A stretch of 64,000 nucleotides of DNA from Oligoflexia bacterium. Its GTDB lineage: Bacteria > Bdellovibrionota > Bdellovibrionia > JABDDW01. Below the pieces are notes generated by a model, which saw nothing but the letters and a program-made list of their open reading frames with translations, was not told where the DNA came from and ran no database searches. Location of the stretch: the NCBI GenBank assembly GCA_020847095.1, contig JADLCR010000072.1, positions 37,586 through 101,585 on the forward strand, in the 5' to 3' direction. Made by a program: the position numbers and the translations under genes. This document shows positions 1-64,000 of this stretch, one piece after another; the stretch's first letter is position 1; the number at the start of each line of letters is the position of its first letter.

Positions 1-2
1 TG

Positions 3-602
3 TTAGTGATGTTACTTGGAATATGGGCCCATGCCGACTTGAAATCAGAACGCCTCGTGCCGCCGCCCCCTGATGCAGAAAAATCACAGGACCCCGACCC
101 TGATGTGGCCATTGAAGGGGTCGAGATCACAACCCCTGAGGACCAACACGAGAGCCGCCCCAAATACTTTTACCCTTACTTGTCATCTCTCTCATTTGTC
201 TTTGGCGGAACGCTTTCAAGCCCCGAAGACGGCTCGGTTGTGAGCTATGGACTGTTCGGCGCTTCTTATCTCTGGCCCAGCAGCACTGCTCGCCACATTG
301 AATCTGGAGCCGAGGGGTTTGCATCGGGCCAATCGGATTTCTGGACTTCTTACCGCGTCCACTGGGTCAGCACCGCACGCGTTCGCCCGTTTTGGTCGTT
401 AGGACTAGGAGTTAAGATTTTCAGCAATCGCGGACTTGCGTCGTTTTTGGAATTCAAAAACTTCTACATTAGAGGGGCAGTCGGATTTGAATGGAGTTTT
501 TGGAATCAATTGTCGGTCCGCACAGAATTCTTTGCTTGCCCAGATTTCTCTGGACGAGGATTTTTGGCGGCGACGACGGGAATTTCATGGGGATTTGAGT
601 GA
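3..602 (+). CDS. Secreted barrel-like protein, 5' end cut by window edge
   Basis: I do not recognise the family. The frame is open to the left edge. The first visible residues, LVMLLGIWAHA followed by Asp, look like the end of a signal peptide whose positive N-terminus lies outside the window, so the GTG/ATG codons at 6-9 are probably not the start. The mature part begins acidic and proline-rich (about residues 10-50). It then alternates aromatic and small residues with glycines (VFGGTLSS, FWTSYRVHWV, LGLGVKIF, AVGFEWSF), as in small outer-membrane beta-barrels. Its 3' end overlaps the convergent coaE by 18 nt. An outer-membrane location is an inference. Confidence 0.6.
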   Translation, partial: LVMLLGIWAHADLKSERLVPPPPDAEKSQDPDPDVAIEGVEITTPEDQHESRPKYFYPYLSSLSFVFGGTLSSPEDGSVVSYGLFGASYLWPSSTARHIESGAEGFASGQSDFWTSYRVHWVSTARVRPFWSLGLGVKIFSNRGLASFLEFKNFYIRGAVGFEWSFWNQLSVRTEFFACPDFSGRGFLAATTGISWGFE

Positions 603-1181
603 TTGAACCCAAGCCCGTACTTGTTTTTCGGTTTCAGAAACAGATCCTGAATTATCGATAACAACTGAAGCGGCTTCTTTCTTTTTCTCTAAAGGCCATT
701 GGGCCCCAATTAAAGATTTTGCCGCTTCTTCGCTTAGCTTCTCTCGCTCCATGAGTCGTTTCAGCTGAACTTCGGGTTTTGTATAGACGACGGCCACGGA
801 GCCGAATTGAGCGACAAGACCCTTCTCAAAGATCAAAGCGGCATCATAAAATACGAGCGATTCACGACGACGTTTGTGATACGAAAACTCCTGACGCGCG
901 CGCCACTGAATGAGCGGATGTAAAATGTTTTCAAGCAAGAAACGGCGATCCTGACTGCCAAATACTTCATTTCTAAGTTTTGTTCGATCGAGCGACCCAT
1001 CGGCCTTAAGCACCGAAGGGCCAAACCATTCACATACGGATCTTAGTCCAGCAGACCCAGGCAAAACGACTTCTCGCGCAAGAACATCCGCATCGACAAC
1101 AACCTCTCCGAGGTCCTGCAGCATTTTTGAAACAGTCGATTTTCCGGAAGCTATACCTCCGGTCAGTCCGATGACTCTCAA
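585..1181 (-). CDS. coaE: Dephospho-CoA kinase
   Basis: CoaE catalyses the last step of coenzyme A synthesis, phosphorylating the 3'-hydroxyl of dephospho-CoA with ATP in the cytoplasm. The P-loop GGIASGKS lies at residues 8-15, followed by the family motif VVDADVLAREVV, the HPLI segment and a lid region rich in Arg and Lys. The length (198 aa) is normal. The start is TTG (TTG AGA GTC), with an AGGGGA stretch upstream and no better codon nearby. It is divergent from the kinase gene with a gap of about 58 nt and overlaps the preceding convergent gene at its 3' end. Confidence 0.95.
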   Translation of the reverse strand: MRVIGLTGGIASGKSTVSKMLQDLGEVVVDADVLAREVVLPGSAGLRSVCEWFGPSVLKADGSLDRTKLRNEVFGSQDRRFLLENILHPLIQWRARQEFSYHKRRRESLVFYDAALIFEKGLVAQFGSVAVVYTKPEVQLKRLMEREKLSEEAAKSLIGAQWPLEKKKEAASVVIDNSGSVSETEKQVRAWVQSLKSP

Positions 1182-1239
1182 AGTTTAGTTTCCCCTCTGA
1201 TTTGTCGATAGGTAAAAAGACAAAGGAGACATAGGACAA

Positions 1240-3126
1240 GTGTCTTTCAAACCTGAGGTTTTTGGCAAATACATTTTGCTGGATAAGATCGCCATGGGCG
1301 GTATGGCCGAGGTTTACCGTGCGAAAGCGCCGGGAGCCGAGGGCATCGGTAAGATCATCGCGATCAAGCGCATTTTGCCTCAATACAGTGCCAATTCTGA
1401 GTTCATTCAAATGTTTAAGAGCGAAGCCAAGATCGCCATCAACTTGGCCAACTCGAGCATCGCTCAGATTTTTGAGTTTGGAGAAGAAGAAGGCACCTTT
1501 TATCTGGCCATGGAGTTTATCGATGGACGCAACCTGAGACAGGTTCTTTCACGATGTGCCAAGCTCCAAAAAGCTCTGACCATTGAGCAATGTGTTTTTC
1601 TCATGGGGCAAGTGGCTAATGCCCTCGACTATGCCCATCGCTGCACCGATAAAAACAGCGGGACTCCGCTAAACATTATCCATCGCGATATGAGTCCTCA
1701 AAACATCATGTTGAGTTTCGAGGGCGAAGTTAAAATTGTCGACTTCGGAATTGCCAAAGCGGAAAGCAAAATCGAAAGCACCCGGGCCGGAACACTCAAA
1801 GGTAAATTTGGATACATGAGCCCAGAGCAATGTGAAGGCATGGAGCTTGATGCCCGCACTGATATTTTCTCAACTGGCATTGTTCTATGGGAACTTCTGA
1901 GTGGTGAAAGACTTTTTGTGGCCAACAATGAGGTCAATACCATTCGAAAGATTCGTGAATGCAAGATTCCCTCACTGAGAAAGATTAATCCCAACATTCA
2001 TGAAGAGCTTGAACGAATCACAAACAAAGCGCTCGCGCGAGACCGCAGCCTCAGGTACCAGACATCAGCGGAGCTTTATCGCGACCTAAGCCGCTTTCTC
2101 TACAAAGTGAATCCCGAGTTCACTCAGCATGAATTGGGACTTATTTTGAAAACGTTGTTTAAAGACGAAATTGTCGAAGATAGAAAAAAAGTTCAAGATT
2201 TCGCCAAGATTAGTTTTCAAGCTTTACCTAAAGAAGAGCGAACGGTTTTAGTCAACGATGGGACGAAGACTTTTACAGCGACCTCCCTATCGGACATCAA
2301 CCACGTGCTTGGTAAAAAAGAAGTCGACCTTCCGAAGAACTTACTCTCCGAAGAGGCCATGAACGCAAAAAACATTGACCTCAATATAAAAGTTGATCGC
2401 ATTGAAATGGCCAAAAAAGTGATCTCCTCACAGACTCCGAAACAGCAATCTTCATTTACACGAACCACGGGCGTAAATCCGCTTGGTACCAATACATCAA
2501 TCACAAGCTTAGGGCGTGGCAGCGGTCTTGGACGGTTCGTACCGCTCATGTTTGTCTTTGTCGGTCTTGCTCTCGGTGCCCAATACGTGGTGAATAACAA
2601 AGAAAAGTTTTTCGGTTCGAACCGTCAGGTGGCAAGCCCTCAGGCCGACAACACTCAAGCCACCAAGCCTTCAACTCCCACCCTGCCTAAAGAATTTAAT
2701 CTGTTTATTCGCAGCGTTCCCAACGGGGCTTCAATTGAAATCGACGGCCAGCCATCGGGTGAAACCCCGAGAGAAGTGAAAGTTCCAGCGGGCAAACCAT
2801 TTCGCATTGGTCTGAAGAGGCAAGGCTTCATCCCCTATTACAAAGATTACCAGATCGACAAAGCGGGGCAGGAATTTGCTGCGACTCTACAGAAAGCTGC
2901 CGTGGGATACCTCAACATTGAAGTAAGCCCAAGTCACAATGTGGATATTTACGTAAACGGTCAGAAACTCGTAGAGAAAAGTCCCATTCGCCGTTACGCC
3001 GTTCCCGCAGGTACCGTTATCCAAGTGCGCGCCCTGAATCCGTACAATGACGCATCAGATCAAAAAACTCTATCGCTTAAACAAGACACTGAACAAACCG
3101 TCCGACTCTTTTTACGTCGCAAATAG
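1240..3126 (+). CDS. Ser/Thr protein kinase with C-terminal PEGA domains
   Basis: This is a Hanks-type kinase that would phosphorylate Ser/Thr of target proteins; the targets are unknown. The kinase domain spans about residues 9-285, with a Gly-rich loop (AMGGMAEVY), the catalytic loop HRDMSPQN near 148, DFG near 168 and MSPEQ in the activation segment. A linker of about 130 residues leads to one transmembrane segment (VPLMFVFVGLALGAQYVV, about 433-452). Two PEGA-type beta repeats follow (SVPNGASIEIDG near 490; a second near 556), predicted outside the membrane as a wall or surface sensor. The GTG start follows AAAGGAGAC at good distance. The topology resembles deltaproteobacterial PEGA kinases. 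Confidence 0.92.
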   Translation: MSFKPEVFGKYILLDKIAMGGMAEVYRAKAPGAEGIGKIIAIKRILPQYSANSEFIQMFKSEAKIAINLANSSIAQIFEFGEEEGTFYLAMEFIDGRNLRQVLSRCAKLQKALTIEQCVFLMGQVANALDYAHRCTDKNSGTPLNIIHRDMSPQNIMLSFEGEVKIVDFGIAKAESKIESTRAGTLKGKFGYMSPEQCEGMELDARTDIFSTGIVLWELLSGERLFVANNEVNTIRKIRECKIPSLRKINPNIHEELERITNKALARDRSLRYQTSAELYRDLSRFLYKVNPEFTQHELGLILKTLFKDEIVEDRKKVQDFAKISFQALPKEERTVLVNDGTKTFTATSLSDINHVLGKKEVDLPKNLLSEEAMNAKNIDLNIKVDRIEMAKKVISSQTPKQQSSFTRTTGVNPLGTNTSITSLGRGSGLGRFVPLMFVFVGLALGAQYVVNNKEKFFGSNRQVASPQADNTQATKPSTPTLPKEFNLFIRSVPNGASIEIDGQPSGETPREVKVPAGKPFRIGLKRQGFIPYYKDYQIDKAGQEFAATLQKAAVGYLNIEVSPSHNVDIYVNGQKLVEKSPIRRYAVPAGTVIQVRALNPYNDASDQKTLSLKQDTEQTVRLFLRRK

Positions 3127-3194
3127 TAATTAAAAAAATCTCAAACCTTGACCCCGCGGTCTCAATTAGCCAAATTAGGCGCCGGAGGAATCCC

Positions 3195-4988
3195 ATGAGT
3201 CCAAAAAGCTATCGCCCGGTGCCCCACGTGTTTGCGGATGCGCGCATGCGCCCCTCAAGCCAAATCGCTTTTCGATACAACGAAGGTGGACGGTGGAACG
3301 ATATTTCATGGCCTGATTACTTCAAAATGACCGAAAAACTGGCTGGGTACCTTCAGCAGTTAGGTGTGAAGCCCGGTCAATCCATCGCCATCATGAGCAA
3401 TACTCGCTATCATTGGGCAGTTGCTGACATGGCCATTTTGGGTTCTGGTTGCATCACGGTTCCGATCTATCAAAGCAACACGATTGAAGACGTTGAATTC
3501 ATCATTAATAACGCCGGCGTGGTCTTGGCCTTTGCCGAAGATCAAGGTCAGGTGAATAAGCTTAAAAGCCTCGAGGGAAAAATCCCCACGCTCAAACATA
3601 TCGTGACCTTTAGCCAAACAAACAGCGATCAAGCGGTCGTTTGGGCTGAGGCTCTCAAAGCGGGCGAAGAATATGCAAAATCTCACGCCGGATTTTTTGA
3701 TAAATCTTGCCGCGAAGTGCGACTCGATCAAACGGCAACCATCGTTTACACCTCCGGCACCACGGGCCAGCCAAAAGGCGTTGTCTTGCTGCACTCTTGC
3801 ATCGCCTCTGAATGTGAAGAGATTAAATTGGTTTTGGAACTTAGCGATCGGGACACGACCCTGACTTTTCTTCCTTTTGCGCACATTTTCGGACGCGTCG
3901 AACTATGGGCCAATGTTTACATCGGCTGGAAAATGGGCTTTGCCGAAAGCATCGATCGAATTTCGGTCAACATGGGAGAGATACGGCCGACATTTATGAT
4001 GGCCGTTCCTCGAATTTTCGAAAAAATATATTCTAAGATCATTTCGCAAGTCGACGACGGCAGTCCGGCCAAAAAGCGGGTCTTTAAATGGGCTGTTGCC
4101 GTCGGATCAGAAGTGAGCCGCTATAAGAGAGAAAAAAAGAACATCCCCTTGCATTTACTTTTTCAATATAAATTAGCTTACAAGCTTGTCTTTGAAAAAC
4201 TCAACCAGCGACTTGGCGGAAATCTTCGCTTCATGGTGAGCGGTGGCGCCCCGCTATCTCGTGAAATTGCTGAATTCTTTCATGCCGCGGGTATCCTAAT
4301 ACTTGAGGGTTACGGTCTTTCAGAAACAACAGCTGCGATCACGGTGAATCGTCCGAACGATTATCGATTTGGATCTGTGGGCTTGGGCTTTGGAGATGTT
4401 CAATTAAAAATTGCTGAAGACGGCGAAATTCTAGCCAAAAGCGCGAAGATTTTTAAAGAGTATCATCGTAATCCAGCGGCCACCCAAGAAGTTTTCAGTG
4501 ATGGTTGGTTTCATACAGGCGATATCGGGGAAATCGATGCGCAAGGCTTTGTACGCATCACCGATCGCAAAAAAGATTTGATTAAAACGGCGGGCGGAAA
4601 AATGATTGCGCCGCAAAAACTCGAAAATACTTTGAAAACGAACAAATACATTTCTCAAGTTGTCATCTATGGCGACAAGATGAAATACCTTGTGGCGCTC
4701 GTCACACTTAATGCGGACGAAGTGAAACGATACGGAGAAATTCAAGGCCTCAAAGACCTTAGCTATCAAGAGCTTTGCCGCCACCCGAAAATCAAAGAAT
4801 TGGTGCAACAGATCATAAGAGAAAAAAATGATCAGCTTGCTTCCTACGAGACAATTAAGAATTTTGAGATTTTACCCGTTGAATTCACCATTGAGCACGG
4901 AGATCTGACTCCGTCACTCAAGGTTAAGAGAAAGCACCTCAGTCAAAAGTACGAGTCGGTGATTCGGGGACTCTATCAAGGTCAGTAA
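3195..4988 (+). CDS. Long-chain fatty acid-CoA ligase (AMP-forming)
   Basis: This enzyme activates free fatty acids with ATP and CoA through an acyl-adenylate, feeding lipid synthesis or beta-oxidation. It is an ANL-superfamily protein of the long-chain (COG1022-like) group. The AMP-binding loop YTSGTTGQPKG lies near residue 185, the GYGLSET motif near 372, GWFHTGD near 437 and the hinge DRKKDLIKTAGGK near 457, with the C-terminal lysine region after it. The 597-aa length is normal. It has no signal peptide or membrane segment. The start ATG follows GGAGGA. Its last 7 nt overlap the convergent barrel gene. The exact chain-length preference cannot be read from the sequence. Confidence 0.92.
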   Translation: MSPKSYRPVPHVFADARMRPSSQIAFRYNEGGRWNDISWPDYFKMTEKLAGYLQQLGVKPGQSIAIMSNTRYHWAVADMAILGSGCITVPIYQSNTIEDVEFIINNAGVVLAFAEDQGQVNKLKSLEGKIPTLKHIVTFSQTNSDQAVVWAEALKAGEEYAKSHAGFFDKSCREVRLDQTATIVYTSGTTGQPKGVVLLHSCIASECEEIKLVLELSDRDTTLTFLPFAHIFGRVELWANVYIGWKMGFAESIDRISVNMGEIRPTFMMAVPRIFEKIYSKIISQVDDGSPAKKRVFKWAVAVGSEVSRYKREKKNIPLHLLFQYKLAYKLVFEKLNQRLGGNLRFMVSGGAPLSREIAEFFHAAGILILEGYGLSETTAAITVNRPNDYRFGSVGLGFGDVQLKIAEDGEILAKSAKIFKEYHRNPAATQEVFSDGWFHTGDIGEIDAQGFVRITDRKKDLIKTAGGKMIAPQKLENTLKTNKYISQVVIYGDKMKYLVALVTLNADEVKRYGEIQGLKDLSYQELCRHPKIKELVQQIIREKNDQLASYETIKNFEILPVEFTIEHGDLTPSLKVKRKHLSQKYESVIRGLYQGQ

Positions 4989-5743
4989 ATATAGAATCTG
5001 AACATTGCCGCCGCAAATGGACCGGACAGATTTATACTTCGATTGGAATTGTCGATGTTCTTAATATCTTGTCCGGTTTGTAGAGCACCGCGGGCCGTTA
5101 TGGCATCCCGATTGGCCGTGAATTTTGAAGGCTGAAGGTAGCGATAACCCGCTTCGAGACTAAACCCCACATTGTCGACAAGGCCAAACTCAACTCCGAA
5201 CTCCGCATGACCCATGATGCTGTAACTCGTACCTTCCTCGATATAATCTTGAACTCCTAAAGTCGCCTGACCAGCGGCATTCAAGCTTACGGAGTTTTTC
5301 AAAACGGTCACGGCATACCCAACACCGCCTCCCAAAAACACGCGGTAATTGGCCGAAGCTTTCATTGGAATTTCGAGCGAGATCTGCGGAATGACCGAAT
5401 AAACTTGGCTTGTAACGCTTAAAAGAGTCGTCTGCCCTGCGTTTTTACCTTCGAGTTGATTCACATATTGGGGGTATACAACCTCTACACCAAGTCTTGT
5501 GGAGACCCCGGTATGAAAGGCCATGCCAATCTCGCCTGAAAACGCCTGGTTGACGCCCCCGAAATCAGGAAACGAAACTGTCGCTGGAAATCCCGGTTCA
5601 AATGCCGCACGGCCTGCGTTAGGAAGGGCAAAAGTTCCTCGCAAATAGGTCGAAATCACGCGCTTTTTAAGATTAAAAACTTTGGCCTCTGCGTTTTCTC
5701 CTGCTCCGCTTAAAATCATAACCGCAATGAAGATGAGTTTCAT
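4982..5743 (-). CDS. Outer-membrane beta-barrel protein
   Basis: The family is unknown. A signal peptide (MKLIFIAVMILSGAGENAEA) precedes a chain of amphipathic strands with Gly-rich turns (GVNQAFSGEIGMAFHTG, VFLGGGVGYAVTV, EFGVEFGLVDNVGFSLEAGYRY). The protein ends in FRFYIY, a terminal aromatic residue typical of Omp barrels. It resembles the OmpW/OmpA-like 8-strand proteins in size (253 aa) but lacks a peptidoglycan-binding domain. It is the last gene of a three-gene set; its ATG overlaps the stop of the AMIN-like gene (ATGA), so it is probably co-translated with that gene and the large lipoprotein. Confidence 0.75.
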   Translation of the reverse strand: MKLIFIAVMILSGAGENAEAKVFNLKKRVISTYLRGTFALPNAGRAAFEPGFPATVSFPDFGGVNQAFSGEIGMAFHTGVSTRLGVEVVYPQYVNQLEGKNAGQTTLLSVTSQVYSVIPQISLEIPMKASANYRVFLGGGVGYAVTVLKNSVSLNAAGQATLGVQDYIEEGTSYSIMGHAEFGVEFGLVDNVGFSLEAGYRYLQPSKFTANRDAITARGALQTGQDIKNIDNSNRSINLSGPFAAAMFRFYIY

Positions 5744-6252
5744 TGATGGGACTCCCTCAGATCGATAACAAGCCGCGCGGGAGTGCCGATGCTAGGAGGC
5801 AATTCAAAAACTTCAACCTCTAAAGTGGAGCGAGCCTGCAAAACCAATGCGGTATCGTCATCGTCTTTGGAATTGACGAAGACCACCGACTTAATCAACC
5901 GACTCCCTTTCAAATGCCTAAGAAGTTGAGCACGGGCCTGATCGGTAAGTCGAGTTTCCTGTAGGTCAATCGATATGGTCTTCGATCGATCCGAGTGACT
6001 GACCTGAAAAAAACCAGGCCTCAGGGTGTTGTTCTCGTCCGAACCGTAATCAAAAACAAGACGCTCGTCCCAAGTGCGCTTTTGCCGGCTATGCCGAATT
6101 GAAATAATTTTGAGAGCCTTTTGAACGAATCCTCCGGCAAAAATGCCATCAGATTGGTACTTTCCCGTCTTATCTGTACCAGCCTTTTGAACTTCAATCG
6201 AACCAATCGCCAAGGCCGGCGCTAAACAAAATATGATAAGTAATCGTTTCAT
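5740..6252 (-). CDS. Secreted AMIN-domain-like protein
   Basis: A signal peptide (MKRLLIIFCLAPALAIGS) precedes about 150 residues of beta-rich sequence. The end, ARSTLEVEVFELPPSIGTP followed by ARLVIDL, matches the look of AMIN domains (a hydrophobic strand ending in P-x-R-L-V-I-D-L). AMIN domains bind peptidoglycan or anchor secretins and amidases. No catalytic domain is attached. Both ends overlap neighbours by 4 nt (ATGA), with the 1360-aa lipoprotein gene upstream and the barrel gene downstream, which suggests the three products act together in the envelope. The domain call comes from reading the motif only and needs a profile search. Confidence 0.6.
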   Translation of the reverse strand: MKRLLIIFCLAPALAIGSIEVQKAGTDKTGKYQSDGIFAGGFVQKALKIISIRHSRQKRTWDERLVFDYGSDENNTLRPGFFQVSHSDRSKTISIDLQETRLTDQARAQLLRHLKGSRLIKSVVFVNSKDDDDTALVLQARSTLEVEVFELPPSIGTPARLVIDLRESHQ

Positions 6253-9200
6253 TGTTCCAGGTTGCTTACTAAGCCTTGTGTTCCGGCTTTAAGATTATCA
6301 AATAAGAAATGAAGGGCTTCGTCAATATGACCCTTCTTAACTTCTTGAACCACAATAGCGAGTATCTTGGAAATGTCTTCTTTCCCTGCCAGTGTCCGAG
6401 ACAGTTTCACCAAAGTCTCACGATGAGTTGGATTGAGCATGATCTCAGATAGTCCGTCTTCGAAGCCTAAGCTTTCAGTACCCATGGTGGCCAAGCTTGA
6501 TTGAATGAGCTCAACAGGGCTAAAGGCTTCAACCCGAGGGTCTTGTTTAAACTGTTTGAAGCGGTCGATCCATCCCTGAAAATCAGAAGTTTTTGAATTA
6601 TAAGAATGAGAAACAACGCTCATGGCATATGGAAGAGCAAAATCTCCGCGAGTGGTCTTGGCTTCAAATATGATTTGGCTCAATGCTCTCAGCCGCTCCC
6701 AATCGCCGTCAGACGACTGCCAAAGCCGCGAGCCCAATCTCATTAACCGACCGTCACTATTCACCATGTCTTCCATTAAAAAATCCAGACAGGCATCAAA
6801 GACGGCAGGCTTAGAGATGACCAGCGGTAAACCCTGAAGTAGCGCGGTCATTGTGCCGCGCGTGCGACTCGCATTAATGAACAGATGAAACAAGGTATCC
6901 TTGAAGGAATCATATTTGGTCAGATCGGTTTCGTATAGTTGACGAATCCGCAACAGCATCTGCTCCAAAGGACTTATTCCTGAACCCTGCACCTTTGTTG
7001 TAAAAGCGTCAATGACCGCCTTTAGTGGTTCGATATCTTGAGGTTGAATTTGATGCACGAGCGATTTAAATCCTTGAACAGCCACTTCAAGCTGACCTGA
7101 TTGCAGCAGATGGGGAACGGCCAATGAAAGGGCGTCAAAGAGCCCTATAAGATTGGCTCGATTAAGAGATCCCATGTGGTTATTAACAGGATCATCTTTG
7201 TCACGAAACTGAGCGGGAGTTGCGTTATAGAGGGCGCGATAGACCCTTTGAAATATTCTCAAATTGCCGTTATCAGCCCATTCTTGCAGAGCTGGAAAGT
7301 TCTCGCGCATGTTACGAAGATAAAAACTGCGTCTTTTGTCAATACCGTGAACGCTGATACCCAGATCCAATTTTTCTTTCTGTTTCTTCATTTCTGAAGA
7401 CAAATCGTTAGCTTTAACAATGGCTAATTGGAAATCCGTTCCCACGTGGTTAATAAAACCAACCGGAATATCAATATCAGAAACTTGCACGAGCGCTTCG
7501 AGCTGATCTAGTTGAGTTTGAATTCTCATGATGCGGTTGAGTTCGCGGTCATAATTATTAACAAGGCGATGATCGTTCACTGCGTTTGTCAGCACTTTTA
7601 CGATATCAAAGTTTTTTGTGATGTCTTGAAGGGCGGAGATCATTTCTTTTAAATCCGTTGTTCGAAGGGACTCGCGCGCAGAAAGATAGATATGTTCAAT
7701 CCATTGCGCCTTAGTCAATCGCGCAAACAAACCGTTTTGATGATACCAATCATCGGTTCGCTCTTCGAAATCGGTTCTTAGTTTCTGGTAGCTCGACTCA
7801 ATTTGGGCACTGGTCCATTTAGGGTTAAACTCTTTAATTTTTCGTTTGATGGCGTCGGGGTCTCGCACCTTCAGTTTGAATTGGGTGTCTGATTTAAAAA
7901 CGGGCTTCGACTCTTTGGTCACTAAATCTAAACTCAGGCTAAGACTGTCATGCAAAGTCCCAACTCTGAGAAACTGACCCAAAAATTCAAAAGTTTGGCT
8001 TAGCTCAGGAAGTTCAAAACCCGCTCCTAGAAATCGATCCATGGTGTACGGCAATTGATAACCGGGCTCGCCTGAAATCACCAAAAGCTGCAAAAGCGAC
8101 TCAAGCTGTCCCGATCTGAAGAGGCGCTCGATTTGATTGAGCCCGCCGAGAATTGTTGGCGAGGTGACGAGCAACGCTCGCAAGAGATCAGCTGTTTGAG
8201 GTAACAGTCCATCAGCCTTTAAATGCTCCGCGATGAGCGCAGCCGCCGGCACCGATCCGTCGGCATCTAAGCATCGAAGCCCTTTATACAACTGATCCCC
8301 GCTGACGTCGTAGAGACTGCCGTTGAGAGAAGCACAATCTTGATATGATCCCGACGGAACTTGCGGCGCGTAGGGCCTGTAGTTGGCCATGACCTGTTCG
8401 GCGGTTTGTGTAGGGGGCATATAAATAACCGGTGGCTGGGGATCGGGAGTGAGGCCCGGACCTTGACTGTTTTTAAAAAGCTCTACCAAAAATCGTAAAA
8501 GTCTTTCAAGTTGGCCGTTTCCTGAAATGGTGCCCGTAAATTCGAGCGCTTTAAAGAATTTGGGATTTCTTGAAAGCTTTAACATGATGGGGCCAATTTT
8601 ATCGATGAGCGCTTTGTCGCCCAGAATACCGATCAGCGCATCTTGAACCGGCCGCTCACGAGAAAGCGAAGTGCTTCTGGCCGCAATCGCGAGCAGGTCA
8701 CCAAGACCGCCCCGGCTGTCACCAAACGATTTCCTTAAATTCGAAATAAACAGCTCAACGTCTTTTCTTTTCTCTGAGTCGGGCTTGAAGATCTTTTGGC
8801 CCACTTCCATAAATCGCGTGGTGTGGCCATCTGGAAATGGATGGTCAGCCAGTGCGCCCTTAAACGCCCGTGAAGCGTCATCCAGTCCTGGAGCATTCGC
8901 CAACTCCAAACCAAGTTCCACGAAGGATTGTCTCTGGGAAGGCATCTGCGCCAATGTTGTTAAGACAACCGAACGACTGGGCTGGGGAACATTTCGCTTG
9001 ATCCAATCGGTTAATTCGGACCCGCGAATGTCATTAGCTACAAAGAAATTAAGCGCCTTCATGAGGTGATCAAAATCTGATTCCTTAAGGTCTTCCGAGA
9101 AAACTTCTAGCAAGAAGGAAAACCCACTTCTCATGGCGACATCGCGAAGAAATGGCGAGAGTTGAACAAGATAATCGGATTTCATTGATTGAGCGAGCTC

Positions 9201-10331
9201 TTCGTAACGATGGCTGTGGAGTAAGTAGCGAAGTGCTGCCAACACGCCCCCTCCGTACCCATCAACGACCGCTTCAGTGAGGAAGCTCGTATTTCTTAGT
9301 AAGTCCGGATGGTAATTGCAGGATTCGCGGCTCATCGCCAAAAGCACAGGTACCGTCTTTAACAAAAAGCGATCCGACTCGGCCTTCGAGGCAAAACTTG
9401 AAGCCTCTCCGGCCACAAACTTGAGAATATTATCTGCATATCTAAATTGAGATTGATTCCCGTAACATTGCAATGGGCGATCGGTTCCGTTCACCACTTG
9501 TCGCATGCGTTCGACGCGACTCACTCCCTGGCTAAAACCTATCGAGAAGTAAGACATGACTTCGGCCAAATGCCTGACGTCTTCGGCACTAATGCGCTTA
9601 AAGCTGCGGCCCATTTGCGGGTCCGACATATGGGCCAAAACCTTATGAAAGGCTTGATCCTGAAAACTTCTCATCAAGGTGTCCGAAAAAAGATTGGCCA
9701 TTTGCGAATTCGTTAATCCACCTTGGGGAATATCGACAGCCATGAGGTAGGCCAGGATCTGAGCTCTAATGCCGCCAAACGTATTTGCGCTTGAAATCAG
9801 TGCCGATGTGAACAAGTCGCGCTGCATGAGTTCGAGCAAGAAATCGCTAAACTTTTGAGCCTTCGGATCGATTTGCCCGGGTCGGGCTGGGTCTTCAAAA
9901 AAGTTTTGCAGAAGTGGCAGAGCCGCTTGGATCACATTGTTTTCAAGGACAACTTGAAGGTCTTTGTAAAAAGGCTTTAGCCAACCCTGCTTGTCAATGC
10001 GATCCACAAGATCGAGGGTCTTGTTAAGACGATGGCCCTCGGTATTGATATGTTTGTTATAGATCATCAGAAATTGGTTGAGCTCTTCGGTATCGATATC
10101 GTCAAGAAAGTCTTTATAAGGTTGAAGCGCCCCAGTCTGCACGTTTAAGCAATTGACCAGGCCTCTCACGTTGTTAGCATCCAAATAGCGAAGATTGAGC
10201 TGGGCGTTTCGACACCCTTCGACGTTAATGGGGCGAATTGGTGAATCAAGCGAAGGAGGAACCGGCGTAGGAGAGCAGCCAGCGGAAAGCACACAAAGTC
10301 CAATGACCAACTTCCCTGTTAGCCTGAGCAC
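6249..10331 (-). CDS. Giant lipoprotein of 1360 residues with internal duplication
   Basis: I do not recognise this protein. The N-terminus is a lipoprotein signal (VIGLCVLSAGC, lipidated Cys at 19). The rest is mostly helical with no membrane segments, so a periplasmic or outer-membrane-anchored helical scaffold is plausible. Two copies of a Cys-x20-Cys unit are visible: C40-C61 (NNVRGLVNC) and C666-C687 (GDQLYKGLRC). Each is followed by a long helical stretch. The motif (N/S)GQLE recurs at least three times (NGQLERLLRFL, SGQLESLLQLL, SGQLEVAVQGF), suggesting HEAT-like repeats. A proline-rich linker lies between the halves. The GTG start follows GGGGG. It is the first gene of a coupled trio with the AMIN-like and barrel genes. 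Confidence 0.8.
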   Translation of the reverse strand: MLRLTGKLVIGLCVLSAGCSPTPVPPSLDSPIRPINVEGCRNAQLNLRYLDANNVRGLVNCLNVQTGALQPYKDFLDDIDTEELNQFLMIYNKHINTEGHRLNKTLDLVDRIDKQGWLKPFYKDLQVVLENNVIQAALPLLQNFFEDPARPGQIDPKAQKFSDFLLELMQRDLFTSALISSANTFGGIRAQILAYLMAVDIPQGGLTNSQMANLFSDTLMRSFQDQAFHKVLAHMSDPQMGRSFKRISAEDVRHLAEVMSYFSIGFSQGVSRVERMRQVVNGTDRPLQCYGNQSQFRYADNILKFVAGEASSFASKAESDRFLLKTVPVLLAMSRESCNYHPDLLRNTSFLTEAVVDGYGGGVLAALRYLLHSHRYEELAQSMKSDYLVQLSPFLRDVAMRSGFSFLLEVFSEDLKESDFDHLMKALNFFVANDIRGSELTDWIKRNVPQPSRSVVLTTLAQMPSQRQSFVELGLELANAPGLDDASRAFKGALADHPFPDGHTTRFMEVGQKIFKPDSEKRKDVELFISNLRKSFGDSRGGLGDLLAIAARSTSLSRERPVQDALIGILGDKALIDKIGPIMLKLSRNPKFFKALEFTGTISGNGQLERLLRFLVELFKNSQGPGLTPDPQPPVIYMPPTQTAEQVMANYRPYAPQVPSGSYQDCASLNGSLYDVSGDQLYKGLRCLDADGSVPAAALIAEHLKADGLLPQTADLLRALLVTSPTILGGLNQIERLFRSGQLESLLQLLVISGEPGYQLPYTMDRFLGAGFELPELSQTFEFLGQFLRVGTLHDSLSLSLDLVTKESKPVFKSDTQFKLKVRDPDAIKRKIKEFNPKWTSAQIESSYQKLRTDFEERTDDWYHQNGLFARLTKAQWIEHIYLSARESLRTTDLKEMISALQDITKNFDIVKVLTNAVNDHRLVNNYDRELNRIMRIQTQLDQLEALVQVSDIDIPVGFINHVGTDFQLAIVKANDLSSEMKKQKEKLDLGISVHGIDKRRSFYLRNMRENFPALQEWADNGNLRIFQRVYRALYNATPAQFRDKDDPVNNHMGSLNRANLIGLFDALSLAVPHLLQSGQLEVAVQGFKSLVHQIQPQDIEPLKAVIDAFTTKVQGSGISPLEQMLLRIRQLYETDLTKYDSFKDTLFHLFINASRTRGTMTALLQGLPLVISKPAVFDACLDFLMEDMVNSDGRLMRLGSRLWQSSDGDWERLRALSQIIFEAKTTRGDFALPYAMSVVSHSYNSKTSDFQGWIDRFKQFKQDPRVEAFSPVELIQSSLATMGTESLGFEDGLSEIMLNPTHRETLVKLSRTLAGKEDISKILAIVVQEVKKGHIDEALHFLFDNLKAGTQGLVSNLEQ

Positions 10332-10502
10332 TCGTTCCCCCTAGAAAGCCTGTCTGCCTTCGTTGAGCGCTAAACTCACCCTCATAACAATAGTTTAACA
10401 ATGTTTTGGGGCCTTCAAAGGTAATTCGACGATACACTAGGACTTTTGTCCGGCAACCGGCCCTAAAAAATAACGCAAAACGTTAGTCCTTAGTAAAGAC
10501 AG

Positions 10503-10531
10503 TTGATTGCGGTCTGGGACCTTTGTATTGT
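10503..10531 (+). promoter_or_regulatory. Putative sigma70-type promoter of nadK (leaderless)
   Basis: TTGATT (10503-10508), a 17-bp spacer and TATTGT (10526-10531) match the -35 and -10 consensus at 4 of 6 positions each. Only six bases (ggagcc) separate the -10 element from the ATG at 10538, so transcription would begin at or next to the start codon. This would rule out the upstream TTG used by the longest ORF. The alternative is ordinary initiation from the very close GGAG. Confidence 0.4.
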
Positions 10532-10537
10532 GGAGCC

Positions 10538-11404
10538 ATGCCAAAATTTCCCAAGAACATTGGAATTGTTTATCGAATTCGCTCAGAGCGAGCCAAGGAG
10601 TACGCCAAAGAAGTGGCTGAATGGCTCCATCATCGAAAACTAAACGTCTTTTCGCCAGCTGACTTACCGTCTCTTCCGCTCGCCACAAAAATGACGAGCC
10701 CAAAGCAAGCTCAAAAGCTAGACTTGGTCATAGTCCTTGGTGGAGACGGTACTTTTTTATCAGCCGTGCGCATGCTTCAAGCTCAAAGCGTTCCCATTTT
10801 GGGCGTTCACCTCGGACATTTGGGTTTTCTAACCGAGAATAAAGCGGACGAATTGTTCGACGTTCTCAAACTCGCGCTCAAGAATAAAATTCCCGCATCA
10901 AAGCGCGCCACGTTTATGGCTAAAGTCATTCGGAAATCTGGAAAGAAAGTTCAATTCCTTGCCCTTAACGATATCGTTGTGGAGCGGGGCCCAAATGCTC
11001 ACTTGATCGATCTCTCGGTTTACTATCGCAATTGTCTGGTCAGCACGGTTAAAGCCGACGGAGTCATTGTAGCCACACCAACCGGTTCCACAGCTTATTG
11101 CTTAGCCGCCGGTGGCCCCATCGTTCATCCCGAAGTTCCGGCAATGACGATCACGCCCATTTGTCCGCACACGCTCACCAATAGACCGATTATTTTGCCC
11201 GATGATCAGCCGCTAAGATTAAAGTTGATCGAAAACCAAGGTAATGCCGTCATTATGGTTGATGGCCAAAAATGTGCGGAACTTTCACCAAGTGATGAAC
11301 TCATAATAACTAAGTCGCAAAAACCCACACTTGTCCTCTCACTACCCCAGAGAAACTACTTCGAAGTGTTGAGAGCTAAGTTGCGCTTTGGAGAGCGCCA
11401 CTAA
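10538..11404 (+). CDS. nadK: NAD kinase
   Basis: NadK phosphorylates NAD to NADP using ATP or polyphosphate in the cytoplasm and is the only route to NADP. The motif GGDGT is at residues 68-72 (Asp70 is the predicted catalytic residue). ALNDIVVERG carries the conserved Asn-Asp pair. DGVIVATPTGSTAY and AAGGPIVHP form the conserved Gly-rich core. The length (288 aa) is normal. The longest ORF begins at a TTG at 10523, but the ATG at 10538 gives the standard N-terminus (MPKFPKNIGIVYR) and fits a promoter with its -10 just upstream. recN follows after 25 nt on the same strand, as in many bacteria. Confidence 0.93.
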   Translation: MPKFPKNIGIVYRIRSERAKEYAKEVAEWLHHRKLNVFSPADLPSLPLATKMTSPKQAQKLDLVIVLGGDGTFLSAVRMLQAQSVPILGVHLGHLGFLTENKADELFDVLKLALKNKIPASKRATFMAKVIRKSGKKVQFLALNDIVVERGPNAHLIDLSVYYRNCLVSTVKADGVIVATPTGSTAYCLAAGGPIVHPEVPAMTITPICPHTLTNRPIILPDDQPLRLKLIENQGNAVIMVDGQKCAELSPSDELIITKSQKPTLVLSLPQRNYFEVLRAKLRFGERH

Positions 11405-11429
11405 ATAGTTTTTTATTAAAGGGGGAACC

Positions 11430-13118
11430 ATGCTACTCGACCTGAAAGTCACAAATTTTGCCGTCATTGACAGCATGCGAGTGAATTTCCTCAGGCCCGG
11501 CCTTAACGTCCTCACTGGCGAAACAGGCGCCGGAAAAAGCGTTTTGCTTAAATCACTCGGCTTACTGCTCGGCGGGAAAGCACAACCTGATCTCATTCGA
11601 GCGGGACAAGATCAAGCCGTTATCGAAGGTGCCTTTGATTTAACTGAACGGTCCGATATTCGTCGTGAATTAGAAAACTTGGGCATGGATTCAGGCGAAC
11701 CTATTATGGTCATACAAAGAATTGTCAGTCGAACGGGGCGCCATCGCATCTCCATCAATGGACACTTGGCGACGCTTAATATTCTCGAATCACTTACAAG
11801 CCAGCTCATTGAGATCACGGGTCAGCATGAACATCATTCACTCACGCGATCGCAAGTACAGCTTACCCTTTTGGATGTATTTTCAAAATCCATGGCCTCT
11901 CGACAAGATTATGAAAGTTTGTTTGGAAAGCTGAAGATTCTAGAAGAAGAACGGCTCCGGATCGAGTCGACATCTTCACAGCGCGCCGGCCAGATCGACT
12001 TTTTAACTTTTCAGATACAAGAAATTGACCAATTTAGCCCTGGAATTGAAGACGAAACTGAACTTCACCAGAAGTACCAAAAAGCCCGATCGGCAACGAA
12101 GCTTCAAGGCTTTGCCGAAATGGCTGAAGCAAATCTTTATTCCGGAGAGGCTAACCTGACTGGGATTCTAACCAACTTGATTAGAGAGGGCGAGCCACTA
12201 TCAGAGCTGGAACCTAAATTTCGCCCAGTCATTCAAAACCTGAGATCATGTTTGGCAATGGCCGAAGATGCTTCGTTTGAATTGCGTGACTACTTAAAGT
12301 CCGCCGGAGAAAATGAATTGGATATTGGTCGTCTCGAAGAACGCATTACGAGCCTTCGCCGCCTGCAAAGAAAGTTTGGAGAAAGTGTCGAGTCAATTAT
12401 TCAAAAGAGGCGAGACCTCGAGGCCGAGCTCGCGGATTTGAAGCGGGCCGACGAACGATTGGCCGAAATTTTTGTCGAAATTCGTCAAACTCAAAAATCC
12501 CTTTTGGAAGTCGGCCGAAAATTGACCTCGCTGAGACAAGTGGGGGCTAAAAAGCTCGCTCTAGGAATTAACAAGCAGCTACAAGACCTCAACATGAAAG
12601 GCGTGAGTTTTGAGCTTCAGATGAATACTCATGACACCCCAATGCCTCATGGACTAGATGAAGTAAGCTTTTGCATCCGGTCGCCGGGACAAAATCTACC
12701 GCTTCCAGTGGCCCGGTACGCTTCGGGCGGAGAACTGTCACGCATCATGTTAGCGATCAAAAATGTGGTATCCAATCACGAAGTCCCCATGACCTATCTG
12801 TTTGACGAAGTCGATACGGGCGTTAGCGGTCCGACAGCTGAGAAAGTGGGAAAGAAGCTCCGCGATATCGGAGGCAGAAATCAGGTGGTTTGCATTACCC
12901 ACCTCCCCCAGGTCGCCGCTTTTGCCGATGCCCACTTCCTGATTTCAAAAACAGTCACCAAAGGGCTTGTTAAGAGTGACGTTCGCGAGCTCACCGCAGA
13001 AGAGCGGGCCCAGGAATTAGGGCGACTGATCAGCGGCGAACAAACCACCAAAGCCGGGCTCATGCATGCCAAAGAGATGCTCAAGCAATCCCGACGACCA
13101 AAAAATTCTAGAATTTAG
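11430..13118 (+). CDS. recN: DNA repair protein RecN
   Basis: RecN is an SMC-like ATPase that acts early at DNA double-strand breaks. The N-terminal head has the Walker A motif GETGAGKS at residues 30-37. Two long helical coiled-coil arms follow (about 150-350, rich in Glu, Arg and Leu). The C-terminal head has the ABC signature ASGGELSRIMLA and the Walker B segment YLFDEVDTGVSG, then CITHLPQVAAFAD. The 562-aa length is typical. The ATG follows AAAGGGGGAACC. It lies 25 nt after nadK and is probably co-transcribed with it. Confidence 0.96.
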   Translation: MLLDLKVTNFAVIDSMRVNFLRPGLNVLTGETGAGKSVLLKSLGLLLGGKAQPDLIRAGQDQAVIEGAFDLTERSDIRRELENLGMDSGEPIMVIQRIVSRTGRHRISINGHLATLNILESLTSQLIEITGQHEHHSLTRSQVQLTLLDVFSKSMASRQDYESLFGKLKILEEERLRIESTSSQRAGQIDFLTFQIQEIDQFSPGIEDETELHQKYQKARSATKLQGFAEMAEANLYSGEANLTGILTNLIREGEPLSELEPKFRPVIQNLRSCLAMAEDASFELRDYLKSAGENELDIGRLEERITSLRRLQRKFGESVESIIQKRRDLEAELADLKRADERLAEIFVEIRQTQKSLLEVGRKLTSLRQVGAKKLALGINKQLQDLNMKGVSFELQMNTHDTPMPHGLDEVSFCIRSPGQNLPLPVARYASGGELSRIMLAIKNVVSNHEVPMTYLFDEVDTGVSGPTAEKVGKKLRDIGGRNQVVCITHLPQVAAFADAHFLISKTVTKGLVKSDVRELTAEERAQELGRLISGEQTTKAGLMHAKEMLKQSRRPKNSRI

Positions 13119-13191
13119 ATCGCAAATTAATAGATTTTTGAAATTCAGTAAGATACAAGTCCCCTCTTATTTCTTTAAGAAGGAGTGGTGG

Positions 13192-13575
13192 ATGAAATTT
13201 ATTTTGGCTGTTTTTGTCACTTTGGTTTCTGCAGTGGGCTTTGCTAAATGTCCATTGAGCTCAAAAGATGTAACAGGCACCATGTATTTCGTTGGTTTGA
13301 ATCAAAGCGAATCGGCAATACAAAACTACTTAAACCGTTGCAACCGAACTGAAATCCGAAATCTTTGGGACTCGGTCAGGAAAGCCAATAAAAAGATGCG
13401 CCAAGAAGCTGCGGTTCTTCACTTTCAAGGCCGCCTTTTGCCCATTGAAAACACTTTGGAGTCAGCGGTAGCCACAAGGCAGATTGCGATGGGGCAAGTG
13501 GCCGAATACGTGCTAGAAAAAGAATTCTATTCGCGCCCTCATCACCATTTTTCTTACAAAGGTAAGGGCTTCTAG
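13192..13575 (+). CDS. Small secreted protein of unknown function
   Basis: The family is unknown. The longest ORF starts at 13066 inside recN, but the ATG at 13192 is preceded by AAGAAGGAG and opens a clean signal peptide (MKFILAVFVTLVSAVGFAK), so that start is preferred. The mature protein is about 108 residues, mostly helical and basic, with two cysteines (KCPLSS and NRCNR) that could form a disulfide, and a His-rich tail (SRPHHHFSYKGKGF). A strong hairpin terminator begins 10 nt after its stop, so this gene ends the nadK-recN transcription unit or is its own unit. Confidence 0.75.
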   Translation: MKFILAVFVTLVSAVGFAKCPLSSKDVTGTMYFVGLNQSESAIQNYLNRCNRTEIRNLWDSVRKANKKMRQEAAVLHFQGRLLPIENTLESAVATRQIAMGQVAEYVLEKEFYSRPHHHFSYKGKGF

Positions 13576-13578
13576 GTT

Positions 13579-14325
13579 TTATTTAACTGGGTCAGGGTGC
13601 TGACCCAGTTTTACAACTCCCCATTGGCCGAGAGAGTTTATCGCCAGGTAACGCGGACCTTCAAACCAAGATCCCAGGTTGATATAGATACCTTTTTTTG
13701 TACCCTCACCGACTTCACAAACGTCTGGCGTATGGGTGTGTCCCACAATGAGGAAATCATAACCTCGAGCCTTGAATAAACGATGAGAGTATTGGCGAAG
13801 AATTTCTTTTGAACGATTTTCTAAGCTCGAAGTATAGTCGCGGCTTTTTTTGGAAGCCCCAATTCCGATGCCATTAACAAACCATGATGGTAAGATTGAA
13901 ATGAGCCAAGTCATTATTGGCGTTCTAAGAAGCCAACGTAGAAACAAATAGCCGCGGTCTTCACGATTAATCTCGTCGCCATGTTCACAACGAAGTACAA
14001 GGCCGTGATACTCAATCCAACGCGGGCCCGGGCTAACCTGAAGCCCAACATGGTTTTGCCAAAAATCTGTTAAATGAATGTCGTGATTACCTTCAAAATA
14101 ATACACCGGACATTGTTGAGAAAGTTGACCCAATGACTCTATGAGCGGGGAAAATTCTTTTTGCAAAGATTCTCCCGAGCCAAGCCACATGTCGAAGAGA
14201 TCTCCCAAGATGACAAATAGATCCGCTTGAGTTTGGGCCTGACGAATTAAAGCTAAGATGGCCTCTCCTTGCGGAGAAGCCATCTTCGTTAAGTGCACAT
14301 CACTGATAAAAAACGCTTTTTTCAA
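13579..14325 (-). CDS. lpxH: LpxH-like UDP-2,3-diacylglucosamine diphosphatase
   Basis: LpxH-type enzymes remove UMP from UDP-2,3-diacylglucosamine in lipid A synthesis at the inner face of the membrane. This calcineurin-like phosphoesterase shows the metal motifs SDVHL (residues 8-12), GDLFD, GNHD, CEHGDE and GHTH in order. A hydrophobic, amphipathic helical segment (RWLLRTPIMTWLISILPSW) corresponds to the LpxH cap that touches the membrane. It has GNHD where classical LpxH has GNRD, so it may be an LpxH2-type relative with a different substrate. It starts with TTG 7 nt after ftsZ and closes the dcw cluster. Confidence 0.78.
   Translation of the reverse strand: MKKAFFISDVHLTKMASPQGEAILALIRQAQTQADLFVILGDLFDMWLGSGESLQKEFSPLIESLGQLSQQCPVYYFEGNHDIHLTDFWQNHVGLQVSPGPRWIEYHGLVLRCEHGDEINREDRGYLFLRWLLRTPIMTWLISILPSWFVNGIGIGASKKSRDYTSSLENRSKEILRQYSHRLFKARGYDFLIVGHTHTPDVCEVGEGTKKGIYINLGSWFEGPRYLAINSLGQWGVVKLGQHPDPVK
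13585..13612 (+). terminator. Intrinsic terminator inside the lpxH-like 3' end
   Basis: AACTGGGTCAG (13585-13595), loop GGTG, then CTGACCCAGTT (13600-13610) form a perfect 11-bp stem, followed by two more T (TTTT in total). It lies 10 nt after the stop of the small secreted protein gene. The same bases encode the last codons of the convergent lpxH-like gene (LGQHPDPVK). On the minus strand the stem is followed by an A-rich run, so termination there is less likely. Confidence 0.8.
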
Positions 14326-14332
14326 ATCTCAA

Positions 14333-15808
14333 TTACAGCCGAGGTTCTGTGGGCCGCTGATTTTTTCTGATGAACGCAGGGATCTCATAATTCTTATCGT
14401 CAAACTGTTTTCCCATTTCGCGAGCTAAGCGCCGCGCCGACTCCAAATCGGGTCCCGCATTCTCGTGGGCGACGTTCATGCTGAGCTGAACGGGCTCAGG
14501 CTTTTTCAGCTTCCCTTCTTGGCTCTCCCTAAATGCCCTTGCTTTAGCCAAAAGAATGTCTCTTGGCAAGAGCCCCTTTTTCGGTTCGGCGGCCACGGGC
14601 ATCTCCATTTGACTTGGAGGTGGAATGGGGGGCAAACCCTGATTCATTGGTTCTAGAGTTTGCGCTGATGTCTCCATATTCTGTGCCTCTGGGACAGCGA
14701 ATTGTGGAGCGGACTCCACCGTTACTTGCGTCTGAACCGTTATGACCTCGGGCTCCGGTGCCGATTGAATTTCAACCTGAGCTTCCATCATGGTCTGAGC
14801 CATGGCCAAAGATGCGGCCTGAGCCTGCAATTCTTGAGCGGCCATTCGTTCTTCTTGACCAAATCCTGTCGCAATTACGGTTACGCGAACTTTTTCGCTC
14901 ATGCTGTCGTCAATGACGGCTCCAAAGATAATCTCGGCATCTTCATGGGCCGCCTCAGTAATAAGTGTAGAAGCCTCGTTGACTTCAAACATCGTCAAAT
15001 CTGGTCCGCCCGTTACGTTAATAATAATTCCGGTCGCACCGTTGATTTGAACATTTTCAAGCAGAGGACTTGAGATCGCCTGAGTCGCCGCTTCGATGGC
15101 GCGATTCTCACCAGTGGCTTGTCCGGTTCCCATCAAAGCCATTCCTTTTGCGGCCATGACTGTTTTGATATCGGCAAAGTCAAGGTTGATGAGACCTCGA
15201 ATATTTATGAGATCGGCGATACCTTGAACCGCTTGGAGTAAGACTTCGTCGGCCTTCTTGAAGGTCTCCAAGAGCGGAGTTTTTTCTCCGGCAATGGCCA
15301 GTAGTTTTTGATTGGGGATAACAATGAGAGTATCCACATTGTCTCTAAGTTCCGAAAGCCCCTGATCGGCATGTTTTTTTCGACGCTTACCTTCGAATAA
15401 GAACGGTCGGGTTACAACTCCAACAGTGAGAGCGCCAAGTTCTCTTGCAATCTTGGCAACCACTGGAGCACCGCCGGTTCCTGTGCCGCCACCCATTCCA
15501 GCCGTGACGAACACCATGTCGGCACCTTCGAGTTTTTCAGCAATTTCATTGTACGATTCAATGGCGGCACGCTTGCCGATCTCGGGATTTGCTCCGGCAC
15601 CCAATCCCTTGGTCAATTCACGACCAAGCTGAATCTTAACTGGTGCAGGGCTTGCCTCGAGAGCCTGGCGATCGGTATTTGCAACTATAAATTGCACTCC
15701 GTTTAGGCCAGATGCCATCATCGTGGAAACGGCATTAGATCCTCCGCCGCCGATTCCAATGACTTTAATATTGGCGCCTGCGTTGATCACTTCATCGATC
15801 TCAAACAT
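14333..15808 (-). CDS. ftsZ: Cell division protein FtsZ
   Basis: FtsZ is the tubulin-like GTPase that forms the division ring. The N-terminal GTPase domain includes [12 protein letters not shown] and the tubulin signature [13 protein letters not shown]. The T7 loop is in [12 protein letters not shown] long Gln/Glu/Pro-rich linker (about residues 330-460) leads to the conserved C-terminal peptide [10 protein letters not shown], the binding site for FtsA and other partners. The length of 491 aa is long because of the linker, as in other deltaproteobacteria-like FtsZ. The ATG follows GGGAGG. It is 19 nt downstream of ftsA. Confidence 0.98.
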
Positions 15809-15827
15809 GTGTGTTGCCTCCCGTTGT

Positions 15828-17090
15828 TCAAAACGCGCCGTCTAACAATTGTCCAAAGCTCGTCCTGATCTTTTCGAAAATTGATGAACCTCTTGTGGCC
15901 GAATCCTTTCCTTGGATGGCCCCATATCTGACTAAACCTACGGCCGTCGCATATACGGGGCTTTGAACAACTTCCTTAAGCCCCGTCGTATGCATGGCGT
16001 ACCCTCGTCGAACCGGTACTTCAAAAATAAATTCTCCGAGTTCGACAATCCCTTCAAGAAGACTACCACCGCCGGTCAAAACAATGCCGGCTCCGATAAG
16101 TTCTTGGTAGCCACTCTTGGCAATCTCGTTGTTGATCAAGTGAAGAATTTCTTCGGCCCGAGGCTCGATAACTTCAGCTAATGTGATTCGAGCAACTGTA
16201 CGTGGATTTCTTCCACCCACGCTCGGCACTTCAATGGTTTCTCCGGCCTCTACCAGGCTTGTCATGGCACAACCATATTTCTTTTTGATGTCTTCTGCCT
16301 CGACAGATGGGGTGCGAAGTCCGACTGAAATATCGTGGGTCAAGTGGGCCCCACCCACCGGAATTTGTGCCGTATGCACAACTGATCCGTTAGCGAAGAT
16401 GATGATGTCGGTACTTCCGCCGCCCATCTCTACAAGGGCAACTCCCAAATCTTTCTCATCTTGGCTCAACACCGCATCCGAAGCCGCAAGTGGTTCAAGA
16501 ACGAGCCCCGCGACTTGGAGACCAGCCTTTTGCACACAGCGCTCGAGATTCTGAATTCCCATTAAATTACCCGTTACCAGGTGCGCGCCCGCTTCTAAGC
16601 GAACTCCAGACATGCCCATTGGATCTCTGATGCCATCTTGAGAATCAACGGCAAAAGTTTGAGCGAGCAGGTGAATAATTTGTCGATCCTCAGGCAGAGC
16701 AACCGCGCGAGCCGCTTCAAGTACTCGCTTGATGTCATCTTTTGCAACAACGTGATTTTTTATTGCGACCATGCCTTTACTGTTAAACGATCGAATGTTT
16801 TGACTTCCAACACCCACCCAGATTTTTTCAACTTTTATTCCGGCCATCAGCTCTGCTTCTTCACGCGCTCGCTTGATGGCGTCGACAGTGATGTCGATGT
16901 TGATAACGCTTCCCTTCTTCAAACCTCGAGAGGGACACTGTCCAACACCTATGATTTCAATTGAATCCGAATGACTGCGAGCGATGACCATGCAAACTTT
17001 TGTTGTCCCAATATCAAGACCGGCAACAATGGGCGCAGTGTCAGCTTGTGACTTGGTTTTCGCTGTCGTTTGTGAAGACGGCTTATTCAT
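15828..17090 (-). CDS. ftsA: Cell division protein FtsA
   Basis: FtsA is the actin-like ATPase that tethers FtsZ to the membrane and recruits later division proteins. The phosphate-1 motif [15 protein letters not shown] lies near residue 24, the phosphate-2 region in [16 protein letters not shown], and the adenosine motif in [13 protein letters not shown]. The C-terminus [16 protein letters not shown] is an amphipathic helix, the membrane-targeting sequence. A basic, Thr/Ser-rich leader of about 20 residues precedes the fold. ftsQ ends about 118 nt upstream; this is one of the larger gaps in the cluster and may hold an extra promoter for ftsAZ. Confidence 0.98.
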
Positions 17091-17127
17091 GTGGGGCTCC
17101 GATTCCGTTCAGAGTTTTCGCCATTTT

Positions 17128-17157
17128 ATTTTTCACAGCAGTCGCTTTAAAGTTCAA
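17128..17157 (-). promoter_or_regulatory. Possible internal promoter for ftsA-ftsZ
   Basis: Read on the minus strand, TTGAAC (17152-17157), an 18-bp spacer and AAAAAT (17128-17133) lie in the 118-nt gap between ftsQ and ftsA. Each hexamer matches consensus at four or more positions. The gap itself is unusual in a cluster otherwise spaced by 0-60 nt. This is a weak call from sequence alone. Confidence 0.25.
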
Positions 17158-17208
17158 TAAGCCTTAAGCTTTTGGCCATGATGCACCTAGACTGGCCTAG
17201 ACAAAATG

Positions 17209-17913
17209 CTATCGACGAGTCTTAAGTTTTACAAGGACTTTTTTGGAATAGTCAGAGTCAATGCGTGAAGCATCGATACCGTGTTGATTGAGATACTGGA
17301 CCACTCTTCGCACTCGATCTAGACGTAAGTGGAGGTTTTCTTTCCCCAGATTAATTAAAACGCCGGTTTCTCCCAAAGTCATGATGAAACCTGCTTCCGA
17401 ATCAAATTTTAGCTCGCCCATAGAATCACGACTTAAGTCTCCTTCGACGGGCAAAGATTTTAAAAGTTCGACGGCCTCTTCTCGCAATTTTACGTTCTCG
17501 CGAAATCCACTTTTCACAAGTATCGGATATTCAGCCGCTTTGATATCGGGAGCCGAAGCGATGATTCTGTTTTTTTCGTCAACGTATTCGAAGCCGCCTT
17601 TCTTATCAGCCAATACAGCCAATGGCACTCGGCTTTGCGCTCGAATTCGAAGACGATCGGGCAAGAGTCTTTGTAATTCAGCGGCTTCAACCCATGGATC
17701 AGAAGTGACAATCCCTAGCAAGCGTCGCGTGTTGAGATTCCAAAACATCGAGCCCTTTGCAAACTCTAGCTTTGATTGAAGTCGCTGGGTGACTTCCGAA
17801 TTGAGCCCTTCAATTTCTATTTTTTGAACGCGCCCAACACCTTGTTTGATAAGTCCCGTCGCCACCGCCGCCAAAACTGCAATTCCCAAAACCGCAGCAA
17901 CTAGAGTTCTCAT
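17209..17913 (-). CDS. ftsQ: Cell division protein FtsQ
   Basis: FtsQ is a bitopic divisome protein linking early and late division proteins through FtsB and FtsL. A single membrane segment (LVAAVLGIAVLAAVATGLI, residues 4-22) is followed by a POTRA domain (VQKIEIEGLNSEVTQRL) and the beta domain (DPWVEAAELQRLLPDRLRI and onward). The cytoplasmic N-terminus is only a few residues. The ATG overlaps the ddl stop as ATGA, showing translational coupling. Size (234 aa), position and order match dcw clusters of related bacteria. Confidence 0.93.
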   Translation of the reverse strand: MRTLVAAVLGIAVLAAVATGLIKQGVGRVQKIEIEGLNSEVTQRLQSKLEFAKGSMFWNLNTRRLLGIVTSDPWVEAAELQRLLPDRLRIRAQSRVPLAVLADKKGGFEYVDEKNRIIASAPDIKAAEYPILVKSGFRENVKLREEAVELLKSLPVEGDLSRDSMGELKFDSEAGFIMTLGETGVLINLGKENLHLRLDRVRRVVQYLNQHGIDASRIDSDYSKKVLVKLKTRR

Positions 17914-18827
17914 CGGTAATCCAGCGTGGCACTCTCAACTAATGTTTGGATGATGTGTTCGAAGCTAAATCCAACTTTCGCAGCAGATTTTGGAAATAAA
18001 CTTGTCTCGGTACATCCGGGAAGAGTGTTGATCTCGAGAACAAATGGGTTTCCTTGTTTGTCGATTCTGAGATCAACCCGTGCGTAATGCCGACAGCCTA
18101 CAGCTTTAAATGTATCCATTGAAAACTGTTCGCACTTCTTTTTAGCAGCCTCATGGATCCGGGCCGGAATAAAATATTCGGTCTCGCCCGCCGTATATTT
18201 TCTCTTGTAATCGTAAAATTCTCGCTTAGGAACAATCTCGATCATGGGCAAGACTTGATCAAACCAAATGGGAACCGTCACTTCGGTACCGTCGATAAAC
18301 TCTTCTATCAATACCAGCTTATCAAACTCCGAAGCGGTTTTAATTCCCTTATGAAAATCATCTAAGGATTTACATATTGTCACACCAACCGCCGATCCCT
18401 CTTGAATGGGTTTTGTGACTAGAGGAAATTTGATCTTAATATCTTGATCCAAGCCTCGCGAGTAGCGAGTGAAATCGAGAACCTGAAACTCGGGAGTTGG
18501 AATTCCCCAATGGGCCAAGATCTGCTTTGTGGCGTACTTGTTCATGGCTAACGACGACGCCAATACACCGCTTCCGGTATATGGGATTCTCAAATACTCG
18601 AGAATTCCTTGAACTGTTCCGTCTTCACCGTATTTTCCGTGCAATGCCAAAAGCGCACAGTCGTAATCTTTTCCGACTAATTTTGAAGGCAATTCGGGCC
18701 CGGCATCGATGACTTCGTACAGGTATCCCAATTTTTTAAGAGCTTTTTCAAATGCAGCGCCAGTTTTGAGACTGATTTCACGTTCAGAACCTAGCCCACC
18801 TTGAATGAGCGCCACTTTCTTTTTCAT
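17910..18827 (-). CDS. ddl: D-alanine-D-alanine ligase
   Basis: Ddl joins two D-alanines with ATP to make the dipeptide added by MurF. It is an ATP-grasp enzyme. The N-terminal motif LIQGGLGSEREISLKTG, HGKYGEDGTVQG, the ATP-binding loop KPIQEGSAVGV and the metal-binding EINTLPGCTETSLFP are all present. Length 305 aa is typical. The residue pattern around the second subsite was not resolved well enough to exclude D-Ala-D-Lac activity, but the location in dcw favours D-Ala-D-Ala. It lies 64 nt downstream of murB and overlaps ftsQ by 4 nt. Confidence 0.96.
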   Translation of the reverse strand: MKKKVALIQGGLGSEREISLKTGAAFEKALKKLGYLYEVIDAGPELPSKLVGKDYDCALLALHGKYGEDGTVQGILEYLRIPYTGSGVLASSLAMNKYATKQILAHWGIPTPEFQVLDFTRYSRGLDQDIKIKFPLVTKPIQEGSAVGVTICKSLDDFHKGIKTASEFDKLVLIEEFIDGTEVTVPIWFDQVLPMIEIVPKREFYDYKRKYTAGETEYFIPARIHEAAKKKCEQFSMDTFKAVGCRHYARVDLRIDKQGNPFVLEINTLPGCTETSLFPKSAAKVGFSFEHIIQTLVESATLDYR

Positions 18828-18891
18828 TCTTAAAGATTATCATAGGCAAAGGAAGGACTCCAATCCAAACGGCACGACGATAGTCGGGCGA

Positions 18892-19776
18892 TTAAAAATC
18901 ACCCAGAAAAACAACTTCGCTCTGAAGGTCGACGCCATGAACCTCTTTGACTCTTTTCTGACAATGAATCATGAGGGCCTGAATATCCGAGGCCTTGGCT
19001 CCGCCTTTATTAATTATAAAGTTGGCGTGTTTTTCAGACACTTGGGCACCACCAATCTGGAAGCCCTTTAGTCCTGCTGATTCAATGAGCTGACCTGCGG
19101 TCTGAGGCAAGGGGTTGCGAAAAACAGATCCACAGCTAGGCCATTCTAATGGCTGCTTATGCAAACGTTTCTGATTGAGGTCTTTTACTCGTTCTCGAAT
19201 TTTTCCGTCAGGTTGGTTAGGCCACGAAATCAGGACTCGCGTGATAATACCGGGCTGCCATCCATGACAATGCCGATAGGCCCACTGAAGCCTTGAACCC
19301 GAAAGCTGTTCAACGATTCCATTTGGCCTCAAGACCTCCACCGCTTTGGTAATCTCATTGAATTCTCTAGGACGCAAATTTTCAGAAACTCCGGCGTTCA
19401 TGACTACCCCTCCACCGACCTGACCAGGAAGGCCTGCCAAAAATTCCGCTGGTTGCAGTTTGTACTTGAGGAAGATTTTTAATAGCTCACTTTTGGCAGT
19501 CCCACTCCACGCCCAAAACTGAAGCTCTGGAGACTCATGGACGATTTCAATGCCTGAAAGTTTTGAAAGTGAAATGACCAGACCCGAGATTCCTTTGTCG
19601 GAAATTAGGACGTTTGTGCCGCCACCCAAAACCGTGATCGGAAAGCCGTTTGTCAGTGCCCACTGTTGAGCCTCTTTGAGCTCGCTCATACTTGTAGGTT
19701 CTGCGAAATATCGTGCCTCTCCCCCAACGAGCAAACTCGTGCGGGCACCCAATTTGACATTTTCGTTCATACCCAT
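18892..19776 (-). CDS. murB: UDP-N-acetylenolpyruvoylglucosamine reductase
   Basis: MurB reduces UDP-GlcNAc-enolpyruvate to UDP-MurNAc with NADPH and FAD. Motifs: ITVLGGGTNVLISD (FAD binding), AGLPGQVGGGVVMNAG, the catalytic serine region WPSCGSVFRNP and the late block KGFQIGGAQVSEKHANFIIN. The short form without the type I extra loop, and the SVFRNP block, point to a type II MurB. The N-terminus is compact (NVKLGARTSLLVGG). It starts with ATG, with a second ATG two codons later. It sits 24 nt after murC. Confidence 0.95.
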   Translation of the reverse strand: MGMNENVKLGARTSLLVGGEARYFAEPTSMSELKEAQQWALTNGFPITVLGGGTNVLISDKGISGLVISLSKLSGIEIVHESPELQFWAWSGTAKSELLKIFLKYKLQPAEFLAGLPGQVGGGVVMNAGVSENLRPREFNEITKAVEVLRPNGIVEQLSGSRLQWAYRHCHGWQPGIITRVLISWPNQPDGKIRERVKDLNQKRLHKQPLEWPSCGSVFRNPLPQTAGQLIESAGLKGFQIGGAQVSEKHANFIINKGGAKASDIQALMIHCQKRVKEVHGVDLQSEVVFLGDF

Positions 19777-19800
19777 ACGCTTTTCGACTCATCCATAAAA

Positions 19801-21165
19801 TTAGTTAGAAACAAGCTCTATCGAAAGCTTTGAAATATCACCAGCCCCTAAAGTCAAAATGACTTGGCCCGTGGCGGCTTCTTTCTTAACAATTTCCTTT
19901 AGCGCCAATAGATTGCCGCCATAAATGACGTCACGATGATGACTTTTCATGGCGTTCACAAGTGTTTTTTCATCGACTCCCTTGATGGGAAGTTCACCGG
20001 CGGGATAGATATCGGCAACAAAAACGCGATCCGCTAATTTAAAGGCATCTAAAAAATCGTCCCAACAGATTTGAGTACGACTAAACCGATGGGGCTGAAA
20101 CGCCACCACGATCCGATGTTTGGGATATGCTTGTTTAACGGCTTCAAGGGTGGCCCGCACTTCAGTTGGATGATGTCCATAGTCGTCGATAATAACAGCG
20201 CCTTTGCATAGCCCACGATACTGTAGCCTTCGATCGACGCCGCGATAGTTTTTAAGTCCCTCGGCGATCACGTGAAAATCTAGTCTCAATTCCAAACCAA
20301 CCGCCACTGCCGCAAGACTGTTGAGCACGTTATGTCTTCCAGGAACATGTAATGTGATTTCGCCAATTGCTTTTCCGTTAAGCGTGGCCGTGTACCTACT
20401 TTCGGTCGCCGTCACCTTCATGGCCTCAGCTCGGAGCTGGTTGCCGTCGCCAAAACCGTAAGTGAGAATCCGCTTTTTAAACCCATTTGCTAATTCTGAA
20501 ACATGAGAATCGTCACCACAAACAATGGCGCTTCCGTAAAACGGAATCCTCTGAATAAAATCACCGAAGGCCTGCTTTAAACGTTCGAAATCGTGATAGT
20601 GGTCCAAATGATCGTTATCAATATTGGTGATCACGGCAATTTCAGGACTCAATTTGAGAAAGCTACCGTCGCTTTCATCTGCCTCGGCGAGGAGCCAAGC
20701 CCCCTTCCCGAGTGCGGCTGTGCTTTTAATGAGATCAAGACGACCGCCTATAACTATGGTGGGGTCGAGCCTACCATGAAGCATCACGGCCGCTGTCATA
20801 CTTGTGGTCGTAGTCTTTCCGTGGCTCCCGCCTATGGCAACTCCTCGCTTGAGGCGCATGAGCTCCGCCAACATTTCGGCTCGCTGAATAATTGGAATTC
20901 GATAGGCCACCGCTTGTTTGATTTCGGGATTATCTGCTTTCACGGCTGAAGAATAAACCACCACATCTATTGATGGATTCACGTTAGAACTCTGATGCCC
21001 CAAATGAACCTTAACGCCGAGAGCTTCCAAGCGCGAGACTTGCGCATTGTGCGAAACATCGGAGCCCGACACGGTGCAACCCATATTGACAAGGACTTCG
21101 GCAATACCGCTCATTCCGATTCCGCCGATTCCAATAAAATGAATTTTTGCGTCTCGAAGATTCAA
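19801..21165 (-). CDS. murC: UDP-N-acetylmuramate-L-alanine ligase
   Basis: MurC adds the first amino acid, L-alanine, to UDP-MurNAc. The N-terminal Rossmann-like motif HFIGIGGIGMSGIAEVL, the Mur ligase P-loop GGSHGKTTTTSM, the acidic metal-site region LLAEADESDGSF, and the C-terminal DDYGHHPTEVRATL are standard. Length 454 aa. The ATG overlaps the stop of murG (ATGA). It acts in the cytoplasm in sequence with MurB, MurD, MurE and MurF, all encoded in this cluster. Confidence 0.98.
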   Translation of the reverse strand: MNLRDAKIHFIGIGGIGMSGIAEVLVNMGCTVSGSDVSHNAQVSRLEALGVKVHLGHQSSNVNPSIDVVVYSSAVKADNPEIKQAVAYRIPIIQRAEMLAELMRLKRGVAIGGSHGKTTTTSMTAAVMLHGRLDPTIVIGGRLDLIKSTAALGKGAWLLAEADESDGSFLKLSPEIAVITNIDNDHLDHYHDFERLKQAFGDFIQRIPFYGSAIVCGDDSHVSELANGFKKRILTYGFGDGNQLRAEAMKVTATESRYTATLNGKAIGEITLHVPGRHNVLNSLAAVAVGLELRLDFHVIAEGLKNYRGVDRRLQYRGLCKGAVIIDDYGHHPTEVRATLEAVKQAYPKHRIVVAFQPHRFSRTQICWDDFLDAFKLADRVFVADIYPAGELPIKGVDEKTLVNAMKSHHRDVIYGGNLLALKEIVKKEAATGQVILTLGAGDISKLSIELVSN

Positions 21166-22235
21166 TCTTTTACCAGTTCCTCAGCAATTTTCTCTGCACT
21201 TTGAGCCTTGTAAAACGAGGCAATCGAATTTTCAAGCTGAGTGAGCCGCGTGGGATCTGAAATAAACTGGTTCACAATTTCTTCTAGACGTTCAGGCGTA
21301 AAATCCTTTTGAACAACCATGAGCGCCGCCTGCTTTGCGACAAGGGCTTCGGCATTCTTTTGTTGGTGATTGTCCGCGGCAAAGGGGAATGGCACTAAAA
21401 CGGCGGCCTTTCGGCAAGCGGCCAATTCAGCTAACGTTGAGGCTCCCGCTCTGCAAATGACAAGGTCGGCCCAGGCGTAACGCTCGGGCATATCGTAAAG
21501 AAACTCTAAGCATTTCACATTGCTTCGGCCGATGCGCTGGTATTCAACGTCCATGTCATGAAAATCTCGCATCCCTGTTTGATGAACAATCTCTACTTTT
21601 TCAAGCCACCGACCATTTTGTTTTACGGCCTCAAGGACGGTTTGATTTATACCCCTGGCCCCTTGGCTTCCCCCAAAAATCAAAATTTTTAACGGGCTCG
21701 AATGGGAAGTGTGTTTTGGACTTAACCCTGCACGAATAGGAATTCCAACTGAAATGGCATCGTTGAAGTAGCGACGTGTAACATCGAAATTCACAAAAGC
21801 CCTGTCAACAAACGGGCTGAGCCAACGATTCGTCAATCCCGGGTAAGCGTTGGGTTCAAATAAAACAATTCTAACCCCTAATAATTTAGCGGCCACCATC
21901 ACCGGCCCTGAAGCATAACCACCAACACCCAATACGGCTCGAGGTCGAAACCGGAGAATCAAGCGCAGCGACTGAAGCAACGCCAAGGGGAGACTGATGA
22001 TTGTTACAATTTTTCGGATAATTCCCACATTGTTGAGCGCTCCGATATCGATAAAGTGAAGTGGATATCCTTCTTTCGGAACAATCTTGATTTCGAGGCC
22101 ACCTCGAGTGCCAATAAAATAAACTTGAATATGAGGATCAATGTTTTTCAGTGCCTGTGCCACGGCTACGGCTGGATAAATATGCCCGCCCGTACCTCCG
22201 CCCGCGATGAGAACTGTACCTGTGTTGCCTTGCAT
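21162..22235 (-). CDS. murG: Lipid II synthase MurG (GlcNAc transferase)
   Basis: MurG transfers GlcNAc from UDP-GlcNAc to lipid I on the inner leaflet, giving lipid II. It is a GT-B fold glycosyltransferase. The N-terminal Gly loop GGGTGGHIYPAVAVAQ, the segment ALLQSLRLILRFRPRAVLGVGGYASGPV, FGGSQGARGIN and the nucleotide-binding block DLVICRAGASTLAELAACRKAAVLVPFP are present. Length 357 aa. It is 11 nt from ftsW and overlaps murC by 4 nt. Confidence 0.98.
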   Translation of the reverse strand: MQGNTGTVLIAGGGTGGHIYPAVAVAQALKNIDPHIQVYFIGTRGGLEIKIVPKEGYPLHFIDIGALNNVGIIRKIVTIISLPLALLQSLRLILRFRPRAVLGVGGYASGPVMVAAKLLGVRIVLFEPNAYPGLTNRWLSPFVDRAFVNFDVTRRYFNDAISVGIPIRAGLSPKHTSHSSPLKILIFGGSQGARGINQTVLEAVKQNGRWLEKVEIVHQTGMRDFHDMDVEYQRIGRSNVKCLEFLYDMPERYAWADLVICRAGASTLAELAACRKAAVLVPFPFAADNHQQKNAEALVAKQAALMVVQKDFTPERLEEIVNQFISDPTRLTQLENSIASFYKAQSAEKIAEELVKD

Positions 22236-22246
22236 GGGCTAACTCC

Positions 22247-23398
22247 TTAGTCCATTTGATGTCGACGATGAATGCTCAACAGTATGCCACAAGCGATGCA
22301 CATTGATACAAGACTAGATCCACCATAAGACAAAAAGGGCATCGTAAGCCCTTTGGTCGGAAGCAGTCCCAGCACCACACCGGCGTTAATAATCGCCTGA
22401 AACCCAATCAAACTCGTAAGCCCCACGGCGAGTCCCTTTCCGAAGGCACTTTTGCATCGGACAGAAACCTGAAATCCTCTAAACACCAGCCAGCCGTACA
22501 ATCCCATCACTAAAAGTAAGCCGATCCAACCGGCCTCTTCTCCTAAAATAGCTAATATAAAATCCGTGTGGGCCTCTGGGAGAAAAAACAGCTTCCCCTG
22601 CCCCTTTCCCAAACCTGTTCCCGTTACTCCACCCGAATGAACCGACAAAAGCGATTGGATCACTTGAAACCCACTTTTTTCTGGGTCGGCCCATGGATTA
22701 ATAAACGACTCAATGCGCGCTCGCCGGTAATCGATCTTCCAAACTAGAAAATAAAAAGTAGGAAGGGCCGCAAGCACAAGTCCCAAAATATAGCGCCACC
22801 GAAGCCCAAACGAAAACAAAATGGCCGCTCCAACTAACATGAATATGACCGTACTTCCAAAATCTGGTTGCTTGAGCATTAAAAAACAAGGCAGCAAGAT
22901 TGTTAGCGCCAAACCCAAATAGTAGTAAATTTGTCCTTGTTGATCGCTGCCACGACGTTCACGGCTAAGCCAATAAGCAAACAATACGGGAGAAAAAATC
23001 TTAGCCAGTTCACTTGGCTCAAGATGAAATCCAAACGGAAGTTTAATCCAACGAAGTGCGCCCCCAGCCCGATGGCCGATACCAGGTATAAACAATGAGC
23101 CGAGCAGCACCACAAGCAAGACAAAGAGCGGCCAAAAAAGCCTTCGCCATAAAATAAAGGGGATGAGACTTGCAAGCCACATTGCCGCAAGGCCAAGCCC
23201 AACGAAGATCAATTGCCTTTTAAAAAAATGTAGACCGTCTCCAAATGTTTCAGAGGCATAAATGAAACTTGCGCTGTAAACCATCACAAGTCCCACGCCC
23301 ATAAGCGCGGTCGCACAAAATGCTATGCTTCGGGAAACGGAATCGCCCGATAGAAAAAGTTCAGAGTTTTTGAACCAGCTCTTTGAAGTAGTTGCCAC
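22247..23398 (-). CDS. ftsW: Division peptidoglycan polymerase FtsW (SEDS family)
   Basis: FtsW is the SEDS glycosyltransferase that polymerises lipid II at the septum with FtsI. About ten hydrophobic segments fill the 383 residues. Motifs: GLVMVYSAS in helix 1, ALRWIKLPFGFHLEPSELAK in the long loop, DFILAILGEEAGWIGLLL and the C-terminal LPTKGLTMPFLSYGGSSL. The GTG start overlaps murD by 38 nt. No other start precedes the first membrane helix, so the overlap appears real. The SD-like GAGGA is very close to the start. Confidence 0.97.
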   Translation of the reverse strand: MATTSKSWFKNSELFLSGDSVSRSIAFCATALMGVGLVMVYSASFIYASETFGDGLHFFKRQLIFVGLGLAAMWLASLIPFILWRRLFWPLFVLLVVLLGSLFIPGIGHRAGGALRWIKLPFGFHLEPSELAKIFSPVLFAYWLSRERRGSDQQGQIYYYLGLALTILLPCFLMLKQPDFGSTVIFMLVGAAILFSFGLRWRYILGLVLAALPTFYFLVWKIDYRRARIESFINPWADPEKSGFQVIQSLLSVHSGGVTGTGLGKGQGKLFFLPEAHTDFILAILGEEAGWIGLLLVMGLYGWLVFRGFQVSVRCKSAFGKGLAVGLTSLIGFQAIINAGVVLGLLPTKGLTMPFLSYGGSSLVSMCIACGILLSIHRRHQMD

Positions 23399-24737
23399 GT
23401 TCCTCGTAGTTCTTGAACAAGTCGTAACTCGAGCAGCCCGGACTTAACAAAACAACATCACCACTTCGAGACTTCTGATAAGCCAACAAAATCGACTCTT
23501 CAAATGTGCCGATGATAAAAGTTTCGCTAAAATCCCCTATACTTCTATTTAACCGCTCTTTAGCTTCGCCCACCAAGATCAAATTTTTAACCTTCTTTTG
23601 CACGGGCTCGACTAAGGGCGTGAAATCCATTCCTTTATCCTTACCGCCCGCAATCAGAATCACCGGCTCATCAAATGCTTCCAGCGCTCTCATGAGTGAA
23701 TGGACATTGGTCGACTTAGAGTCGTTATAAAATTCAACGCCACCCTTTTTACGCACAAACTCTAGGCGATGCTCTAAGCCAGGAAAGGAATCGATGACAT
23801 TTTGAATGGCTTCGGGTTTGGCGCCATAGGGCCTAACAGCAACAATGGCCGCCATTATGTTTTCGACGTTATGACGTCCCTTCATTTTCATTTTTGCTGT
23901 CGAGTAAACTTCTTTTTGGCCGTCAATATAAACCCGGATTTCTTTATTTGAATAAACAGCCCCGCCGATTCTCTTGATCTGTTCTTCTAAGCCAATTCTT
24001 CGAGTAAAGTACTTTACCTTACACTTCAAAACCTGAGGATCACGGGCCATCTCGATGACATTAGGATCATCCGCGTTCAAAATTGCCGTCGTTTCTGGGC
24101 TGGCATTTCGAAACACCCGTTTTTTAGCATGAAAGTAATCGCCCAATGATCGGTACCGATCGAGATGATCCTCAGCTAAATTCAAAAGTATGATTTGTTG
24201 CGGCCGGAAGGTGTCCACGGTTTCTAACTGGAAGCTCGAAACTTCAACGGCAAGGGCCGCCGCCGTAGGTTTGCTTCCCACGTATTCAATAAGTGGAGCT
24301 CCGTAATTTCCACCAATCCAAGATGGAAGTTCAGAGGCAACCATAAACTCATAAGCCAATCGAGTCGCCGTTGATTTACCGTTAGTCCCTGTAACGGCAA
24401 TGATGGGCTGGGTGATCAACGTCGAAGCCAATTCGAGTTCGCCTGTGAACGGAATTCCCTTTTGCTTTGCTGGTTCAAACGATTTATCCATCGGATTAAC
24501 ACCGGGACTAAGAACCACAAGATCTACGGCCGTTAAGGATTTAGGAGAATTACTGCCTAATTCCCATTGAACATCAAATTCTTCAAATGCATCGCCTTGA
24601 GATCCAAGTTGCTCCCTGGATTTCAAATCACTGACGATAATCTTGGCCCCCTGCTCGTGCAAGAATTTTGCAAGACTAAGTCCAGTTCGCTGGGCGCCCA
24701 TGATTAAAACTTTTTTTCCTTTAAAACGTGACGACAT
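23361..24737 (-). CDS. murD: UDP-N-acetylmuramoylalanine-D-glutamate ligase
   Basis: MurD adds D-glutamate to UDP-MurNAc-L-Ala. The N-terminal domain shows VLIMGAQRTGLSLAKFL, the P-loop GTNGKSTATRL lies near residue 115, then the block LAEDHLDRY and the C-terminal segment YNDSKSTNVHSLMRALEAF with LIAGGKDKGMDF. Length 458 aa. The start is 5 nt after mraY, and the 3' end overlaps ftsW by 38 nt, an unusually long same-strand overlap for this cluster. Confidence 0.97.
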   Translation of the reverse strand: MSSRFKGKKVLIMGAQRTGLSLAKFLHEQGAKIIVSDLKSREQLGSQGDAFEEFDVQWELGSNSPKSLTAVDLVVLSPGVNPMDKSFEPAKQKGIPFTGELELASTLITQPIIAVTGTNGKSTATRLAYEFMVASELPSWIGGNYGAPLIEYVGSKPTAAALAVEVSSFQLETVDTFRPQQIILLNLAEDHLDRYRSLGDYFHAKKRVFRNASPETTAILNADDPNVIEMARDPQVLKCKVKYFTRRIGLEEQIKRIGGAVYSNKEIRVYIDGQKEVYSTAKMKMKGRHNVENIMAAIVAVRPYGAKPEAIQNVIDSFPGLEHRLEFVRKKGGVEFYNDSKSTNVHSLMRALEAFDEPVILIAGGKDKGMDFTPLVEPVQKKVKNLILVGEAKERLNRSIGDFSETFIIGTFEESILLAYQKSRSGDVVLLSPGCSSYDLFKNYEERGNYFKELVQKL

Positions 24738-24742
24738 CGAAA

Positions 24743-25819
24743 CTACCTCAACTTCAGTGTGCTCAATGAAAGTATGGCCAATAAAATACTAATAATCCAA
24801 AATCTAACAATAACTTTTGGCTCAGCCCACCCTTTGAGTTCAAAGTGATGGTGGATAGGAGCCATTTTAAAAACTCTTTTTCCCGTTAACTTGAACGAAA
24901 CCACTTGAATAATGACGGACAGGGCTTCAATTACAAAAATTCCGCCAAGAAGAATCATTAAGATTTCATTCTTAGTGAGAACAGCCAACGTTCCTAAGAT
25001 TCCGCCAAGACTGAGTGAACCGACATCGCCCATGAACACTTGAGCAGGGTAAGTGTTGTACCAAAGAAATCCAAGACCTGCGGCCGTTACGGTCGCGGCA
25101 ACAACAGTCAATTCCCCAGCTCCTTTTACAAAAGGAATTTGCAAATAAGATGCAATTCCAAAATGCCCACAAACGTAAGCGAGAATTCCGAGGGTGGCCG
25201 CATTAATCATGACGGGTCCGATAGCCAATCCATCGAGTCCATCGGTGAGATTCACCGCATTTGCCGTCCCAACAATAACGAGCATGGCAAAAGGAATGTA
25301 CCAAAGCCCCAAATCAATCCCGCCGCCTTTAAAAAACGGAAAATCAAGGGTCGTTGCAATGTCGGAATTTTGATAAATAACGTACGAAACAATTCCTGCC
25401 AGCAAGAACTCCAAAGCCAATCTCGTTTTGCCCCTCAATCCTTTGGTGTTCTTCTTTGAGACCTTTAGATAGTCATCCACATACCCAATGGCTCCGAAAC
25501 CCGCGCAAATAAACAGGGCGCACCAGACAAAAACATTAGAAAGATCTGCCCACAAAAGTGTTGGGATAAAAATAGCCATAAGAATAAGGGCTCCGCCCAT
25601 TGTCGGCGTGCCAGTCTTAGAGAGATGGCTTTGGGGGCCATCGTCACGAACGACTTGCTTCATTTGTTTTATTTGCAAACGGCGAATAAATTTCGGTCCG
25701 GCTAGCCAACAAAACAAAAACGCAGTCAGAAAGGCGGTAAATGTCCGAAACGAAATGTATTTGAAAACATTAAACGCAAAGAAGTGCTCATGAAGTGAGT
25801 ATAAAAATTGATATAACAT
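24743..25819 (-). CDS. mraY: Phospho-MurNAc-pentapeptide translocase MraY
   Basis: MraY transfers phospho-MurNAc-pentapeptide from UDP to undecaprenyl phosphate, forming lipid I at the membrane. Ten hydrophobic helices are apparent. Signature residues: [11 protein letters not shown], the DD pair in [37 protein letters not shown] and the loop [14 protein letters not shown]. Length 358 aa. It lies 13 nt after murF and 5 nt before murD. Confidence 0.98.
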
Positions 25820-25832
25820 TTGTGCCCGTCAG

Positions 25833-27239
25833 TTAGTGTTTCTCAACAAAATGCAATGGATGAAAGGCCTTAACGAACCGCTCCATCTTCATTCCGCGGG
25901 AGCCCTTCACTAAGACTATGTCTCCCGTCTCTAACATATGGGCAAATTCAGTTGCAAGATTTTCTTGGTAAGTATCTGATATTATTAACTTTTTAGAGAA
26001 CCCACGCCCCCTCAATCCTGACGCCAAATCCTGGGCATGGGGCCCGATCACGAAGACCGCTTCTAGCTGCACGGTTGCTAAAAGCTCGCCCACTTCACGA
26101 TGCAATTGGGCTGAGTCCTTTCCGAGCTCTAACATTTCTCCTATGACTGCAAGTTTTTTTCCTCGAGAAGAAACTTTTGAAAAATTCTCGATCGCCATCG
26201 CCATGCTGTCGGGATTTGCATTGTAGGCATCAAATAAAACTTTTGCCCCACACTCTAAATCCACCACTTGCCCGCGCCCCCACGACGCCTGGGCCTTGGC
26301 CAGCCCCTTCCAAATAAGTGGCGAATCAATTCCGCAGGCCATGGCAACTGCAGCGGCGGCCATGGCATTAGAAACTTGCTGCTTTCCAAAAACTGGAATC
26401 TTAGCGTGCCCCGGCTCCCCGCCAATCACACCCTGAACTTCAACGTAATCTAATGTAAGGACTTTTTCTCGAAGTGTAACGTCAGCGCCCTTTTCAAAAC
26501 TTGAATAAGTGATCACACGACACCCTCCGGGTGCGCGAGCCCGCATCGTCGCCGTATGATTGTTATCGAGATTGTAAATGCGCGTAGCCTTTAAGGGGGC
26601 CGCTTCGTAAATCTCTTCTTTTGCCTGGGCGATTCCCTCGACGGTCCCAAAAAATTCAATATGAGCGCGTCCAACGTTAGTCACTATGACCACGTCAGGC
26701 AGGGCAATTTCAGTTAGTTTTTTGATTTCTCCTGCGTGGTTCATACCCATTTCAACGACCGCAAACTTATGAGTGGGGCGTAGCCCGAGAAGAGTCAGCG
26801 GGACGCCGATATGATTGTTAAGATTCCCTTGCGTCGCCAACACGGGGTATTTTTGCGCCAAAATCTGAGTGATAAATTCTTTGGTTGTGGTTTTTCCGTT
26901 GCTTCCGGTCAGCGCCACGAGCTTTCCAGGCCAATGTTGACGATGCCATTTAGCAAAATTTTGAAGCGCTTCTAGAACATTGCTCACACGCAATACAGAA
27001 ACGTCTGATTTAACGGGTAAAATATCTTTTTCAACAACTAAGCAGCTGGCCCCCGAAGAAACCGCTTGGCCGGCAAATTCATGGGCATCAAAGTTTTCCC
27101 CTTTGAGCGCACAAAATATTTTGTCGTTTAGGTTCTGGCGCGTGTCGGTTCCGACACCGGAAAACGGTCGCGACCCAGTTTGAATCCACCGTCCTCCGGT
27201 GGCTCCAACGAGTTGATCATGGGTCCAAAGACTACTCAT
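25833..27239 (-). CDS. murF: UDP-MurNAc-tripeptide-D-Ala-D-Ala ligase MurF
   Basis: MurF adds the D-Ala-D-Ala dipeptide to complete the pentapeptide. The P-loop GSNGKTTTKEFI, EMGMNHAGEIKKLT, the block NVGRAHIEFFGTVEGIAQAKEEIY and the C-terminal DAYNANPDSMAMAIENF are diagnostic. The longest ORF begins at 27296 inside murE, but the ATG at 27239 starts one base after the murE stop, with AAGGGA upstream, and gives the normal N-terminus (MSSLWTHDQLVGATGG). That start is used here (468 aa). Confidence 0.97.
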   Translation of the reverse strand: MSSLWTHDQLVGATGGRWIQTGSRPFSGVGTDTRQNLNDKIFCALKGENFDAHEFAGQAVSSGASCLVVEKDILPVKSDVSVLRVSNVLEALQNFAKWHRQHWPGKLVALTGSNGKTTTKEFITQILAQKYPVLATQGNLNNHIGVPLTLLGLRPTHKFAVVEMGMNHAGEIKKLTEIALPDVVIVTNVGRAHIEFFGTVEGIAQAKEEIYEAAPLKATRIYNLDNNHTATMRARAPGGCRVITYSSFEKGADVTLREKVLTLDYVEVQGVIGGEPGHAKIPVFGKQQVSNAMAAAAVAMACGIDSPLIWKGLAKAQASWGRGQVVDLECGAKVLFDAYNANPDSMAMAIENFSKVSSRGKKLAVIGEMLELGKDSAQLHREVGELLATVQLEAVFVIGPHAQDLASGLRGRGFSKKLIISDTYQENLATEFAHMLETGDIVLVKGSRGMKMERFVKAFHPLHFVEKH

Positions 27240-27240
27240 A

Positions 27241-28725
27241 TTACAAGTATCCCTTGGCAACCTCCACGTCGTCAAACGGATGTTTGGTCGTTCCAACGAT
27301 TTGATATGTTTCGTGACCCTTACCGGCTATCAACACAACATCGCCTTTTTTGGCTTCAGAGATGGCTCTACCAATGGCGAGCTTTCTGTCCGGCTCTGTC
27401 AAAACTCTTCCACTCACTAAGTCTTCCTTCACGACGTTGTGCAAAATGTCCTCGATTATAGAAATGGGCTCTTCCGTTCTAGGATTATCACTCGTAACAA
27501 TCACTTTATCAGAATGCTCCAGAGCCACTTTCATCATGAGGGGTCTTTTTCCACGATCTCGGTCGCCGCCGCATCCGAAAACCGTAATGATTCGAGAAGT
27601 GCTTCCTGATTCGCTTTTTAGGTCTTTCAAAAACGTCAGAACATTCTTTAGGGCGTCATCGGTATGCGCATAGTCCACGAAGATATGAAGACCTTTCGAG
27701 TTGGGCACGGCCTCAAGGCGGCCTCGCACGGACTGAATCCCCTGAATTCCGTGGGCCAACTGCTGAAGCCCCAGTCCCTTATGGCGCCCAACCGCAACGG
27801 CGGCCAAAGCATTGAGCACATTGTGGCGCCCAATCATATGGAGCCGAATCTGTAGCGATCCTTCAGAGGTCAACAAATCAAAACTCGTACCCCCGAGATC
27901 AAGTTTGACATTGTTTGCGCAAAAATCAGAACGATCAAATCCGTAAGTCCAAACAGGTAATCCCGGAACACGAAATTGTTCGGCCTTTGGGTCATGGATA
28001 TTGACGATAGCGCGAACGTTTTTCTTTTTTGAATTCTTCAACAGCTGACTAAAGAGTCTCACCTTTGCTTGGATGTATTGTTCGAAGGTCTTATGATAAT
28101 CAAGATGATCGCGCGTGATATTAGTGAGCACGGCGGCATCAAATTGCACGCCCTCCACGCGAAATTGATCAAGAGCATGGGAAGAAACCTCCATGCTAAG
28201 GGCATTTGCTCCGTCTTTGACAAACTCGGAGCAAAGCCACTGCAGATGCACAGGATCCGGTGTCGTATGAGTCGCCGGCCAAGTCTTGCTTCCGAGATGG
28301 TTGTTGATGGTTCCAATAACCGCTGTTTTGATTCCTTGTGAGTTCAAAACCGATTCTATGATGTGAGTTGTCGTGGTTTTCCCGTTGGTCCCTGTCACGC
28401 CTACGCAGTAAAGCTTTTCAGATGGGCGATCGTAGTGATTCGAAGCCAGTTGTGAAATAATTTTTCTTGTGTCAGCGACTTGAATGACGGCCCCTTTGAA
28501 TCGGCTTGAGATCATTTTAGGGTGCTCGACAACCACAGCCGCCACTCCGGATTCTAGAGCTTGTATGACAAAATCATGACCATCAAGACGAGCGCCCTTA
28601 ACGGCGACAAACACATCTCCGGAATTAATGCTTCTCGAATCTGAAGTAAGATTCTTATATGAATCGTTGAGAGAGCCTTGAAGAAGTCGATGGCCTATTC
28701 CATTTATGAGATTCGCAAGGGTCAT
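27241..28725 (-). CDS. murE: UDP-MurNAc-L-Ala-D-Glu:meso-diaminopimelate ligase MurE
   Basis: MurE adds the third residue of the stem peptide. The P-loop GTNGKTTTTHIIESVL, the segment MEVSSHALDQFRVEGVQFDAAV and the C-terminal specificity motif DNPRTEEP are visible. DNPR is the signature of enzymes that use meso-diaminopimelate, so the wall is probably the Gram-negative A1-gamma type. Length 494 aa. It begins 12 nt after ftsI and ends one base before the murF start. Confidence 0.98.
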   Translation of the reverse strand: MTLANLINGIGHRLLQGSLNDSYKNLTSDSRSINSGDVFVAVKGARLDGHDFVIQALESGVAAVVVEHPKMISSRFKGAVIQVADTRKIISQLASNHYDRPSEKLYCVGVTGTNGKTTTTHIIESVLNSQGIKTAVIGTINNHLGSKTWPATHTTPDPVHLQWLCSEFVKDGANALSMEVSSHALDQFRVEGVQFDAAVLTNITRDHLDYHKTFEQYIQAKVRLFSQLLKNSKKKNVRAIVNIHDPKAEQFRVPGLPVWTYGFDRSDFCANNVKLDLGGTSFDLLTSEGSLQIRLHMIGRHNVLNALAAVAVGRHKGLGLQQLAHGIQGIQSVRGRLEAVPNSKGLHIFVDYAHTDDALKNVLTFLKDLKSESGSTSRIITVFGCGGDRDRGKRPLMMKVALEHSDKVIVTSDNPRTEEPISIIEDILHNVVKEDLVSGRVLTEPDRKLAIGRAISEAKKGDVVLIAGKGHETYQIVGTTKHPFDDVEVAKGYL

Positions 28726-28737
28726 GAGACGTCCTAC

Positions 28738-30696
28738 TTATTTAAAATAAACCCGGATCTTTTTGTGTTCTGACCAGGGAGTTCCGGGTTGGGGCCATTG
28801 ATTGACGGCCTTTCCCGATCCAATGAACTCAGCACCATCAGCGACTTCAAGTTGCGGGGCATAGCGACTGATCCTCTTTGCGACTTCGCGCACGGTCAAC
28901 CCAGTAAAGTCCGGCACCCCAAGATCAGAAACTTCCTGATCTTGTAACAGATTTCGGGCCTTTGAAACAATCGAGGGTTTAGTACGCGTGAGTTTTTCTT
29001 CCGCAACGACAATTGGCATAAATCCGTTTTTATGCAGAGCAAACGATGCGAGTTTATTAAAAACAGGCGCCGCGACTTGGGCTCCGTAATAATTTTTTCT
29101 TGGATTATCGACCATTACGAAAATTGTAAACTGAGGCTGATTTGCGGGAACAAATCCCACAAAACTAGAAACGTAACTGTTAGATGAATATCCCCGTCCA
29201 TTGGGGTTCACTTTCTGAGCCGTTCCCGTTTTCCCAGCTACCGGGTAGCCGTCGACTTTGGCGAGCTTCCCCGTGCCTCCGGATTCCGTCACCCCAGAAA
29301 GCATCATAGTCAGCCAGCCGGATTCTTGTTTTGTTAAAATGCGTCTTTGAACTTGCGGCTCCCGCGATTCGATCACTTGCGATTCGCTATCGACAATACG
29401 CTTAACCAAGTAGGGGCGCATGAGCGCCCCGCCATTGGCCACCGCCGAGTAAGCGTTCGCGATTTGCAGGGCGGTCACCCCTATCCCATGTCCGAATGAT
29501 AAATTACTCACGAGATGATCCGACCATTTGCTTGAGGAACTTATTGGAGCGAGGCCCGCCACCTCTCCGGGAAAATCAATTCCCGATTTTGACAAGAATC
29601 CAAAGTCCTTGATGGTGCGTTCAAAACCCTCTTGCCCAACTTCTAAAGCTATTTTGGCTGTTCCGATGTTTGAAGAAAATTGTAAGATTTCGGCCATGGT
29701 CAACCAACCGTACTTGTGATCGGTCTCAGCTTCGCGAATCGTACGCTTGCCGATTTTCAATTTACCCATTTCGCAGAAAAACTTTGAATTAGGCTGATAA
29801 CGCCCGGTTTTTAGCGCCGCGGCCAAAGTCACTAACTTGAAGGTACTTCCGGGTTCAAAGGAATCAGTCACACACCTGTTGCGGCGATTTTCAACTTTTG
29901 TCGACGACACATCGGTCGGCTCAAATGATGGGTAGCTGGCCATGGCGAGAATCTCGCCCGTGTTCGGAGACATAATGATTCCTAAGGCCTTATCAGCGTT
30001 TTGATCTTGAACGACTTCGCTCAAGCGATATTCGAGTTCATATTGGAGTTGCTTATCTAAAGTTGTTTCAATCTGAGCGCCGTCTTGAGTGACTTCGAAA
30101 AGCTGACCGTTAACTAAAAGTGGACGGCCACGAGCATCGCGCCGAGACAGAATTGATTTTTTTTCGCCCTTCAGTTCGGCATTATACTGCCGTTCAATTC
30201 CCTCGAGGCCCTCGCCATCGCTACCCGTAAAACCAAGAATTTGTGATGCCAAACTCAAATTTGGATAAGCACGTTTACTCTCTTCAATAAATCCTAAACC
30301 CGGCTCTTTCAGTTTTTGAATTCTAGCCACAACCTGTGGTTCCAGGCGCCGTTGAATCCACACAAACTTTCTCTTAGGCAACAAGAGTTTTTCGCGAATC
30401 TCTGAAACAGATACTCCCAGAATACCTGCTAACTGCACGGCCAGTCGTCTGGGTTCTTTAATCATAGACGGGTCCGCATACAATGAATGAGCCATGATGG
30501 AGTTAGCTAAATCCTCGCCAGCGCGGTCGACAATTTTCCCCCGCTGAGGAGACAGCGTCACTACGGTCAAATATTGACTTTTCCTCAACTGAGTTAGCTT
30601 GTGATGAGGCAAGACTTGGATAAAGAATGCTCGACCAGCAATAATGCCAAAACCCGTCGCAAACAGAATAACAAGAATGATGATTCGTGACTTCAT
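28738..30696 (-). CDS. ftsI: Septal transpeptidase FtsI (class B PBP) with PASTA tail
   Basis: FtsI crosslinks septal peptidoglycan with FtsW. The N-terminal membrane anchor (IIILVILFATGFGIIAGRAFFIQVL) is followed by the pedestal region and the transpeptidase domain with SxxK (EPGSTFKLVT), SxN (FSSNIGTAK) and KTG (VAGKTGTAQK). The last 70 residues (VPDFTGLTVREVAKRI and onward) form a PASTA-like domain, absent from E. coli FtsI but known in SpoVD/PBP2x and in some deltaproteobacteria. Length 652 aa. Its ATG overlaps the ftsL stop by 4 nt. Confidence 0.96.
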   Translation of the reverse strand: MKSRIIILVILFATGFGIIAGRAFFIQVLPHHKLTQLRKSQYLTVVTLSPQRGKIVDRAGEDLANSIMAHSLYADPSMIKEPRRLAVQLAGILGVSVSEIREKLLLPKRKFVWIQRRLEPQVVARIQKLKEPGLGFIEESKRAYPNLSLASQILGFTGSDGEGLEGIERQYNAELKGEKKSILSRRDARGRPLLVNGQLFEVTQDGAQIETTLDKQLQYELEYRLSEVVQDQNADKALGIIMSPNTGEILAMASYPSFEPTDVSSTKVENRRNRCVTDSFEPGSTFKLVTLAAALKTGRYQPNSKFFCEMGKLKIGKRTIREAETDHKYGWLTMAEILQFSSNIGTAKIALEVGQEGFERTIKDFGFLSKSGIDFPGEVAGLAPISSSSKWSDHLVSNLSFGHGIGVTALQIANAYSAVANGGALMRPYLVKRIVDSESQVIESREPQVQRRILTKQESGWLTMMLSGVTESGGTGKLAKVDGYPVAGKTGTAQKVNPNGRGYSSNSYVSSFVGFVPANQPQFTIFVMVDNPRKNYYGAQVAAPVFNKLASFALHKNGFMPIVVAEEKLTRTKPSIVSKARNLLQDQEVSDLGVPDFTGLTVREVAKRISRYAPQLEVADGAEFIGSGKAVNQWPQPGTPWSEHKKIRVYFK

Positions 30697-30989
30697 TGTC
30701 TAATCGCCACATCCCCTTGAGCAGCCATTAAAATAACTTGGTTTTTATTCGCCCGAACCAGAGAAAGTTGTTGGGTTGCAATTTGATCGAGTCGTTCAGG
30801 ACGAGTGAGTCGGCTGTATGAGATCTCGAGCCTAGAACGTTCTTGACTCACAATTTTCACCTGACGCCCCCACTTGAGCACTTCATAGCTCGTTCTTGTT
30901 ATTTCCATTTTAAGGAAAACATAAACTAAGGCGATAGCAATTAGTGAAATCAAACTGATAAATGGCTTGATTTTGTCATTTTGGCTCAT
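30693..30989 (-). CDS. ftsL: Cell division protein FtsL-like
   Basis: A 98-aa bitopic protein with a short cytoplasmic N-terminus, one membrane helix (FISLISLIAIALVYVFLKMEI) and a periplasmic coiled-coil region (SYEVLKWGRQVKIVSQERSRL and onward) that includes RPERLDQIATQQLSL. FtsL forms a complex with FtsQ and FtsB that activates FtsWI. The identification rests on size, topology and its position between rsmH and ftsI. It overlaps both neighbours by 4 nt. FtsL is poorly conserved in sequence. Confidence 0.9.
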   Translation of the reverse strand: MSQNDKIKPFISLISLIAIALVYVFLKMEITRTSYEVLKWGRQVKIVSQERSRLEISYSRLTRPERLDQIATQQLSLVRANKNQVILMAAQGDVAIRQ

Positions 30990-31879
30990 GCATGGCTCCT
31001 TTTATGATTGACCTCAAAAACGCGCAGCTTGGCGCTCCTTGAGCGAGGATTCATTTTTATTTCTTCACGACTAGGCGTAATAACTTTTTTATTCACAATA
31101 TGGCCGACTTTATGGTGGAGGGATTTAAACGCGTTCTTGATGATTCGATCTTCAATCGAATGAAATGTGATCACCAAAATCCTTCCGCCATCATTGACGG
31201 TTTGAGTTAGGTTCTCGAGCATCGGCTCCAGGTTTTCGAGCTCTCTATTCACAACGATCCTCAGGGCCATAAAATAGTTGGTCGCGGGATGATGATGCCG
31301 CCGCGTGAATCCCTCAACTCGTTCGATAAGGCTTGCAAGTTGTCTGGTGGTTTGAAACGGCTTGGTCTTGCGATCATGGACGAGAGCCCTGACAACGCGA
31401 AACGGCTTTCTGACCTCTCCGATGTTTTGAAAAATTTCAATCAAATCCTTTTCATCATAACTGTTAATGACTTCCGCAGCGGTGAGATCCTGCCCTCGGT
31501 CCATGCGCATATCGAGCGGACCATCTTGCATAAAGCTAAATCCTCTTTGTGCTTCGTCAATTTGAGGCGATGAAATTCCCAGATCTAAAAATGCGGCATC
31601 AAAGTTTCCAAGCTCATGTCGCAATAAATTTCGATAGTCGTCACGAACCAGATTCAGCCGACCAAACTCGATCTCTTTGCTAAACTTTTTCTTACCGGAT
31701 TCGATGGCATCCGAGTCGCGATCAAACGCCACAATGCGAATTCCTTCAAAGTTTTTAAATAAAGCTTCGGTGTGCCCCCCTCGGCCAAAAGTACCTTCGA
31801 ATAATGATCGGACTGGGAGAGTTTGCTCTTTCAGCGCCTGAATCACTTCATTTAACAGAACCGGAATATGGCCGCTCAT
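30986..31879 (-). CDS. rsmH: 16S rRNA (cytosine-1402 N4) methyltransferase RsmH
   Basis: RsmH (MraW) methylates C1402 of 16S rRNA using S-adenosylmethionine. The N-terminal HIPVLLNEVI, the SAM-binding FEGTFGRGGHTEALF near residue 27, the block DAAFLDLGISSPQIDEAQRGFSF, and the C-terminal ILVITFHSIEDRIIKNAFK are family signatures. Length 297 aa. It overlaps mraZ and ftsL by ATGA junctions. Confidence 0.98.
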   Translation of the reverse strand: MSGHIPVLLNEVIQALKEQTLPVRSLFEGTFGRGGHTEALFKNFEGIRIVAFDRDSDAIESGKKKFSKEIEFGRLNLVRDDYRNLLRHELGNFDAAFLDLGISSPQIDEAQRGFSFMQDGPLDMRMDRGQDLTAAEVINSYDEKDLIEIFQNIGEVRKPFRVVRALVHDRKTKPFQTTRQLASLIERVEGFTRRHHHPATNYFMALRIVVNRELENLEPMLENLTQTVNDGGRILVITFHSIEDRIIKNAFKSLHHKVGHIVNKKVITPSREEIKMNPRSRSAKLRVFEVNHKRSHA

Positions 31880-32355
31880 CGAGATTCCTTGAGCTTTTCG
31901 GAAACGGACGCCAAGGTCGATTCGAACTGATTCGCAAGGCCTTCAAACAGTGTGTTCCAGGTTTCTTGCGCCCAAATTTCAAATTTATTACCGAGTCCGA
32001 CCAAAACAATTTGCGTCTGAAGCCCGGCATAATGCTTTAAGCCTTGTGGGACCAAAACTCGAAACTGTCCATCAGCCTCAATGACCTGCCCCCCGGACAA
32101 ATAGAATCTTTGAAACGATTGAACATCCACCGCCATCGAATTGAGACTCTGAATTTGATTTTCCAACCGCTTCCACTCAGAAAAAGTGTAAACGTCGAGA
32201 CAACGGCGCTGCGCGTGCTGACCATTGGTGATCACCACGCGATGATCTTTTGAACTTTTTAAGCACTCGCGATAGGCAACCGGCAGACTGAGTCGCGCTT
32301 TCGGATCTAACTTAATCTCAAATCGGCCACGAAATGTGGGAGAGGATGCGTCCAT
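31876..32355 (-). CDS. mraZ: Transcriptional regulator MraZ
   Basis: MraZ is a ring-forming DNA-binding protein of the AbrB-like fold that represses its own dcw operon. It has the two half-domains with the DxxxR motif (LDPKARLSLP and ADGQFRVLVP). The longest ORF starts with a GTG inside the operator repeats, which is implausible. The ATG at 32355 opens the usual N-terminus (FRGRFEIKLD shortly after) and is preceded by AAAGG at 6 nt. That gives 159 aa, near the family size. A C-terminal helical tail follows the second half-domain. Confidence 0.96.
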   Translation of the reverse strand: MDASSPTFRGRFEIKLDPKARLSLPVAYRECLKSSKDHRVVITNGQHAQRRCLDVYTFSEWKRLENQIQSLNSMAVDVQSFQRFYLSGGQVIEADGQFRVLVPQGLKHYAGLQTQIVLVGLGNKFEIWAQETWNTLFEGLANQFESTLASVSEKLKESR

Positions 32356-32371
32356 GCCGTGCCTTTCGGGA

Positions 32372-32389
32372 AAGCCCATCCATGGGCTT
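32372..32389 (-). promoter_or_regulatory. Hairpin in the mraZ leader
   Basis: AAGCCCAT, CC, ATGGGCTT is a perfect inverted repeat in the untranslated leader between the operator and the mraZ SD, which begins 5 nt further on. It could stabilise the leader or tune initiation. It has no T-run, so it is not a classic terminator. Confidence 0.45.
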
Positions 32390-32414
32390 CGGGTGATGAT
32401 GGTGGAGACGAAAA

Positions 32415-32440
32415 CCACTTTACACCACTTAATTCCACTT
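32415..32440 (-). promoter_or_regulatory. MraZ operator: three AAGTGG boxes
   Basis: CCACTT occurs at 32415-32420, 32425-32430 and 32435-32440, exactly every 10 bp. Read on the minus strand these are three AAGTGG boxes within TAAAGTGGAATTAAGTGGTG and the next repeat. Characterised MraZ operators are short direct repeats with about 10-bp period upstream of mraZ (TGGGN in E. coli, AAAGTG-type in mycoplasmas). Position, orientation and period all fit autorepression of the dcw operon. Confidence 0.85.
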
Positions 32441-32466
32441 TACGCCTAGCCAGCCCAACGGGTCAA
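32437..32466 (-). promoter_or_regulatory. Putative dcw operon promoter overlapping the MraZ boxes
   Basis: On the minus strand TTGACC (32461-32466), an 18-bp spacer and TAAAGT (32437-32442) lie upstream of mraZ. The -10 hexamer overlaps the first AAGTGG box and the predicted start site falls among the remaining boxes. MraZ binding would therefore block RNA polymerase directly. The -10 match is imperfect (4 of 6). Confidence 0.5.
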
Positions 32467-32535
32467 GGTGTGAATTCAATTTTCTTTAGTGCTTTCGCAT
32501 GCTAGGCTAATAATCAGGACGCCAAGGATGGTGCT

Positions 32536-33498
32536 ATGATTACCTGCCCCAAATGCGGTTTTGAGCAACCAAAAGACAAGTTTTGCGCTAAATGCGGAAT
32601 CAACATGGAAGTTTTTGCCGCTGCCAACCAGAACCGCATGAAAAAGTGGGGTTCAACCTTCACATTTTATGGCGCCGTATTAGGACTTTTGGCTGGGGGT
32701 TTTTTCTTCGTTTACATGGCTCAAACCCCCGAACTCAACAAATCATCCTCAGATCAGATTTCTGAATCAATTCCTACGTCGGCTGCTGTTACTAAAGCGG
32801 CTTTAGCTCCCTCGCCTACTCCCGTGCAACGTCCCAGCCCCCAAGCTTCCGTAGCGCCTTCGGCATTGTTTGCTCAATTTGGTGGACTCGGTAAGGATCC
32901 AGAGACAACTCCATCGGCGGTCAACAAACCCAAAGCCTCCCAGGTCAGCATTGAGTTTGTGACATTTAATCCCGAAGTTTCCGAAGGTTTTAATCAAGGT
33001 GCCCAAGGTCGGTTAGAGTTAGGTCGTTATGCCCTTGCCATTCAAAATTCAGAAATCCAAAAACTCGAATCAATGACTGGCTTTGACAGCTTAGCTCAAG
33101 AAACAAGAAAGCTCTCTCAAGGTCAAAGCACACTGGTATTTCGCGGTGTGAAAGAGCCCAAATCCGGGGAAACGTTGGGACTCTATATCGAAATCACTCC
33201 CGTTCGCGTTCACGAAAAGGGGGCCGATTACACGGTTTCAATTAAGCGAAGTCTAATCGAAGGGGTGAACCCGGCGGACCAAAAGCCCGTGTCGGTTAAT
33301 TTTGACGAATCCATCCCGATACCCAATGGCGCCACCTTGGCCATTTCAGGATTACTGCCTCGCAAGCCCATGACCGAAAGCGAATTTGAGCTTTATAAAT
33401 CGAGCTTTCTCAAGGTTATGGGCGACCCGGATTTTCAGTCTGGAGATAAAGACTTGGTCATTCTCGTTCGCCCTCACATGACCACCGTCGATCAATAA
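32536..33498 (+). CDS. Zinc-ribbon membrane protein of unknown function
   Basis: The N-terminus is a rubredoxin-like zinc ribbon (MITCPKCGFEQPKDKFCAKCG: CxxC, 12 residues, CxxC) of the kind found in membrane-anchored zinc-ribbon proteins. One membrane helix (FTFYGAVLGLLAGGFFFVYMA, about 39-59) and a Pro/Ala/Ser-rich linker (about 75-125) lead to a beta-rich C-terminal domain of about 190 residues that I do not recognise. The ATG follows AAGGATG at usual distance. It is divergent from mraZ and shares its 180-bp control region. The ribbon would be cytoplasmic and the C-terminal domain periplasmic. Confidence 0.75.
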   Translation: MITCPKCGFEQPKDKFCAKCGINMEVFAAANQNRMKKWGSTFTFYGAVLGLLAGGFFFVYMAQTPELNKSSSDQISESIPTSAAVTKAALAPSPTPVQRPSPQASVAPSALFAQFGGLGKDPETTPSAVNKPKASQVSIEFVTFNPEVSEGFNQGAQGRLELGRYALAIQNSEIQKLESMTGFDSLAQETRKLSQGQSTLVFRGVKEPKSGETLGLYIEITPVRVHEKGADYTVSIKRSLIEGVNPADQKPVSVNFDESIPIPNGATLAISGLLPRKPMTESEFELYKSSFLKVMGDPDFQSGDKDLVILVRPHMTTVDQ

Positions 33499-33604
33499 AA
33501 CATTGACTAGACGCATCAAAAATTGCCTAACACGATTTTAATAGTTTTCTTGTTTACCTTGGCCTCGGGACCTAAGTAGAGTTTTTGAGGGGATCGGGGG
33601 ATCT

Positions 33605-34507
33605 GTGAACAAATTTACACGATTGGCGGTAGTCGTCTGCGTCTGTTTGTACTCAACACTTTCCTTCGGCTGGGGAAGAGTGGGGCACGAAGTCGCCCTT
33701 GTCCTTGCTACACAGCATTTGCCACCAGGGCCGCTCAAAAACTTTTTACAACAAAACATTCCATCGATTCGCATCATGGCCATGGTTCCCGATGTCCACT
33801 GGAAGCACGGTGAAAAACCAAACCCACTCGAAAATCATTTACACTTTTTCAACTGGGACTTTTTTTCGAAAGTGGGTCCTGTCACCATCAATTTTCAAGA
33901 GTTGCGAGCTCGAGTTGGCGACGAAGCCATCTTGAAAAACGGATCAGCTCCCTATCGCGTGAATCAAATGAGTTACTTACTTCTAACGGAACTGAAACGA
34001 GTCCCGATCGACCCGGTTCGCGTTTTGCAAATTGCCGGCACTCTGGGTCATTACATCGCCGATGTGGGCAATCCCCTTCACGTTAATACCGACTACAACG
34101 GACAAAACTCTGGCGTTAAGGGCCTCCACTCTTTTTTTGAATCAAAATCTGTTAACGAAATTCCGCCGATGGAGCTTCACGACCGAACGAGTCAATTGAC
34201 CATCGAATTTTTAAAGAAAATTCCCGCAAACATTCACCCCTTTGATGGATCAATGAAGACCATTCAAGGGGCGCACTTGTTTTCACCGAAAGTCATCGAA
34301 GCGGCCCAGGAACTTGGACTCACTCAAGAATTTTCAATGTGGGCTCGCCCAGTCATTTATAGAACCCTTGCGGTTTCCACGGCATTGGCCGCTAGAATTT
34401 GGTACGCTGCATGGTCTATGGCGGGAAAACCTGACTTACCACCCACGCCGATTGGGCCCATTCCGAATCCTGATTGGATTCCGCCATCTTACTTCCAGTC
34501 GCCTTGA
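33605..34507 (+). CDS. Secreted S1/P1 nuclease or zinc phospholipase C-fold enzyme
   Basis: The fold family uses three zinc ions and cleaves phosphodiesters in nucleic acids or phospholipids. The signal peptide ends SFG, leaving Trp23 as mature residue 1, the expected zinc ligand, with His28 five residues on as in P1 nuclease. Further likely ligands are VPDVHW (Asp), ENHLHFF (His) and [11 protein letters not shown] (His, Asp, His at exact H-x3-D-x5-H spacing). The last pair, GLHSFFES, has His and Glu, as in Bacillus phospholipase C, where P1 has His and Asp. The substrate is therefore undecided. GTG start after GGGGGA. The tdk gene begins 55 nt downstream. Confidence 0.82.
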
Positions 34508-34562
34508 CCATTTCATTAAGATTGGCTATTTAAAAAGTCCAACACTCATGAGGGGGGAAATC

Positions 34563-35210
34563 GTGAGAGAATCATTAGCGCCCGGCCGCGGTGCCGGCTG
34601 GATCGAAGTTATCGTCGGAAGCATGTTTAGCGGTAAAACCGAAGAGCTCATTCGCAGGCTTCGCCGCGCACAGATCGCAAAACAAAAAGTCCAGGTCTTT
34701 AAACCACGCATCGACAATCGATACAGTCACTCTCAAGTGGCTTCTCACTCCGAGCAGAGAACTGATTCGCTGGTTGTGGATGGTGCCAAAGAAATTTTAT
34801 CCCTCATAGATGATAACACCCGCGTTGTGGCCATAGATGAAGGACAGTTCTTCGATTCGACTCTGCTAGAAGTGGCCCAGAAGCTAGCAAATCGCGGAAT
34901 TCGGGTCATCATTGCCGGGCTAGATACGGATTGGCGAGGGCTTCCCTTTGAACCCATGCCTCAGCTCATGGCGATCGCAGAAATGGTAACAAAACATAAC
35001 GCCATCTGTGTGGTTTGCGGCGGCCTGGCCTCACGCACACAAAGGCTCAGTGTTTCGACAGCACGAGTTCAGGTTGGAGCTGCAGATATTTATGAAGCAC
35101 GATGTCGCGGATGCTTTGACCCTAAACTTGCCATGGATACAAAGCCCGATGTGTCACGCGCCAAGACTCGCGGAAGCAAAAAAGAACCGAGGGATTCTGC
35201 TCGACCATGA
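34563..35210 (+). CDS. tdk: Thymidine kinase (TK1 family)
   Basis: Tdk phosphorylates thymidine (and deoxyuridine) with ATP to salvage pyrimidine deoxynucleosides. Walker A GSMFSGKT lies at residues 19-26, Walker B is [11 protein letters not shown], and the substrate-binding region is [15 protein letters not shown]. Structural zinc cysteines are CVVCGG and CRGC. The longest ORF starts at 34314 inside the preceding gene. The GTG at 34563 has GGGGGG at 5 nt upstream and gives 215 aa, a normal length, so it is chosen over the ATG at 34548, which lacks an SD. The stop overlaps the next start (ATGA). Confidence 0.95.
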
Positions 35211-35989
35211 TGAAGTTTTTGGAGCATAAGTACGGCACGCAAATCAAAGTACTCCAAGATGTCGGCCTTAACTCGCTTTTGGCGAGACTATGTCATCCTG
35301 ATACTCATCAACCCACAATCAATGAACTAGTTGAGTTTATTTACACTCAACTGATCATGACGGTTCTCGATCAAGAGTTTCCAACCAAAGTCACCCGTGT
35401 TCCGACACGAATGACCCAAAAGCACCCTCAAAGTTTGCTCGAGGTGAATGCGCTCAACACGGAACAAAAAGTAGTTTCTGTCAATCTGGCAAGAGCGGGA
35501 ACTTTTCCTAGCCACGTTTGCTATAATTTACTGAATTACATTTTGGATCCCAAGCTGATCCGGCAAGACCACGTCACGGCCGCTCGCGTAACAGACAAGG
35601 CTCACAAAGTTATCGGAACCACACTGGCCGGCTCAAAGATAGGTGGCCCCATTGATGATTCTATAGTTCTTTTTCCTGATCCCATGGGGGCCACTGGGGG
35701 AACCATTATTTCGGCGCTTGACCACTACAAAAAAGAAGTAAAAGGCAGTGCTAAGAAATTTGTTTCGCTACATTTGATCATCACTCCGGAATACATCTCG
35801 CAGGTAACCAAGAGCCATCCTGATTTGATTGTGTATGCAGTCCGCATCGATCGCGGGCTCTCACCCGAAAAGGTATTGAAGGCAGTCCCAGGAGAATTTT
35901 GGCAGCAAGAGAAGGGTCTTGACGATAACGACTACATTGTTCCGGGCGGGGGCGGCTTCGGTGAGATCCTCAATAACTCCTACGTTTAA
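35207..35989 (+). CDS. Uracil phosphoribosyltransferase-like protein
   Basis: UPRTases convert uracil and PRPP to UMP. The PRPP loop is [10 protein letters not shown] (residues 157-166), close to the family VDPMLATGGS but with Gly for Leu. ARAGTFPS resembles the LRAG segment and [11 protein letters not shown] the conserved acceptor region. The C-terminal uracil loop, usually GDAGDRIFGT, is replaced by [16 protein letters not shown], so base specificity may be altered. It is 260 aa, longer than typical Upp (about 210). The ATG overlaps the tdk stop, so the two are translationally coupled, which supports a role in nucleotide salvage. Confidence 0.75.
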
Positions 35990-36731
35990 ATCGCGGGCGG
36001 CATTTTACCTAAAGCTTCCACTTTGTCTCATTTGGTTTGTCATCGCCGTCGTTATTACGTTTGTTGCAGCTCTTATTCGCTGGAGACACCCCAGTAACGG
36101 CTATATTTTTACGCAACTGTTCACTAAAGGCATCACTTTCATCATTGGAATGAAGATTGTGATTCATCACCAAGAACGCCTACTCAAACATCAACCTTGT
36201 ATTTACATAGGAAATCATCAGAGCATGCTCGATGTATTGGTACACTCGACTTGTTACCAAACTCGAACAGTCGCCATTGGAAAAAAAGAAATCCTTTGGG
36301 TTCCGTTTTTTGGATTTCTTTTTTACTTGTGCAGCAACATCTTAATTGATCGAAAGCACCATGAGCGGGCCATGCGATCTATGGCCATGGCAAAACATTG
36401 GCTTCAAAACCGGCGTATATCTATTTACATGTTTCCTGAAGGTACCCGAAACAAAGACCTCACTGAGCTGCTTCCTTTCAAAAAAGGAGCCTTTTATTTG
36501 GCCATTCATGCTCAGGTTCCATTACTGCCGGTTGTGGCCAGCCCCATTGGTGAATTGGTTGATTTGAAACAACATTCAATTCGACAGGGAACAATCAACA
36601 TTGAAGTTCTAGAACCTATTCCCACAACGGGGCTTGATGAGTCCCATGTTGATGAATTAATTCATAAAACCAGAGTGGCCATGCAAAGTGCTTTTGAGCG
36701 CACTAAGACCGTTCTGAAATCAGAAAGCTAA
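35961..36731 (+). CDS. plsC: 1-acyl-sn-glycerol-3-phosphate acyltransferase (PlsC-like)
   Basis: PlsC transfers an acyl chain to lysophosphatidic acid in phospholipid synthesis at the inner membrane. A strong N-terminal membrane helix (LPLCLIWFVIAVVITFVAAL) precedes the acyltransferase domain with NHQSMLD (the HxxxxD motif), MFPEGTRNK (the E-G-T-R motif) and a late PLLPVVASP block. The longest ORF begins with a TTG at 35919. The GTG at 35961 reduces the overlap with the upstream gene to 29 nt and is taken here, with a G-rich stretch upstream; the start remains uncertain. The 3' end overlaps the convergent rnj gene by 29 nt. Confidence 0.88.
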   Translation: MRSSITPTFKSRAAFYLKLPLCLIWFVIAVVITFVAALIRWRHPSNGYIFTQLFTKGITFIIGMKIVIHHQERLLKHQPCIYIGNHQSMLDVLVHSTCYQTRTVAIGKKEILWVPFFGFLFYLCSNILIDRKHHERAMRSMAMAKHWLQNRRISIYMFPEGTRNKDLTELLPFKKGAFYLAIHAQVPLLPVVASPIGELVDLKQHSIRQGTINIEVLEPIPTTGLDESHVDELIHKTRVAMQSAFERTKTVLKSES

Positions 36732-38379
36732 CAATAACCAAAGGCTTTGAATCGAGAGACTTTCTAAACACTCGCCTGACGGCAAGGGCAATGGCTTGCT
36801 CTCGTGTGAGTCCATCGGGATTTTCTGGATACCAATTCAAAAACGCCGAAGTCACATCTCGAATGATCGACTCTTTCATGACGGGCTCGAGGCGCATTCC
36901 GCCCAAAAATCCGCGAAATGAAACTTGAGGGTCCTTGAGAAGTTGTGTTTGTCGACGATCGGTCAGACAGTCGACGACCACGATTCCGCCTCGGGCAGCC
37001 GCTCGGCGTTCCTTTATCAGCGAGCCGTCTAAATCGCCGGCTTCTCCTCGAAAAATCCACTTTCTTCCGGCCGCAATTGAATCGGACATCTTTACGTGAT
37101 CGCCATCCCATTCCCAGACTTGTCCATTTTCAACTACAAAGGCCTCGCCAGAAACTGCACCAGAGGCACGTGCGGTTCTGGCATGAATGACCAGATGGCG
37201 GTATTCGCCATGTACGGGAATGAAAAACTTTGGCCTGACCATTTTTAAAAGATCCAGCTGCTCTCCGCGGTAAGCGTGACCGCTCACATGAACGTTTTTC
37301 GTTCCTTCGTAATGGACCGTGGCCCCAAGCTTAAATAAATGGTTCACCACAAAATTGATGGCTCTTTCATTTCCGGGAATATGTCTGGAACTAAGAATAA
37401 CCGTATCGCCCTCATTAAGCTTTAAGTAAGGATTCTCGTTGCGGGCTAGTCTAAAAAGTGAAGAGCGCGCCTCCCCTTGACTACCTGTGCTCAACAACAA
37501 TATTTCGTGTCGAGGGGTTTGAGCCAACTCTTCTAAAGGATAAAGCAACGAAGTGTTTATTGGCAGGAGTCCTTCTTCTATCGCGATTTTTACGTAACGC
37601 TCCATGCTTCGTCCTGACAAAAACACTTTTCTTCCGCACTCTTTGGCGATGTCACACAACTGGTGCACCCGGTGAACATTGCTGGCAAAAAGGGCCACGA
37701 CAACCGCCCCTGGGGAAGTCTTAATCAGAGAGAGCAAGTCATCTTGCAAAGACGATTCACTAGGACAGTGACCATCGCGTTCAGAATTCGTGCTGTCGGA
37801 AAGCAATAAGATGGGCTTTTCGCGGCCTAATTCTAAAAATCGGGCCTTATCTGACGGAGGGCCATCATATGGTGTTTCGTCGAATTTAAAGTCTCCGCTG
37901 TGAATAATAAGTCCTGAAGGCGTGTGAATGGCCAATGCAAACGTTTGAAGGGTCGAATGAGTCACATGGATAAATTCAATCTCAAAGCTTCCCGCCGGTA
38001 CTTTGTCGCCAGCTTTAACATCGTGAGTGAGAAGGCGCTTTAAAACCCCATACTCAGAGCATTTCTCTTGAATCAGCCTGGATGCAAAGCGACTTGCATA
38101 AATGATGGGAATCTCAACTTCTCGCAATAAGAAAGGTATGGCGCCAATGTGATCTTCGTGGCCGTGAGTGACAACCAAACCTTTGATCTTGTGCTTGTTT
38201 TCGATAAGGTAGTCGAACTTTGGAACTACAAGATCAAGCCCGAGCCAATGAAGATCAGGAAATAGCACGCCACAATCAATAATCAGAATCTCGTCGTTGC
38301 ATTCGATGGCCATACAGTTGAGCCCAACCTCGCCCAGGCCGCCCAACGGGATAACGCGTAGCTTTGTGTCTGCGCTCAT
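36703..38379 (-). CDS. rnj: Ribonuclease J
   Basis: RNase J is a beta-CASP metallo-beta-lactamase nuclease with endonuclease and 5'-3' exonuclease activity in mRNA decay and rRNA maturation. The metal motif THGHEDHIG lies near residue 70, then SGDFKFDETP and the beta-CASP region with FLSGRSMERYVKIA, and NVHVSGHAYRGEQLDLL with FIPVHGEYRHL. Length 558 aa is typical. The last gene of a long minus-strand set, it overlaps udk by ATGA and the convergent plsC by 29 nt. Confidence 0.97.
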   Translation of the reverse strand: MSADTKLRVIPLGGLGEVGLNCMAIECNDEILIIDCGVLFPDLHWLGLDLVVPKFDYLIENKHKIKGLVVTHGHEDHIGAIPFLLREVEIPIIYASRFASRLIQEKCSEYGVLKRLLTHDVKAGDKVPAGSFEIEFIHVTHSTLQTFALAIHTPSGLIIHSGDFKFDETPYDGPPSDKARFLELGREKPILLLSDSTNSERDGHCPSESSLQDDLLSLIKTSPGAVVVALFASNVHRVHQLCDIAKECGRKVFLSGRSMERYVKIAIEEGLLPINTSLLYPLEELAQTPRHEILLLSTGSQGEARSSLFRLARNENPYLKLNEGDTVILSSRHIPGNERAINFVVNHLFKLGATVHYEGTKNVHVSGHAYRGEQLDLLKMVRPKFFIPVHGEYRHLVIHARTARASGAVSGEAFVVENGQVWEWDGDHVKMSDSIAAGRKWIFRGEAGDLDGSLIKERRAAARGGIVVVDCLTDRRQTQLLKDPQVSFRGFLGGMRLEPVMKESIIRDVTSAFLNWYPENPDGLTREQAIALAVRRVFRKSLDSKPLVIVSFLISERS

Positions 38380-38996
38380 GTGTTGCGCTTTCTCGCCTTG
38401 GAGCCACTCAAAATGTGGTTAGAAACGACTTCAACCGCCACGTCATGGTGCTCACCTACAATGATATCCGCAAACTGCTGCGTCGGTTGTGTGTACTTGA
38501 GGTGCATGGGCCGAACGGTTTTGTAATACTGGCTAATGACGTCTTCAACCTGTCGGCTGCGATCGGAAAGATCTCTGTGAAGTCTGCGCGTAAACCGAAT
38601 GTCAGCTTCAACCTTGAGATAAATCTTAAGGTCCATAAGATTTCTAACTTCTTCGAGCCAAAGCGATAAAATCCCTTCGACGAGAACAACTCGGCATGGT
38701 CCAACTTTGATCGTTCTCTTTTCGCGGCGAGACGTACTGAAATTATAGTGAGGCATGGCCACGCTTTGACCGGCCTTAAGAGCCTTAAGATGTTTGAAAA
38801 AAAGTTTCCAGTCAAAGGCTTCAGGAGAATCGTAGTTGGGCTGTCCGTCGATGAAGTTTTTTGAGGGTTGCTTATCTAGATAATAGTTATCCATATGCAA
38901 GAGCGCGACGCCTTTTCCGTTAAGCTTTTTAAGAATTTTTTCGGAAAAAGTTGTCTTTCCTGAACCCGAACCACCTGCAATGCCAACTAAATACAT
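38376..38996 (-). CDS. udk: Uridine kinase
   Basis: Udk phosphorylates uridine and cytidine to UMP and CMP with ATP or GTP. The P-loop GGSGSGKT is at residues 8-15, then MDNYYLD, DSPEAFDW and the acceptor-site region VVLVEGILSL. The longest ORF reaches 39035, overlapping the gene upstream. The ATG at 38996 has AGGAG at 8 nt and gives 206 aa, the family size, so it is used. It overlaps rnj by 4 nt. With tdk and the upp-like gene 3 kb away it supplies pyrimidine salvage. Confidence 0.95.
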   Translation of the reverse strand: MYLVGIAGGSGSGKTTFSEKILKKLNGKGVALLHMDNYYLDKQPSKNFIDGQPNYDSPEAFDWKLFFKHLKALKAGQSVAMPHYNFSTSRREKRTIKVGPCRVVLVEGILSLWLEEVRNLMDLKIYLKVEADIRFTRRLHRDLSDRSRQVEDVISQYYKTVRPMHLKYTQPTQQFADIIVGEHHDVAVEVVSNHILSGSKARKRNT

Positions 38997-39006
38997 GAGC
39001 GAGCTC

Positions 39007-40251
39007 CTAATAGGTCGCCACAATACCAATTCCAATACTGCCAGCTTTATAGCTGACGGGTCTATCGGGCGCCGTCACGATGGTGCCATTTGGATTGGTC
39101 AGTGCCGATGGATCTGTGTTGTAAGCGTCGCTTGAGTAAAGGTCAATTTTGAAATCTCCAGTTACTTTTAACTGAGGATTGATCGAATATCTAATTCCGA
39201 TGCTTGATGTGATGCGCTCGTCATCGCGACGGATTGGTTTCGAAAAGCTTTTGTAGACATAGCTGAAGCGCCCCATAACGAGCACTTGATCTCCCATCAC
39301 TCTCCCCAAACCAAGATAGATCTCCTGATCCAATACGTAATCAGACCAATAGGAATCAGAAACAATGTAATTATATCCCGCAAGAAGCTGATCCCGCCGC
39401 GTCACTTGCTCAACAAACCGCATGTAGAAAACCGGTTCGGCAAATAGAGTGCCCTGATCGAGAGTTGAAGCGGCATACTGGCGATAGAGCCAGCCCACAG
39501 CGCAGTCGACCGTCGACCTTTCGGTGAGTCGCCCTACAAATCCCGACTCAATCAGACCATAATAACTATTTCTCTTGGCGGTAAGACTTTCAGAATAGCT
39601 CGGATTATTGAAAGTCGTCGTAGCGTAATTTTTCATTCCGCCCTTAGCTCTCAAAAACCAATTGGTTTCAGGTAAAAAGGCGTTGTTGTATTGAGCTAAG
39701 GCCTCAAGATTTTGATTATTTAACATATTAGAGTACACACCGGTTTGGTTGGGATCATTGAAGCTTTCCAGGGCGTAACTTCCCTCAAAATCTAAAGAGC
39801 GCCCCTTTCCAGTAACTTTTGAAAGTCTCAGTCCACCGTTTGCATTCATTCTGGCGATTCGACCGTACCGCTCGTTTGGAGACGGATCGCTAAAAAGTTT
39901 TCCTGATCCAAAAAGCGCTCCGCTCCATTCCTCGTTTTCATTGATTAGAAGTTTCAAATCACCATCGATATCGAAATGATCTTGAATCGTTTGGCTTGCG
40001 AACTTTTCGTATATTCCCTTGAGCCGTCCCTTGACGTAAAAGGCTGATGGCCGAGTTTGTCCTGTAAATTCGGGATTTACCGAAACCGTCGCGTCACCAA
40101 TGGCTCGGTAAAAATCATGATAAACGTTGTATTGGTACTTTGTGTTTACTCCAATATCAGTTTTCAAATACGGACCGATTAACGAGGGAGCATTTGCCCC
40201 TGCAAATTGCGAAAAGAGTAATATTCCGCTCCACCCAATGAATCGCTTCAT
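39007..40251 (-). CDS. Outer-membrane beta-barrel protein of the TPR operon
   Basis: I do not recognise the exact family. A signal peptide (MKRFIGWSGILLFSQFAGANA) precedes about 390 residues of alternating hydrophobic and polar strands with short turns (LRLSKVTGKGRSLDFEGSYAL, YGLIESGFVGRLTERSTVDCAVGWLYRQYA, DQVLVMGRFSYVYKSF). The C-terminus GSIGIGIVATY ends in Tyr, as outer-membrane barrels often do. It could form a 14-18-strand barrel. It is coupled (ATGA) to the 187-aa gene upstream and lies 10 nt before udk, placing it at the end of the envelope set. Confidence 0.75.
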   Translation of the reverse strand: MKRFIGWSGILLFSQFAGANAPSLIGPYLKTDIGVNTKYQYNVYHDFYRAIGDATVSVNPEFTGQTRPSAFYVKGRLKGIYEKFASQTIQDHFDIDGDLKLLINENEEWSGALFGSGKLFSDPSPNERYGRIARMNANGGLRLSKVTGKGRSLDFEGSYALESFNDPNQTGVYSNMLNNQNLEALAQYNNAFLPETNWFLRAKGGMKNYATTTFNNPSYSESLTAKRNSYYGLIESGFVGRLTERSTVDCAVGWLYRQYAASTLDQGTLFAEPVFYMRFVEQVTRRDQLLAGYNYIVSDSYWSDYVLDQEIYLGLGRVMGDQVLVMGRFSYVYKSFSKPIRRDDERITSSIGIRYSINPQLKVTGDFKIDLYSSDAYNTDPSALTNPNGTIVTAPDRPVSYKAGSIGIGIVATY

Positions 40252-40811
40252 CTAAACGGCACAAAGGTTGCTGGGAAAACATCTTTGACTGCGGCGGCAT
40301 CTAACTCAGCCTTGAGCTCTTCTACGCTGAGGCCGGTTCCCGTCAGTGCGATCATATAGTCTAGCCCTTCTCGATTCGGCAAACCCTGAAGACAGTCATT
40401 GAGCACTGAATGATGGGGACGAATTCCCGCCTGATAATTACTGATATCTAAAAGCTGGCGAGCCTTTGTTGTATCGGTCGACGTTTCTGGAGTGCTTGTC
40501 ACCTCTGAACAGACTTTTTTATAAATTGAATGAACCGCAATAATTTGTGAATAACCGCTTTGGAAGCACTTTTGTACCTTTTGATTTGCGAGTTTTTGAG
40601 CTTTTGAATTTTGGATTTCGAGTTGATCGACGACGTCACCGTCTGCAGCCCCTCTTAACGTGCATTCCCGAGAAAAAGTTTTGATGATGTCTGATGCAAT
40701 ACGCCGATCTTCAGGAGATCGGAATTGTCCCATTGCCGCCAATGGCGCCAAAAGCAATAACCCGGCTATTAAGTTACTCAAACTTCTTCGTGTTCTGCAG
40801 TTGATGATCAT
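40248..40811 (-). CDS. Secreted protein of unknown function (187 aa)
   Basis: The family is unknown. A basic N-terminus and hydrophobic stretch (NCRTRRSLSNLIAGLLLLAPLAAMGQ) act as signal peptide. The mature part is helical, with cysteines at ECTLRG, KCFQSG, VCSEVT and DCLQG; four Cys suggest two disulfides in the periplasm. Its start overlaps the preceding small gene by 38 nt, and its stop overlaps the barrel gene by 4 nt. Co-translation with neighbours suggests a shared envelope role. Confidence 0.65.
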   Translation of the reverse strand: MIINCRTRRSLSNLIAGLLLLAPLAAMGQFRSPEDRRIASDIIKTFSRECTLRGAADGDVVDQLEIQNSKAQKLANQKVQKCFQSGYSQIIAVHSIYKKVCSEVTSTPETSTDTTKARQLLDISNYQAGIRPHHSVLNDCLQGLPNREGLDYMIALTGTGLSVEELKAELDAAAVKDVFPATFVPFR

Positions 40812-41028
40812 AGATGACTGTCCTTAGTTGCGCTTCCGCTGGGTAAAACTGAGGTTCTCCAACCTCCGCATTAATCTTTGCCTTCTTGATTAGAAACAAT
40901 GACTTTGGCGTTTTCTCGAGCTTTGTTTTTGGTTTTTCACCAATAGCCGTTCTCGGGTTCTCAACGGGAACCTTAGTTGCGGCATTTCCAGCAAAAGCCG
41001 TTAGCATGATCACTATAAACAACTTCAT
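40774..41028 (-). CDS. Small secreted basic protein (84 aa)
   Basis: The family is unknown. The signal peptide is MKLFIVIMLTAFAGNAA. The mature protein is about 66 residues, rich in Lys and Pro (KPKTKLEKTPKSLFLIKKAKI). No cysteine or metal motif is visible. It is coupled to the 1324-aa TPR gene (ATGA) and overlaps the 187-aa gene by 38 nt. That coupling is the main argument that it is real. Confidence 0.6.
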   Translation of the reverse strand: MKLFIVIMLTAFAGNAATKVPVENPRTAIGEKPKTKLEKTPKSLFLIKKAKINAEVGEPQFYPAEAQLRTVIYDHQLQNTKKFE

Positions 41029-44000
41029 TGCTTCTCCCCTGTTTCTGTCGGCTTTCTTACGCCACCCATAGGCAGGTTTTCATTTCGCAATTGCTTCCAT
41101 GGAGCTCGGATTCCCATTTCCTCCGCTTGTGCAAGCCCTTTAAGTCCGTCTGGATCCTCGCTTCTTTTTTGGAGCTTTTCAATGGCTAGCAAATACGCAA
41201 AGTAGCCGTCGGTCTTGGCAAACTCAGCTACGGCTGGAAGTAGCGCACTCGTAGCTCCCGCATCTGATTGACTCAAAGCAAGCGCAAATCGGGCTCCGAC
41301 TATGGCTTTTGATTGAGAAAGCCCTCCTGATTCCTTTGCCAACAACTCCAGTGCGTCGCTTGGTTTGCCGAGGGCCTGCAGGGTAAATGCCGCAAAGGCC
41401 TTTGAGTCACCATCAAGCGCTTGCTGGTTTCTTAGTTCATCAAGATAAACCTTGGCTCGGTCCAATGAGTCTTGTTGCAAATCCAAATAACCGCGCCGTA
41501 ACTCGAGACGTTTTACTGACTCGCCAATTCTTAGCCCCTCGGTAAGCGCAAGACGGGCCAGATCCGGATTTTTGGTTTCGGCGTGAATCTTCGCCGTTAG
41601 TAAAAACGGCAACTCACCGCTCACTCCATCTTTGGCTGCGGACTTGAGCCAATTCAGTGCCTCACTGTCCTTACGCTCTTTGTAGTCGAGCCAGGCCAGC
41701 GCCACTCGCATGAGACCGGTTGATTCCGTTTTGATTTTATCCTTTAACTTTTCCCTGATGGCTTTCGGAGAGGCTTTCTCGGTTCCAAGAATTGTCAATG
41801 CCGCCAAGCACGACCCGTCGTCGGTTTCCTTGATGCATGTCTCTAATTGCTCTCTTGCAAGTGCTGATTGATTCATCGCCCAAGCGGCTTTTGCAGAGGC
41901 AAGATAGAGGTGAGGCTCTTTAACTTCCTTTAGGTCCTTCTTCGCTGTTGTTAATACTTCTTCCCACAATCCCTGATCATGGGAACTTCGAATAGCACCA
42001 GCATATTCAGGCCACGATATCACTAAGTCTTCAGGATCCACTTGAATGGGCTTAATCGAAGGCCACAGGAATTCCGCCCGAGCCCAAGGAAATTTTCCTT
42101 TATCAAATTGGAAGATAAGCTCCAGGTCCTTTCGGCCTTCGGGAGTCAGCAAGCTGCGTCGTTCGGCCCTAAAGTACTCACTCATTGTGTTGAGTCCTTT
42201 TTCACGCATGGCCACATCTTGCCCTTGCGTAGCTAGGATCAAGTATGTTCGCCCCGCCAATCGCAAAGTCTTAACTTGCCACTCTCGAACTTGAGTCTTT
42301 TGAAGCTCTGTAACCATCAGCTCAAATCGATCAAGAAGCGGCTTTTGAGGCGCATCTTTACTTGCAATAATCTTTTGAGCGACCGATTCAGTCATGAGAT
42401 AGCGACATCCTTCAAGAACATAATTGCGATACGCGGTGGCTGATTGTTTAAAGCGCTCAATAAATTTCCCAATTTTTTGACATTCGGCTGATGAAGTTTC
42501 AGGTTTATTCAAAACCTTAGCAAACTGTGCTCGAATGGTCAGATCAGGTCCAAATTTGCCCCCCGCAAGTCTATCCAGCTCGCCATTGGCCCTTTTGAGG
42601 TCGCCCGACTTGGAATAAACTGAAGCCACATCCAGATACAAATCCGGATCGCCCGTGCGTCTGGCGAATTCCGTTAACATCGCCCCACTTTTTTGCGGAA
42701 GATTTAATCCAGAATAAATTTGAAACGCCATTAACGAAGCCTGAGGACTGAGCTCGTGTGAAGGATAAGTTCTTACGAATGACTCAAAGCCTTTGGCGGC
42801 GGCCTCGAAATCCAAGAAGGTCAATTCGTTAGCCGATCGCAAGAATTCCGCACGGGCCCGATAAGCGGTGTTGCCGAAATTCGTTAACAATCGAGAGATG
42901 GTTCTTTGGCTTGCGGCAATTTGCCCAACCCGCCGGTAGTTGATGGCCGCTCTAAAGAGCGCCACATCGGCATCTTCCGCCTTGGGATGTGCCACAAAAA
43001 ACGCTTCGAAATTTTGGGCAGCATCGAGCCGGTCACCTTGGGTTTCACTTTCGGCAGCCATTGCTAGTTCCTTATTTGATCCGTTCATGAGATTAAGATG
43101 ATCATCGATCTCATCATCCGAAATCGACCCGATTGAACTGAGTAAGCGGCGGGATTCATCGAGTTTTTCCCAGTTGTTTTCTAGATTGTAGGTTGTGGAT
43201 ATCAAACGAAGGGCCTTAAACCCCACAAGAGAAGACTGTGGATCTTCTGATATGAGTTGCGAGGCCGCACGGGCCTTTTCAAACTGATTACGCCGAAAGA
43301 AAACTTCCGCTGCCCGATAAAGAACCTTTTGACGGCGAACCCCTCGCTCTTCCACATTGATGTAAATCTGAGCGGCCTGCAAAAATGCCGCTTCGCTTGG
43401 AGACAAGCTTTGCGCCGCCAATAACGAACCGTCTTTTTGCCGGGCTGGCTCAAGCGGTCGGTTGTCCTCTAATTGAAATGAACTGAGCTTTGACTCTGAT
43501 AGCAAGTATCCATAAGCGGCGTCTCTTCTATAATGATCATTGTAAACACCATCGATAATCTGTCTGTAAGCACTTGATGCTTGAGCGTATTGACCAGAAA
43601 AATAGAACAGCTCGGCAAGTTCAAAATGCGCCCGCGCAATCAACGGACTGAAGGGATACCGCGCCAGAAACGTTTTATAAAAGCCGATCGCTGCATTGTA
43701 GTCAATTTGCCGCTTGGTGCGACGCGCTTGGTCCGCATAAAACTCTGCGCTCAAGAGCAATTGCTCTTCGGTAATGTCTTGAGCCTCTACGACTGCGGTG
43801 ACGTCCTTGCGGTTTTTTTCCCAGTAGGGAGAATCTGGTGCGTAGCTCGCAATGAGCTTATTTCGAACTTCTTGGGCCTTGGCTTCTTGCCCTTCGTTTT
43901 CAAAACTCTCGATTATTTGACTGATGTACCTTGGCGCCTTAGAAAAGTGAGGCGTTTGTGAAATAAAACGCTGAAAAGTACTCCTATACCCAGCTTCGTC

Positions 44001-44999
44001 TTGATGCCGTCTGAAGAACTGGGCAAGTTGTTCTGTGATTTCAGACTCTGTGTCAAGGTCAACAATGAATTTCGCCCCTCTTGCGCGGAGCATTCCCAAA
44101 TACTCGAGGGCCTCTTGCTTTAGTGTGACTGTTTCGGGGTTAAGCTCATCAGTTTGCTCTTTGGTTTTTTTCAAAAGAGTTAAGAAAATTTGGGCTGATT
44201 CTTCGTTCTTGTTTAGGTTAAAGAGCACAGCACCCAATTTATAAATAGACTTAAGCTTAAATGACGATTCTGAATCAGCGAGAATCTTGTATTGTTGAAC
44301 TGACTTCGCATAATCACCCAAATCAAAATACAATTCAGCCAGTCTCCAACGCGCTTCAACGGTGTATTCTGAAAATGGATGAACCTTGATCATCCTTTCA
44401 TACACCTTCGCCGCCTTGTCATTCTTTCCTTCGTCAAAGAGGCAATAGCCCAGAAGATAGTGAGCACGATCGCTCAGCGGACTGTTGGGGTACTTACGAA
44501 TCAGTTCGGCGCTATAGTAAATGACCTTTTCAAACTTCGGATTTGGTAAGAGTGGTGGATCCTTTCTCTTCCCCTTTTGAAAAGCTGCCATATCCTTCTC
44601 GTATTGTTTCATTAGGTTGCTCTGATCAAATAAGGCGCGCTCATAGTGCAATTGCGCCATTCTCATCATGAGCGAATCATCAAGACTCTCAATTCCGTTA
44701 TAGGCTACGTATTCTTCGATCTGTTTTCGAACATCGTTGTTGCTAGATGACAGGACCTCTTCAATTTTGGTCAACCTTCGATCAAATCTCTCTTTGAGTA
44801 ATTTTTGTCTCCAAGCTCTAAGGCTTTCTATATTGTCAGAAATGGTTTCGACGTAATCTTGTGCCTCGTCCCGATATTCAGACTCTGCCCGTCGTAGCTC
44901 GGACTCGGCATTAAGTTGAACAACACCTTCAGATTGCGCACCAATCTTAGCTGAGGCAATCAGTGCAAAAATCAAGAATGTGAGGTTCAGCTTTTTCAC
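41025..44999 (-). CDS. Giant periplasmic TPR protein (1324 aa)
   Basis: A signal peptide (LNLTFLIFALIASAKIGAQ) precedes a charged coiled-coil region (about 25-115). Then come many tetratricopeptide-type helical repeats, for example HYLLGYCLFDEGKNDKAAKVY followed by ARWRLAELYFDLGDYAKSVQQY, and again ARAHFELAELFYFSGQYAQASSAY. Such arrays scaffold protein complexes. No catalytic motif is visible. The GTG start directly follows the stop of the 441-aa TPR gene. Together with the two smaller genes and the barrel gene downstream it suggests a trans-envelope complex. The set recalls the TPR and barrel proteins of the Myxococcus Glt/Agl gliding machinery, but this is unproven. Confidence 0.85.
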   Translation of the reverse strand: MKKLNLTFLIFALIASAKIGAQSEGVVQLNAESELRRAESEYRDEAQDYVETISDNIESLRAWRQKLLKERFDRRLTKIEEVLSSSNNDVRKQIEEYVAYNGIESLDDSLMMRMAQLHYERALFDQSNLMKQYEKDMAAFQKGKRKDPPLLPNPKFEKVIYYSAELIRKYPNSPLSDRAHYLLGYCLFDEGKNDKAAKVYERMIKVHPFSEYTVEARWRLAELYFDLGDYAKSVQQYKILADSESSFKLKSIYKLGAVLFNLNKNEESAQIFLTLLKKTKEQTDELNPETVTLKQEALEYLGMLRARGAKFIVDLDTESEITEQLAQFFRRHQDEAGYRSTFQRFISQTPHFSKAPRYISQIIESFENEGQEAKAQEVRNKLIASYAPDSPYWEKNRKDVTAVVEAQDITEEQLLLSAEFYADQARRTKRQIDYNAAIGFYKTFLARYPFSPLIARAHFELAELFYFSGQYAQASSAYRQIIDGVYNDHYRRDAAYGYLLSESKLSSFQLEDNRPLEPARQKDGSLLAAQSLSPSEAAFLQAAQIYINVEERGVRRQKVLYRAAEVFFRRNQFEKARAASQLISEDPQSSLVGFKALRLISTTYNLENNWEKLDESRRLLSSIGSISDDEIDDHLNLMNGSNKELAMAAESETQGDRLDAAQNFEAFFVAHPKAEDADVALFRAAINYRRVGQIAASQRTISRLLTNFGNTAYRARAEFLRSANELTFLDFEAAAKGFESFVRTYPSHELSPQASLMAFQIYSGLNLPQKSGAMLTEFARRTGDPDLYLDVASVYSKSGDLKRANGELDRLAGGKFGPDLTIRAQFAKVLNKPETSSAECQKIGKFIERFKQSATAYRNYVLEGCRYLMTESVAQKIIASKDAPQKPLLDRFELMVTELQKTQVREWQVKTLRLAGRTYLILATQGQDVAMREKGLNTMSEYFRAERRSLLTPEGRKDLELIFQFDKGKFPWARAEFLWPSIKPIQVDPEDLVISWPEYAGAIRSSHDQGLWEEVLTTAKKDLKEVKEPHLYLASAKAAWAMNQSALAREQLETCIKETDDGSCLAALTILGTEKASPKAIREKLKDKIKTESTGLMRVALAWLDYKERKDSEALNWLKSAAKDGVSGELPFLLTAKIHAETKNPDLARLALTEGLRIGESVKRLELRRGYLDLQQDSLDRAKVYLDELRNQQALDGDSKAFAAFTLQALGKPSDALELLAKESGGLSQSKAIVGARFALALSQSDAGATSALLPAVAEFAKTDGYFAYLLAIEKLQKRSEDPDGLKGLAQAEEMGIRAPWKQLRNENLPMGGVRKPTETGEKQ

Positions 45000-46325
45000 T
45001 TATAATCCCAAGAAATCGTCAAACTCTCTTATTGTTGCGCCATAATTATCTACAACTTCATCGACACTTCGGGCTCCTTGAGAACGCCCTAGCCAAATAA
45101 CTTCTAGGCGCCCTACATCTGTTTTTAGCTGTAGTGCCTTGAAAGACTTCGCCACTTTGATCAAAGTCTTATTGATCGACTTCATGAATAATTCCCAAGA
45201 CTCAGATTGAAGTTTGACGATTCCCTGATGGTGCTTAACACCTTCAACACCTGCGGCCTGAATTTCTGACGCTCGGGCGATTTCTTTCATCAAGGACATT
45301 TGCAGAATTAAATCTCTTCTGGCCTTTTCTGCTTCATCGTGGCCATACCAATCAGAGATCAACTCAAGGACGCCCGCCATTGATTTTTCAACCTGGTTCA
45401 TGTCTCCCCAAACTTTAGACTCTTGGCGAACCTTTCCGATGACAGCAACGGCATCCACATTTTTTTCTTGGTCTTTCTGAAATCTCGAGAAATCCGATTT
45501 TAATTCCAGAAAATCCTGTACTGCGGCCTCCGTGCGCCCCTCCACCAAACTGATATAGGCTTTTAAGTAACGGCTTTGAAAAAACTGAAGTGTGCTGATC
45601 TTCAGACTAGTACTTTCTCGTCCCTTTGTTTGATAGCCGCCAATGACAACATCGAGAAAGACCCTTGCCGACTCATACTTGCGCTGTTTGTAAAAGAGCC
45701 ATGCGGTTTCCATTACGGTCTCGCCATAGAGGCCTGATTCCACCGGAATGTTTTGAAATTCTTGAACAGCCAACTCCCATCGCGATTGCTGGGTCAGCGC
45801 GCGACCCCGGGTGAGGTAGTAATGGGGAAGAAGGTCGAATTTTTTGAATTGGGGAATATCTTTCTTTTGCAAAAGTGCGAGCGCCTGGTCAGGAGCGTTT
45901 TCCAACATAAAAACGGAAGCTTTAAGTATATATCCAGGCCATGCAAATCCTGAGTTTGGATCGATTTTATTCAAGAACAGTTTGGCGTAACCTGGATTTC
46001 GATGTCTCAAATAGTGGTGACCGCAAAGGTAAGCAACTTTGCTTTTTCCCTTCTGGCTTACCTCTCTCAAAATTCTTTCGCATTCATCGCGGACTTCTTC
46101 AGCACCCATGAGAACAAAAACAGAATTCAAGTAAGGTTCGGTGCCCAGAGAAAGAAATTCTTTTGGCTTCTCTTTTTCTAAAACAGAAAGCGTTCGATAC
46201 GCGCGATAGTAATCGCCGCCAAATAAGGCCGCTTCTGCGTTATTGATGTAGTCCTTAACCGTTGCCGCCCGCCCCAAACTGGGCAAAGCAATCCCGATTA
46301 AAACGGATAGAAATAGCCGATACAC
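45000..46325 (-). CDS. Secreted TPR-type protein (441 aa)
   Basis: Signal peptide MYRLFLSVLIGIALPSLGRAA. The mature protein is all-helical with TPR-like pairs: YINNAEAALFGGDYYRAYRTL, LLPHYYLTRGRALTQQSRWELAVQEF and TAWLFYKQRKYESARVFLDVV. A Cys-rich spot (DECERILREV ... VAYLCGHHYL) occurs early. GTG start with GGAGG at 6 nt. It is 41 nt downstream of the 226-aa gene and abuts the 1324-aa TPR gene. AglT/GltE-like TPR proteins are of this size, but they are lipoproteins and this one is not. Confidence 0.78.
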   Translation of the reverse strand: MYRLFLSVLIGIALPSLGRAATVKDYINNAEAALFGGDYYRAYRTLSVLEKEKPKEFLSLGTEPYLNSVFVLMGAEEVRDECERILREVSQKGKSKVAYLCGHHYLRHRNPGYAKLFLNKIDPNSGFAWPGYILKASVFMLENAPDQALALLQKKDIPQFKKFDLLPHYYLTRGRALTQQSRWELAVQEFQNIPVESGLYGETVMETAWLFYKQRKYESARVFLDVVIGGYQTKGRESTSLKISTLQFFQSRYLKAYISLVEGRTEAAVQDFLELKSDFSRFQKDQEKNVDAVAVIGKVRQESKVWGDMNQVEKSMAGVLELISDWYGHDEAEKARRDLILQMSLMKEIARASEIQAAGVEGVKHHQGIVKLQSESWELFMKSINKTLIKVAKSFKALQLKTDVGRLEVIWLGRSQGARSVDEVVDNYGATIREFDDFLGL

Positions 46326-46366
46326 TCAACCTCCATGTCGAGTGAAATACACAACTCCATTTCCTA

Positions 46367-47047
46367 TTATTGTAGGTCTTTTGAGGACTTAGCGCTATAA
46401 ATTTTGAATTTCAAATCCGGGCGATCTTTGAAGTCGGTCAATGCCCAACCCTTTTCAAATCCAACAACTTGAATGTCTGCAGCCTGACCTTTGTCTACCT
46501 TAAAAGTCTTCTTCCCCGACGTTGGAATTTTGTATTCGTTGATATAACTAAATACACCCGCATCATTGCCTTGATACACGACTTCTACCGACAGTTCATG
46601 GGTTCCGGGTACAAGCGGACCTTTAAAAACATTGGTCTCTCGACCAAGGACCTTTTTTCCAAGATTGTCTTCGAGCGAATATACAAACACTCTTTCGTTA
46701 TCGATCAAATAGACTAAGGTAAAGATTTTGTAGCGGCTGCTCATCTCGTTGATGTGCTTGATTGTGACCACAGGATACGAAGACTCGACCGCTTCGGTCT
46801 TCATGAGCTGACGAAATAATAAGTTATGAGTTTTCTTGTCGAGAACCCGCTCCTTTAAAGTATCGATGTCATCTCTTACTACTTCATTCGGAATGGGAGT
46901 TGGTGCCTTGACCGCTTGTGATTTAGTCGCGAGGGGCTTTGCGGTAGGTGCTGCGGCAGGTGACGGACTTGCACTAACATCGGCGGCAATGGCAGAGGCA
47001 TTGATGAGCAATGAAATCGCAATGAAACAGCCAATTCGGCTGATCAT
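46367..47047 (-). CDS. Periplasmic protein with Pro/Ala linker (226 aa)
   Basis: The family is unknown. A signal peptide (MISRIGCFIAISLLINASAIAA) is followed by a low-complexity Ala/Pro/Lys linker (about 24-55), then a helix (DDIDTLKERVLDKKTHNLLF) and a beta-sandwich-like domain (KIFTLVYLIDNERVFVYSLEDN ... GPLVPGTHELSVEVVYQGND ... GKKTFKVDKGQAADIQVVG). The layout suggests a carrier or adaptor with an immunoglobulin-like fold. ATG overlaps the mltD stop by 4 nt, so it is translated with the lytic transglycosylase. Confidence 0.7.
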   Translation of the reverse strand: MISRIGCFIAISLLINASAIAADVSASPSPAAAPTAKPLATKSQAVKAPTPIPNEVVRDDIDTLKERVLDKKTHNLLFRQLMKTEAVESSYPVVTIKHINEMSSRYKIFTLVYLIDNERVFVYSLEDNLGKKVLGRETNVFKGPLVPGTHELSVEVVYQGNDAGVFSYINEYKIPTSGKKTFKVDKGQAADIQVVGFEKGWALTDFKDRPDLKFKIYSAKSSKDLQ

Positions 47048-48783
47048 GCCGCTCTCCCTTTTGGCTTCACAAATCTTTGGCTTTTCTTTTTCCCGGCTTT
47101 AATATTCTGCGCTTCGCGAGTTTTTCCGGGCATGGGGATCACTAGCTTTTGCCCCGGACGCAAGCGCCTCACGCTCTTAGAAGACAAATTATTGGCATCC
47201 ATAATGTCTGCGATTTTTACGCCCCATTCATTTGCGATAAGCCCCAGATTTTCTCCACGACGAATCACATGAACACCCTCTTCTTGAATGACTTCTTTAG
47301 GCTGAATAGAAGCCAGTACGGGAAATGCCGTCAAGAATCGGTCGCGTGTTCCCTTGGGCACCCGAAGAGTTTCGCCCGCAGGAATTCCAATTCTTCCCTG
47401 AACAATTCTTCTTGATAAATATGGATTATATAGCCGAGCCAAATCTTCACCGGGAATTTTCTCTGATTTGAAAAATTCAGCCAGACCCGAAAATGAAATG
47501 GGCTTAGGTATTTCTACGTTTTCATATTCAATGGGAGCCGCAATTCGAAGATTATGGCCAAAGTATTTATCCGCTTCTGCTTCGACATTTAGGGCCGCCA
47601 AAAATTGTGCATAATAGTTTCTTCCGTCATGGCGAAAGCGGCGGGCTTTACCTCTGTTGACAATATCCGAAATTTCTTTGGTTCGGCCCAGCTGCTTACT
47701 GAGATAAAGAACCGTTCCAGGGCCTTGATTGTAAGAAGTCAGCGCAAATGGCCAATTTCCAATACCAGGAATCTCATATAAAAACTTTAAATAAACGGCC
47801 GCAGCGTGAGTAGAAGGCTCAGGATCATTTCGCCGCTCAATCGCAGGGGATCCCTTCATTTTATAGAATTCCCACTTCTCACCCATCTTGTGCTTCATGT
47901 GAGTCCAAGTTGACGGAATGAACTGCCACTGCCCGGCAGCGCGACTTCGAGAGTAAGCAAATGGATTAAACATACTTTCGACAAACGGTAACCGTGTCAG
48001 TTCTTTTGGAAGACCATAAGAAGCAAAAATTTCTTCCATTTGCCGAATATAACGACCCGAATTGTAGAGCCCTTTGTAAAAAATCTCGCGCTGGCCCGCA
48101 TGCATGATCACCCGACTGCGCTTTGCTGCTTCTTTGAATTTATTGGGTTCGTTGTGGTTAGCAAATTTTTGATAATACTCCAGCGTTTCGCCCTCAAATT
48201 TGTCCGCTGTCTTTAAGTTCTTTGAGATAAAAGCCAAGATTTTGAGGATGCGTTCTTTTTCTTTTCGAATGCGTGCTTGCATTTCTTTAATATCGGCTGC
48301 GTCCGTCATATCCAAAACGCTGTAAACAATACTCCAATTCTTAGCGTCGTGAAAAACGGCGTGGCGGGAAGAGTACTTTCCGTAAAGATCAATCCATAAG
48401 CGAACCCGATGCTCCAAGTCCTTTGGCATTTTAAAAGCGTCCGGTGACCAACCCAATGCATTTTCCTGGTCTGAATAATCTGGTTTCTTCCAGGCAATCG
48501 TTCCTTCTGCCGGTAGGTCTTCAATTACAATCTTGTTTTCTTCGATGATATTGATTTGATCTTCCTCGTCAGCCGTTTGCTCGACCGCTTGCTGCCGATC
48601 ATCGTCGGATTCGGGAACTACTGGATTTTCTGGTAAAGTTGGAGGTGGCGTTCCTTCGACTACAGAAGTATCCATGGCTGGTGGAGCAGCGTGGGGCGCT
48701 TGTTTATCGTTGTGTGACGGCCAGGCCCACGCTTGGTCAGCCAGCAATGCAAAACATAGTACGGCCTTTAAGAGTTTTTTCAT
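47044..48783 (-). CDS. mltD: MltD-like membrane-bound lytic transglycosylase with LysM
   Basis: MltD-type enzymes cut the glycan between MurNAc and GlcNAc, releasing anhydro-muropeptides. After a signal peptide (LLKAVLCFALLADQAWAW) and an acidic Pro-rich linker, the SLT domain (about 245-400) has the catalytic Glu269 in LPFVESMFNPFAYS, then SRAAGQWQFIPSTW and the LTSYNQGPGTV block. A region of about 100 residues leads to a C-terminal LysM (VHVIRRGENLGLIANEWGV ... LRPGQKLVIP), which binds peptidoglycan. The tail is very basic (GKKKSQRFVKPKGR). It overlaps dacB and the 226-aa gene by 4 nt each. Confidence 0.93.
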   Translation of the reverse strand: MKKLLKAVLCFALLADQAWAWPSHNDKQAPHAAPPAMDTSVVEGTPPPTLPENPVVPESDDDRQQAVEQTADEEDQINIIEENKIVIEDLPAEGTIAWKKPDYSDQENALGWSPDAFKMPKDLEHRVRLWIDLYGKYSSRHAVFHDAKNWSIVYSVLDMTDAADIKEMQARIRKEKERILKILAFISKNLKTADKFEGETLEYYQKFANHNEPNKFKEAAKRSRVIMHAGQREIFYKGLYNSGRYIRQMEEIFASYGLPKELTRLPFVESMFNPFAYSRSRAAGQWQFIPSTWTHMKHKMGEKWEFYKMKGSPAIERRNDPEPSTHAAAVYLKFLYEIPGIGNWPFALTSYNQGPGTVLYLSKQLGRTKEISDIVNRGKARRFRHDGRNYYAQFLAALNVEAEADKYFGHNLRIAAPIEYENVEIPKPISFSGLAEFFKSEKIPGEDLARLYNPYLSRRIVQGRIGIPAGETLRVPKGTRDRFLTAFPVLASIQPKEVIQEEGVHVIRRGENLGLIANEWGVKIADIMDANNLSSKSVRRLRPGQKLVIPMPGKTREAQNIKAGKKKSQRFVKPKGRAA

Positions 48784-50183
48784 TTAATCAATATCTCTGT
48801 TAATTTGTCGAAGAACGCACGCACTTTCGCGCCGTCCGCCCCTCCATTATACATGAAAGCAAAAGCAAAAACTCCGCCTTTTGGCCTCCCCGCAAAGCCA
48901 GACAAACTACTCACACCTGTTAAAAGTCCGGTTTTAGCGCGAACCCAGCCTTTGGTCTCTCCGTTCATCCGTTTTTCCAAAGTTCCATCGGTGCCAGAGA
49001 TCGGCAAGCTCTGCAAAAATTCTGGGTAAATTCTAAAATCATTTTCTACCCAATTAAGTAACTTAATAAAATGGCGAGGAGCAAAACTGTTGTCGCGAGA
49101 AAAACCTGAAACATTTGCTAAAACGTATTCGCCCTTTTTAAAATCCAGTTCATCTTGAAGAAAATCCTGTACAATTCTTAGGCCCATGGCCATGGTGCCT
49201 TGCTTGCCGGTTTTCGTGGCAGCCAAGCCTTTGGCAAGCATTTCTCCGACGAAATTGTTTGAAAACTTATTCATGTCCGAAACAAGTTTGCTCATAGGTA
49301 AACTTGGATTGGTTGAGCCCACATCTTTAAACGCCTCGCAGGTTGATCGCCTCACCTGCCCTGAAACGGTAATCCCCCGCTGTCTTAAAAATGAAACTAA
49401 ATTGTGTCCCGCATAGAGAGCGGGATCTGAAATGTTTTTATAAAAATGCTTCTCAGATTCGTTGGCCCCGATTGTTCCATCGACAACTATTCGGTCCTGG
49501 CTTTTTCCTGCCACTCGACTGACTTGAAGATTTGTGCTGCGCCCAGTTTTCGCATTGTTGACGAGCTGGACATAGCCATTTTCTGGATCGACCCATGCTC
49601 TTGCCTGCCCGTCGCCGGAATGAGACGGCCGCACATAGACGGTGGTTGAATTCCAATTGAACGAAAGTGCACCCACCGGAGCATCGTAGGCGCGATCATT
49701 TCGACCGGGTTCGCGCCCTTCATCAATTCGATCTTGGTCAAAAAATGAATCGTCAACCAACAAGTCGCCTTCAACCGAGGTGATATCCGTTCGTAAAAAA
49801 TCGTTAACTAACATCCACATGCGCTCAGACACAAATGCGGGATCACCGCCGCCCTTAAGGCATAGGCTTCCCTTGAGTACTTTTCCTATACGCTCGTTGG
49901 CTTTGTATACGATTTGCGTTTGAAACTCGAAACCCGGTTTTAGTTCGTGCAGCACCGCCGCCGCCGTAAACAACTTGGTGATACTGGCCGGGATGAATCG
50001 TTTGTCGGGATTAAGAACGTAAACTTCTTTATCGTCAGGACCTAAGACTACAATGCCCAAATCGGTCTCTTTTAGACCGGAGCGGGCTACGGCTTTGGCG
50101 ATTTTTGATGACTGGTCCTCGGCGGCGAAGACCATTGGTCCAGATATCAAGATCAAGGCGGCGATTGAGAATAAGTTTGTCAT
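48780..50183 (-). CDS. dacB: D-alanyl-D-alanine carboxypeptidase/endopeptidase (PBP4, DacB)
   Basis: PBP4-type enzymes trim the terminal D-Ala and cut crosslinks in peptidoglycan. The catalytic SxxK is SITK (Ser67, Lys70 from the start used here), the SxN motif is in MNKFSNNFVGEML and the KTG in VRAKTGLLTG. The insert between SxxK and SxN, characteristic of class C PBPs, includes GGDPAFVSERMW and GALSFNWNSTTV. The longest ORF starts with a TTG whose codon overlaps AAGGA; the ATG at 50183 has AAGGA at 7 nt and opens the signal peptide (MTNLFSIAALILISG). It is the first gene of the ten-gene set. Confidence 0.93.
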   Translation of the reverse strand: MTNLFSIAALILISGPMVFAAEDQSSKIAKAVARSGLKETDLGIVVLGPDDKEVYVLNPDKRFIPASITKLFTAAAVLHELKPGFEFQTQIVYKANERIGKVLKGSLCLKGGGDPAFVSERMWMLVNDFLRTDITSVEGDLLVDDSFFDQDRIDEGREPGRNDRAYDAPVGALSFNWNSTTVYVRPSHSGDGQARAWVDPENGYVQLVNNAKTGRSTNLQVSRVAGKSQDRIVVDGTIGANESEKHFYKNISDPALYAGHNLVSFLRQRGITVSGQVRRSTCEAFKDVGSTNPSLPMSKLVSDMNKFSNNFVGEMLAKGLAATKTGKQGTMAMGLRIVQDFLQDELDFKKGEYVLANVSGFSRDNSFAPRHFIKLLNWVENDFRIYPEFLQSLPISGTDGTLEKRMNGETKGWVRAKTGLLTGVSSLSGFAGRPKGGVFAFAFMYNGGADGAKVRAFFDKLTEILIK

Positions 50184-50196
50184 TTTCATATCCTTC

Positions 50197-50225
50197 AATG
50201 TTTACGATATTCAAAAGGACGTCAA
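50197..50225 (-). promoter_or_regulatory. Possible promoter of the dacB-mltD-TPR set
   Basis: On the minus strand TTGACG (50220-50225) is followed after 17 bp by AACATT (50197-50202), about 14 nt before the dacB ATG. The -35 matches 5 of 6 bases but the -10 only 3 of 6. It overlaps the plus-strand promoter of the Omp85-type gene, so the two would compete or share control. Confidence 0.3.
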
Positions 50226-50238
50226 TCTTGTTTAGAAT
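50210..50238 (+). promoter_or_regulatory. Putative leaderless promoter of the Omp85-type gene
   Basis: TTCAAA (50210-50215), 17 bp, TAGAAT (50233-50238). The -10 matches 5 of 6 positions. Six bases (gaaacg) separate it from the ATG at 50245, so the transcript would start at the start codon. No SD sequence precedes that ATG, which supports leaderless translation. Confidence 0.45.
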
Positions 50239-50244
50239 GAAACG

Positions 50245-51342
50245 ATGACCCGTGCCACGTTGCTTCTATGTTTATTCCTCTTGAGTCCTTCATTTTCCTA
50301 TGGACAGCAGGAATTGCAAGACACTCTCATTCTCATTCCTTCACTTGGTTACAGTGATGACTTGGGCGTAGGTTTAGGTGCCAATGGGCTATGGGCAGGA
50401 GTTTTGGGCAGCTCATTTACGGGACAGGGTGATTTTCAGTACGCCAATACCGCCGGCCAGTCCCTTGTTAATGTCAATGTCTTCACGAAACGACTTTTAG
50501 ACGTTTTATATTTTGAGTTAGGGGTGGGTTACCAAAAAAGCAGGAACGCCAGATTTTACGGCATTGGAAACGAATCCAACTTCAATGACCCATCTTATTA
50601 TGCTTTTGAAGACAGCAATTATTACGGAAGAATAGGATTTGGCCTGTTTGATTTGGTCACATTAGGGGTCGGTTATTCGCGACGCCAAATCGGACTCACG
50701 CGCAGCCAACGGCCCGATGACCCGCAGTTTTTTGACCGCTTTTTAGATCATCCAAGGCCCTCTGGGCTTAACACAACGTACCTCGAATTTTTCATGATGA
50801 TCGATACTCGAAATAATATTTACCTTCCAACCGATGGGTTTTATCTTTTTTCTTCAGTCAATCAAACTCAATCCCGAACAGGCGAAGATTTTGGTCAGCA
50901 ACGTATTTTGGCCGACGCCCGATATTACCTTCCTTTCTGGAGCGGAGACATGATCTTAGCTTCGCGGCTGCGGTACGAGCGCGAATGGGGAGAGAATGTT
51001 CCATTTTATGCGCAAACACGGATTGGAGGCCAAGACACCTTCCGAGCCTGGCGCACAAACCGATACGTCGATGCAGGCTCTACTGTTCTCAATGTTGAAG
51101 CGCGGTTTAAGGGTTTTGCCGTCGGAAGTGCCATCACTCGCATCGAACCTAGCATTGGCCTCGACTTTGGACGCGTCTTCGACACTCGTACATTTCCACC
51201 AATTCCTCCGTTTGAAAATTACCGAAGAGGCTGGTCCCTGGGCCTGACGGCGGTCACCGCATCGAATATACCCGTCCGTTTCGACTATGCATGGGCCGAC
51301 GAAGGCGCCCTGTTTTACCTTCATCTCCTTCAGCCATTTTGA
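50245..51342 (+). CDS. Omp85-superfamily outer-membrane barrel without POTRA domains
   Basis: A signal peptide (MTRATLLLCLFLLSPSFSYGQ) leads directly into a barrel of about 345 residues, which fits a 16-strand Omp85 (surface antigen D15) domain. The conserved loop-6 region usually reads R-G-F/Y; here IGGQDTFRAWRTNRY keeps the Arg but has Ala-Trp after it. The C-terminus ends LLQPF, with terminal Phe as the barrel-insertion signal. No POTRA repeats are present, so it cannot be BamA or TamA itself. Patatin-like or other passenger domains are also missing. Its function, perhaps export or porin-like, is unknown. lspA follows after 12 nt. Confidence 0.8.
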   Translation: MTRATLLLCLFLLSPSFSYGQQELQDTLILIPSLGYSDDLGVGLGANGLWAGVLGSSFTGQGDFQYANTAGQSLVNVNVFTKRLLDVLYFELGVGYQKSRNARFYGIGNESNFNDPSYYAFEDSNYYGRIGFGLFDLVTLGVGYSRRQIGLTRSQRPDDPQFFDRFLDHPRPSGLNTTYLEFFMMIDTRNNIYLPTDGFYLFSSVNQTQSRTGEDFGQQRILADARYYLPFWSGDMILASRLRYEREWGENVPFYAQTRIGGQDTFRAWRTNRYVDAGSTVLNVEARFKGFAVGSAITRIEPSIGLDFGRVFDTRTFPPIPPFENYRRGWSLGLTAVTASNIPVRFDYAWADEGALFYLHLLQPF

Positions 51343-51354
51343 TAAACTGATTCA

Positions 51355-52260
51355 ATGAAAAGACGAGACTGGCTTTATGTTCTAACGGCCCTGGTTTTTG
51401 CTTGGGGAATTGATCGCATTACCAAGCAATGGGCAACCGGTCTCTATGGTGTAAAATTCTATGGCCCCGTTGGTTTTATGCTTCATCACAATCACGGAGC
51501 CATTTTGGGAATATTCAGCGATCTCCCCAGCATGCTGCGAATCGTGAGTTTGTCGACCGGGGGAGCCTTCCTCCTTTTTCTATTCTTTATGATCCAGTTT
51601 TTGCTTCCGACCAAGTCCCTGTCCCTGCGAATTGGCTTGTCTTTGCTCATCGGAGGGATCGTTGGTAATGTGACCGATCGAATTATCTGGGGATATGTTG
51701 TTGATTTTATCATCATCGGATCGCCAAAAAAATTCTCACCTAATTTTAATTTTGCCGACGCCATTCAGTGGGTAGGTTACGCGCTTATTGTGGTTGCACT
51801 TTTGCGCGAAGGCAAATCACTTTGGCCCGCTGAAAATTTGCGAAAGAGCTTTTGGATCAACCCTCGGTATCAGCTTCGCTATTGCATTATTTTGATGCTT
51901 GTTGGATTTGGACTAACAATCGTGCTCGGGACTTATAGTTACACCTACTTAAGCGTAACTATCACTGAGTTACGGGGAGTTAATCCGGCACTCGCCACGC
52001 AGTTTTTGAGGCCTTTTGTTGCAACCTTTGGACTCGTCAGCTTAACTTTTTCTGTAGTCTTGTTTGCCGTGGGCCTGATTCTGTCTCATCGCGCGGCTGG
52101 CCCAATATATGCGTTTCAAAGATTTTTAAATGACCACATTGATGGCAAAGACAGCAAACTCAAACTGAGAACAGGCGATGAGTTTAAAGAATTAGAAAAG
52201 CTGGCCAACCGCATGGCACAAGAACTTAATCCAAAATCACCGCGCTCGAAATCCGGTTAA
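51355..52260 (+). CDS. lspA: Signal peptidase II fused to a two-helix HAMP-like module
   Basis: LspA removes signal peptides from prolipoproteins in the inner membrane. Residues 1-160 have the family pattern: an N-terminal helix with DRITKQWA, HHNHGAILGIFSD, GGIVGNVTDRIIWGYVVDF (Asp108) and FNFADAIQWVG (Asp135); the two Asp are the catalytic pair. Residues about 170-301 are additional: two membrane helices (ILMLVGFGLTIVLGTYSYTY and FGLVSLTFSVVLFAVGLIL) and a HAMP-like segment (AAGPIYAFQRFLNDHI ... GDEFKELEKLANRMAQEL). Usual LspA is about 160-170 aa. It overlaps the exonuclease gene convergently by 35 nt. Confidence 0.88.
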   Translation: MKRRDWLYVLTALVFAWGIDRITKQWATGLYGVKFYGPVGFMLHHNHGAILGIFSDLPSMLRIVSLSTGGAFLLFLFFMIQFLLPTKSLSLRIGLSLLIGGIVGNVTDRIIWGYVVDFIIIGSPKKFSPNFNFADAIQWVGYALIVVALLREGKSLWPAENLRKSFWINPRYQLRYCIILMLVGFGLTIVLGTYSYTYLSVTITELRGVNPALATQFLRPFVATFGLVSLTFSVVLFAVGLILSHRAAGPIYAFQRFLNDHIDGKDSKLKLRTGDEFKELEKLANRMAQELNPKSPRSKSG

Positions 52261-53053
52261 CATAAAATCGCTTTTCTCGATGTTCACGATGACATAAACC
52301 CACAACGTAATCTCCTTGGGGAGTTCGAACGATTCCCTGAGGAGTCATGCGCCGCGGCTCACCCGGGGTGCTTCCACCTTCATATTTAAATTCAATGGCC
52401 AATTGCTTTTGACTAGCTTCGACCAAAACAGAATAAGTTTCCGATTGAGTCACGAGTTTCTTCAGCGAAAAACGCTCCCATTCAAAAACGGATTCCTGGG
52501 CAGCAAATACTTCGCCAATTGTTTTGTCATCACCAAGCTTTTTCATCAGTTCGAGAGCAACTCCCAAACAAGCCTCTGCGTCATCTAAAGCGCGGTGCGC
52601 GCGCTCCTGGGGAACTTTTAATTCTTTTACGAGAGTGGCGAGCCTGTAATTAAAAAGCTTTGGAATCACTCGTTGACCCAAGAAACAAGTATCAAGCACG
52701 GGGCCGGTGGGAAGACTGAGGCCCGCTCTTTCAATTTCTGGGGCCAAAAACCCCATATCAAATGCCGCATGATGTGCTACCGGAATTCCATCGCCCATAA
52801 ACTTCAAAAAAGGACCAATCACTTCGCCGATCGAGGGAGCATCGGCGACCATTTCGTTGGTGATGCCATGAATGGCAATGACTTGCTCGCCCATAGGGCG
52901 AACGGGCTTAACCAAGGCCTGAAAACGCTCAATGATCTGTCCGTTCTTCCATTTCGCCCCGGCAACCTCTACGATTTCTGCCGTCAGCGGATACTTGCCG
53001 GAAGTCTCGGTATCAAAGCCTACAAAAACACAGTCGCGCCAATTTTTATTCAT
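52226..53053 (-). CDS. DEDDh 3'-5' exonuclease with possible WYL-like C-terminus
   Basis: The N-terminal exonuclease domain (residues about 8-180) belongs to the DnaQ/RNase T superfamily: FDTETSG (Asp14, Glu16), VAHHAAFDMGF, then the HxxxxD of RAHRALDDAEA. Such enzymes proofread or trim DNA or RNA ends. Residues about 210-275 (QKQLAIEFKYEG ... GIVRTPQGDYVVGLCHRE ... RFYVNRISSAVIL) look like a WYL-type beta domain, known to sense nucleic acids or nucleotides. It is not a polymerase subunit by context. It lies convergent to lspA with a 35-nt overlap and 27 nt downstream of the lipoprotein gene. Confidence 0.83.
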   Translation of the reverse strand: MNKNWRDCVFVGFDTETSGKYPLTAEIVEVAGAKWKNGQIIERFQALVKPVRPMGEQVIAIHGITNEMVADAPSIGEVIGPFLKFMGDGIPVAHHAAFDMGFLAPEIERAGLSLPTGPVLDTCFLGQRVIPKLFNYRLATLVKELKVPQERAHRALDDAEACLGVALELMKKLGDDKTIGEVFAAQESVFEWERFSLKKLVTQSETYSVLVEASQKQLAIEFKYEGGSTPGEPRRMTPQGIVRTPQGDYVVGLCHREHREKRFYVNRISSAVILD

Positions 53054-53080
53054 TTCATGAGGCCTAACACAAATTCAAAA

Positions 53081-54208
53081 TTACTGGGAGCAAAAGGATT
53101 TCAAATCGCCAAATGTTCTTGGCAGCTTATTGACTCCACTAAAACTAACCGTTAGCTCCGGGGACCAAGCTGCTATGGAGCCAATGAGGGACTGTTTGTA
53201 TTTATCAAATGAAACTTTTCCTGAGCAAACCAATTGATGGGCGTTAGTCTCACCTGACGCCGCCGGAACTTCAGAGTATCCAAATGTGACATTGTCCCAT
53301 TCGGCGGCTTTTAGTGCATCCGAAGCGCTGAACTCGCTTTGCGGCCAGCTATCAATCATCACTCGAACCTTATTAAATCCAAGCTCTTTTAAGCACTGGG
53401 CGCTAGGCTGAGCCGCCGAGTTAAACTCTAGGTTGAGCCCTGGATAGTTCATCATCACCAAAGTTGTGACTGGGGTCGCCTCGGGCGACTTCACCATTAA
53501 ATCATTCCAACCAATATCTCGCTCTCTGACTTGAGCTTCTTGACTGACAGCTTCCAAAATATAGCTTCGGAAAACATCGATCTCGGTCGAAAGGTTGTCT
53601 CGTCTCGTTGATCGTCCTCGCAACTTTAGATAGTCGCGTGCTTCAGGAGAATATATCGGAGAGCTCAGTCCCATTGGGGGCATCCCAAAGGCTTCATTTC
53701 CTTTAGAAAGGCCACGCAAATAAAGCTGGAAGAAGGTTTTCGGATGGACGATGTAAATCATTAACTCTCCCGTTTTGGAGCGGATCTTTTCGAGTTCAAT
53801 GATTTCCTTTAAGGCTTCGCCCTCGTAACTCTTTGATCTTTTAGACTTGAATTGGCCAGCCGACTCAATGTCTTTAAATGCCGGGTTAAGTTCAGGAGCT
53901 TTAACCGTAACATTGACAAACGGGCTGAAACTAAAGCCCGTTGAAAGAAATGCTCTCCATGAAGCGTCACAAGAGCTGCTACCTGAAGCGGATCTTGCTT
54001 CTTCGGCGTTATTCGCCGAGGCGGGCAAAGATTGATCATTTAGGGCTAAATCCACCACCGGCTTGGACGGGTCGACTTTGCGCTGTTGAGGAGTGCAGGC
54101 GCTAAAAAGGGCTATTGCCAATATCATCAAAAGGGAAAAATAGGCCAAATCGGAAATTCCTACACGACGAGTGCCAAAAACTGTTCTTAGTTCCGTTTTA
54201 AACTTCAA
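53081..54208 (-). CDS. Putative lipoprotein of unknown function (375 aa)
   Basis: The family is unknown. A basic N-terminus and membrane stretch (FSLLMILAIALFSAC) end in a lipobox, with Cys38 as the predicted lipidated residue. The mature part is Ser/Ala-rich at first, then mixed alpha/beta with Cys pairs (SSSCDASW, AQCLKEL, LVCSGK, FCSQ at the end). The TTG start has GGAG at 7 nt. A shorter start at an internal ATG (LLMILAIALF) is possible. It is divergent from fabI. Confidence 0.65.
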   Translation of the reverse strand: MKFKTELRTVFGTRRVGISDLAYFSLLMILAIALFSACTPQQRKVDPSKPVVDLALNDQSLPASANNAEEARSASGSSSCDASWRAFLSTGFSFSPFVNVTVKAPELNPAFKDIESAGQFKSKRSKSYEGEALKEIIELEKIRSKTGELMIYIVHPKTFFQLYLRGLSKGNEAFGMPPMGLSSPIYSPEARDYLKLRGRSTRRDNLSTEIDVFRSYILEAVSQEAQVRERDIGWNDLMVKSPEATPVTTLVMMNYPGLNLEFNSAAQPSAQCLKELGFNKVRVMIDSWPQSEFSASDALKAAEWDNVTFGYSEVPAASGETNAHQLVCSGKVSFDKYKQSLIGSIAAWSPELTVSFSGVNKLPRTFGDLKSFCSQ

Positions 54209-54271
54209 TCACAAGCTCCATTTGCCAAAAGAAACCGTTCCTATGAAAGACTCATGCCAGTGAACAAAGTC

Positions 54272-54301
54272 TTGACCGAAGAGTGCGGTACTGCCTAATC
54301 T
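54272..54301 (+). promoter_or_regulatory. Putative leaderless promoter of fabI
   Basis: TTGACC (54272-54277), 18 bp, TAATCT (54296-54301). Only six bases (ggcccc) separate the -10 from the ATG at 54308, so transcription would start at the A of ATG. No SD is visible upstream of that ATG. The -35 is a good match; the -10 is weak. Confidence 0.4.
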
Positions 54302-54307
54302 GGCCCC

Positions 54308-55102
54308 ATGTTAACACCAAACAAACGCGCCCTCATCATGGGTGTGGCCAACGAAAGATCAATTGCCTGGGCTGCCGCACAACGCCTTAAACTACAAGGT
54401 GCTGAGATTATTTTGACCTATCCAAACGATGCCATTAAAAAGCGCGTCGAACCCTTGGCCGCTGAACTTGGCGCCAAAGCAGTCATTGAATGTGATGTTT
54501 CAAGTGACGCTTCCATCACGCGGTGTTTTGAACAGATTAAAAAGCATTGGGACCATATCGATATTTTAGTTCACTCATTGGCCTTTGCTGACAAACAAGA
54601 CCTTGAAGGAGCGTTCGTGACCACGAGTCGCGAGAGTTTTAGAAAGGCCCTTGATGTCTCAGCTTACAGTTTGATTGCAGTCACGCGAGAAGCCCTTCCA
54701 CTAATGAAAAGCGGAAGCTCCATCATCACAATGACTTATTTGGGCGCAACTAAGGTTATTCAAAATTATAACTTGATGGGCGTTGCTAAAGCGGCCTTAG
54801 AAGCCTGCGTTCGTTATCTGGCCTGGGACCTAGGTTCAAAAGGAATTCGCGTCAATGCCATTTCGGCGGGCCCTGTGAAAACATTGGCGGCTTCGGGAGT
54901 CCGCGGTTTTAGAAGCCTACTCGATTCGGTCGGGCAGATGAGCGCCCTTCAGCGCAACATCACCGCCGACGAAGTTGGGAAGTCGACAGTCTATCTCGCG
55001 AGCGACTTATCAAGCGGCGTCACCGGAGAAATTCATTTCGTCGATGCCGGATTTAATACGGGAGCGCTACGAGTTCCCGACGCCAAACCTCAAGCCGATT
55101 AA
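54308..55102 (+). CDS. fabI: Enoyl-[acyl-carrier-protein] reductase (NADH)
   Basis: FabI performs the last reduction of each fatty acid elongation cycle. It is an SDR-fold enzyme. The modified cofactor loop MGVANERSIAWAAAQ near residue 11 is typical of FabI, and the segment HSLAFADKQDLEGAFV follows. The active-site block is MTYLGATKVIQNYNLMGVAK, with the Tyr-x6-Lys pair in YNLMGVAK. SAGPVKTLAASGVRGF and the C-terminal VTGEIHFVDAGFN complete the family. Length 264 aa. No SD precedes the ATG, and a promoter ends 6 nt upstream. Its stop overlaps the convergent gene by 4 nt. Confidence 0.96.
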   Translation: MLTPNKRALIMGVANERSIAWAAAQRLKLQGAEIILTYPNDAIKKRVEPLAAELGAKAVIECDVSSDASITRCFEQIKKHWDHIDILVHSLAFADKQDLEGAFVTTSRESFRKALDVSAYSLIAVTREALPLMKSGSSIITMTYLGATKVIQNYNLMGVAKAALEACVRYLAWDLGSKGIRVNAISAGPVKTLAASGVRGFRSLLDSVGQMSALQRNITADEVGKSTVYLASDLSSGVTGEIHFVDAGFNTGALRVPDAKPQAD

Positions 55103-55596
55103 GCTGATTTTCTAGATTTACGTTGATGGCTGGGGCGGCTAGCTGTTTCAACTTGCCGACGCTGCATTTCTAGTTTGAGCAGCGGGGCAAATTCAGCAAA
55201 TACGCGAGCCACTGGATGCCGAGAATGCTCTCCAAAAACCTCCATCGTCAGTAGCCCAATATTGATCCAAAACTGAGGGCTTCGCATGGGGTCGTCGTTG
55301 TCCTTATGATTTTCATAGTTCTGCAGCCATCCACTTACCCAATGAGCCACAACGCGCTCGGTATGAATTCGATATTCATGAGCAATATGGGCCATATGAT
55401 TGATAATTGTGTACGGAAGAATGATTCCGCAGATCAAAGTACCCAATCCCGCAAAGGCGAGGCTAGCAGCTGACCAATCGTGAGTTTGTGTGTAGCTCCA
55501 AAAGGCCACGCATCCCAGAAAGAAAAATAACACGTTGAAGAAAAACAAAACCTGAAGGGCCCGTTTGTAATAGATAAAGCGGCGAAAGATATCCAT
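55099..55596 (-). CDS. Small two-helix membrane protein (165 aa)
   Basis: The family is unknown. Two membrane helices (VLFFFNVLFFFLGCVAFWSY, about 15-34, and LAFAGLGTLICGIILPYTII, about 46-65) are followed by a cytoplasmic or periplasmic helix with His (NHMAHIAHEYRIHTERVVAHW) and a basic tail (RRQVETASRPSHQRKSRKSA). ATG with GGAGGAG upstream. It is convergent with fabI, overlapping by 4 nt. Confidence 0.7.
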   Translation of the reverse strand: MDIFRRFIYYKRALQVLFFFNVLFFFLGCVAFWSYTQTHDWSAASLAFAGLGTLICGIILPYTIINHMAHIAHEYRIHTERVVAHWVSGWLQNYENHKDNDDPMRSPQFWINIGLLTMEVFGEHSRHPVARVFAEFAPLLKLEMQRRQVETASRPSHQRKSRKSA

Positions 55597-55651
55597 GGTG
55601 CAATCTCCTCCACCTACTTATTCGGAATCAGTGCCTAAATTCTAAGCTCGA

Positions 55652-56038
55652 CTAACGGCTGATTTGAATCAAAAGTACGGCTAAATCCTGCTCGGATAGG
55701 ATTTCACGATGCCCGGCTGCTTGAAGATCTTTTTTCAATAGCTCCATCGCACGAACTAAAAGGAAGGTGGGCTCCATTCCGCCCAAGTACAAGGCCGCAT
55801 CAGATGAGGCGGCTCGGTAGACTTCCTTTTTATAATACGACGTCGATGACGAACCCGTACCTGACGAATCGGAAACCGAGGACGACCCATTACCAGTCAA
55901 CGAGGAGTCCGAGTAGCTCGTGCGACTATCCGTTGTTTGACCGATGGACCCGCCAGAAAGGTCATAGGAGATCCAATCCGAACATAAGCCTGTTGAACCC
56001 GCCAAAATGACTGTTAATGCCAATGTGATTTCTTTCAC
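55652..56038 (-). CDS. Small secreted Ser-rich protein (128 aa)
   Basis: The family is unknown. Signal peptide MKEITLALTVILAGSTGLCS. A low-complexity Ser/Gly/Thr/Asp stretch (about 40-70, SSSVSDSSGTGSSSTS) is followed by a structured helical part (SSDAALYLGGMEPTFLLVRAMELLKKDL and onward). The Ser-rich part may be an extended linker. Its start is divergent from the Lnb-domain gene. Confidence 0.6.
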   Translation of the reverse strand: MKEITLALTVILAGSTGLCSDWISYDLSGGSIGQTTDSRTSYSDSSLTGNGSSSVSDSSGTGSSSTSYYKKEVYRAASSDAALYLGGMEPTFLLVRAMELLKKDLQAAGHREILSEQDLAVLLIQISR

Positions 56039-56108
56039 AGCTACCCCCCGGTTTGAAATTCAAGTTCATATTTACGATTAAAATTTCCCCCTAGCAACAT
56101 AGAAATCC

Positions 56109-56137
56109 TTTACCCAGCCTTAGTGGTCTGCTACCAA
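56109..56137 (+). promoter_or_regulatory. Weak possible promoter of the HExxH/Lnb-domain gene
   Basis: TTTACC (56109-56114), 17 bp, TACCAA (56132-56137), 5 nt before the ATG at 56143. The spacing repeats the pattern of nadK, fabI and the Omp85-type gene, and no SD precedes the ATG. The -10 match is poor (3 of 6). Confidence 0.25.
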
Positions 56138-56142
56138 GCGTT

Positions 56143-57966
56143 ATGATTTTAGCTGCCATTATTTTCAAATTGGGGATTTTAGTCCCCGCCTGGGCCGACC
56201 TTATTATTGATGTCAAAGGACTCCCTTCCAGTCAGATTGTGGAGGGTCAGCGCAAGCTCGATGCAGTTTGGATGGCTCTGCCTCCGATCATGAGGGAAGC
56301 ATTAAGTAGCGACATCAAAATAGAATTTAAGAATTGGCCGGCGCCTCAGGAGCGGCGAACCACTATCTTCGGTGAATACCGGGACCGAAAAATCTATCTC
56401 AATAAATCTCTGCAGGCCGCACTCACAAGCCCTTCTGATCATTTGAAGGTCAAACGCGTTTTAGCCCATGAACTGATGCATGCGTACGAACACGCACTGA
56501 AAGCTTCAAAAAAGCAAAAGCTATCGCAAAATGAACAATTCTTGGCGTTACTAAACTTTACTAAGCGAGGAGTTATTGTTCGCACAAGGTCACAGTCAAA
56601 CGTCATGGAGCAAAGAAGCCCCGATGTGTACGAGTTCGAAAACCCAAAAGAAGCAGTTGCCGTAAACTTTGAACACTTTCTCTTGGACCCCGAATTTGGT
56701 TGTCGAAGACCTGCTGTTTACCATTTTTTATCTCGAGCACTGAACTTCGAACCGACGAAACAGTGTGAAACGAGCCACCTCGTGGCCGTAAACAACGGCT
56801 CATTCATTAGCGAGAGGCCCTTTTATTGGGCCAATATCGATCCAAAAAGAGTCTATTCAATACACTACTTATTTGCATCTAAGGGATCAGCACTCATGAG
56901 TCGATGGGGGCACGCCATGTTTCGCATAGTTTTATGTGCACCAGAGCGAACTCAAGTCGGTCCCGAGTGTGAGTTGGACATCGACCATCATGTGGTAGCC
57001 AGCTACCGCGCCAACATCAACGAACTTAAAATTAGTTACTGGAAAGGCTTGATTGGAGCCTATCCGTCTCAATTGTTCTTACTTGATTTTGCGCAGGTCA
57101 TCGAGGAGTACACCAAAGGTGAGCTCAGAGACCTTTTGAGCGTACCAATGTCACTATCAGAAGAAGAAAAAAACCTGTTTTTGTTTCGGGTGATTGAGCA
57201 TGCCTGGAGCTATCGCTCGAAATATAAATTCTTATCCAATAATTGCGCCACCGAATCGCTCAATTTAATCAAAGGCACCGTTGACGACGCCGAGTTTAAC
57301 GACAAGTATCCCTTTTCACCAAAAGGGCTATACAGCGATTTGGAAAAAACCAAACTCATGGAGGCTGACTTGCTTGCCGACAAAACGGCCGCTCAAGCGC
57401 GGGGTTTGTTGATCGTCTCAAAGAGGGCATCGTTGCAAAGGGCATTTGAGATTCTTAAACAAAAGGGTCTAAGGAGCGACAAAGCCGATGTTAAAGAGTT
57501 TGTTGAAAAATCAAAGCCGGTTGATCGACGCCGCGACTACGAGAACCTCCTAACACTTAATCCGGGCGAACGAATGAAGCTTGCCGCCCTCTGTTTTGCC
57601 CTAGAAAGTCAGGCGGAGCACATGGCACAAAAGCAATATATGAAGTTTTTAGGTAAGAAATTGTTCGACCTTAAAAATACTTCGCCACTTTATAGCAAGT
57701 CACTGGATTTAAGAAAATCTTATGATCAGCTGATGGCATGGAATCTCGTTCCTCAAGGCTACGGAGCACCAACACTTCAAGAAATTTTAGGAATTGACGA
57801 AGCTTCATTGACCGAACGAAGTCGGAGCCTGAACCGAGAAACCAAAGCGCTTTTTGAGCAACTCAAGCAATTGGTCCCAGAGAAGACCGCCGAAATCACT
57901 TACATTGAAGAATCGGTCAAGTGGCTGAGGCAATTGGCATTGAGTATGCAACCTAGCCTTCCATGA
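56143..57966 (+). CDS. Secreted HExxH protein with Lnb/DUF4105 domain
   Basis: Signal peptide MILAAIIFKLGILVPAWA. Residues about 25-215 look like a zinc-peptidase-type domain with HELMH (His109, Glu110, His113) and NPKEAVAVNFEHFLLD as a possible third-ligand helix. Residues about 220-400 match the Lnb N-terminal periplasmic (DUF4105) domain: SRWGHAMFRIVLC, then DIDHHVVASYRANI, YTKGELRDLLSVPMS and FLSNNCATESLNLIKG with the conserved Cys. In Bacteroidetes, Lnb acylates lipoproteins through such a Cys. A helical C-terminal part of about 180 residues follows. Its end overlaps the next gene (ATGA). Confidence 0.82.
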   Translation: MILAAIIFKLGILVPAWADLIIDVKGLPSSQIVEGQRKLDAVWMALPPIMREALSSDIKIEFKNWPAPQERRTTIFGEYRDRKIYLNKSLQAALTSPSDHLKVKRVLAHELMHAYEHALKASKKQKLSQNEQFLALLNFTKRGVIVRTRSQSNVMEQRSPDVYEFENPKEAVAVNFEHFLLDPEFGCRRPAVYHFLSRALNFEPTKQCETSHLVAVNNGSFISERPFYWANIDPKRVYSIHYLFASKGSALMSRWGHAMFRIVLCAPERTQVGPECELDIDHHVVASYRANINELKISYWKGLIGAYPSQLFLLDFAQVIEEYTKGELRDLLSVPMSLSEEEKNLFLFRVIEHAWSYRSKYKFLSNNCATESLNLIKGTVDDAEFNDKYPFSPKGLYSDLEKTKLMEADLLADKTAAQARGLLIVSKRASLQRAFEILKQKGLRSDKADVKEFVEKSKPVDRRRDYENLLTLNPGERMKLAALCFALESQAEHMAQKQYMKFLGKKLFDLKNTSPLYSKSLDLRKSYDQLMAWNLVPQGYGAPTLQEILGIDEASLTERSRSLNRETKALFEQLKQLVPEKTAEITYIEESVKWLRQLALSMQPSLP

Positions 57967-59318
57967 CAAAGGCAATTTATTGGGCAATTCTTATATTCAC
58001 ACTGACGTCATTTGGAGCCCATAAGGCTCGCGCAGACAAAACAATCGTTGGGCGCCTTAACAAGGGGTTTAAAGAAGTATTAGGCAAGTGCCCGGAACGC
58101 CTTTGGCCTGATCTAAACTACAAGGATGTTCAGTTTGCAGTCGCTCTTCCTAAAGAAAAAAGGGCCTGGCTGTGGAATGGAAAGGGCGATTTAAAGTCTT
58201 TTAAGAAAATGAACTTCGATGAAGTCATGGCCAAAGCCTCACGAAATCGCTTTTCGGTCATTTCCATCAATAATCGCCCCACCATGTTTCTTGATTTAGA
58301 AGATTTAAAGTCCGCAAAAGAGGCCTTCGAACTGATCGTGCACGAAGCCTTTCATGCCTTTCACCAACCTCGATTCACTATTCCAAACGCGAGTGGCCGA
58401 AGGGGCATTCCTTTTCCATTGAGCGAAAAGCTTCCCTATTTTGCCCGTATGATGCTGCGAACTCTAACCTTAGGACTCATGCATCCCGAGCTTAGGGAAC
58501 AAAAACTCGGTGAGGCAGCCTTTTGGGTCAAAGAGATTGAAAGTTATGATCCGACCGAATTGACACGACAACGACGATTCGAAATATCCGAGGGCACGGC
58601 CACATATGTGCAAGCTGTTTCCGGCATCTTATTTGATTACGGCTGTAAGGTTTCTGAGCATATTGTCAGGCAACAACTCATTGAACGCACCCGATCGGAC
58701 GCAGAAGGTGTGCAAGGCGCCGCTGCCGAATATTCACTGGGCCTATATCGGGTGGGCGCCGCAGCCCTTACTTATTTGAGGGTGACCGATACGAAAAACT
58801 GGGAGCGCCTTGTTGAAAATGGAATTACTCCCTTGGAAGTTTTGCTGCGGGACAAAAAACCGATAGCCTCAGAGAATGACCCCGCGATGCTGGCCCATTT
58901 TAAAATCGATGCGGAAATTGGAAATCAAAGAGTTGCTGTTGAATTGAGTCCTTTGTTGGATGCATTAAATAGTAAGGATGCTCTTCGGCTATCAGTACCG
59001 TCAAATTGGGGAAGAGAGTTTTCTACCGGCGGCCTTTATATTTCGGGCTTGGCACCAAACAGCATCGCAGCATTGTTTCTCACCCAGAGTTTTAAGAATA
59101 ATGAGTCAGTCTTAGAAGTTAACGGCGTCACCGGTTTCTTGATGCCTGAAACTCCTTGCGGAGGCACGCAGACTGTTTTCGTAATGGGAAAGGACCCCTC
59201 GTTTGAAGGGTCTTTTGATCAACCAATAGTCTTCAGCGCACCACCCCTAGCCACCGGAAAGTTCAAAATCGAAAAACTAACGGATAGCGCTGGCCTCGAC
59301 TGGATTTGCGCGCGTTAA
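57963..59318 (+). CDS. Secreted HExxH-type protein (451 aa)
   Basis: The family is not firmly recognised. Signal peptide AIYWAILIFTLTSFGAHKARA. A HEAFH motif (LIVHEAFHAFHQPRF) near residue 130 is a zinc-peptidase signature, and RRFEISEGTATYVQAVSGI further on supplies a Glu that could be the third ligand (gluzincin-like). The C-terminal 100 residues are beta-rich. It is translationally coupled to the Lnb-domain gene (ATGA), so the two proteins probably work together in the periplasm. Confidence 0.72.
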   Translation: MTKAIYWAILIFTLTSFGAHKARADKTIVGRLNKGFKEVLGKCPERLWPDLNYKDVQFAVALPKEKRAWLWNGKGDLKSFKKMNFDEVMAKASRNRFSVISINNRPTMFLDLEDLKSAKEAFELIVHEAFHAFHQPRFTIPNASGRRGIPFPLSEKLPYFARMMLRTLTLGLMHPELREQKLGEAAFWVKEIESYDPTELTRQRRFEISEGTATYVQAVSGILFDYGCKVSEHIVRQQLIERTRSDAEGVQGAAAEYSLGLYRVGAAALTYLRVTDTKNWERLVENGITPLEVLLRDKKPIASENDPAMLAHFKIDAEIGNQRVAVELSPLLDALNSKDALRLSVPSNWGREFSTGGLYISGLAPNSIAALFLTQSFKNNESVLEVNGVTGFLMPETPCGGTQTVFVMGKDPSFEGSFDQPIVFSAPPLATGKFKIEKLTDSAGLDWICAR

Positions 59319-59393
59319 TCCAAATGATTTTTCGTATACCTCCGTATGCTCAGCTACTCTCAATCGAGAGAGCCTCCTCCGGCATCTTGTGCG

Positions 59394-59422
59394 TTGACAA
59401 AAACGTAAAAGGGGTATGTGAT
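59394..59422 (+). promoter_or_regulatory. Putative sigma70-type promoter of the flavoprotein gene
   Basis: A perfect TTGACA (59394-59399), a 17-bp spacer and TGTGAT (59417-59422, 4 of 6 matches) lie in the 170-nt gap before the flavoprotein gene. The predicted leader is about 60 nt. CTCTC-AATC-GAGAG just upstream (about 59357) is a small inverted repeat that could be an operator. Confidence 0.45.
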
Positions 59423-59488
59423 CGGCACATGTTCCGAGGCCGTCCGACGCGACTAAAAGATTGATTTTTCTCAAATTTTGGGGGAGCC

Positions 59489-60919
59489 ATGGTAACTGCA
59501 GACAAGGAGTCAAACCCAAGGATCATTCAGGGAGGAATGGGAATCGGGATATCCTCTTGGAATTTGGCAAGGGCAGTCTCCATGGAGGGGCATCTGGGAG
59601 TCGTATCAGGAACAGGTATCGATTCGCTAATGATTCGCACGCTTCAGATGGGCGATCCCGGAGCACACTATCGACGAGCTTTACACAGCTTTCCTTTTGA
59701 AAAAGTCGCGAGCAAAATACTGAAAACTTTTTTTGTTGAAGGCGGCATAAATAAAGACCGACCTTTTGCTCACTTGCCGCTCCCGTCTGCAAAGCTCAGT
59801 GCCGATCACGAAGAAATAATTGTTGCCGCTAACTTCGCTGAAGTTTTTTTGGCGAAAGAAGATCACAATGGAATTATTGGAATTAATCTTCTCGAGAAAC
59901 TTCAACTTACGAATTTGCCATCACTCTTTGGCGCCATGCTTGGTGGCGTTGACTATGTGCTGATGGGAGCAGGAATCCCGCGCGAAATACCCGGCGTACT
60001 AGATCGTTTAGCCCTAAACGAAGATGTCTCGATCAGACTAAGTGTCCTTGGAGCTACCTCTGGAGACGACTTTCGAACTTTCTTTTCTCCAAAGAGTTTA
60101 TTTTCGGAGCATCAATTAACGAAATTAAAGCGTCCCCGGTTTTTGGCGATCATCTCTTCTGCCGCGATTGCTATGACTCTGGCTAAAAAGGCCTCTGGGC
60201 GCGTAGATGGCTTCATCGTTGAAGGACCGACTGCTGGTGGCCACAATGCCCCGCCACGATCTTCCTCAGTTACCAACGATAGAGGCGAACCCGTTTATGG
60301 TGAAAAAGACTCCGTGGACCTTGATAATTTGAAAAAAATAGGATTGCCGTTTTGGCTCGCTGGTTCGTATTGTTCTCCGGAAAAGATTCTAGAGGCCATT
60401 GAATTAGGAGCTTGTGGTGTTCAAATCGGTTCAGCTTTTGCTCTAACTGACGAATCAGGACTTGCAAAAGACTTGAAAGAGAAAGCACTCGCACTTTCTG
60501 AAGCTGGCGACCTTGATATCTTTACCGACCCACATTGTTCGCCAACACAATTTCCATTTAAGATCGCGCGCATCAAGGGCACCTTATCAGACGAGAATTT
60601 GTATAAAGCTCGAAAACGAATTTGTGACATTGGTTATCTTCGCCAAATGTATAAGAAAGATGATGGTACGCTAGGTTACCGCTGCCCAGCTGAGCCAGAA
60701 TCACAATTTACTTCAAAGGGCGGAAATATCGAGGATACGCGCGGGCGCCACTGCCTCTGTAACGGGCTTCTCGCGACCCTAGGTTTAGGCAATCTACGAA
60801 GCGATGGATCTCGAGAGTTGCCACTAGTCACTCTCGGAGATGATGCCAAAACAGCCAGTCGTTTCGAAGCCGATCGACGAGGTTATATAGCACGAAATGT
60901 GCTCAAACTTTTGGAATAG
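59489..60919 (+). CDS. Nitronate monooxygenase-family flavoprotein
   Basis: Members of this FMN family (2-nitropropane dioxygenase, also FabK and PfaD relatives) oxidise nitronates or reduce enoyl-thioesters. Visible parts: the N-terminal IIQGGMGIGISSWNLARAVS, GVDYVLMGAGIPREIPG, IVEGPTAGGHNAPPR (FMN phosphate region) and GACGVQIGSAFALT. It is 476 aa, longer than simple nitronate monooxygenases. The extra C-terminal part has a Cys-rich patch (GYRCPAEPES ... GRHCLCNG) that might hold a metal or cofactor. The ATG has GGGGGAG only 2 nt upstream. The substrate is unknown. Confidence 0.82.
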   Translation: MVTADKESNPRIIQGGMGIGISSWNLARAVSMEGHLGVVSGTGIDSLMIRTLQMGDPGAHYRRALHSFPFEKVASKILKTFFVEGGINKDRPFAHLPLPSAKLSADHEEIIVAANFAEVFLAKEDHNGIIGINLLEKLQLTNLPSLFGAMLGGVDYVLMGAGIPREIPGVLDRLALNEDVSIRLSVLGATSGDDFRTFFSPKSLFSEHQLTKLKRPRFLAIISSAAIAMTLAKKASGRVDGFIVEGPTAGGHNAPPRSSSVTNDRGEPVYGEKDSVDLDNLKKIGLPFWLAGSYCSPEKILEAIELGACGVQIGSAFALTDESGLAKDLKEKALALSEAGDLDIFTDPHCSPTQFPFKIARIKGTLSDENLYKARKRICDIGYLRQMYKKDDGTLGYRCPAEPESQFTSKGGNIEDTRGRHCLCNGLLATLGLGNLRSDGSRELPLVTLGDDAKTASRFEADRRGYIARNVLKLLE

Positions 60920-60941
60920 CCCCCTCTAAACGCTTTAGATC

Positions 60942-61337
60942 CTATCGACTACTCCCGATTTGGCAATCAAAAGTAAAACTCTCTTCTTCAGGGCCTACTC
61001 GTACAGAGTAGTTTAGTGTTAACCCATTTCGAGGACCGCGGGTTTCGCCCTTAATGGCCAACTGTCCCGCCGAACCCAGTCCTTCAATTTCAAAGTTGAT
61101 TACCCCTGAAAAGGCCACACAACCCGGACATCGCATTCGGCTAAACTCGACATCTTCTAACTCGGCCGCTTCAACATCGCCTACGTCTCCCTGCCAAACT
61201 CTCTCATCTGTAGAGTTAATAAAGATCATCGCTCCGGGCTTCTGGCAGGTAATGTCCGCCCCATCAATGGTCGTCAATTTGGCATTAGCTATTGAAGAGA
61301 ACACCATGACTAAAATGATATTAAGAAAAACTTTCAT
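60942..61337 (-). CDS. Small secreted protein (131 aa)
   Basis: The family is unknown. The longest ORF begins at 61388, but the ATG at 61337 follows GGGGGA and opens a signal peptide (MKVFLNIILVMVFSSIANAK). The mature protein is beta-rich with cysteines at ITCQKPG, MRCPGCVAF and FDCQIG; an even number suggests disulfides. It is convergent with the flavoprotein gene. Confidence 0.65.
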   Translation of the reverse strand: MKVFLNIILVMVFSSIANAKLTTIDGADITCQKPGAMIFINSTDERVWQGDVGDVEAAELEDVEFSRMRCPGCVAFSGVINFEIEGLGSAGQLAIKGETRGPRNGLTLNYSVRVGPEEESFTFDCQIGSSR

Positions 61338-61453
61338 TAAATCCCCCTTACATAAATCCTGACTCAAAATGGAGTCACCCCACTTCAATTACAATTGACG
61401 TGCCACTGACCAGCTAATTTGCAAGGACCGCCGTATCAAAGTAGTGTTTAATA

Positions 61454-61963
61454 ATGGTCGTGATGACTTCAAACCGACTCAAAATTACTAAAGTTCAACT
61501 GGCTGATGCGAATTTCATTTTGGAGCTTTATAATGATCCGGATTTTATTCGGTTTATCGGAGATCGGGGCTTACGAACTCTCAGCGATGCGGAAAATTTC
61601 ATTACAAAGGCAATGACCCAGTTTAATCATGAATCGGGCAACGGTTTGTTTGTCGTATCCGAGAAGAACAATCGGCACCCCCTAGGAATTTGCTCCTACC
61701 TAAAACGAGATTTTCTCGATTTCCCAGATATTGGATTTGCCTTCCTTCCGCAAAGCCGCCAGCAAGGCTATGCCCTTGAAGCCACAACTACATTGCTGAA
61801 ATGGATCAAAAACAGCTTTAGCCCTCCGGTTCTTTTAGGGATTGCGCACCCAGAAAATACCGCTTCACATCGGCTTCTCAAAAAATTAGGCTTTGTTTTT
61901 GAGAAAGCCATTCAAACGCCAGGAAGTGCGAGTGAGAGCTGGATTTTCAAAGCAAATTATTAG
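61454..61963 (+). CDS. GNAT acetyltransferase (RimJ/RimL-like)
   Basis: GNAT enzymes transfer acetyl from acetyl-CoA to amines of proteins or small molecules. The order matches the RimJ/RimL type: TNS-like start (TSNRLKITKVQLADANFILELYNDPDF), LGICSYLKRDFLDFPDIGFAFLPQSRQQGYALEATTTLL (the acetyl-CoA loop with Q-x-x-G-x-A) and AHPENTASHRLLKKLGFVFE. Length 169 aa. A second ATG lies three codons on. The substrate cannot be inferred. Confidence 0.88.
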   Translation: MVVMTSNRLKITKVQLADANFILELYNDPDFIRFIGDRGLRTLSDAENFITKAMTQFNHESGNGLFVVSEKNNRHPLGICSYLKRDFLDFPDIGFAFLPQSRQQGYALEATTTLLKWIKNSFSPPVLLGIAHPENTASHRLLKKLGFVFEKAIQTPGSASESWIFKANY

Positions 61964-61981
61964 CCAAGGCGCTAAGCCCGA

Positions 61982-62518
61982 TTACACGACGATGTCGTAA
62001 GTCCAAAATACAAACTCAATAGCCTCAATCCGCTTTTTAAGACTTTCGTTATCGGTAGAAGGATTCAGCTGGTTTCGGAGGTCGTAATGACGCTTCTTTA
62101 ACATCTCAAGAAATAGGCCGTAGTTCTCCTCGATACGCAATTGCTCAATAGTCTCTTGAACGGTCTCGGCATCCTCACGCTTACGTCTTGATTTCTTTTC
62201 TGCAACCCCCTTGAACAGATCCATAATAACAGTATCTTTCATCAACTCTTTCTTATCGAGAGGAACATTGAAAAGCATGGACTCTACCAACTCTTCCGCC
62301 ATCTCTTGGTGTCGGCGCCGATATTCTGGATCTGCCGCAATTGAATCCAAGGTTTCAAAATCAGGTTGTCTCCAACTACCCGGTTTGAGAGCTGAAAGGA
62401 GACCGAGAACCACTGAACAGGTTTTTTGGTAGAAACGTCTGGGCAATGAGGGCTTTGAATCCTCGGAGGCAAATGCAAAGTTGGAGAGAAGGACAAATGT
62501 CACAATTAAGAATTTCAT
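61982..62518 (-). CDS. Small secreted helical protein (178 aa)
   Basis: The family is unknown. Signal peptide MKFLIVTFVLLSNFAFA. The mature part is highly charged and helical (EEYRR-type runs, KKSRRKREDAETVQETIEQLRIEENY), likely with a coiled coil. One cysteine is present (KTCSVVL). It is convergent with the GNAT gene, with an 18-nt gap. Confidence 0.65.
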   Translation of the reverse strand: MKFLIVTFVLLSNFAFASEDSKPSLPRRFYQKTCSVVLGLLSALKPGSWRQPDFETLDSIAADPEYRRRHQEMAEELVESMLFNVPLDKKELMKDTVIMDLFKGVAEKKSRRKREDAETVQETIEQLRIEENYGLFLEMLKKRHYDLRNQLNPSTDNESLKKRIEAIEFVFWTYDIVV

Positions 62519-62940
62519 TAACGCCTCTCAAGTATTAGAGATCGTTATTATTATGCAATTTATGCCAGCTAAGAACTCGCATTGCGGCTCGATGGACTGT
62601 CGAACCTCTTAACAGTGACAATTAAAGGAATAGCTTTAGGCCCTGGTGAGGCAATCAACGCTGGGGTCGATGTGGTCAGCTTGCTGTTTCGGTTTCAGTA
62701 AGGTCTTTCAGTTTAGAACGAGTCCGAAAAAATCCGGAAGGCAAGCTTTTGTTGTCAAAAAGCAGATGTAACTTGCCTTTCGGAACTCTAGAGACCACAG
62801 GTCAGCTCAAAAATAAGTGAATTCCGTTTGGCGTTTTCCGTGAAGAACCGATAGTCCGTTTTGCCGATCCGATTCCCCTTTTTGAATTTTTGTCGCCCCT
62901 TTTCAGTGAGCGACGAAAAATTCAAAAAAGGAGAACTTAA
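62519..62940. other. Intergenic region without a supported gene
   Basis: About 420 nt. It contains an open frame of about 42 codons with no ATG and no SD that reads LGPGEAINAGVDVVSLLFRF near 62640-62700. This is possibly a relic but too short to call. GGCAAG (about 62740) and CTTGCC (about 62773) form an imperfect inverted repeat around an A/T-rich loop. The right end holds the long hairpin described separately. No tRNA or insertion sequence is apparent. Confidence 0.5.
62878..62930 (+). promoter_or_regulatory. Long hairpin overlapping the four-helix-bundle gene RBS
   Basis: CTTTTTGAATTTTTGTCGC (62878-62896) pairs with GCGACGAAAAATTCAAAAAAG (62910-62930), an 18-19 bp stem with one bulged base and one extra A, and a loop of 13 nt (62897-62909). 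The right arm ends in the first G of the SD sequence AGGAG, which lies 8 nt from the ATG at 62941. It could sequester or expose the SD, or it could be the end of an inserted element. Confidence 0.7.
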
Positions 62941-63240
62941 ATGCTAAAATCGTTCAGAACATATCAGTTATCTCTTCAGTTTTACCAAGCTTGCTCGAAA
63001 CTTAAGCTGCCAAAACATCTCAAAGATCAAGTACTCAGGGCTTCGAGTTCTATTACTTTGAATGTAGCCGAAGGGTCAGCAAAGCCTACTAAACGAGATC
63101 AAATGAAGTTTTACTTTATTTCTTTTGGAAGCCTCAGAGAATGTCAGGCTGTCCTCAGCCTTTCAGGCCAAACCAATCCTGAACTCTTAGACCTCGCTGA
63201 CCATATCGGCGCCTGTCTTTTTCGCCTAACTAGGAGCTAA
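62941..63240 (+). CDS. Four-helix-bundle protein (23S rRNA IVS-type family)
   Basis: Family members are small four-helix-bundle proteins first found inside intervening sequences of 23S rRNA genes and elsewhere free in genomes; their function is unknown. LSLQFYQACSKL, LKDQVLRASSSITLNVAEGSA (the conserved central motif) and the FYFISFGSLRECQAVLSL helix match. At 99 aa it is slightly short. The SD AAGGAG lies 8 nt upstream. No rRNA is seen in this window, so it is a free copy. Transfer is possible but not shown. Confidence 0.85.
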   Translation: MLKSFRTYQLSLQFYQACSKLKLPKHLKDQVLRASSSITLNVAEGSAKPTKRDQMKFYFISFGSLRECQAVLSLSGQTNPELLDLADHIGACLFRLTRS

Positions 63241-63274
63241 AACCATTAGGCAAAGTATCAAAAAAGTTTAACAG

Positions 63275-63303
63275 TTGACTTAAGTTTTTCATCTACCAAT
63301 AAT
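63275..63303 (+). promoter_or_regulatory. Strong sigma70-type promoter of the last gene
   Basis: TTGACT (63275-63280, 5 of 6), a 17-bp spacer and AATAAT (63298-63303, 5 of 6) are the best promoter match in the window. The predicted start site is about 63310, leaving a leader of about 14 nt that contains AAGGAG before the ATG at 63324. Confidence 0.75.
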
Positions 63304-63323
63304 TAAACATCATAAGGAGATTA

Positions 63324-63713
63324 ATGAAATTCATCACTGCTTTTATATGTATGTTGTCTATACCCGTTCTAGGCTCACAGAAAGCTTATGACTTGAGCCT
63401 CGCTCTGTATTTAAATGGAGAGCAAATTACTTCTCCACATCTTATTTTAAAAGAAGGGCAAACAGCTTTTTTATCGATTAAAGACAATAAAACAAAGGAT
63501 GAGACTTTTTTACAAGTTTCTGCGCAAGAAAAAGATAAGGGCATTTTTGTAATGTCTAAAATCGGCAAGATGAAACATGGAAAAATGGAAATTATCTCAG
63601 AACCACAAATCGTAGCTCTCGAGAATGAAAAAGCAGAAATCGAAACAAGCGAGACAAATCCAAAAAGGCAATCAGTTCGACTTTCTGTATTAGTGAGGAA
63701 GACCTCGTTTTAA
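63324..63713 (+). CDS. Small secreted protein (129 aa)
   Basis: The family is unknown. Signal peptide MKFITAFICMLSIPVLGSQ. The mature part is beta-rich (DLSLALYLNGEQITSPHLIL, TAFLSIKDNKTKDETFLQV) with many Lys and Glu, and no cysteine. It resembles small periplasmic beta-sandwich proteins. It has its own strong promoter and an AAGGAG SD, so it is probably expressed alone. Confidence 0.7.
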   Translation: MKFITAFICMLSIPVLGSQKAYDLSLALYLNGEQITSPHLILKEGQTAFLSIKDNKTKDETFLQVSAQEKDKGIFVMSKIGKMKHGKMEIISEPQIVALENEKAEIETSETNPKRQSVRLSVLVRKTSF

Positions 63714-64000
63714 AAACATACGCTAATAATTCAAAAGCCGTCTTGAATCACAGTAGCTTTCTGATTGGAAACTTTCTCCTCAAGCGGGACGACTAATTGC
63801 CGGCCCCTTGTGCCCGATGCCAGTCAAATGGTTTGACCTCTTTGAATTAGCATCTACCTTGAGACAAGAAAGTATTTGAAATCAAGGCAGCCAAGGCAAT
63901 CTTGGGAAGAAGGCAACAAGTTCAAGGCATCTCGATTCAAAGATTCAAGTAGCTCCTTTCTTGATTTTTCGGTGCTCCTCCTTCGGTGAGAGCACACGAA
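63714..64000. other. Non-coding right edge with inverted repeats
   Basis: No ORF of note. GTCAAA-TGG-TTTGAC (63823-63837) is a small inverted repeat. AAGGCA recurs four times between about 63882 and 63932. The end is a 10-bp hairpin with one bulge, TTCGGTGCTC (63968-63977) and GAGCACACGAA (63990-64000), which meets the window edge. It could belong to a regulatory leader or RNA gene outside the window. Confidence 0.4.

Follow-up and report, generated by a model that had tools for sequence, protein, structure and literature searches.

LspA-HAMP, a candidate second signal peptidase II of Bdellovibrionota with putative client lipoproteins of its own

A 301-residue protein joining the lipoprotein signal peptidase LspA to two further membrane helices and a HAMP module (LspA-HAMP) was found in a 64,000-nucleotide stretch (the window) of an Oligoflexia bacterium assigned to Bdellovibrionia (contig JADLCR010000072.1, GCA_020847095.1). 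Its sequence and distribution suggest a second signal peptidase II of Bdellovibrionota that may have client lipoproteins of its own and may be controlled or dimerized by its HAMP module, a reading that we hold to be evenly poised between right and wrong. The structural and evolutionary part of this account, comprising an intact LspA site, a tail with two transmembrane helices and HAMP (2TM-HAMP), one ancient fusion, and a housekeeping LspA alongside, appears near certain from the sequences. A separate client set is suggested by co-occurrence and is likely, at a confidence that we place midway, while HAMP gating rather than plain dimerization is a guess by analogy that we regard as rather unlikely. 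LspA, an antibiotic target, is commonly regarded as an enzyme of a single domain that recognizes one consensus substrate. A preliminary description of the gene had proposed that lipoprotein processing could be regulated by a membrane signal or, alternatively, that the tail may bind a partner. What the sequences appear to add is that the fusion is a second LspA, that its tail belongs to a common stand-alone family, and that there is a distinct set of candidate clients. Candidate clients whose signal peptides end in [FY]-x-[NHQ]-C may be the more telling clue, and this link is possibly the more important one.

Table 1. The LspA-HAMP gene, its parts, and its neighbors (window coordinates)
Feature	Position	Strand	Basis
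LspA-HAMP fusion gene, the genome's second signal peptidase II, 301 aa, ATG to TAA	51355..52260	+	intact ORF
LspA (Peptidase_A8) part, residues 1-155: four membrane helices and extracytoplasmic strands	51355..51819	+	Pfam, AlphaFold2
Conserved Asn N46 codon (HHNHGAILG; ordinary-LspA counterpart NxGAAF)	51490..51492	+	orthologue alignment
Catalytic Asp D117 codon, motif VVDF	51703..51705	+	orthologue alignment, divergent fusions
Catalytic Asp D135 codon, motif NFNFAD	51757..51759	+	orthologue alignment
Tail, residues 157-301: conserved cytoplasmic NPRYQL, membrane helix 5, short periplasmic loop, membrane helix 6, HAMP	51823..52257	+	AlphaFold2
HAMP domain, residues 241-292 (LSHRAAGPIYAF ... 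GDEFKELEKLANRM)	52075..52230	+	hhalign
SLT-LysM lytic transglycosylase	47044..48783	-	Pfam SLT 1.3e-18, LysM 2.1e-10
dacB-type D-Ala-D-Ala carboxypeptidase (S13)	48780..50198	-	Pfam Peptidase_S13 E 7.5e-81
Omp85-superfamily outer-membrane protein, upstream	50245..51342	+	Pfam Omp85 E 4e-13
Exonuclease-WYL gene, convergent; overlaps 3' end of fusion by 35 bases	52226..53053	-	Pfam RNase_T 1.5e-30, WYL 2.9e-7

A diverged LspA and its HAMP tail

The Pfam family Peptidase_A8 (PF01252) matches residues 14-150 of the protein (E 2.3e-21; 76.9 bits, cut-off 25). Both catalytic aspartates, D117 and D135, are invariant among 37 orthologues of LspA-HAMP, together with N46, G104, N105, D108, R109, N132, and A134, and in alignments the pair is also retained in divergent fusions from other classes. 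The original identification of an LspA with both catalytic residues kept is thereby confirmed, and these residues suggest an active aspartyl signal peptidase. The full-length AlphaFold2 model displays the LspA four-helix fold, with TM scores of 0.64-0.72 by target length against the LspA structures 5dir, 6ryp, and 6ryo (Foldseek, E 2e-7 to 7e-6); LspA was the only fold retrieved with the full-length model. The 301-aa protein scores 49.9 bits with the NCBIfam equivalog TIGR00077, short of the cut-off of 73.95, which marks it as a diverged LspA, a member of the superfamily rather than the housekeeping equivalog. Pfam LspA scores of the fusions range from 77 to 95 bits, versus about 130-153 bits for the housekeeping copies of the same genomes. 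In all aligned fusions the substrate-contact loop NxGAAF is replaced by NxG-x-x-x-G, indicating altered specificity, and in the fusions of family f15 the strand region preceding N46 is shortened. LspA-HAMP thus resembles LspA (PF01252, MEROPS A8) in its four-helix fold, Asp pair, conserved Asn/Arg positions, and matches to solved structures, but departs from the ordinary enzyme of about 165 aa in its length, diverged score, and altered NxG loop.

The roughly 145 residues beyond the LspA part are modeled by AlphaFold2 as two long membrane helices followed by a helix-connector-helix element. In the single-chain tail model (32 homologues, mean pLDDT 89.4), helices span tail residues 14-51, 55-106, and 122-135, and a membrane helix runs into the helix-connector-helix, which is the topology of HAMP. 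The preliminary description had named two membrane helices and a HAMP-like segment lacking an output domain, and the predicted structure and the profile of the tail family agree with it. Direct scanning of the 301-aa protein did not bear this out, as neither Pfam HAMP (PF00672) at E up to 1 nor any NCBIfam HAMP model was matched; the domain call comes instead from tail-family profiles. By hhalign, the tail family aligns in register with the HAMP domains of the source genome over 52 of 53 columns (probability 97%, E 3.5e-11), and the A2 tail set, composed mostly of fusion tails, does so with E 5.4e-5. Pfam HAMP is also matched directly by 13 of 32 tail-family members (best 7e-9). Foldseek with the tail model yielded only weak HAMP matches, the top PDB entry being the HAMP kinase WalK (9a5d) with a probability of 0.99 but an E of 0.55, which supports the HAMP call short of proof. 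The HAMP signature, consisting of the AS1 Pro and the DEF motif, is retained in nearly all aligned fusions. No C-terminal output domain is present, as the 301-aa protein stops about 10 residues past HAMP, and the periplasmic loop of only about 20 residues contains no ligand-sized sensor domain. Both termini of LspA are cytoplasmic (PMC8689077), which would place the HAMP domain in the cytoplasm, its usual side, if the LspA part has the usual N-in/C-in topology.

Distribution, ancestry, and genomic setting

A full-length fusion without an internal stop occurs in 59 of 60 relatives, representing 34 genera at 43-75% identity. Across the class it is found in 123 of 144 genomes (98 of the 106 of good quality; 61 of 69 genera), with the genomes lacking it being mostly small ones of family f3. 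A sequencing error or the artificial joining of two genes, either of which would have undone the fusion as first described, is practically eliminated by the recurrence of the same open frame. The fusion was likewise detected in 22 of 107 sampled genomes from the other classes of the phylum; a contig search returned only Bdellovibrionota loci, a plasmid search gave no match, and the open-access literature held nothing relevant on an LspA with HAMP in Bdellovibrio. An ordinary LspA of about 170 aa accompanies the fusion in 60 of 60 close relatives, so that the fusion is a second, extra LspA and not a replacement. In most loci fetched, this canonical lspA comes after ileS, and lgt is often the next gene. 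Of the 22 fusion-bearing genomes from the other classes, 21 possess the ordinary enzyme. The one genome in which the fusion is perhaps not a second copy (G139) carries two fusions and apparently no ordinary LspA, and it counts against the reading of a separate second LspA.

In the LspA-domain phylogeny, a branch with SH-aLRT 96 has all 46 fusion domains on the same side, and a tree of tails likewise places 47 fusion tails together, weakly (support 70). Both trees would fit a single ancient fusion that was then inherited vertically with losses, or that was in part transferred between classes. Two variants were seen along the way: a tandem tail duplication, in which a stand-alone tail gene immediately follows the LspA-tail fusion (G035, L088:6455-6961), and a fusion of 485 aa in all with an extra C-terminal domain that is thioredoxin/AhpC-like by eye (G069, L123:5424-6878).

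Within Bdellovibrionia, the gene neighborhood is conserved to varying degrees. The dacB-type gene is divergent from the fusion in 27 of 27 loci, the SLT-LysM transglycosylase lies within four genes in 22, and the exonuclease gene is near in 18, while conservation of the Omp85-superfamily gene beside the fusion is limited to the family of the source genome. The second gene downstream of the fusion, on the opposite strand (window 53081-54208), encodes a 375-aa lipoprotein-like protein with the near-canonical lipobox LFSAC.

The tail family is made up mostly of stand-alone 2TM-HAMP proteins of about 150-200 aa, with several copies per genome. In the source genome, one such gene overlaps the latter of a tandem pair of lgt genes in the operon ileS-lspA-lgt-lgt, and in another genome (G001) one follows lgt. 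The overlap, seen in the source genome's family only, would link the tail family directly to lipoprotein maturation, and together with the existence of stand-alone homologues it makes the binding of a partner by the tail, the alternative first raised for this gene, appear more plausible. A general association of the tail family with lgt was considered and rejected, as it holds only in the source genome's family (G000, G001), with varied placements elsewhere. The tandem lgt genes of the source genome are divergent and sit between lspA and the stand-alone gene (contig C86, L005:2184-4709); two lgt genes also occur in G001 (L085) and G006 (L178), and there is possibly one Lgt per lipobox class. 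In families f15 and f24, a stand-alone 2TM-HAMP gene was repeatedly observed directly upstream of an SLT-LysM transglycosylase (L109, L111, L113, L114, L117), the type of gene that in Bdellovibrionia neighbors the fusion.

Candidate client lipoproteins

The usual lipobox is L-[AS]-[GA]-C. Outside the class, genes adjoining the fusion repeatedly encode a signal peptide ending in FQNC, YNHC, FNHC, YTQC, or YNQC. A gene with [FYL]-x-[NHQ]-C (or FQN[F/G]) lies within four genes in 15 of 20 other-class fusion loci versus 1 of 69 control loci from the same classes, a count that is not an independent test because the motif was derived from those fusion loci. Twelve of the 15 motif-positive loci have the Cys and three have FQNF or FQNG. 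Eight f15 operons, which repeat the order motif protein, Tat-type protein, motif protein, and fusion, amount to one evolutionary event, while families f10, f14, and f18 contribute separate cases. The f15 operons (L124, L126-L131, L133) start with a DUF1549-like gene, a motif protein of about 240 aa, and a Tat-type protein of about 490 aa; they end with a motif protein of about 450 aa carrying a cytochrome-like CxxCH, LspA-HAMP, and an outer-membrane-like protein with CxTCHYNP. The operon at L131 is rearranged.

Genome-wide, the DNA pattern for FQNCG gave 154 matches versus 27 for the reversed control in 37 Bdellovibrionia genomes; the corresponding figures for 85 genomes of other classes that lack the fusion were 52 and 42. 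Among the matches inspected, 14 of 19 in Bdellovibrionia close an N-terminal hydrophobic segment, versus 0 of 31 in the fusion-less genomes of other classes. In one genus of f15, a genome with the fusion (G126) has two N-terminal matches, both beside the fusion, and one without it (G066) has none among eight. Similarly, N-terminal FQNC accounts for 0 of 6 matches in the fusion-less relative G051, which is a reduced genome, versus 8 of 24 across four fusion-bearing members of the class. As a general marker in f15, FQNCG proved useless, since genomes of this family carry the YNHC/FNHC/YTQC form. The source genome encodes at least four N-terminal FQNC proteins and two FQNF proteins. The four FQNC and two FQNF genes map to L269:937-1560, L280:1411-3011, L291:1-1626, L295:663-1016, L295:1040-1447, and L306:553-1599; their products include a subtilase and an OmpL47-type surface protein, and at L295 an FQNC gene adjoins an FQNF gene.

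Behind the signal peptide, the motif proteins are unrelated to one another, with bodies of the subtilase, GDSL lipase, c-type cytochrome, OmpL47-type, and NHL kinds, so that the motif behaves as a sorting signal and not as a family trait. FQNC proteins display a basic start and a hydrophobic segment, followed in most by Cys at +1, with FQNF and FQNG as the exceptions. The ordinary lipobox pattern is unmet, with N/H/Q at -1 in place of G/A/S and F/Y at -3 in place of an aliphatic residue. No paper on FQNC lipoproteins was found in the open-access literature, and the papers searched yielded no experiment.

Several observations weigh against a dedicated pairing of motif and enzyme. In Bdellovibrionia, no motif gene lies beside the fusion, and 788 kb of context loci contain 0 motif ORFs. 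A draft genome of family f6 that is 98% complete (G205) has three motif proteins in one cluster resembling the f15 operon, and no fusion was detected in it; either the fusion was missed in a gap, or ordinary LspA suffices. This cluster (L397:15476-19862) comprises FQNC, YSNC, Tat-type, and FHNC cytochrome-like proteins with no adjacent fusion and lies downstream of several flagellin-like genes. Furthermore, Lgt and LspA require the lipobox Cys, and the FQNF/FQNG neighbors of three divergent fusions lack it, so that no lipidation is possible at that position.

Possible roles and relation to known systems

We advance tentatively, and with slightly more doubt than belief, a model of two parallel branches of lipoprotein maturation: one of LspA and the usual lipobox, the other of LspA-HAMP and [FY]-x-[NHQ]-C, HAMP-gated or HAMP-assembled, together constituting an orthogonal lipobox-peptidase pair. 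LspA-HAMP would cleave signal peptides with [FY]-x-[NHQ]-C, instead of L-[AS]-[GA]-C, at the end of the hydrophobic segment, with client ends of FQNC in Bdellovibrionia and YNHC, FNHC, or YTQC in the Bacteriovorax-like family f15. Its precursors would thus carry a bulky polar residue (N, H, or Q) just ahead of the Cys and an aromatic one at -3, a preference in keeping with the changed NxGAAF loop and with the shortening, in f15, of the strand region that precedes N46. The clients of this branch would be a set of surface and cytochrome-like proteins. A HAMP module is normally a parallel dimer; here it would keep two enzyme chains together, or pair the enzyme with a stand-alone 2TM-HAMP protein in a heterodimer, and by analogy it may gate access to the active site on a cue from the membrane or a partner.

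Several other roles can be envisaged for the fusion. The tail might only oligomerize LspA or dock it to Lgt or another membrane protein without any signaling, which is compatible with a second LspA having its own clients and which we consider a serious, if somewhat doubtful, possibility. The missing output domain is in line with such docking, as are the several stand-alone homologues per genome with the lgt overlap in the source genome and the lgt adjacency in G001, but nearly all fusions retain the AS1 Pro and DEF motif, as though the HAMP fold itself mattered. HAMP modules transmit conformational signals, and the enzyme could instead be a general-purpose LspA under regulation that cleaves ordinary lipoproteins and is switched on during one phase, for instance prey invasion or envelope stress, with FQNC being incidental. 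The conserved dacB and SLT-LysM neighbors are cell-wall genes that would fit a phase of envelope remodeling. This reading is nevertheless unlikely, given the short periplasmic loop devoid of a ligand-sized sensor and the loop change common to all fusions, which suggests changed specificity; it also leaves the co-localization of [FY]x[NHQ]C genes in several families unexplained. Additional lspA copies protect producers of LspA inhibitors in Streptomyces and Myxococcus xanthus (PMC8689077), so that a spare copy conferring resistance to globomycin- or myxovirescin-type compounds of competitors has a precedent. It is, however, very improbable for a gene inherited vertically through almost the whole class in a fixed chromosomal neighborhood, outside and away from biosynthetic clusters and without a plasmid match.

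The preferred reading of LspA-HAMP as a second signal peptidase II has partial parallels in known systems. Like HAMP proteins such as WalK and chemoreceptors (PF00672), the fusion has a membrane helix leading into helix-connector-helix, an AS1 Pro, and a DEF motif. Unlike them, it lacks a kinase, cyclase, or chemotaxis output, its enzyme is N-terminal and on the membrane side, and there is almost no periplasmic sensor. Myxococcus xanthus, with lspA1-4, resembles the fusion-bearing genomes as a predatory bacterium with several LspA copies, which are tied to lgt or the myxovirescin cluster; no extra domain is mentioned in the review (PMC8689077). Inside-out receptors of the LapD type are likewise HAMP membrane proteins linked to a protease, controlling periplasmic LapG (PMC4359373). 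In the LapD-LapG system, however, the protease is a distinct protein that is recruited, and HAMP is driven by c-di-GMP domains, whereas the fusion carries its protease within the HAMP chain and has no comparable input domain.

If the preferred reading is true, a second LspA with a signaling module and its own recognition motif has been kept across a class of bacteria that prey on bacteria. Lipoprotein prediction in these genomes would then change, as signal predictors may miss FQNC, and FQNC would represent an orthogonal lipidation tag. LspA-HAMP would also make testable the question of whether a HAMP module can control an intramembrane protease.

Follow-up and report, generated by a model that had tools for sequence, protein, structure and literature searches.

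A secreted protein joining a predicted zinc-peptidase domain to an Lnb_N domain, and its small DUF2388-like partner, in an Oligoflexia bacterium

Introduction

Lnb of Bacteroides is said to have been identified as a lipoprotein N-acyltransferase only recently. MtfA, the point of comparison among the gluzincins of peptidase family M90, is a cytoplasmic protein. The domain that characterizes Lnb (PF13387, Lnb_N or DUF4105) is grouped among the permuted, lipid-acting NlpC/P60 enzymes, near LRAT, YiiX and Tox-Act1; Tox-Act1, the sister clade of DUF4105, is a phospholipase effector, and Lnb is given as a DUF4105 N-acyltransferase in the same source (PMC12994826). Our literature search returned no demonstrated activity for DUF7844 or DUF2388.

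Here, we describe a locus in a 64 000-nucleotide stretch of an Oligoflexia bacterium genome (contig JADLCR010000072.1; the whole stretch is referred to as the window), at which a protein that we call P1 is encoded together with a second protein, P2, and a small protein. P1 resembles MtfA and the M90 family in having an HExxHxx(D/E) motif and a downstream glutamate in a PxExFAVxxEYF motif, but it is secreted and fused to Lnb_N, and the homology is distant. It resembles Lnb in its periplasmic Lnb_N domain, with the active-site histidine in GHxxxR and the cysteine in NNCA, but it is soluble, its Lnb_N domain lies behind a zinc-peptidase-like domain and its genome has lnt. The Lnb_N proteins of the sister genera have the architecture DUF7843-Lnb_N-DUF7840, and thus share the Lnb_N domain with P1 but have other flanking domains and no HExxH domain.

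The P1-P2 locus

A first-pass annotation of this DNA had described a pair of ATGA-coupled genes for secreted HExxH proteins, one of them with a DUF4105 domain. Both open reading frames lie where they had been placed (Table 1); they are intact and overlap by ATGA at 57963. The motifs that had been picked out, HELMH, GHAMFR and NNCAT in P1 and HEAFH in P2, are present and conserved well beyond chance. Secretion also held up as judged by sequence: each protein starts with a segment that resembles a signal, with a short and atypical n-region in P1, and a search for further strongly hydrophobic stretches past the signal found none in either protein. The DUF4105 domain of P1 was confirmed by Pfam (1.5e-23), while the domain N-terminal to it proved to have a Pfam name already, DUF7844 (6.2e-27). 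A scan for promoters and terminators gave no more in the real sequence than in shuffled sequences.

Table 1. Positions of the genes and predicted active-site residues in the window.
Feature	Position	Strand	Basis or conservation
P1 (secreted; DUF7844, Lnb_N and C-terminal helical region; 607 aa)	56143..57966	+	ORF, Pfam, homologue alignment, model
HELMH, P1 residues 109-113 (His109 and His113, predicted zinc ligands; Glu110, predicted catalytic)	56467..56481	+	60/61 homologues
Glu170, predicted third zinc ligand of P1	56650-56652	+	Profile: aligned with Glu of PAECFAV in MtfA
His257 of GHAMFR, predicted Lnb_N catalytic histidine	56911..56913	+	59/61 homologues
Cys368 of NNCAT, predicted Lnb_N nucleophile	57244..57246	+	59/61 homologues; lost jointly with His257 in L182 and L189
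P2 (secreted, zincin-like; HEAFH 127-131, invariant Glu210 in EGTA; 451 aa; no Pfam family)	57963..59318	+	ORF, homologues, model
DUF2388-like small protein (secreted, 128 aa, divergent, 104 bp upstream of P1)	55652..56038	-	Leave-one-out profile, locus association

Elsewhere in the window, the forward strand at 51355-52260 encodes a protein with a lipoprotein signal peptidase (SPase II) domain at residues 14-150; the roughly 150 further residues after it contain hydrophobic segments, are HAMP-like by eye and fall outside Pfam. The reverse strand encodes a 1360-residue protein with no Pfam match (6249-10331) and an exonuclease (RNase_T) domain joined to a WYL domain (52226-53053).

Two predicted active sites in P1

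The zinc set of the DUF7844 domain (His109, Glu110, His113 and Glu170) is intact in 60 of 61 P1 homologues, which come from several classes. The third ligand, which the first-pass annotation had left to be located, was identified as Glu170 by profile comparison. A profile of 21 P1 homologues matched structures of MtfA (8.4e-5 and 9.1e-4), and the alignment placed NPKEAVAVNFEHFL of P1 on DPAECFAVLSEYFF of MtfA, so that Glu170 falls on the glutamate that is the third metal ligand of MtfA. The Pfam M90 model was matched weakly by 11 of the 21 members of the profile and was not matched by P1 of the window itself; the DUF7844 model in turn has a match in E. coli, below the model cut-off, which is presumably MtfA. 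It had been questioned whether the HExxH motifs would fall on helices in predicted structures, and in both models they do: within helix 100-121 of P1 (pLDDT of 85) and within helix 118-137 of P2 (pLDDT of 81). Glu170 lies within helix 168-181. A fold search with P1 returned nothing at E <= 0.001, and the sole high-probability match in this nonsignificant search was another gluzincin. Taken together, these comparisons suggest a distant relationship between DUF7844 and the MtfA/M90 gluzincins, through a weak sequence link.

The Cys/His pair of the Lnb_N domain, the conservation of which had likewise been in doubt, is kept in 59 of the 61 homologues. In the model His257 opens a strand and Cys368 sits at the start of a helix. 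The order of the two residues, histidine then cysteine, is that of Tox-Act1 and the other permuted NlpC/P60 enzymes (LRAT and YiiX/C92), from which P1 differs in its attached zinc domain and in the absence of an effector-delivery context. Cysteines 265 and 276 of the Lnb_N domain are invariant among the homologues and cysteines 187 and 208 of DUF7844 are nearly so; these residues may form disulfides.

The two domains occur in one open reading frame at all 40 of the out-of-class loci checked. In one P1 homologue (331-2241 of locus L047) all four zinc residues are replaced (by F, A, K and D) and the His/Cys pair is kept, and in two others (L182 and L189) the histidine is replaced by arginine and the cysteine by serine and the zinc set is kept. 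The sites are therefore lost whole and one at a time, which fits the presence of two separate active sites in P1.

Relation to Lnt

An lnt gene (1.5e-74) is present in the genome and has WPETALP, YQKH and ICYEG motifs, which hold the catalytic glutamate (of WPET), the lysine and the cysteine (of ICYEG) of Lnt. The lnt model has a match in each of the 106 good-quality genomes of the class, in some cases perhaps only through related nitrilase domains, and its cut-off is exceeded in 135 of the 144 genomes of the class. Since 87 of the 106 also carry Lnb_N, the domain is here an addition to Lnt, and replacement of Lnt by P1, on which the first-pass annotation had wanted the genome consulted, is unlikely because lnt is present here with its catalytic residues and is matched across the class. 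A second Lnb_N protein is encoded in this genome. Most genomes in the class survey have one to four Lnb_N matches, and three (G022, G061 and G069) have 8 to 10 each.

A broader form of the same idea is that P1 acts as Bacteroides Lnb does, as a lipoprotein N-acyltransferase, beside Lnt or instead of it. The His/Cys pair of its Lnb_N domain would suit such a role, as would the standing of Lnb as the known N-acyltransferase (cited in PMC12994826). We nevertheless consider this improbable, given an lnt gene with its WPET glutamate, lysine and ICYEG cysteine in the genome and lnt matches in every good genome of the class, the lack of a membrane segment past the signal in P1, and the loss of the His/Cys pair in two P1 homologues. 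The Pfam name 'N-terminal periplasmic domain' implies that Lnb has a membrane-attached C-terminal part; such a part is absent from P1, which has a helical C-terminus.

P2 and its linkage to P1

P2 belongs to a secreted zincin-like family that is unrelated to P1 and scattered in the class. The HExxH motif and Glu210 are invariant in ten homologues. No known family was found for P2: it has no Pfam or NCBIfam match above cut-off, and its best Foldseek matches, an M61 peptidase and MATCAP, are weak (E of 0.03-0.1). Homologues were found in nine of the 144 genomes of the class by a single-sequence search and in 16 of the 291 genomes of a phylum sample by a profile search; a search of named genomes with P2 gave one weak locus, which was uninformative.

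It had been proposed that P1 and P2 form a pathway of two peptidase-like proteins that cuts and modifies envelope proteins. The ATGA overlap in this genome speaks for such a conserved pathway, as does the position of a secreted C92-like permuted-papain protein, present in 46 genomes, near P2 homologues in two other genomes (at 0.13 kb in G125 and about 5 kb in G039). However, this protein is the only neighbour that any P2 homologues were found to share, a P2-type gene occurs at none of the 40 out-of-class DUF7844-Lnb loci, and the co-occurrence of P1 and P2 among genomes is not significant (P = 0.16, or 0.31 without this genome). P2 adjoins P1 in this genome only and, in the absence of shared neighbours, the coupling is local. 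The conserved pair was rejected on neighbourhood and co-occurrence, and the two-peptidase pathway is very improbable; the part of the proposal that stands is a soluble, secreted Lnb_N domain joined to a zinc-site domain. Two secreted C92/YiiX-like proteins are encoded close to P2 homologues, at 8651-9271 in locus L057 and at 1462-1986 in locus L058; the L058 copy has a serine at the position of the likely catalytic cysteine of the L057 copy.

A recurrent small partner

The reproducible partner of P1 is a small DUF2388-like gene, which is absent from the first-pass annotation. The family was found by clustering the neighbours of P1 homologues, and some of its members match DUF2388/TIGR02448. 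Pfam PF09498 (DUF2388) matches three homologues at other loci but not the divergent window copy, which is below its detection; the recurrent partner shares with DUF2388/TIGR02448 the C-terminal pattern DAA...G...L..A...R...D..(A)..IL. With a leave-one-out profile, the window protein ranked first of the 732 open reading frames in the window (E of 2.8e-7; 0.44 for the next).

Within the class, 33 of the 44 places at which the small family occurs are at most 3 kb from a DUF7844 gene, and for places outside the profile-building set the count is 13 of 24 within 3 kb. DUF7844 is also present in 21 of the 23 class genomes that have the small family (P = 1e-13), and the partner was detected at 24 of the 40 out-of-class DUF7844-Lnb loci versus one of 20 canonical Lnb_N controls (P = 2.5e-5), a comparison that is imperfectly matched, with control loci from this class and test loci from other classes; both P values suggest more events than there were, as loci within a genus and in related genomes are not independent. 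A looser second iteration gave 27 of 40 versus five of 20 at E < 0.05 and 25 of 40 versus one of 20 at E < 0.001. Many copies lie directly downstream of the P1 homologue and in the same orientation, separated from it by about -33 to +41 bases and often overlapping its end, and eight are upstream and divergent, as at the window locus. Plasmid searches found neither the DUF7844-Lnb fusion nor the small protein; they found canonical Lnb_N in Acinetobacter, Salinivibrio, Pseudoalteromonas and Photobacterium records.

A small secreted protein encoded beside P1 also bears on the idea that P1 is a Tox-Act1-like phospholipid hydrolase or acyltransferase directed against other cells, with the small protein as its inhibitor or immunity partner. 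The sister-clade relationship of DUF4105 to the Tox-Act1 phospholipase effector (PMC12994826) and the copy-number expansions in some genomes are in line with this idea, but the locus has no secretion system or toxin-delivery marker, the N-terminal signal points to the periplasm of the producing cell and the partner was undetected at 16 of the 40 out-of-class loci. We regard a role against other cells as rather unlikely.

Proposed mechanism and implications

Our main reading, to which we assign a probability of about 0.5, is that P1, with the architecture, conserved active-site sets, secretion-type N-termini and small-gene linkage established at the sequence level, is a periplasmic two-site enzyme, a peptidase together with an acyl transferase or hydrolase, that acts on the small partner or together with it. 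The N-terminal domain would be an MtfA/M90-type gluzincin with zinc-peptidase activity (His109, Glu110, His113 and Glu170) and the middle domain a permuted papain-like (NlpC/P60, DUF4105/Lnb_N) site for acyl transfer or acyl hydrolysis (His257 and Cys368). An acyl chain of a phospholipid would be transferred to the cysteine site, forming a thioester, and from there to an amine or to water. P1 would act with, or on, the product of the adjoining gene, the small secreted DUF2388-like protein, and P2 would be a separate secreted zincin that is on the P1 transcript in this lineage only. We infer both the catalytic activity of P1 and its acyl chemistry, and the small protein could be a substrate, an inhibitor or a cofactor.

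A more specific version, which we consider improbable, is that the DUF7844-Lnb_N protein and the DUF2388-like protein constitute a hitherto unrecognised system for envelope maturation: a single enzyme would cleave (at the zinc site) and acylate (at the cysteine site) a dedicated small secreted protein. If this were true, the product would be a secreted lipopeptide or a lipid-anchored peptide, made by a route separate from Lgt/Lsp/Lnt. The coexistence of the fused Lnb_N with lnt across the whole class suggests that replacing Lnt is probably not all that Lnb_N domains do. The assignment of the zinc domain, the loss of each site as a unit and the recurrent partner bring three families of unknown function, DUF7844, Lnb_N outside Bacteroides and DUF2388, into one testable system.
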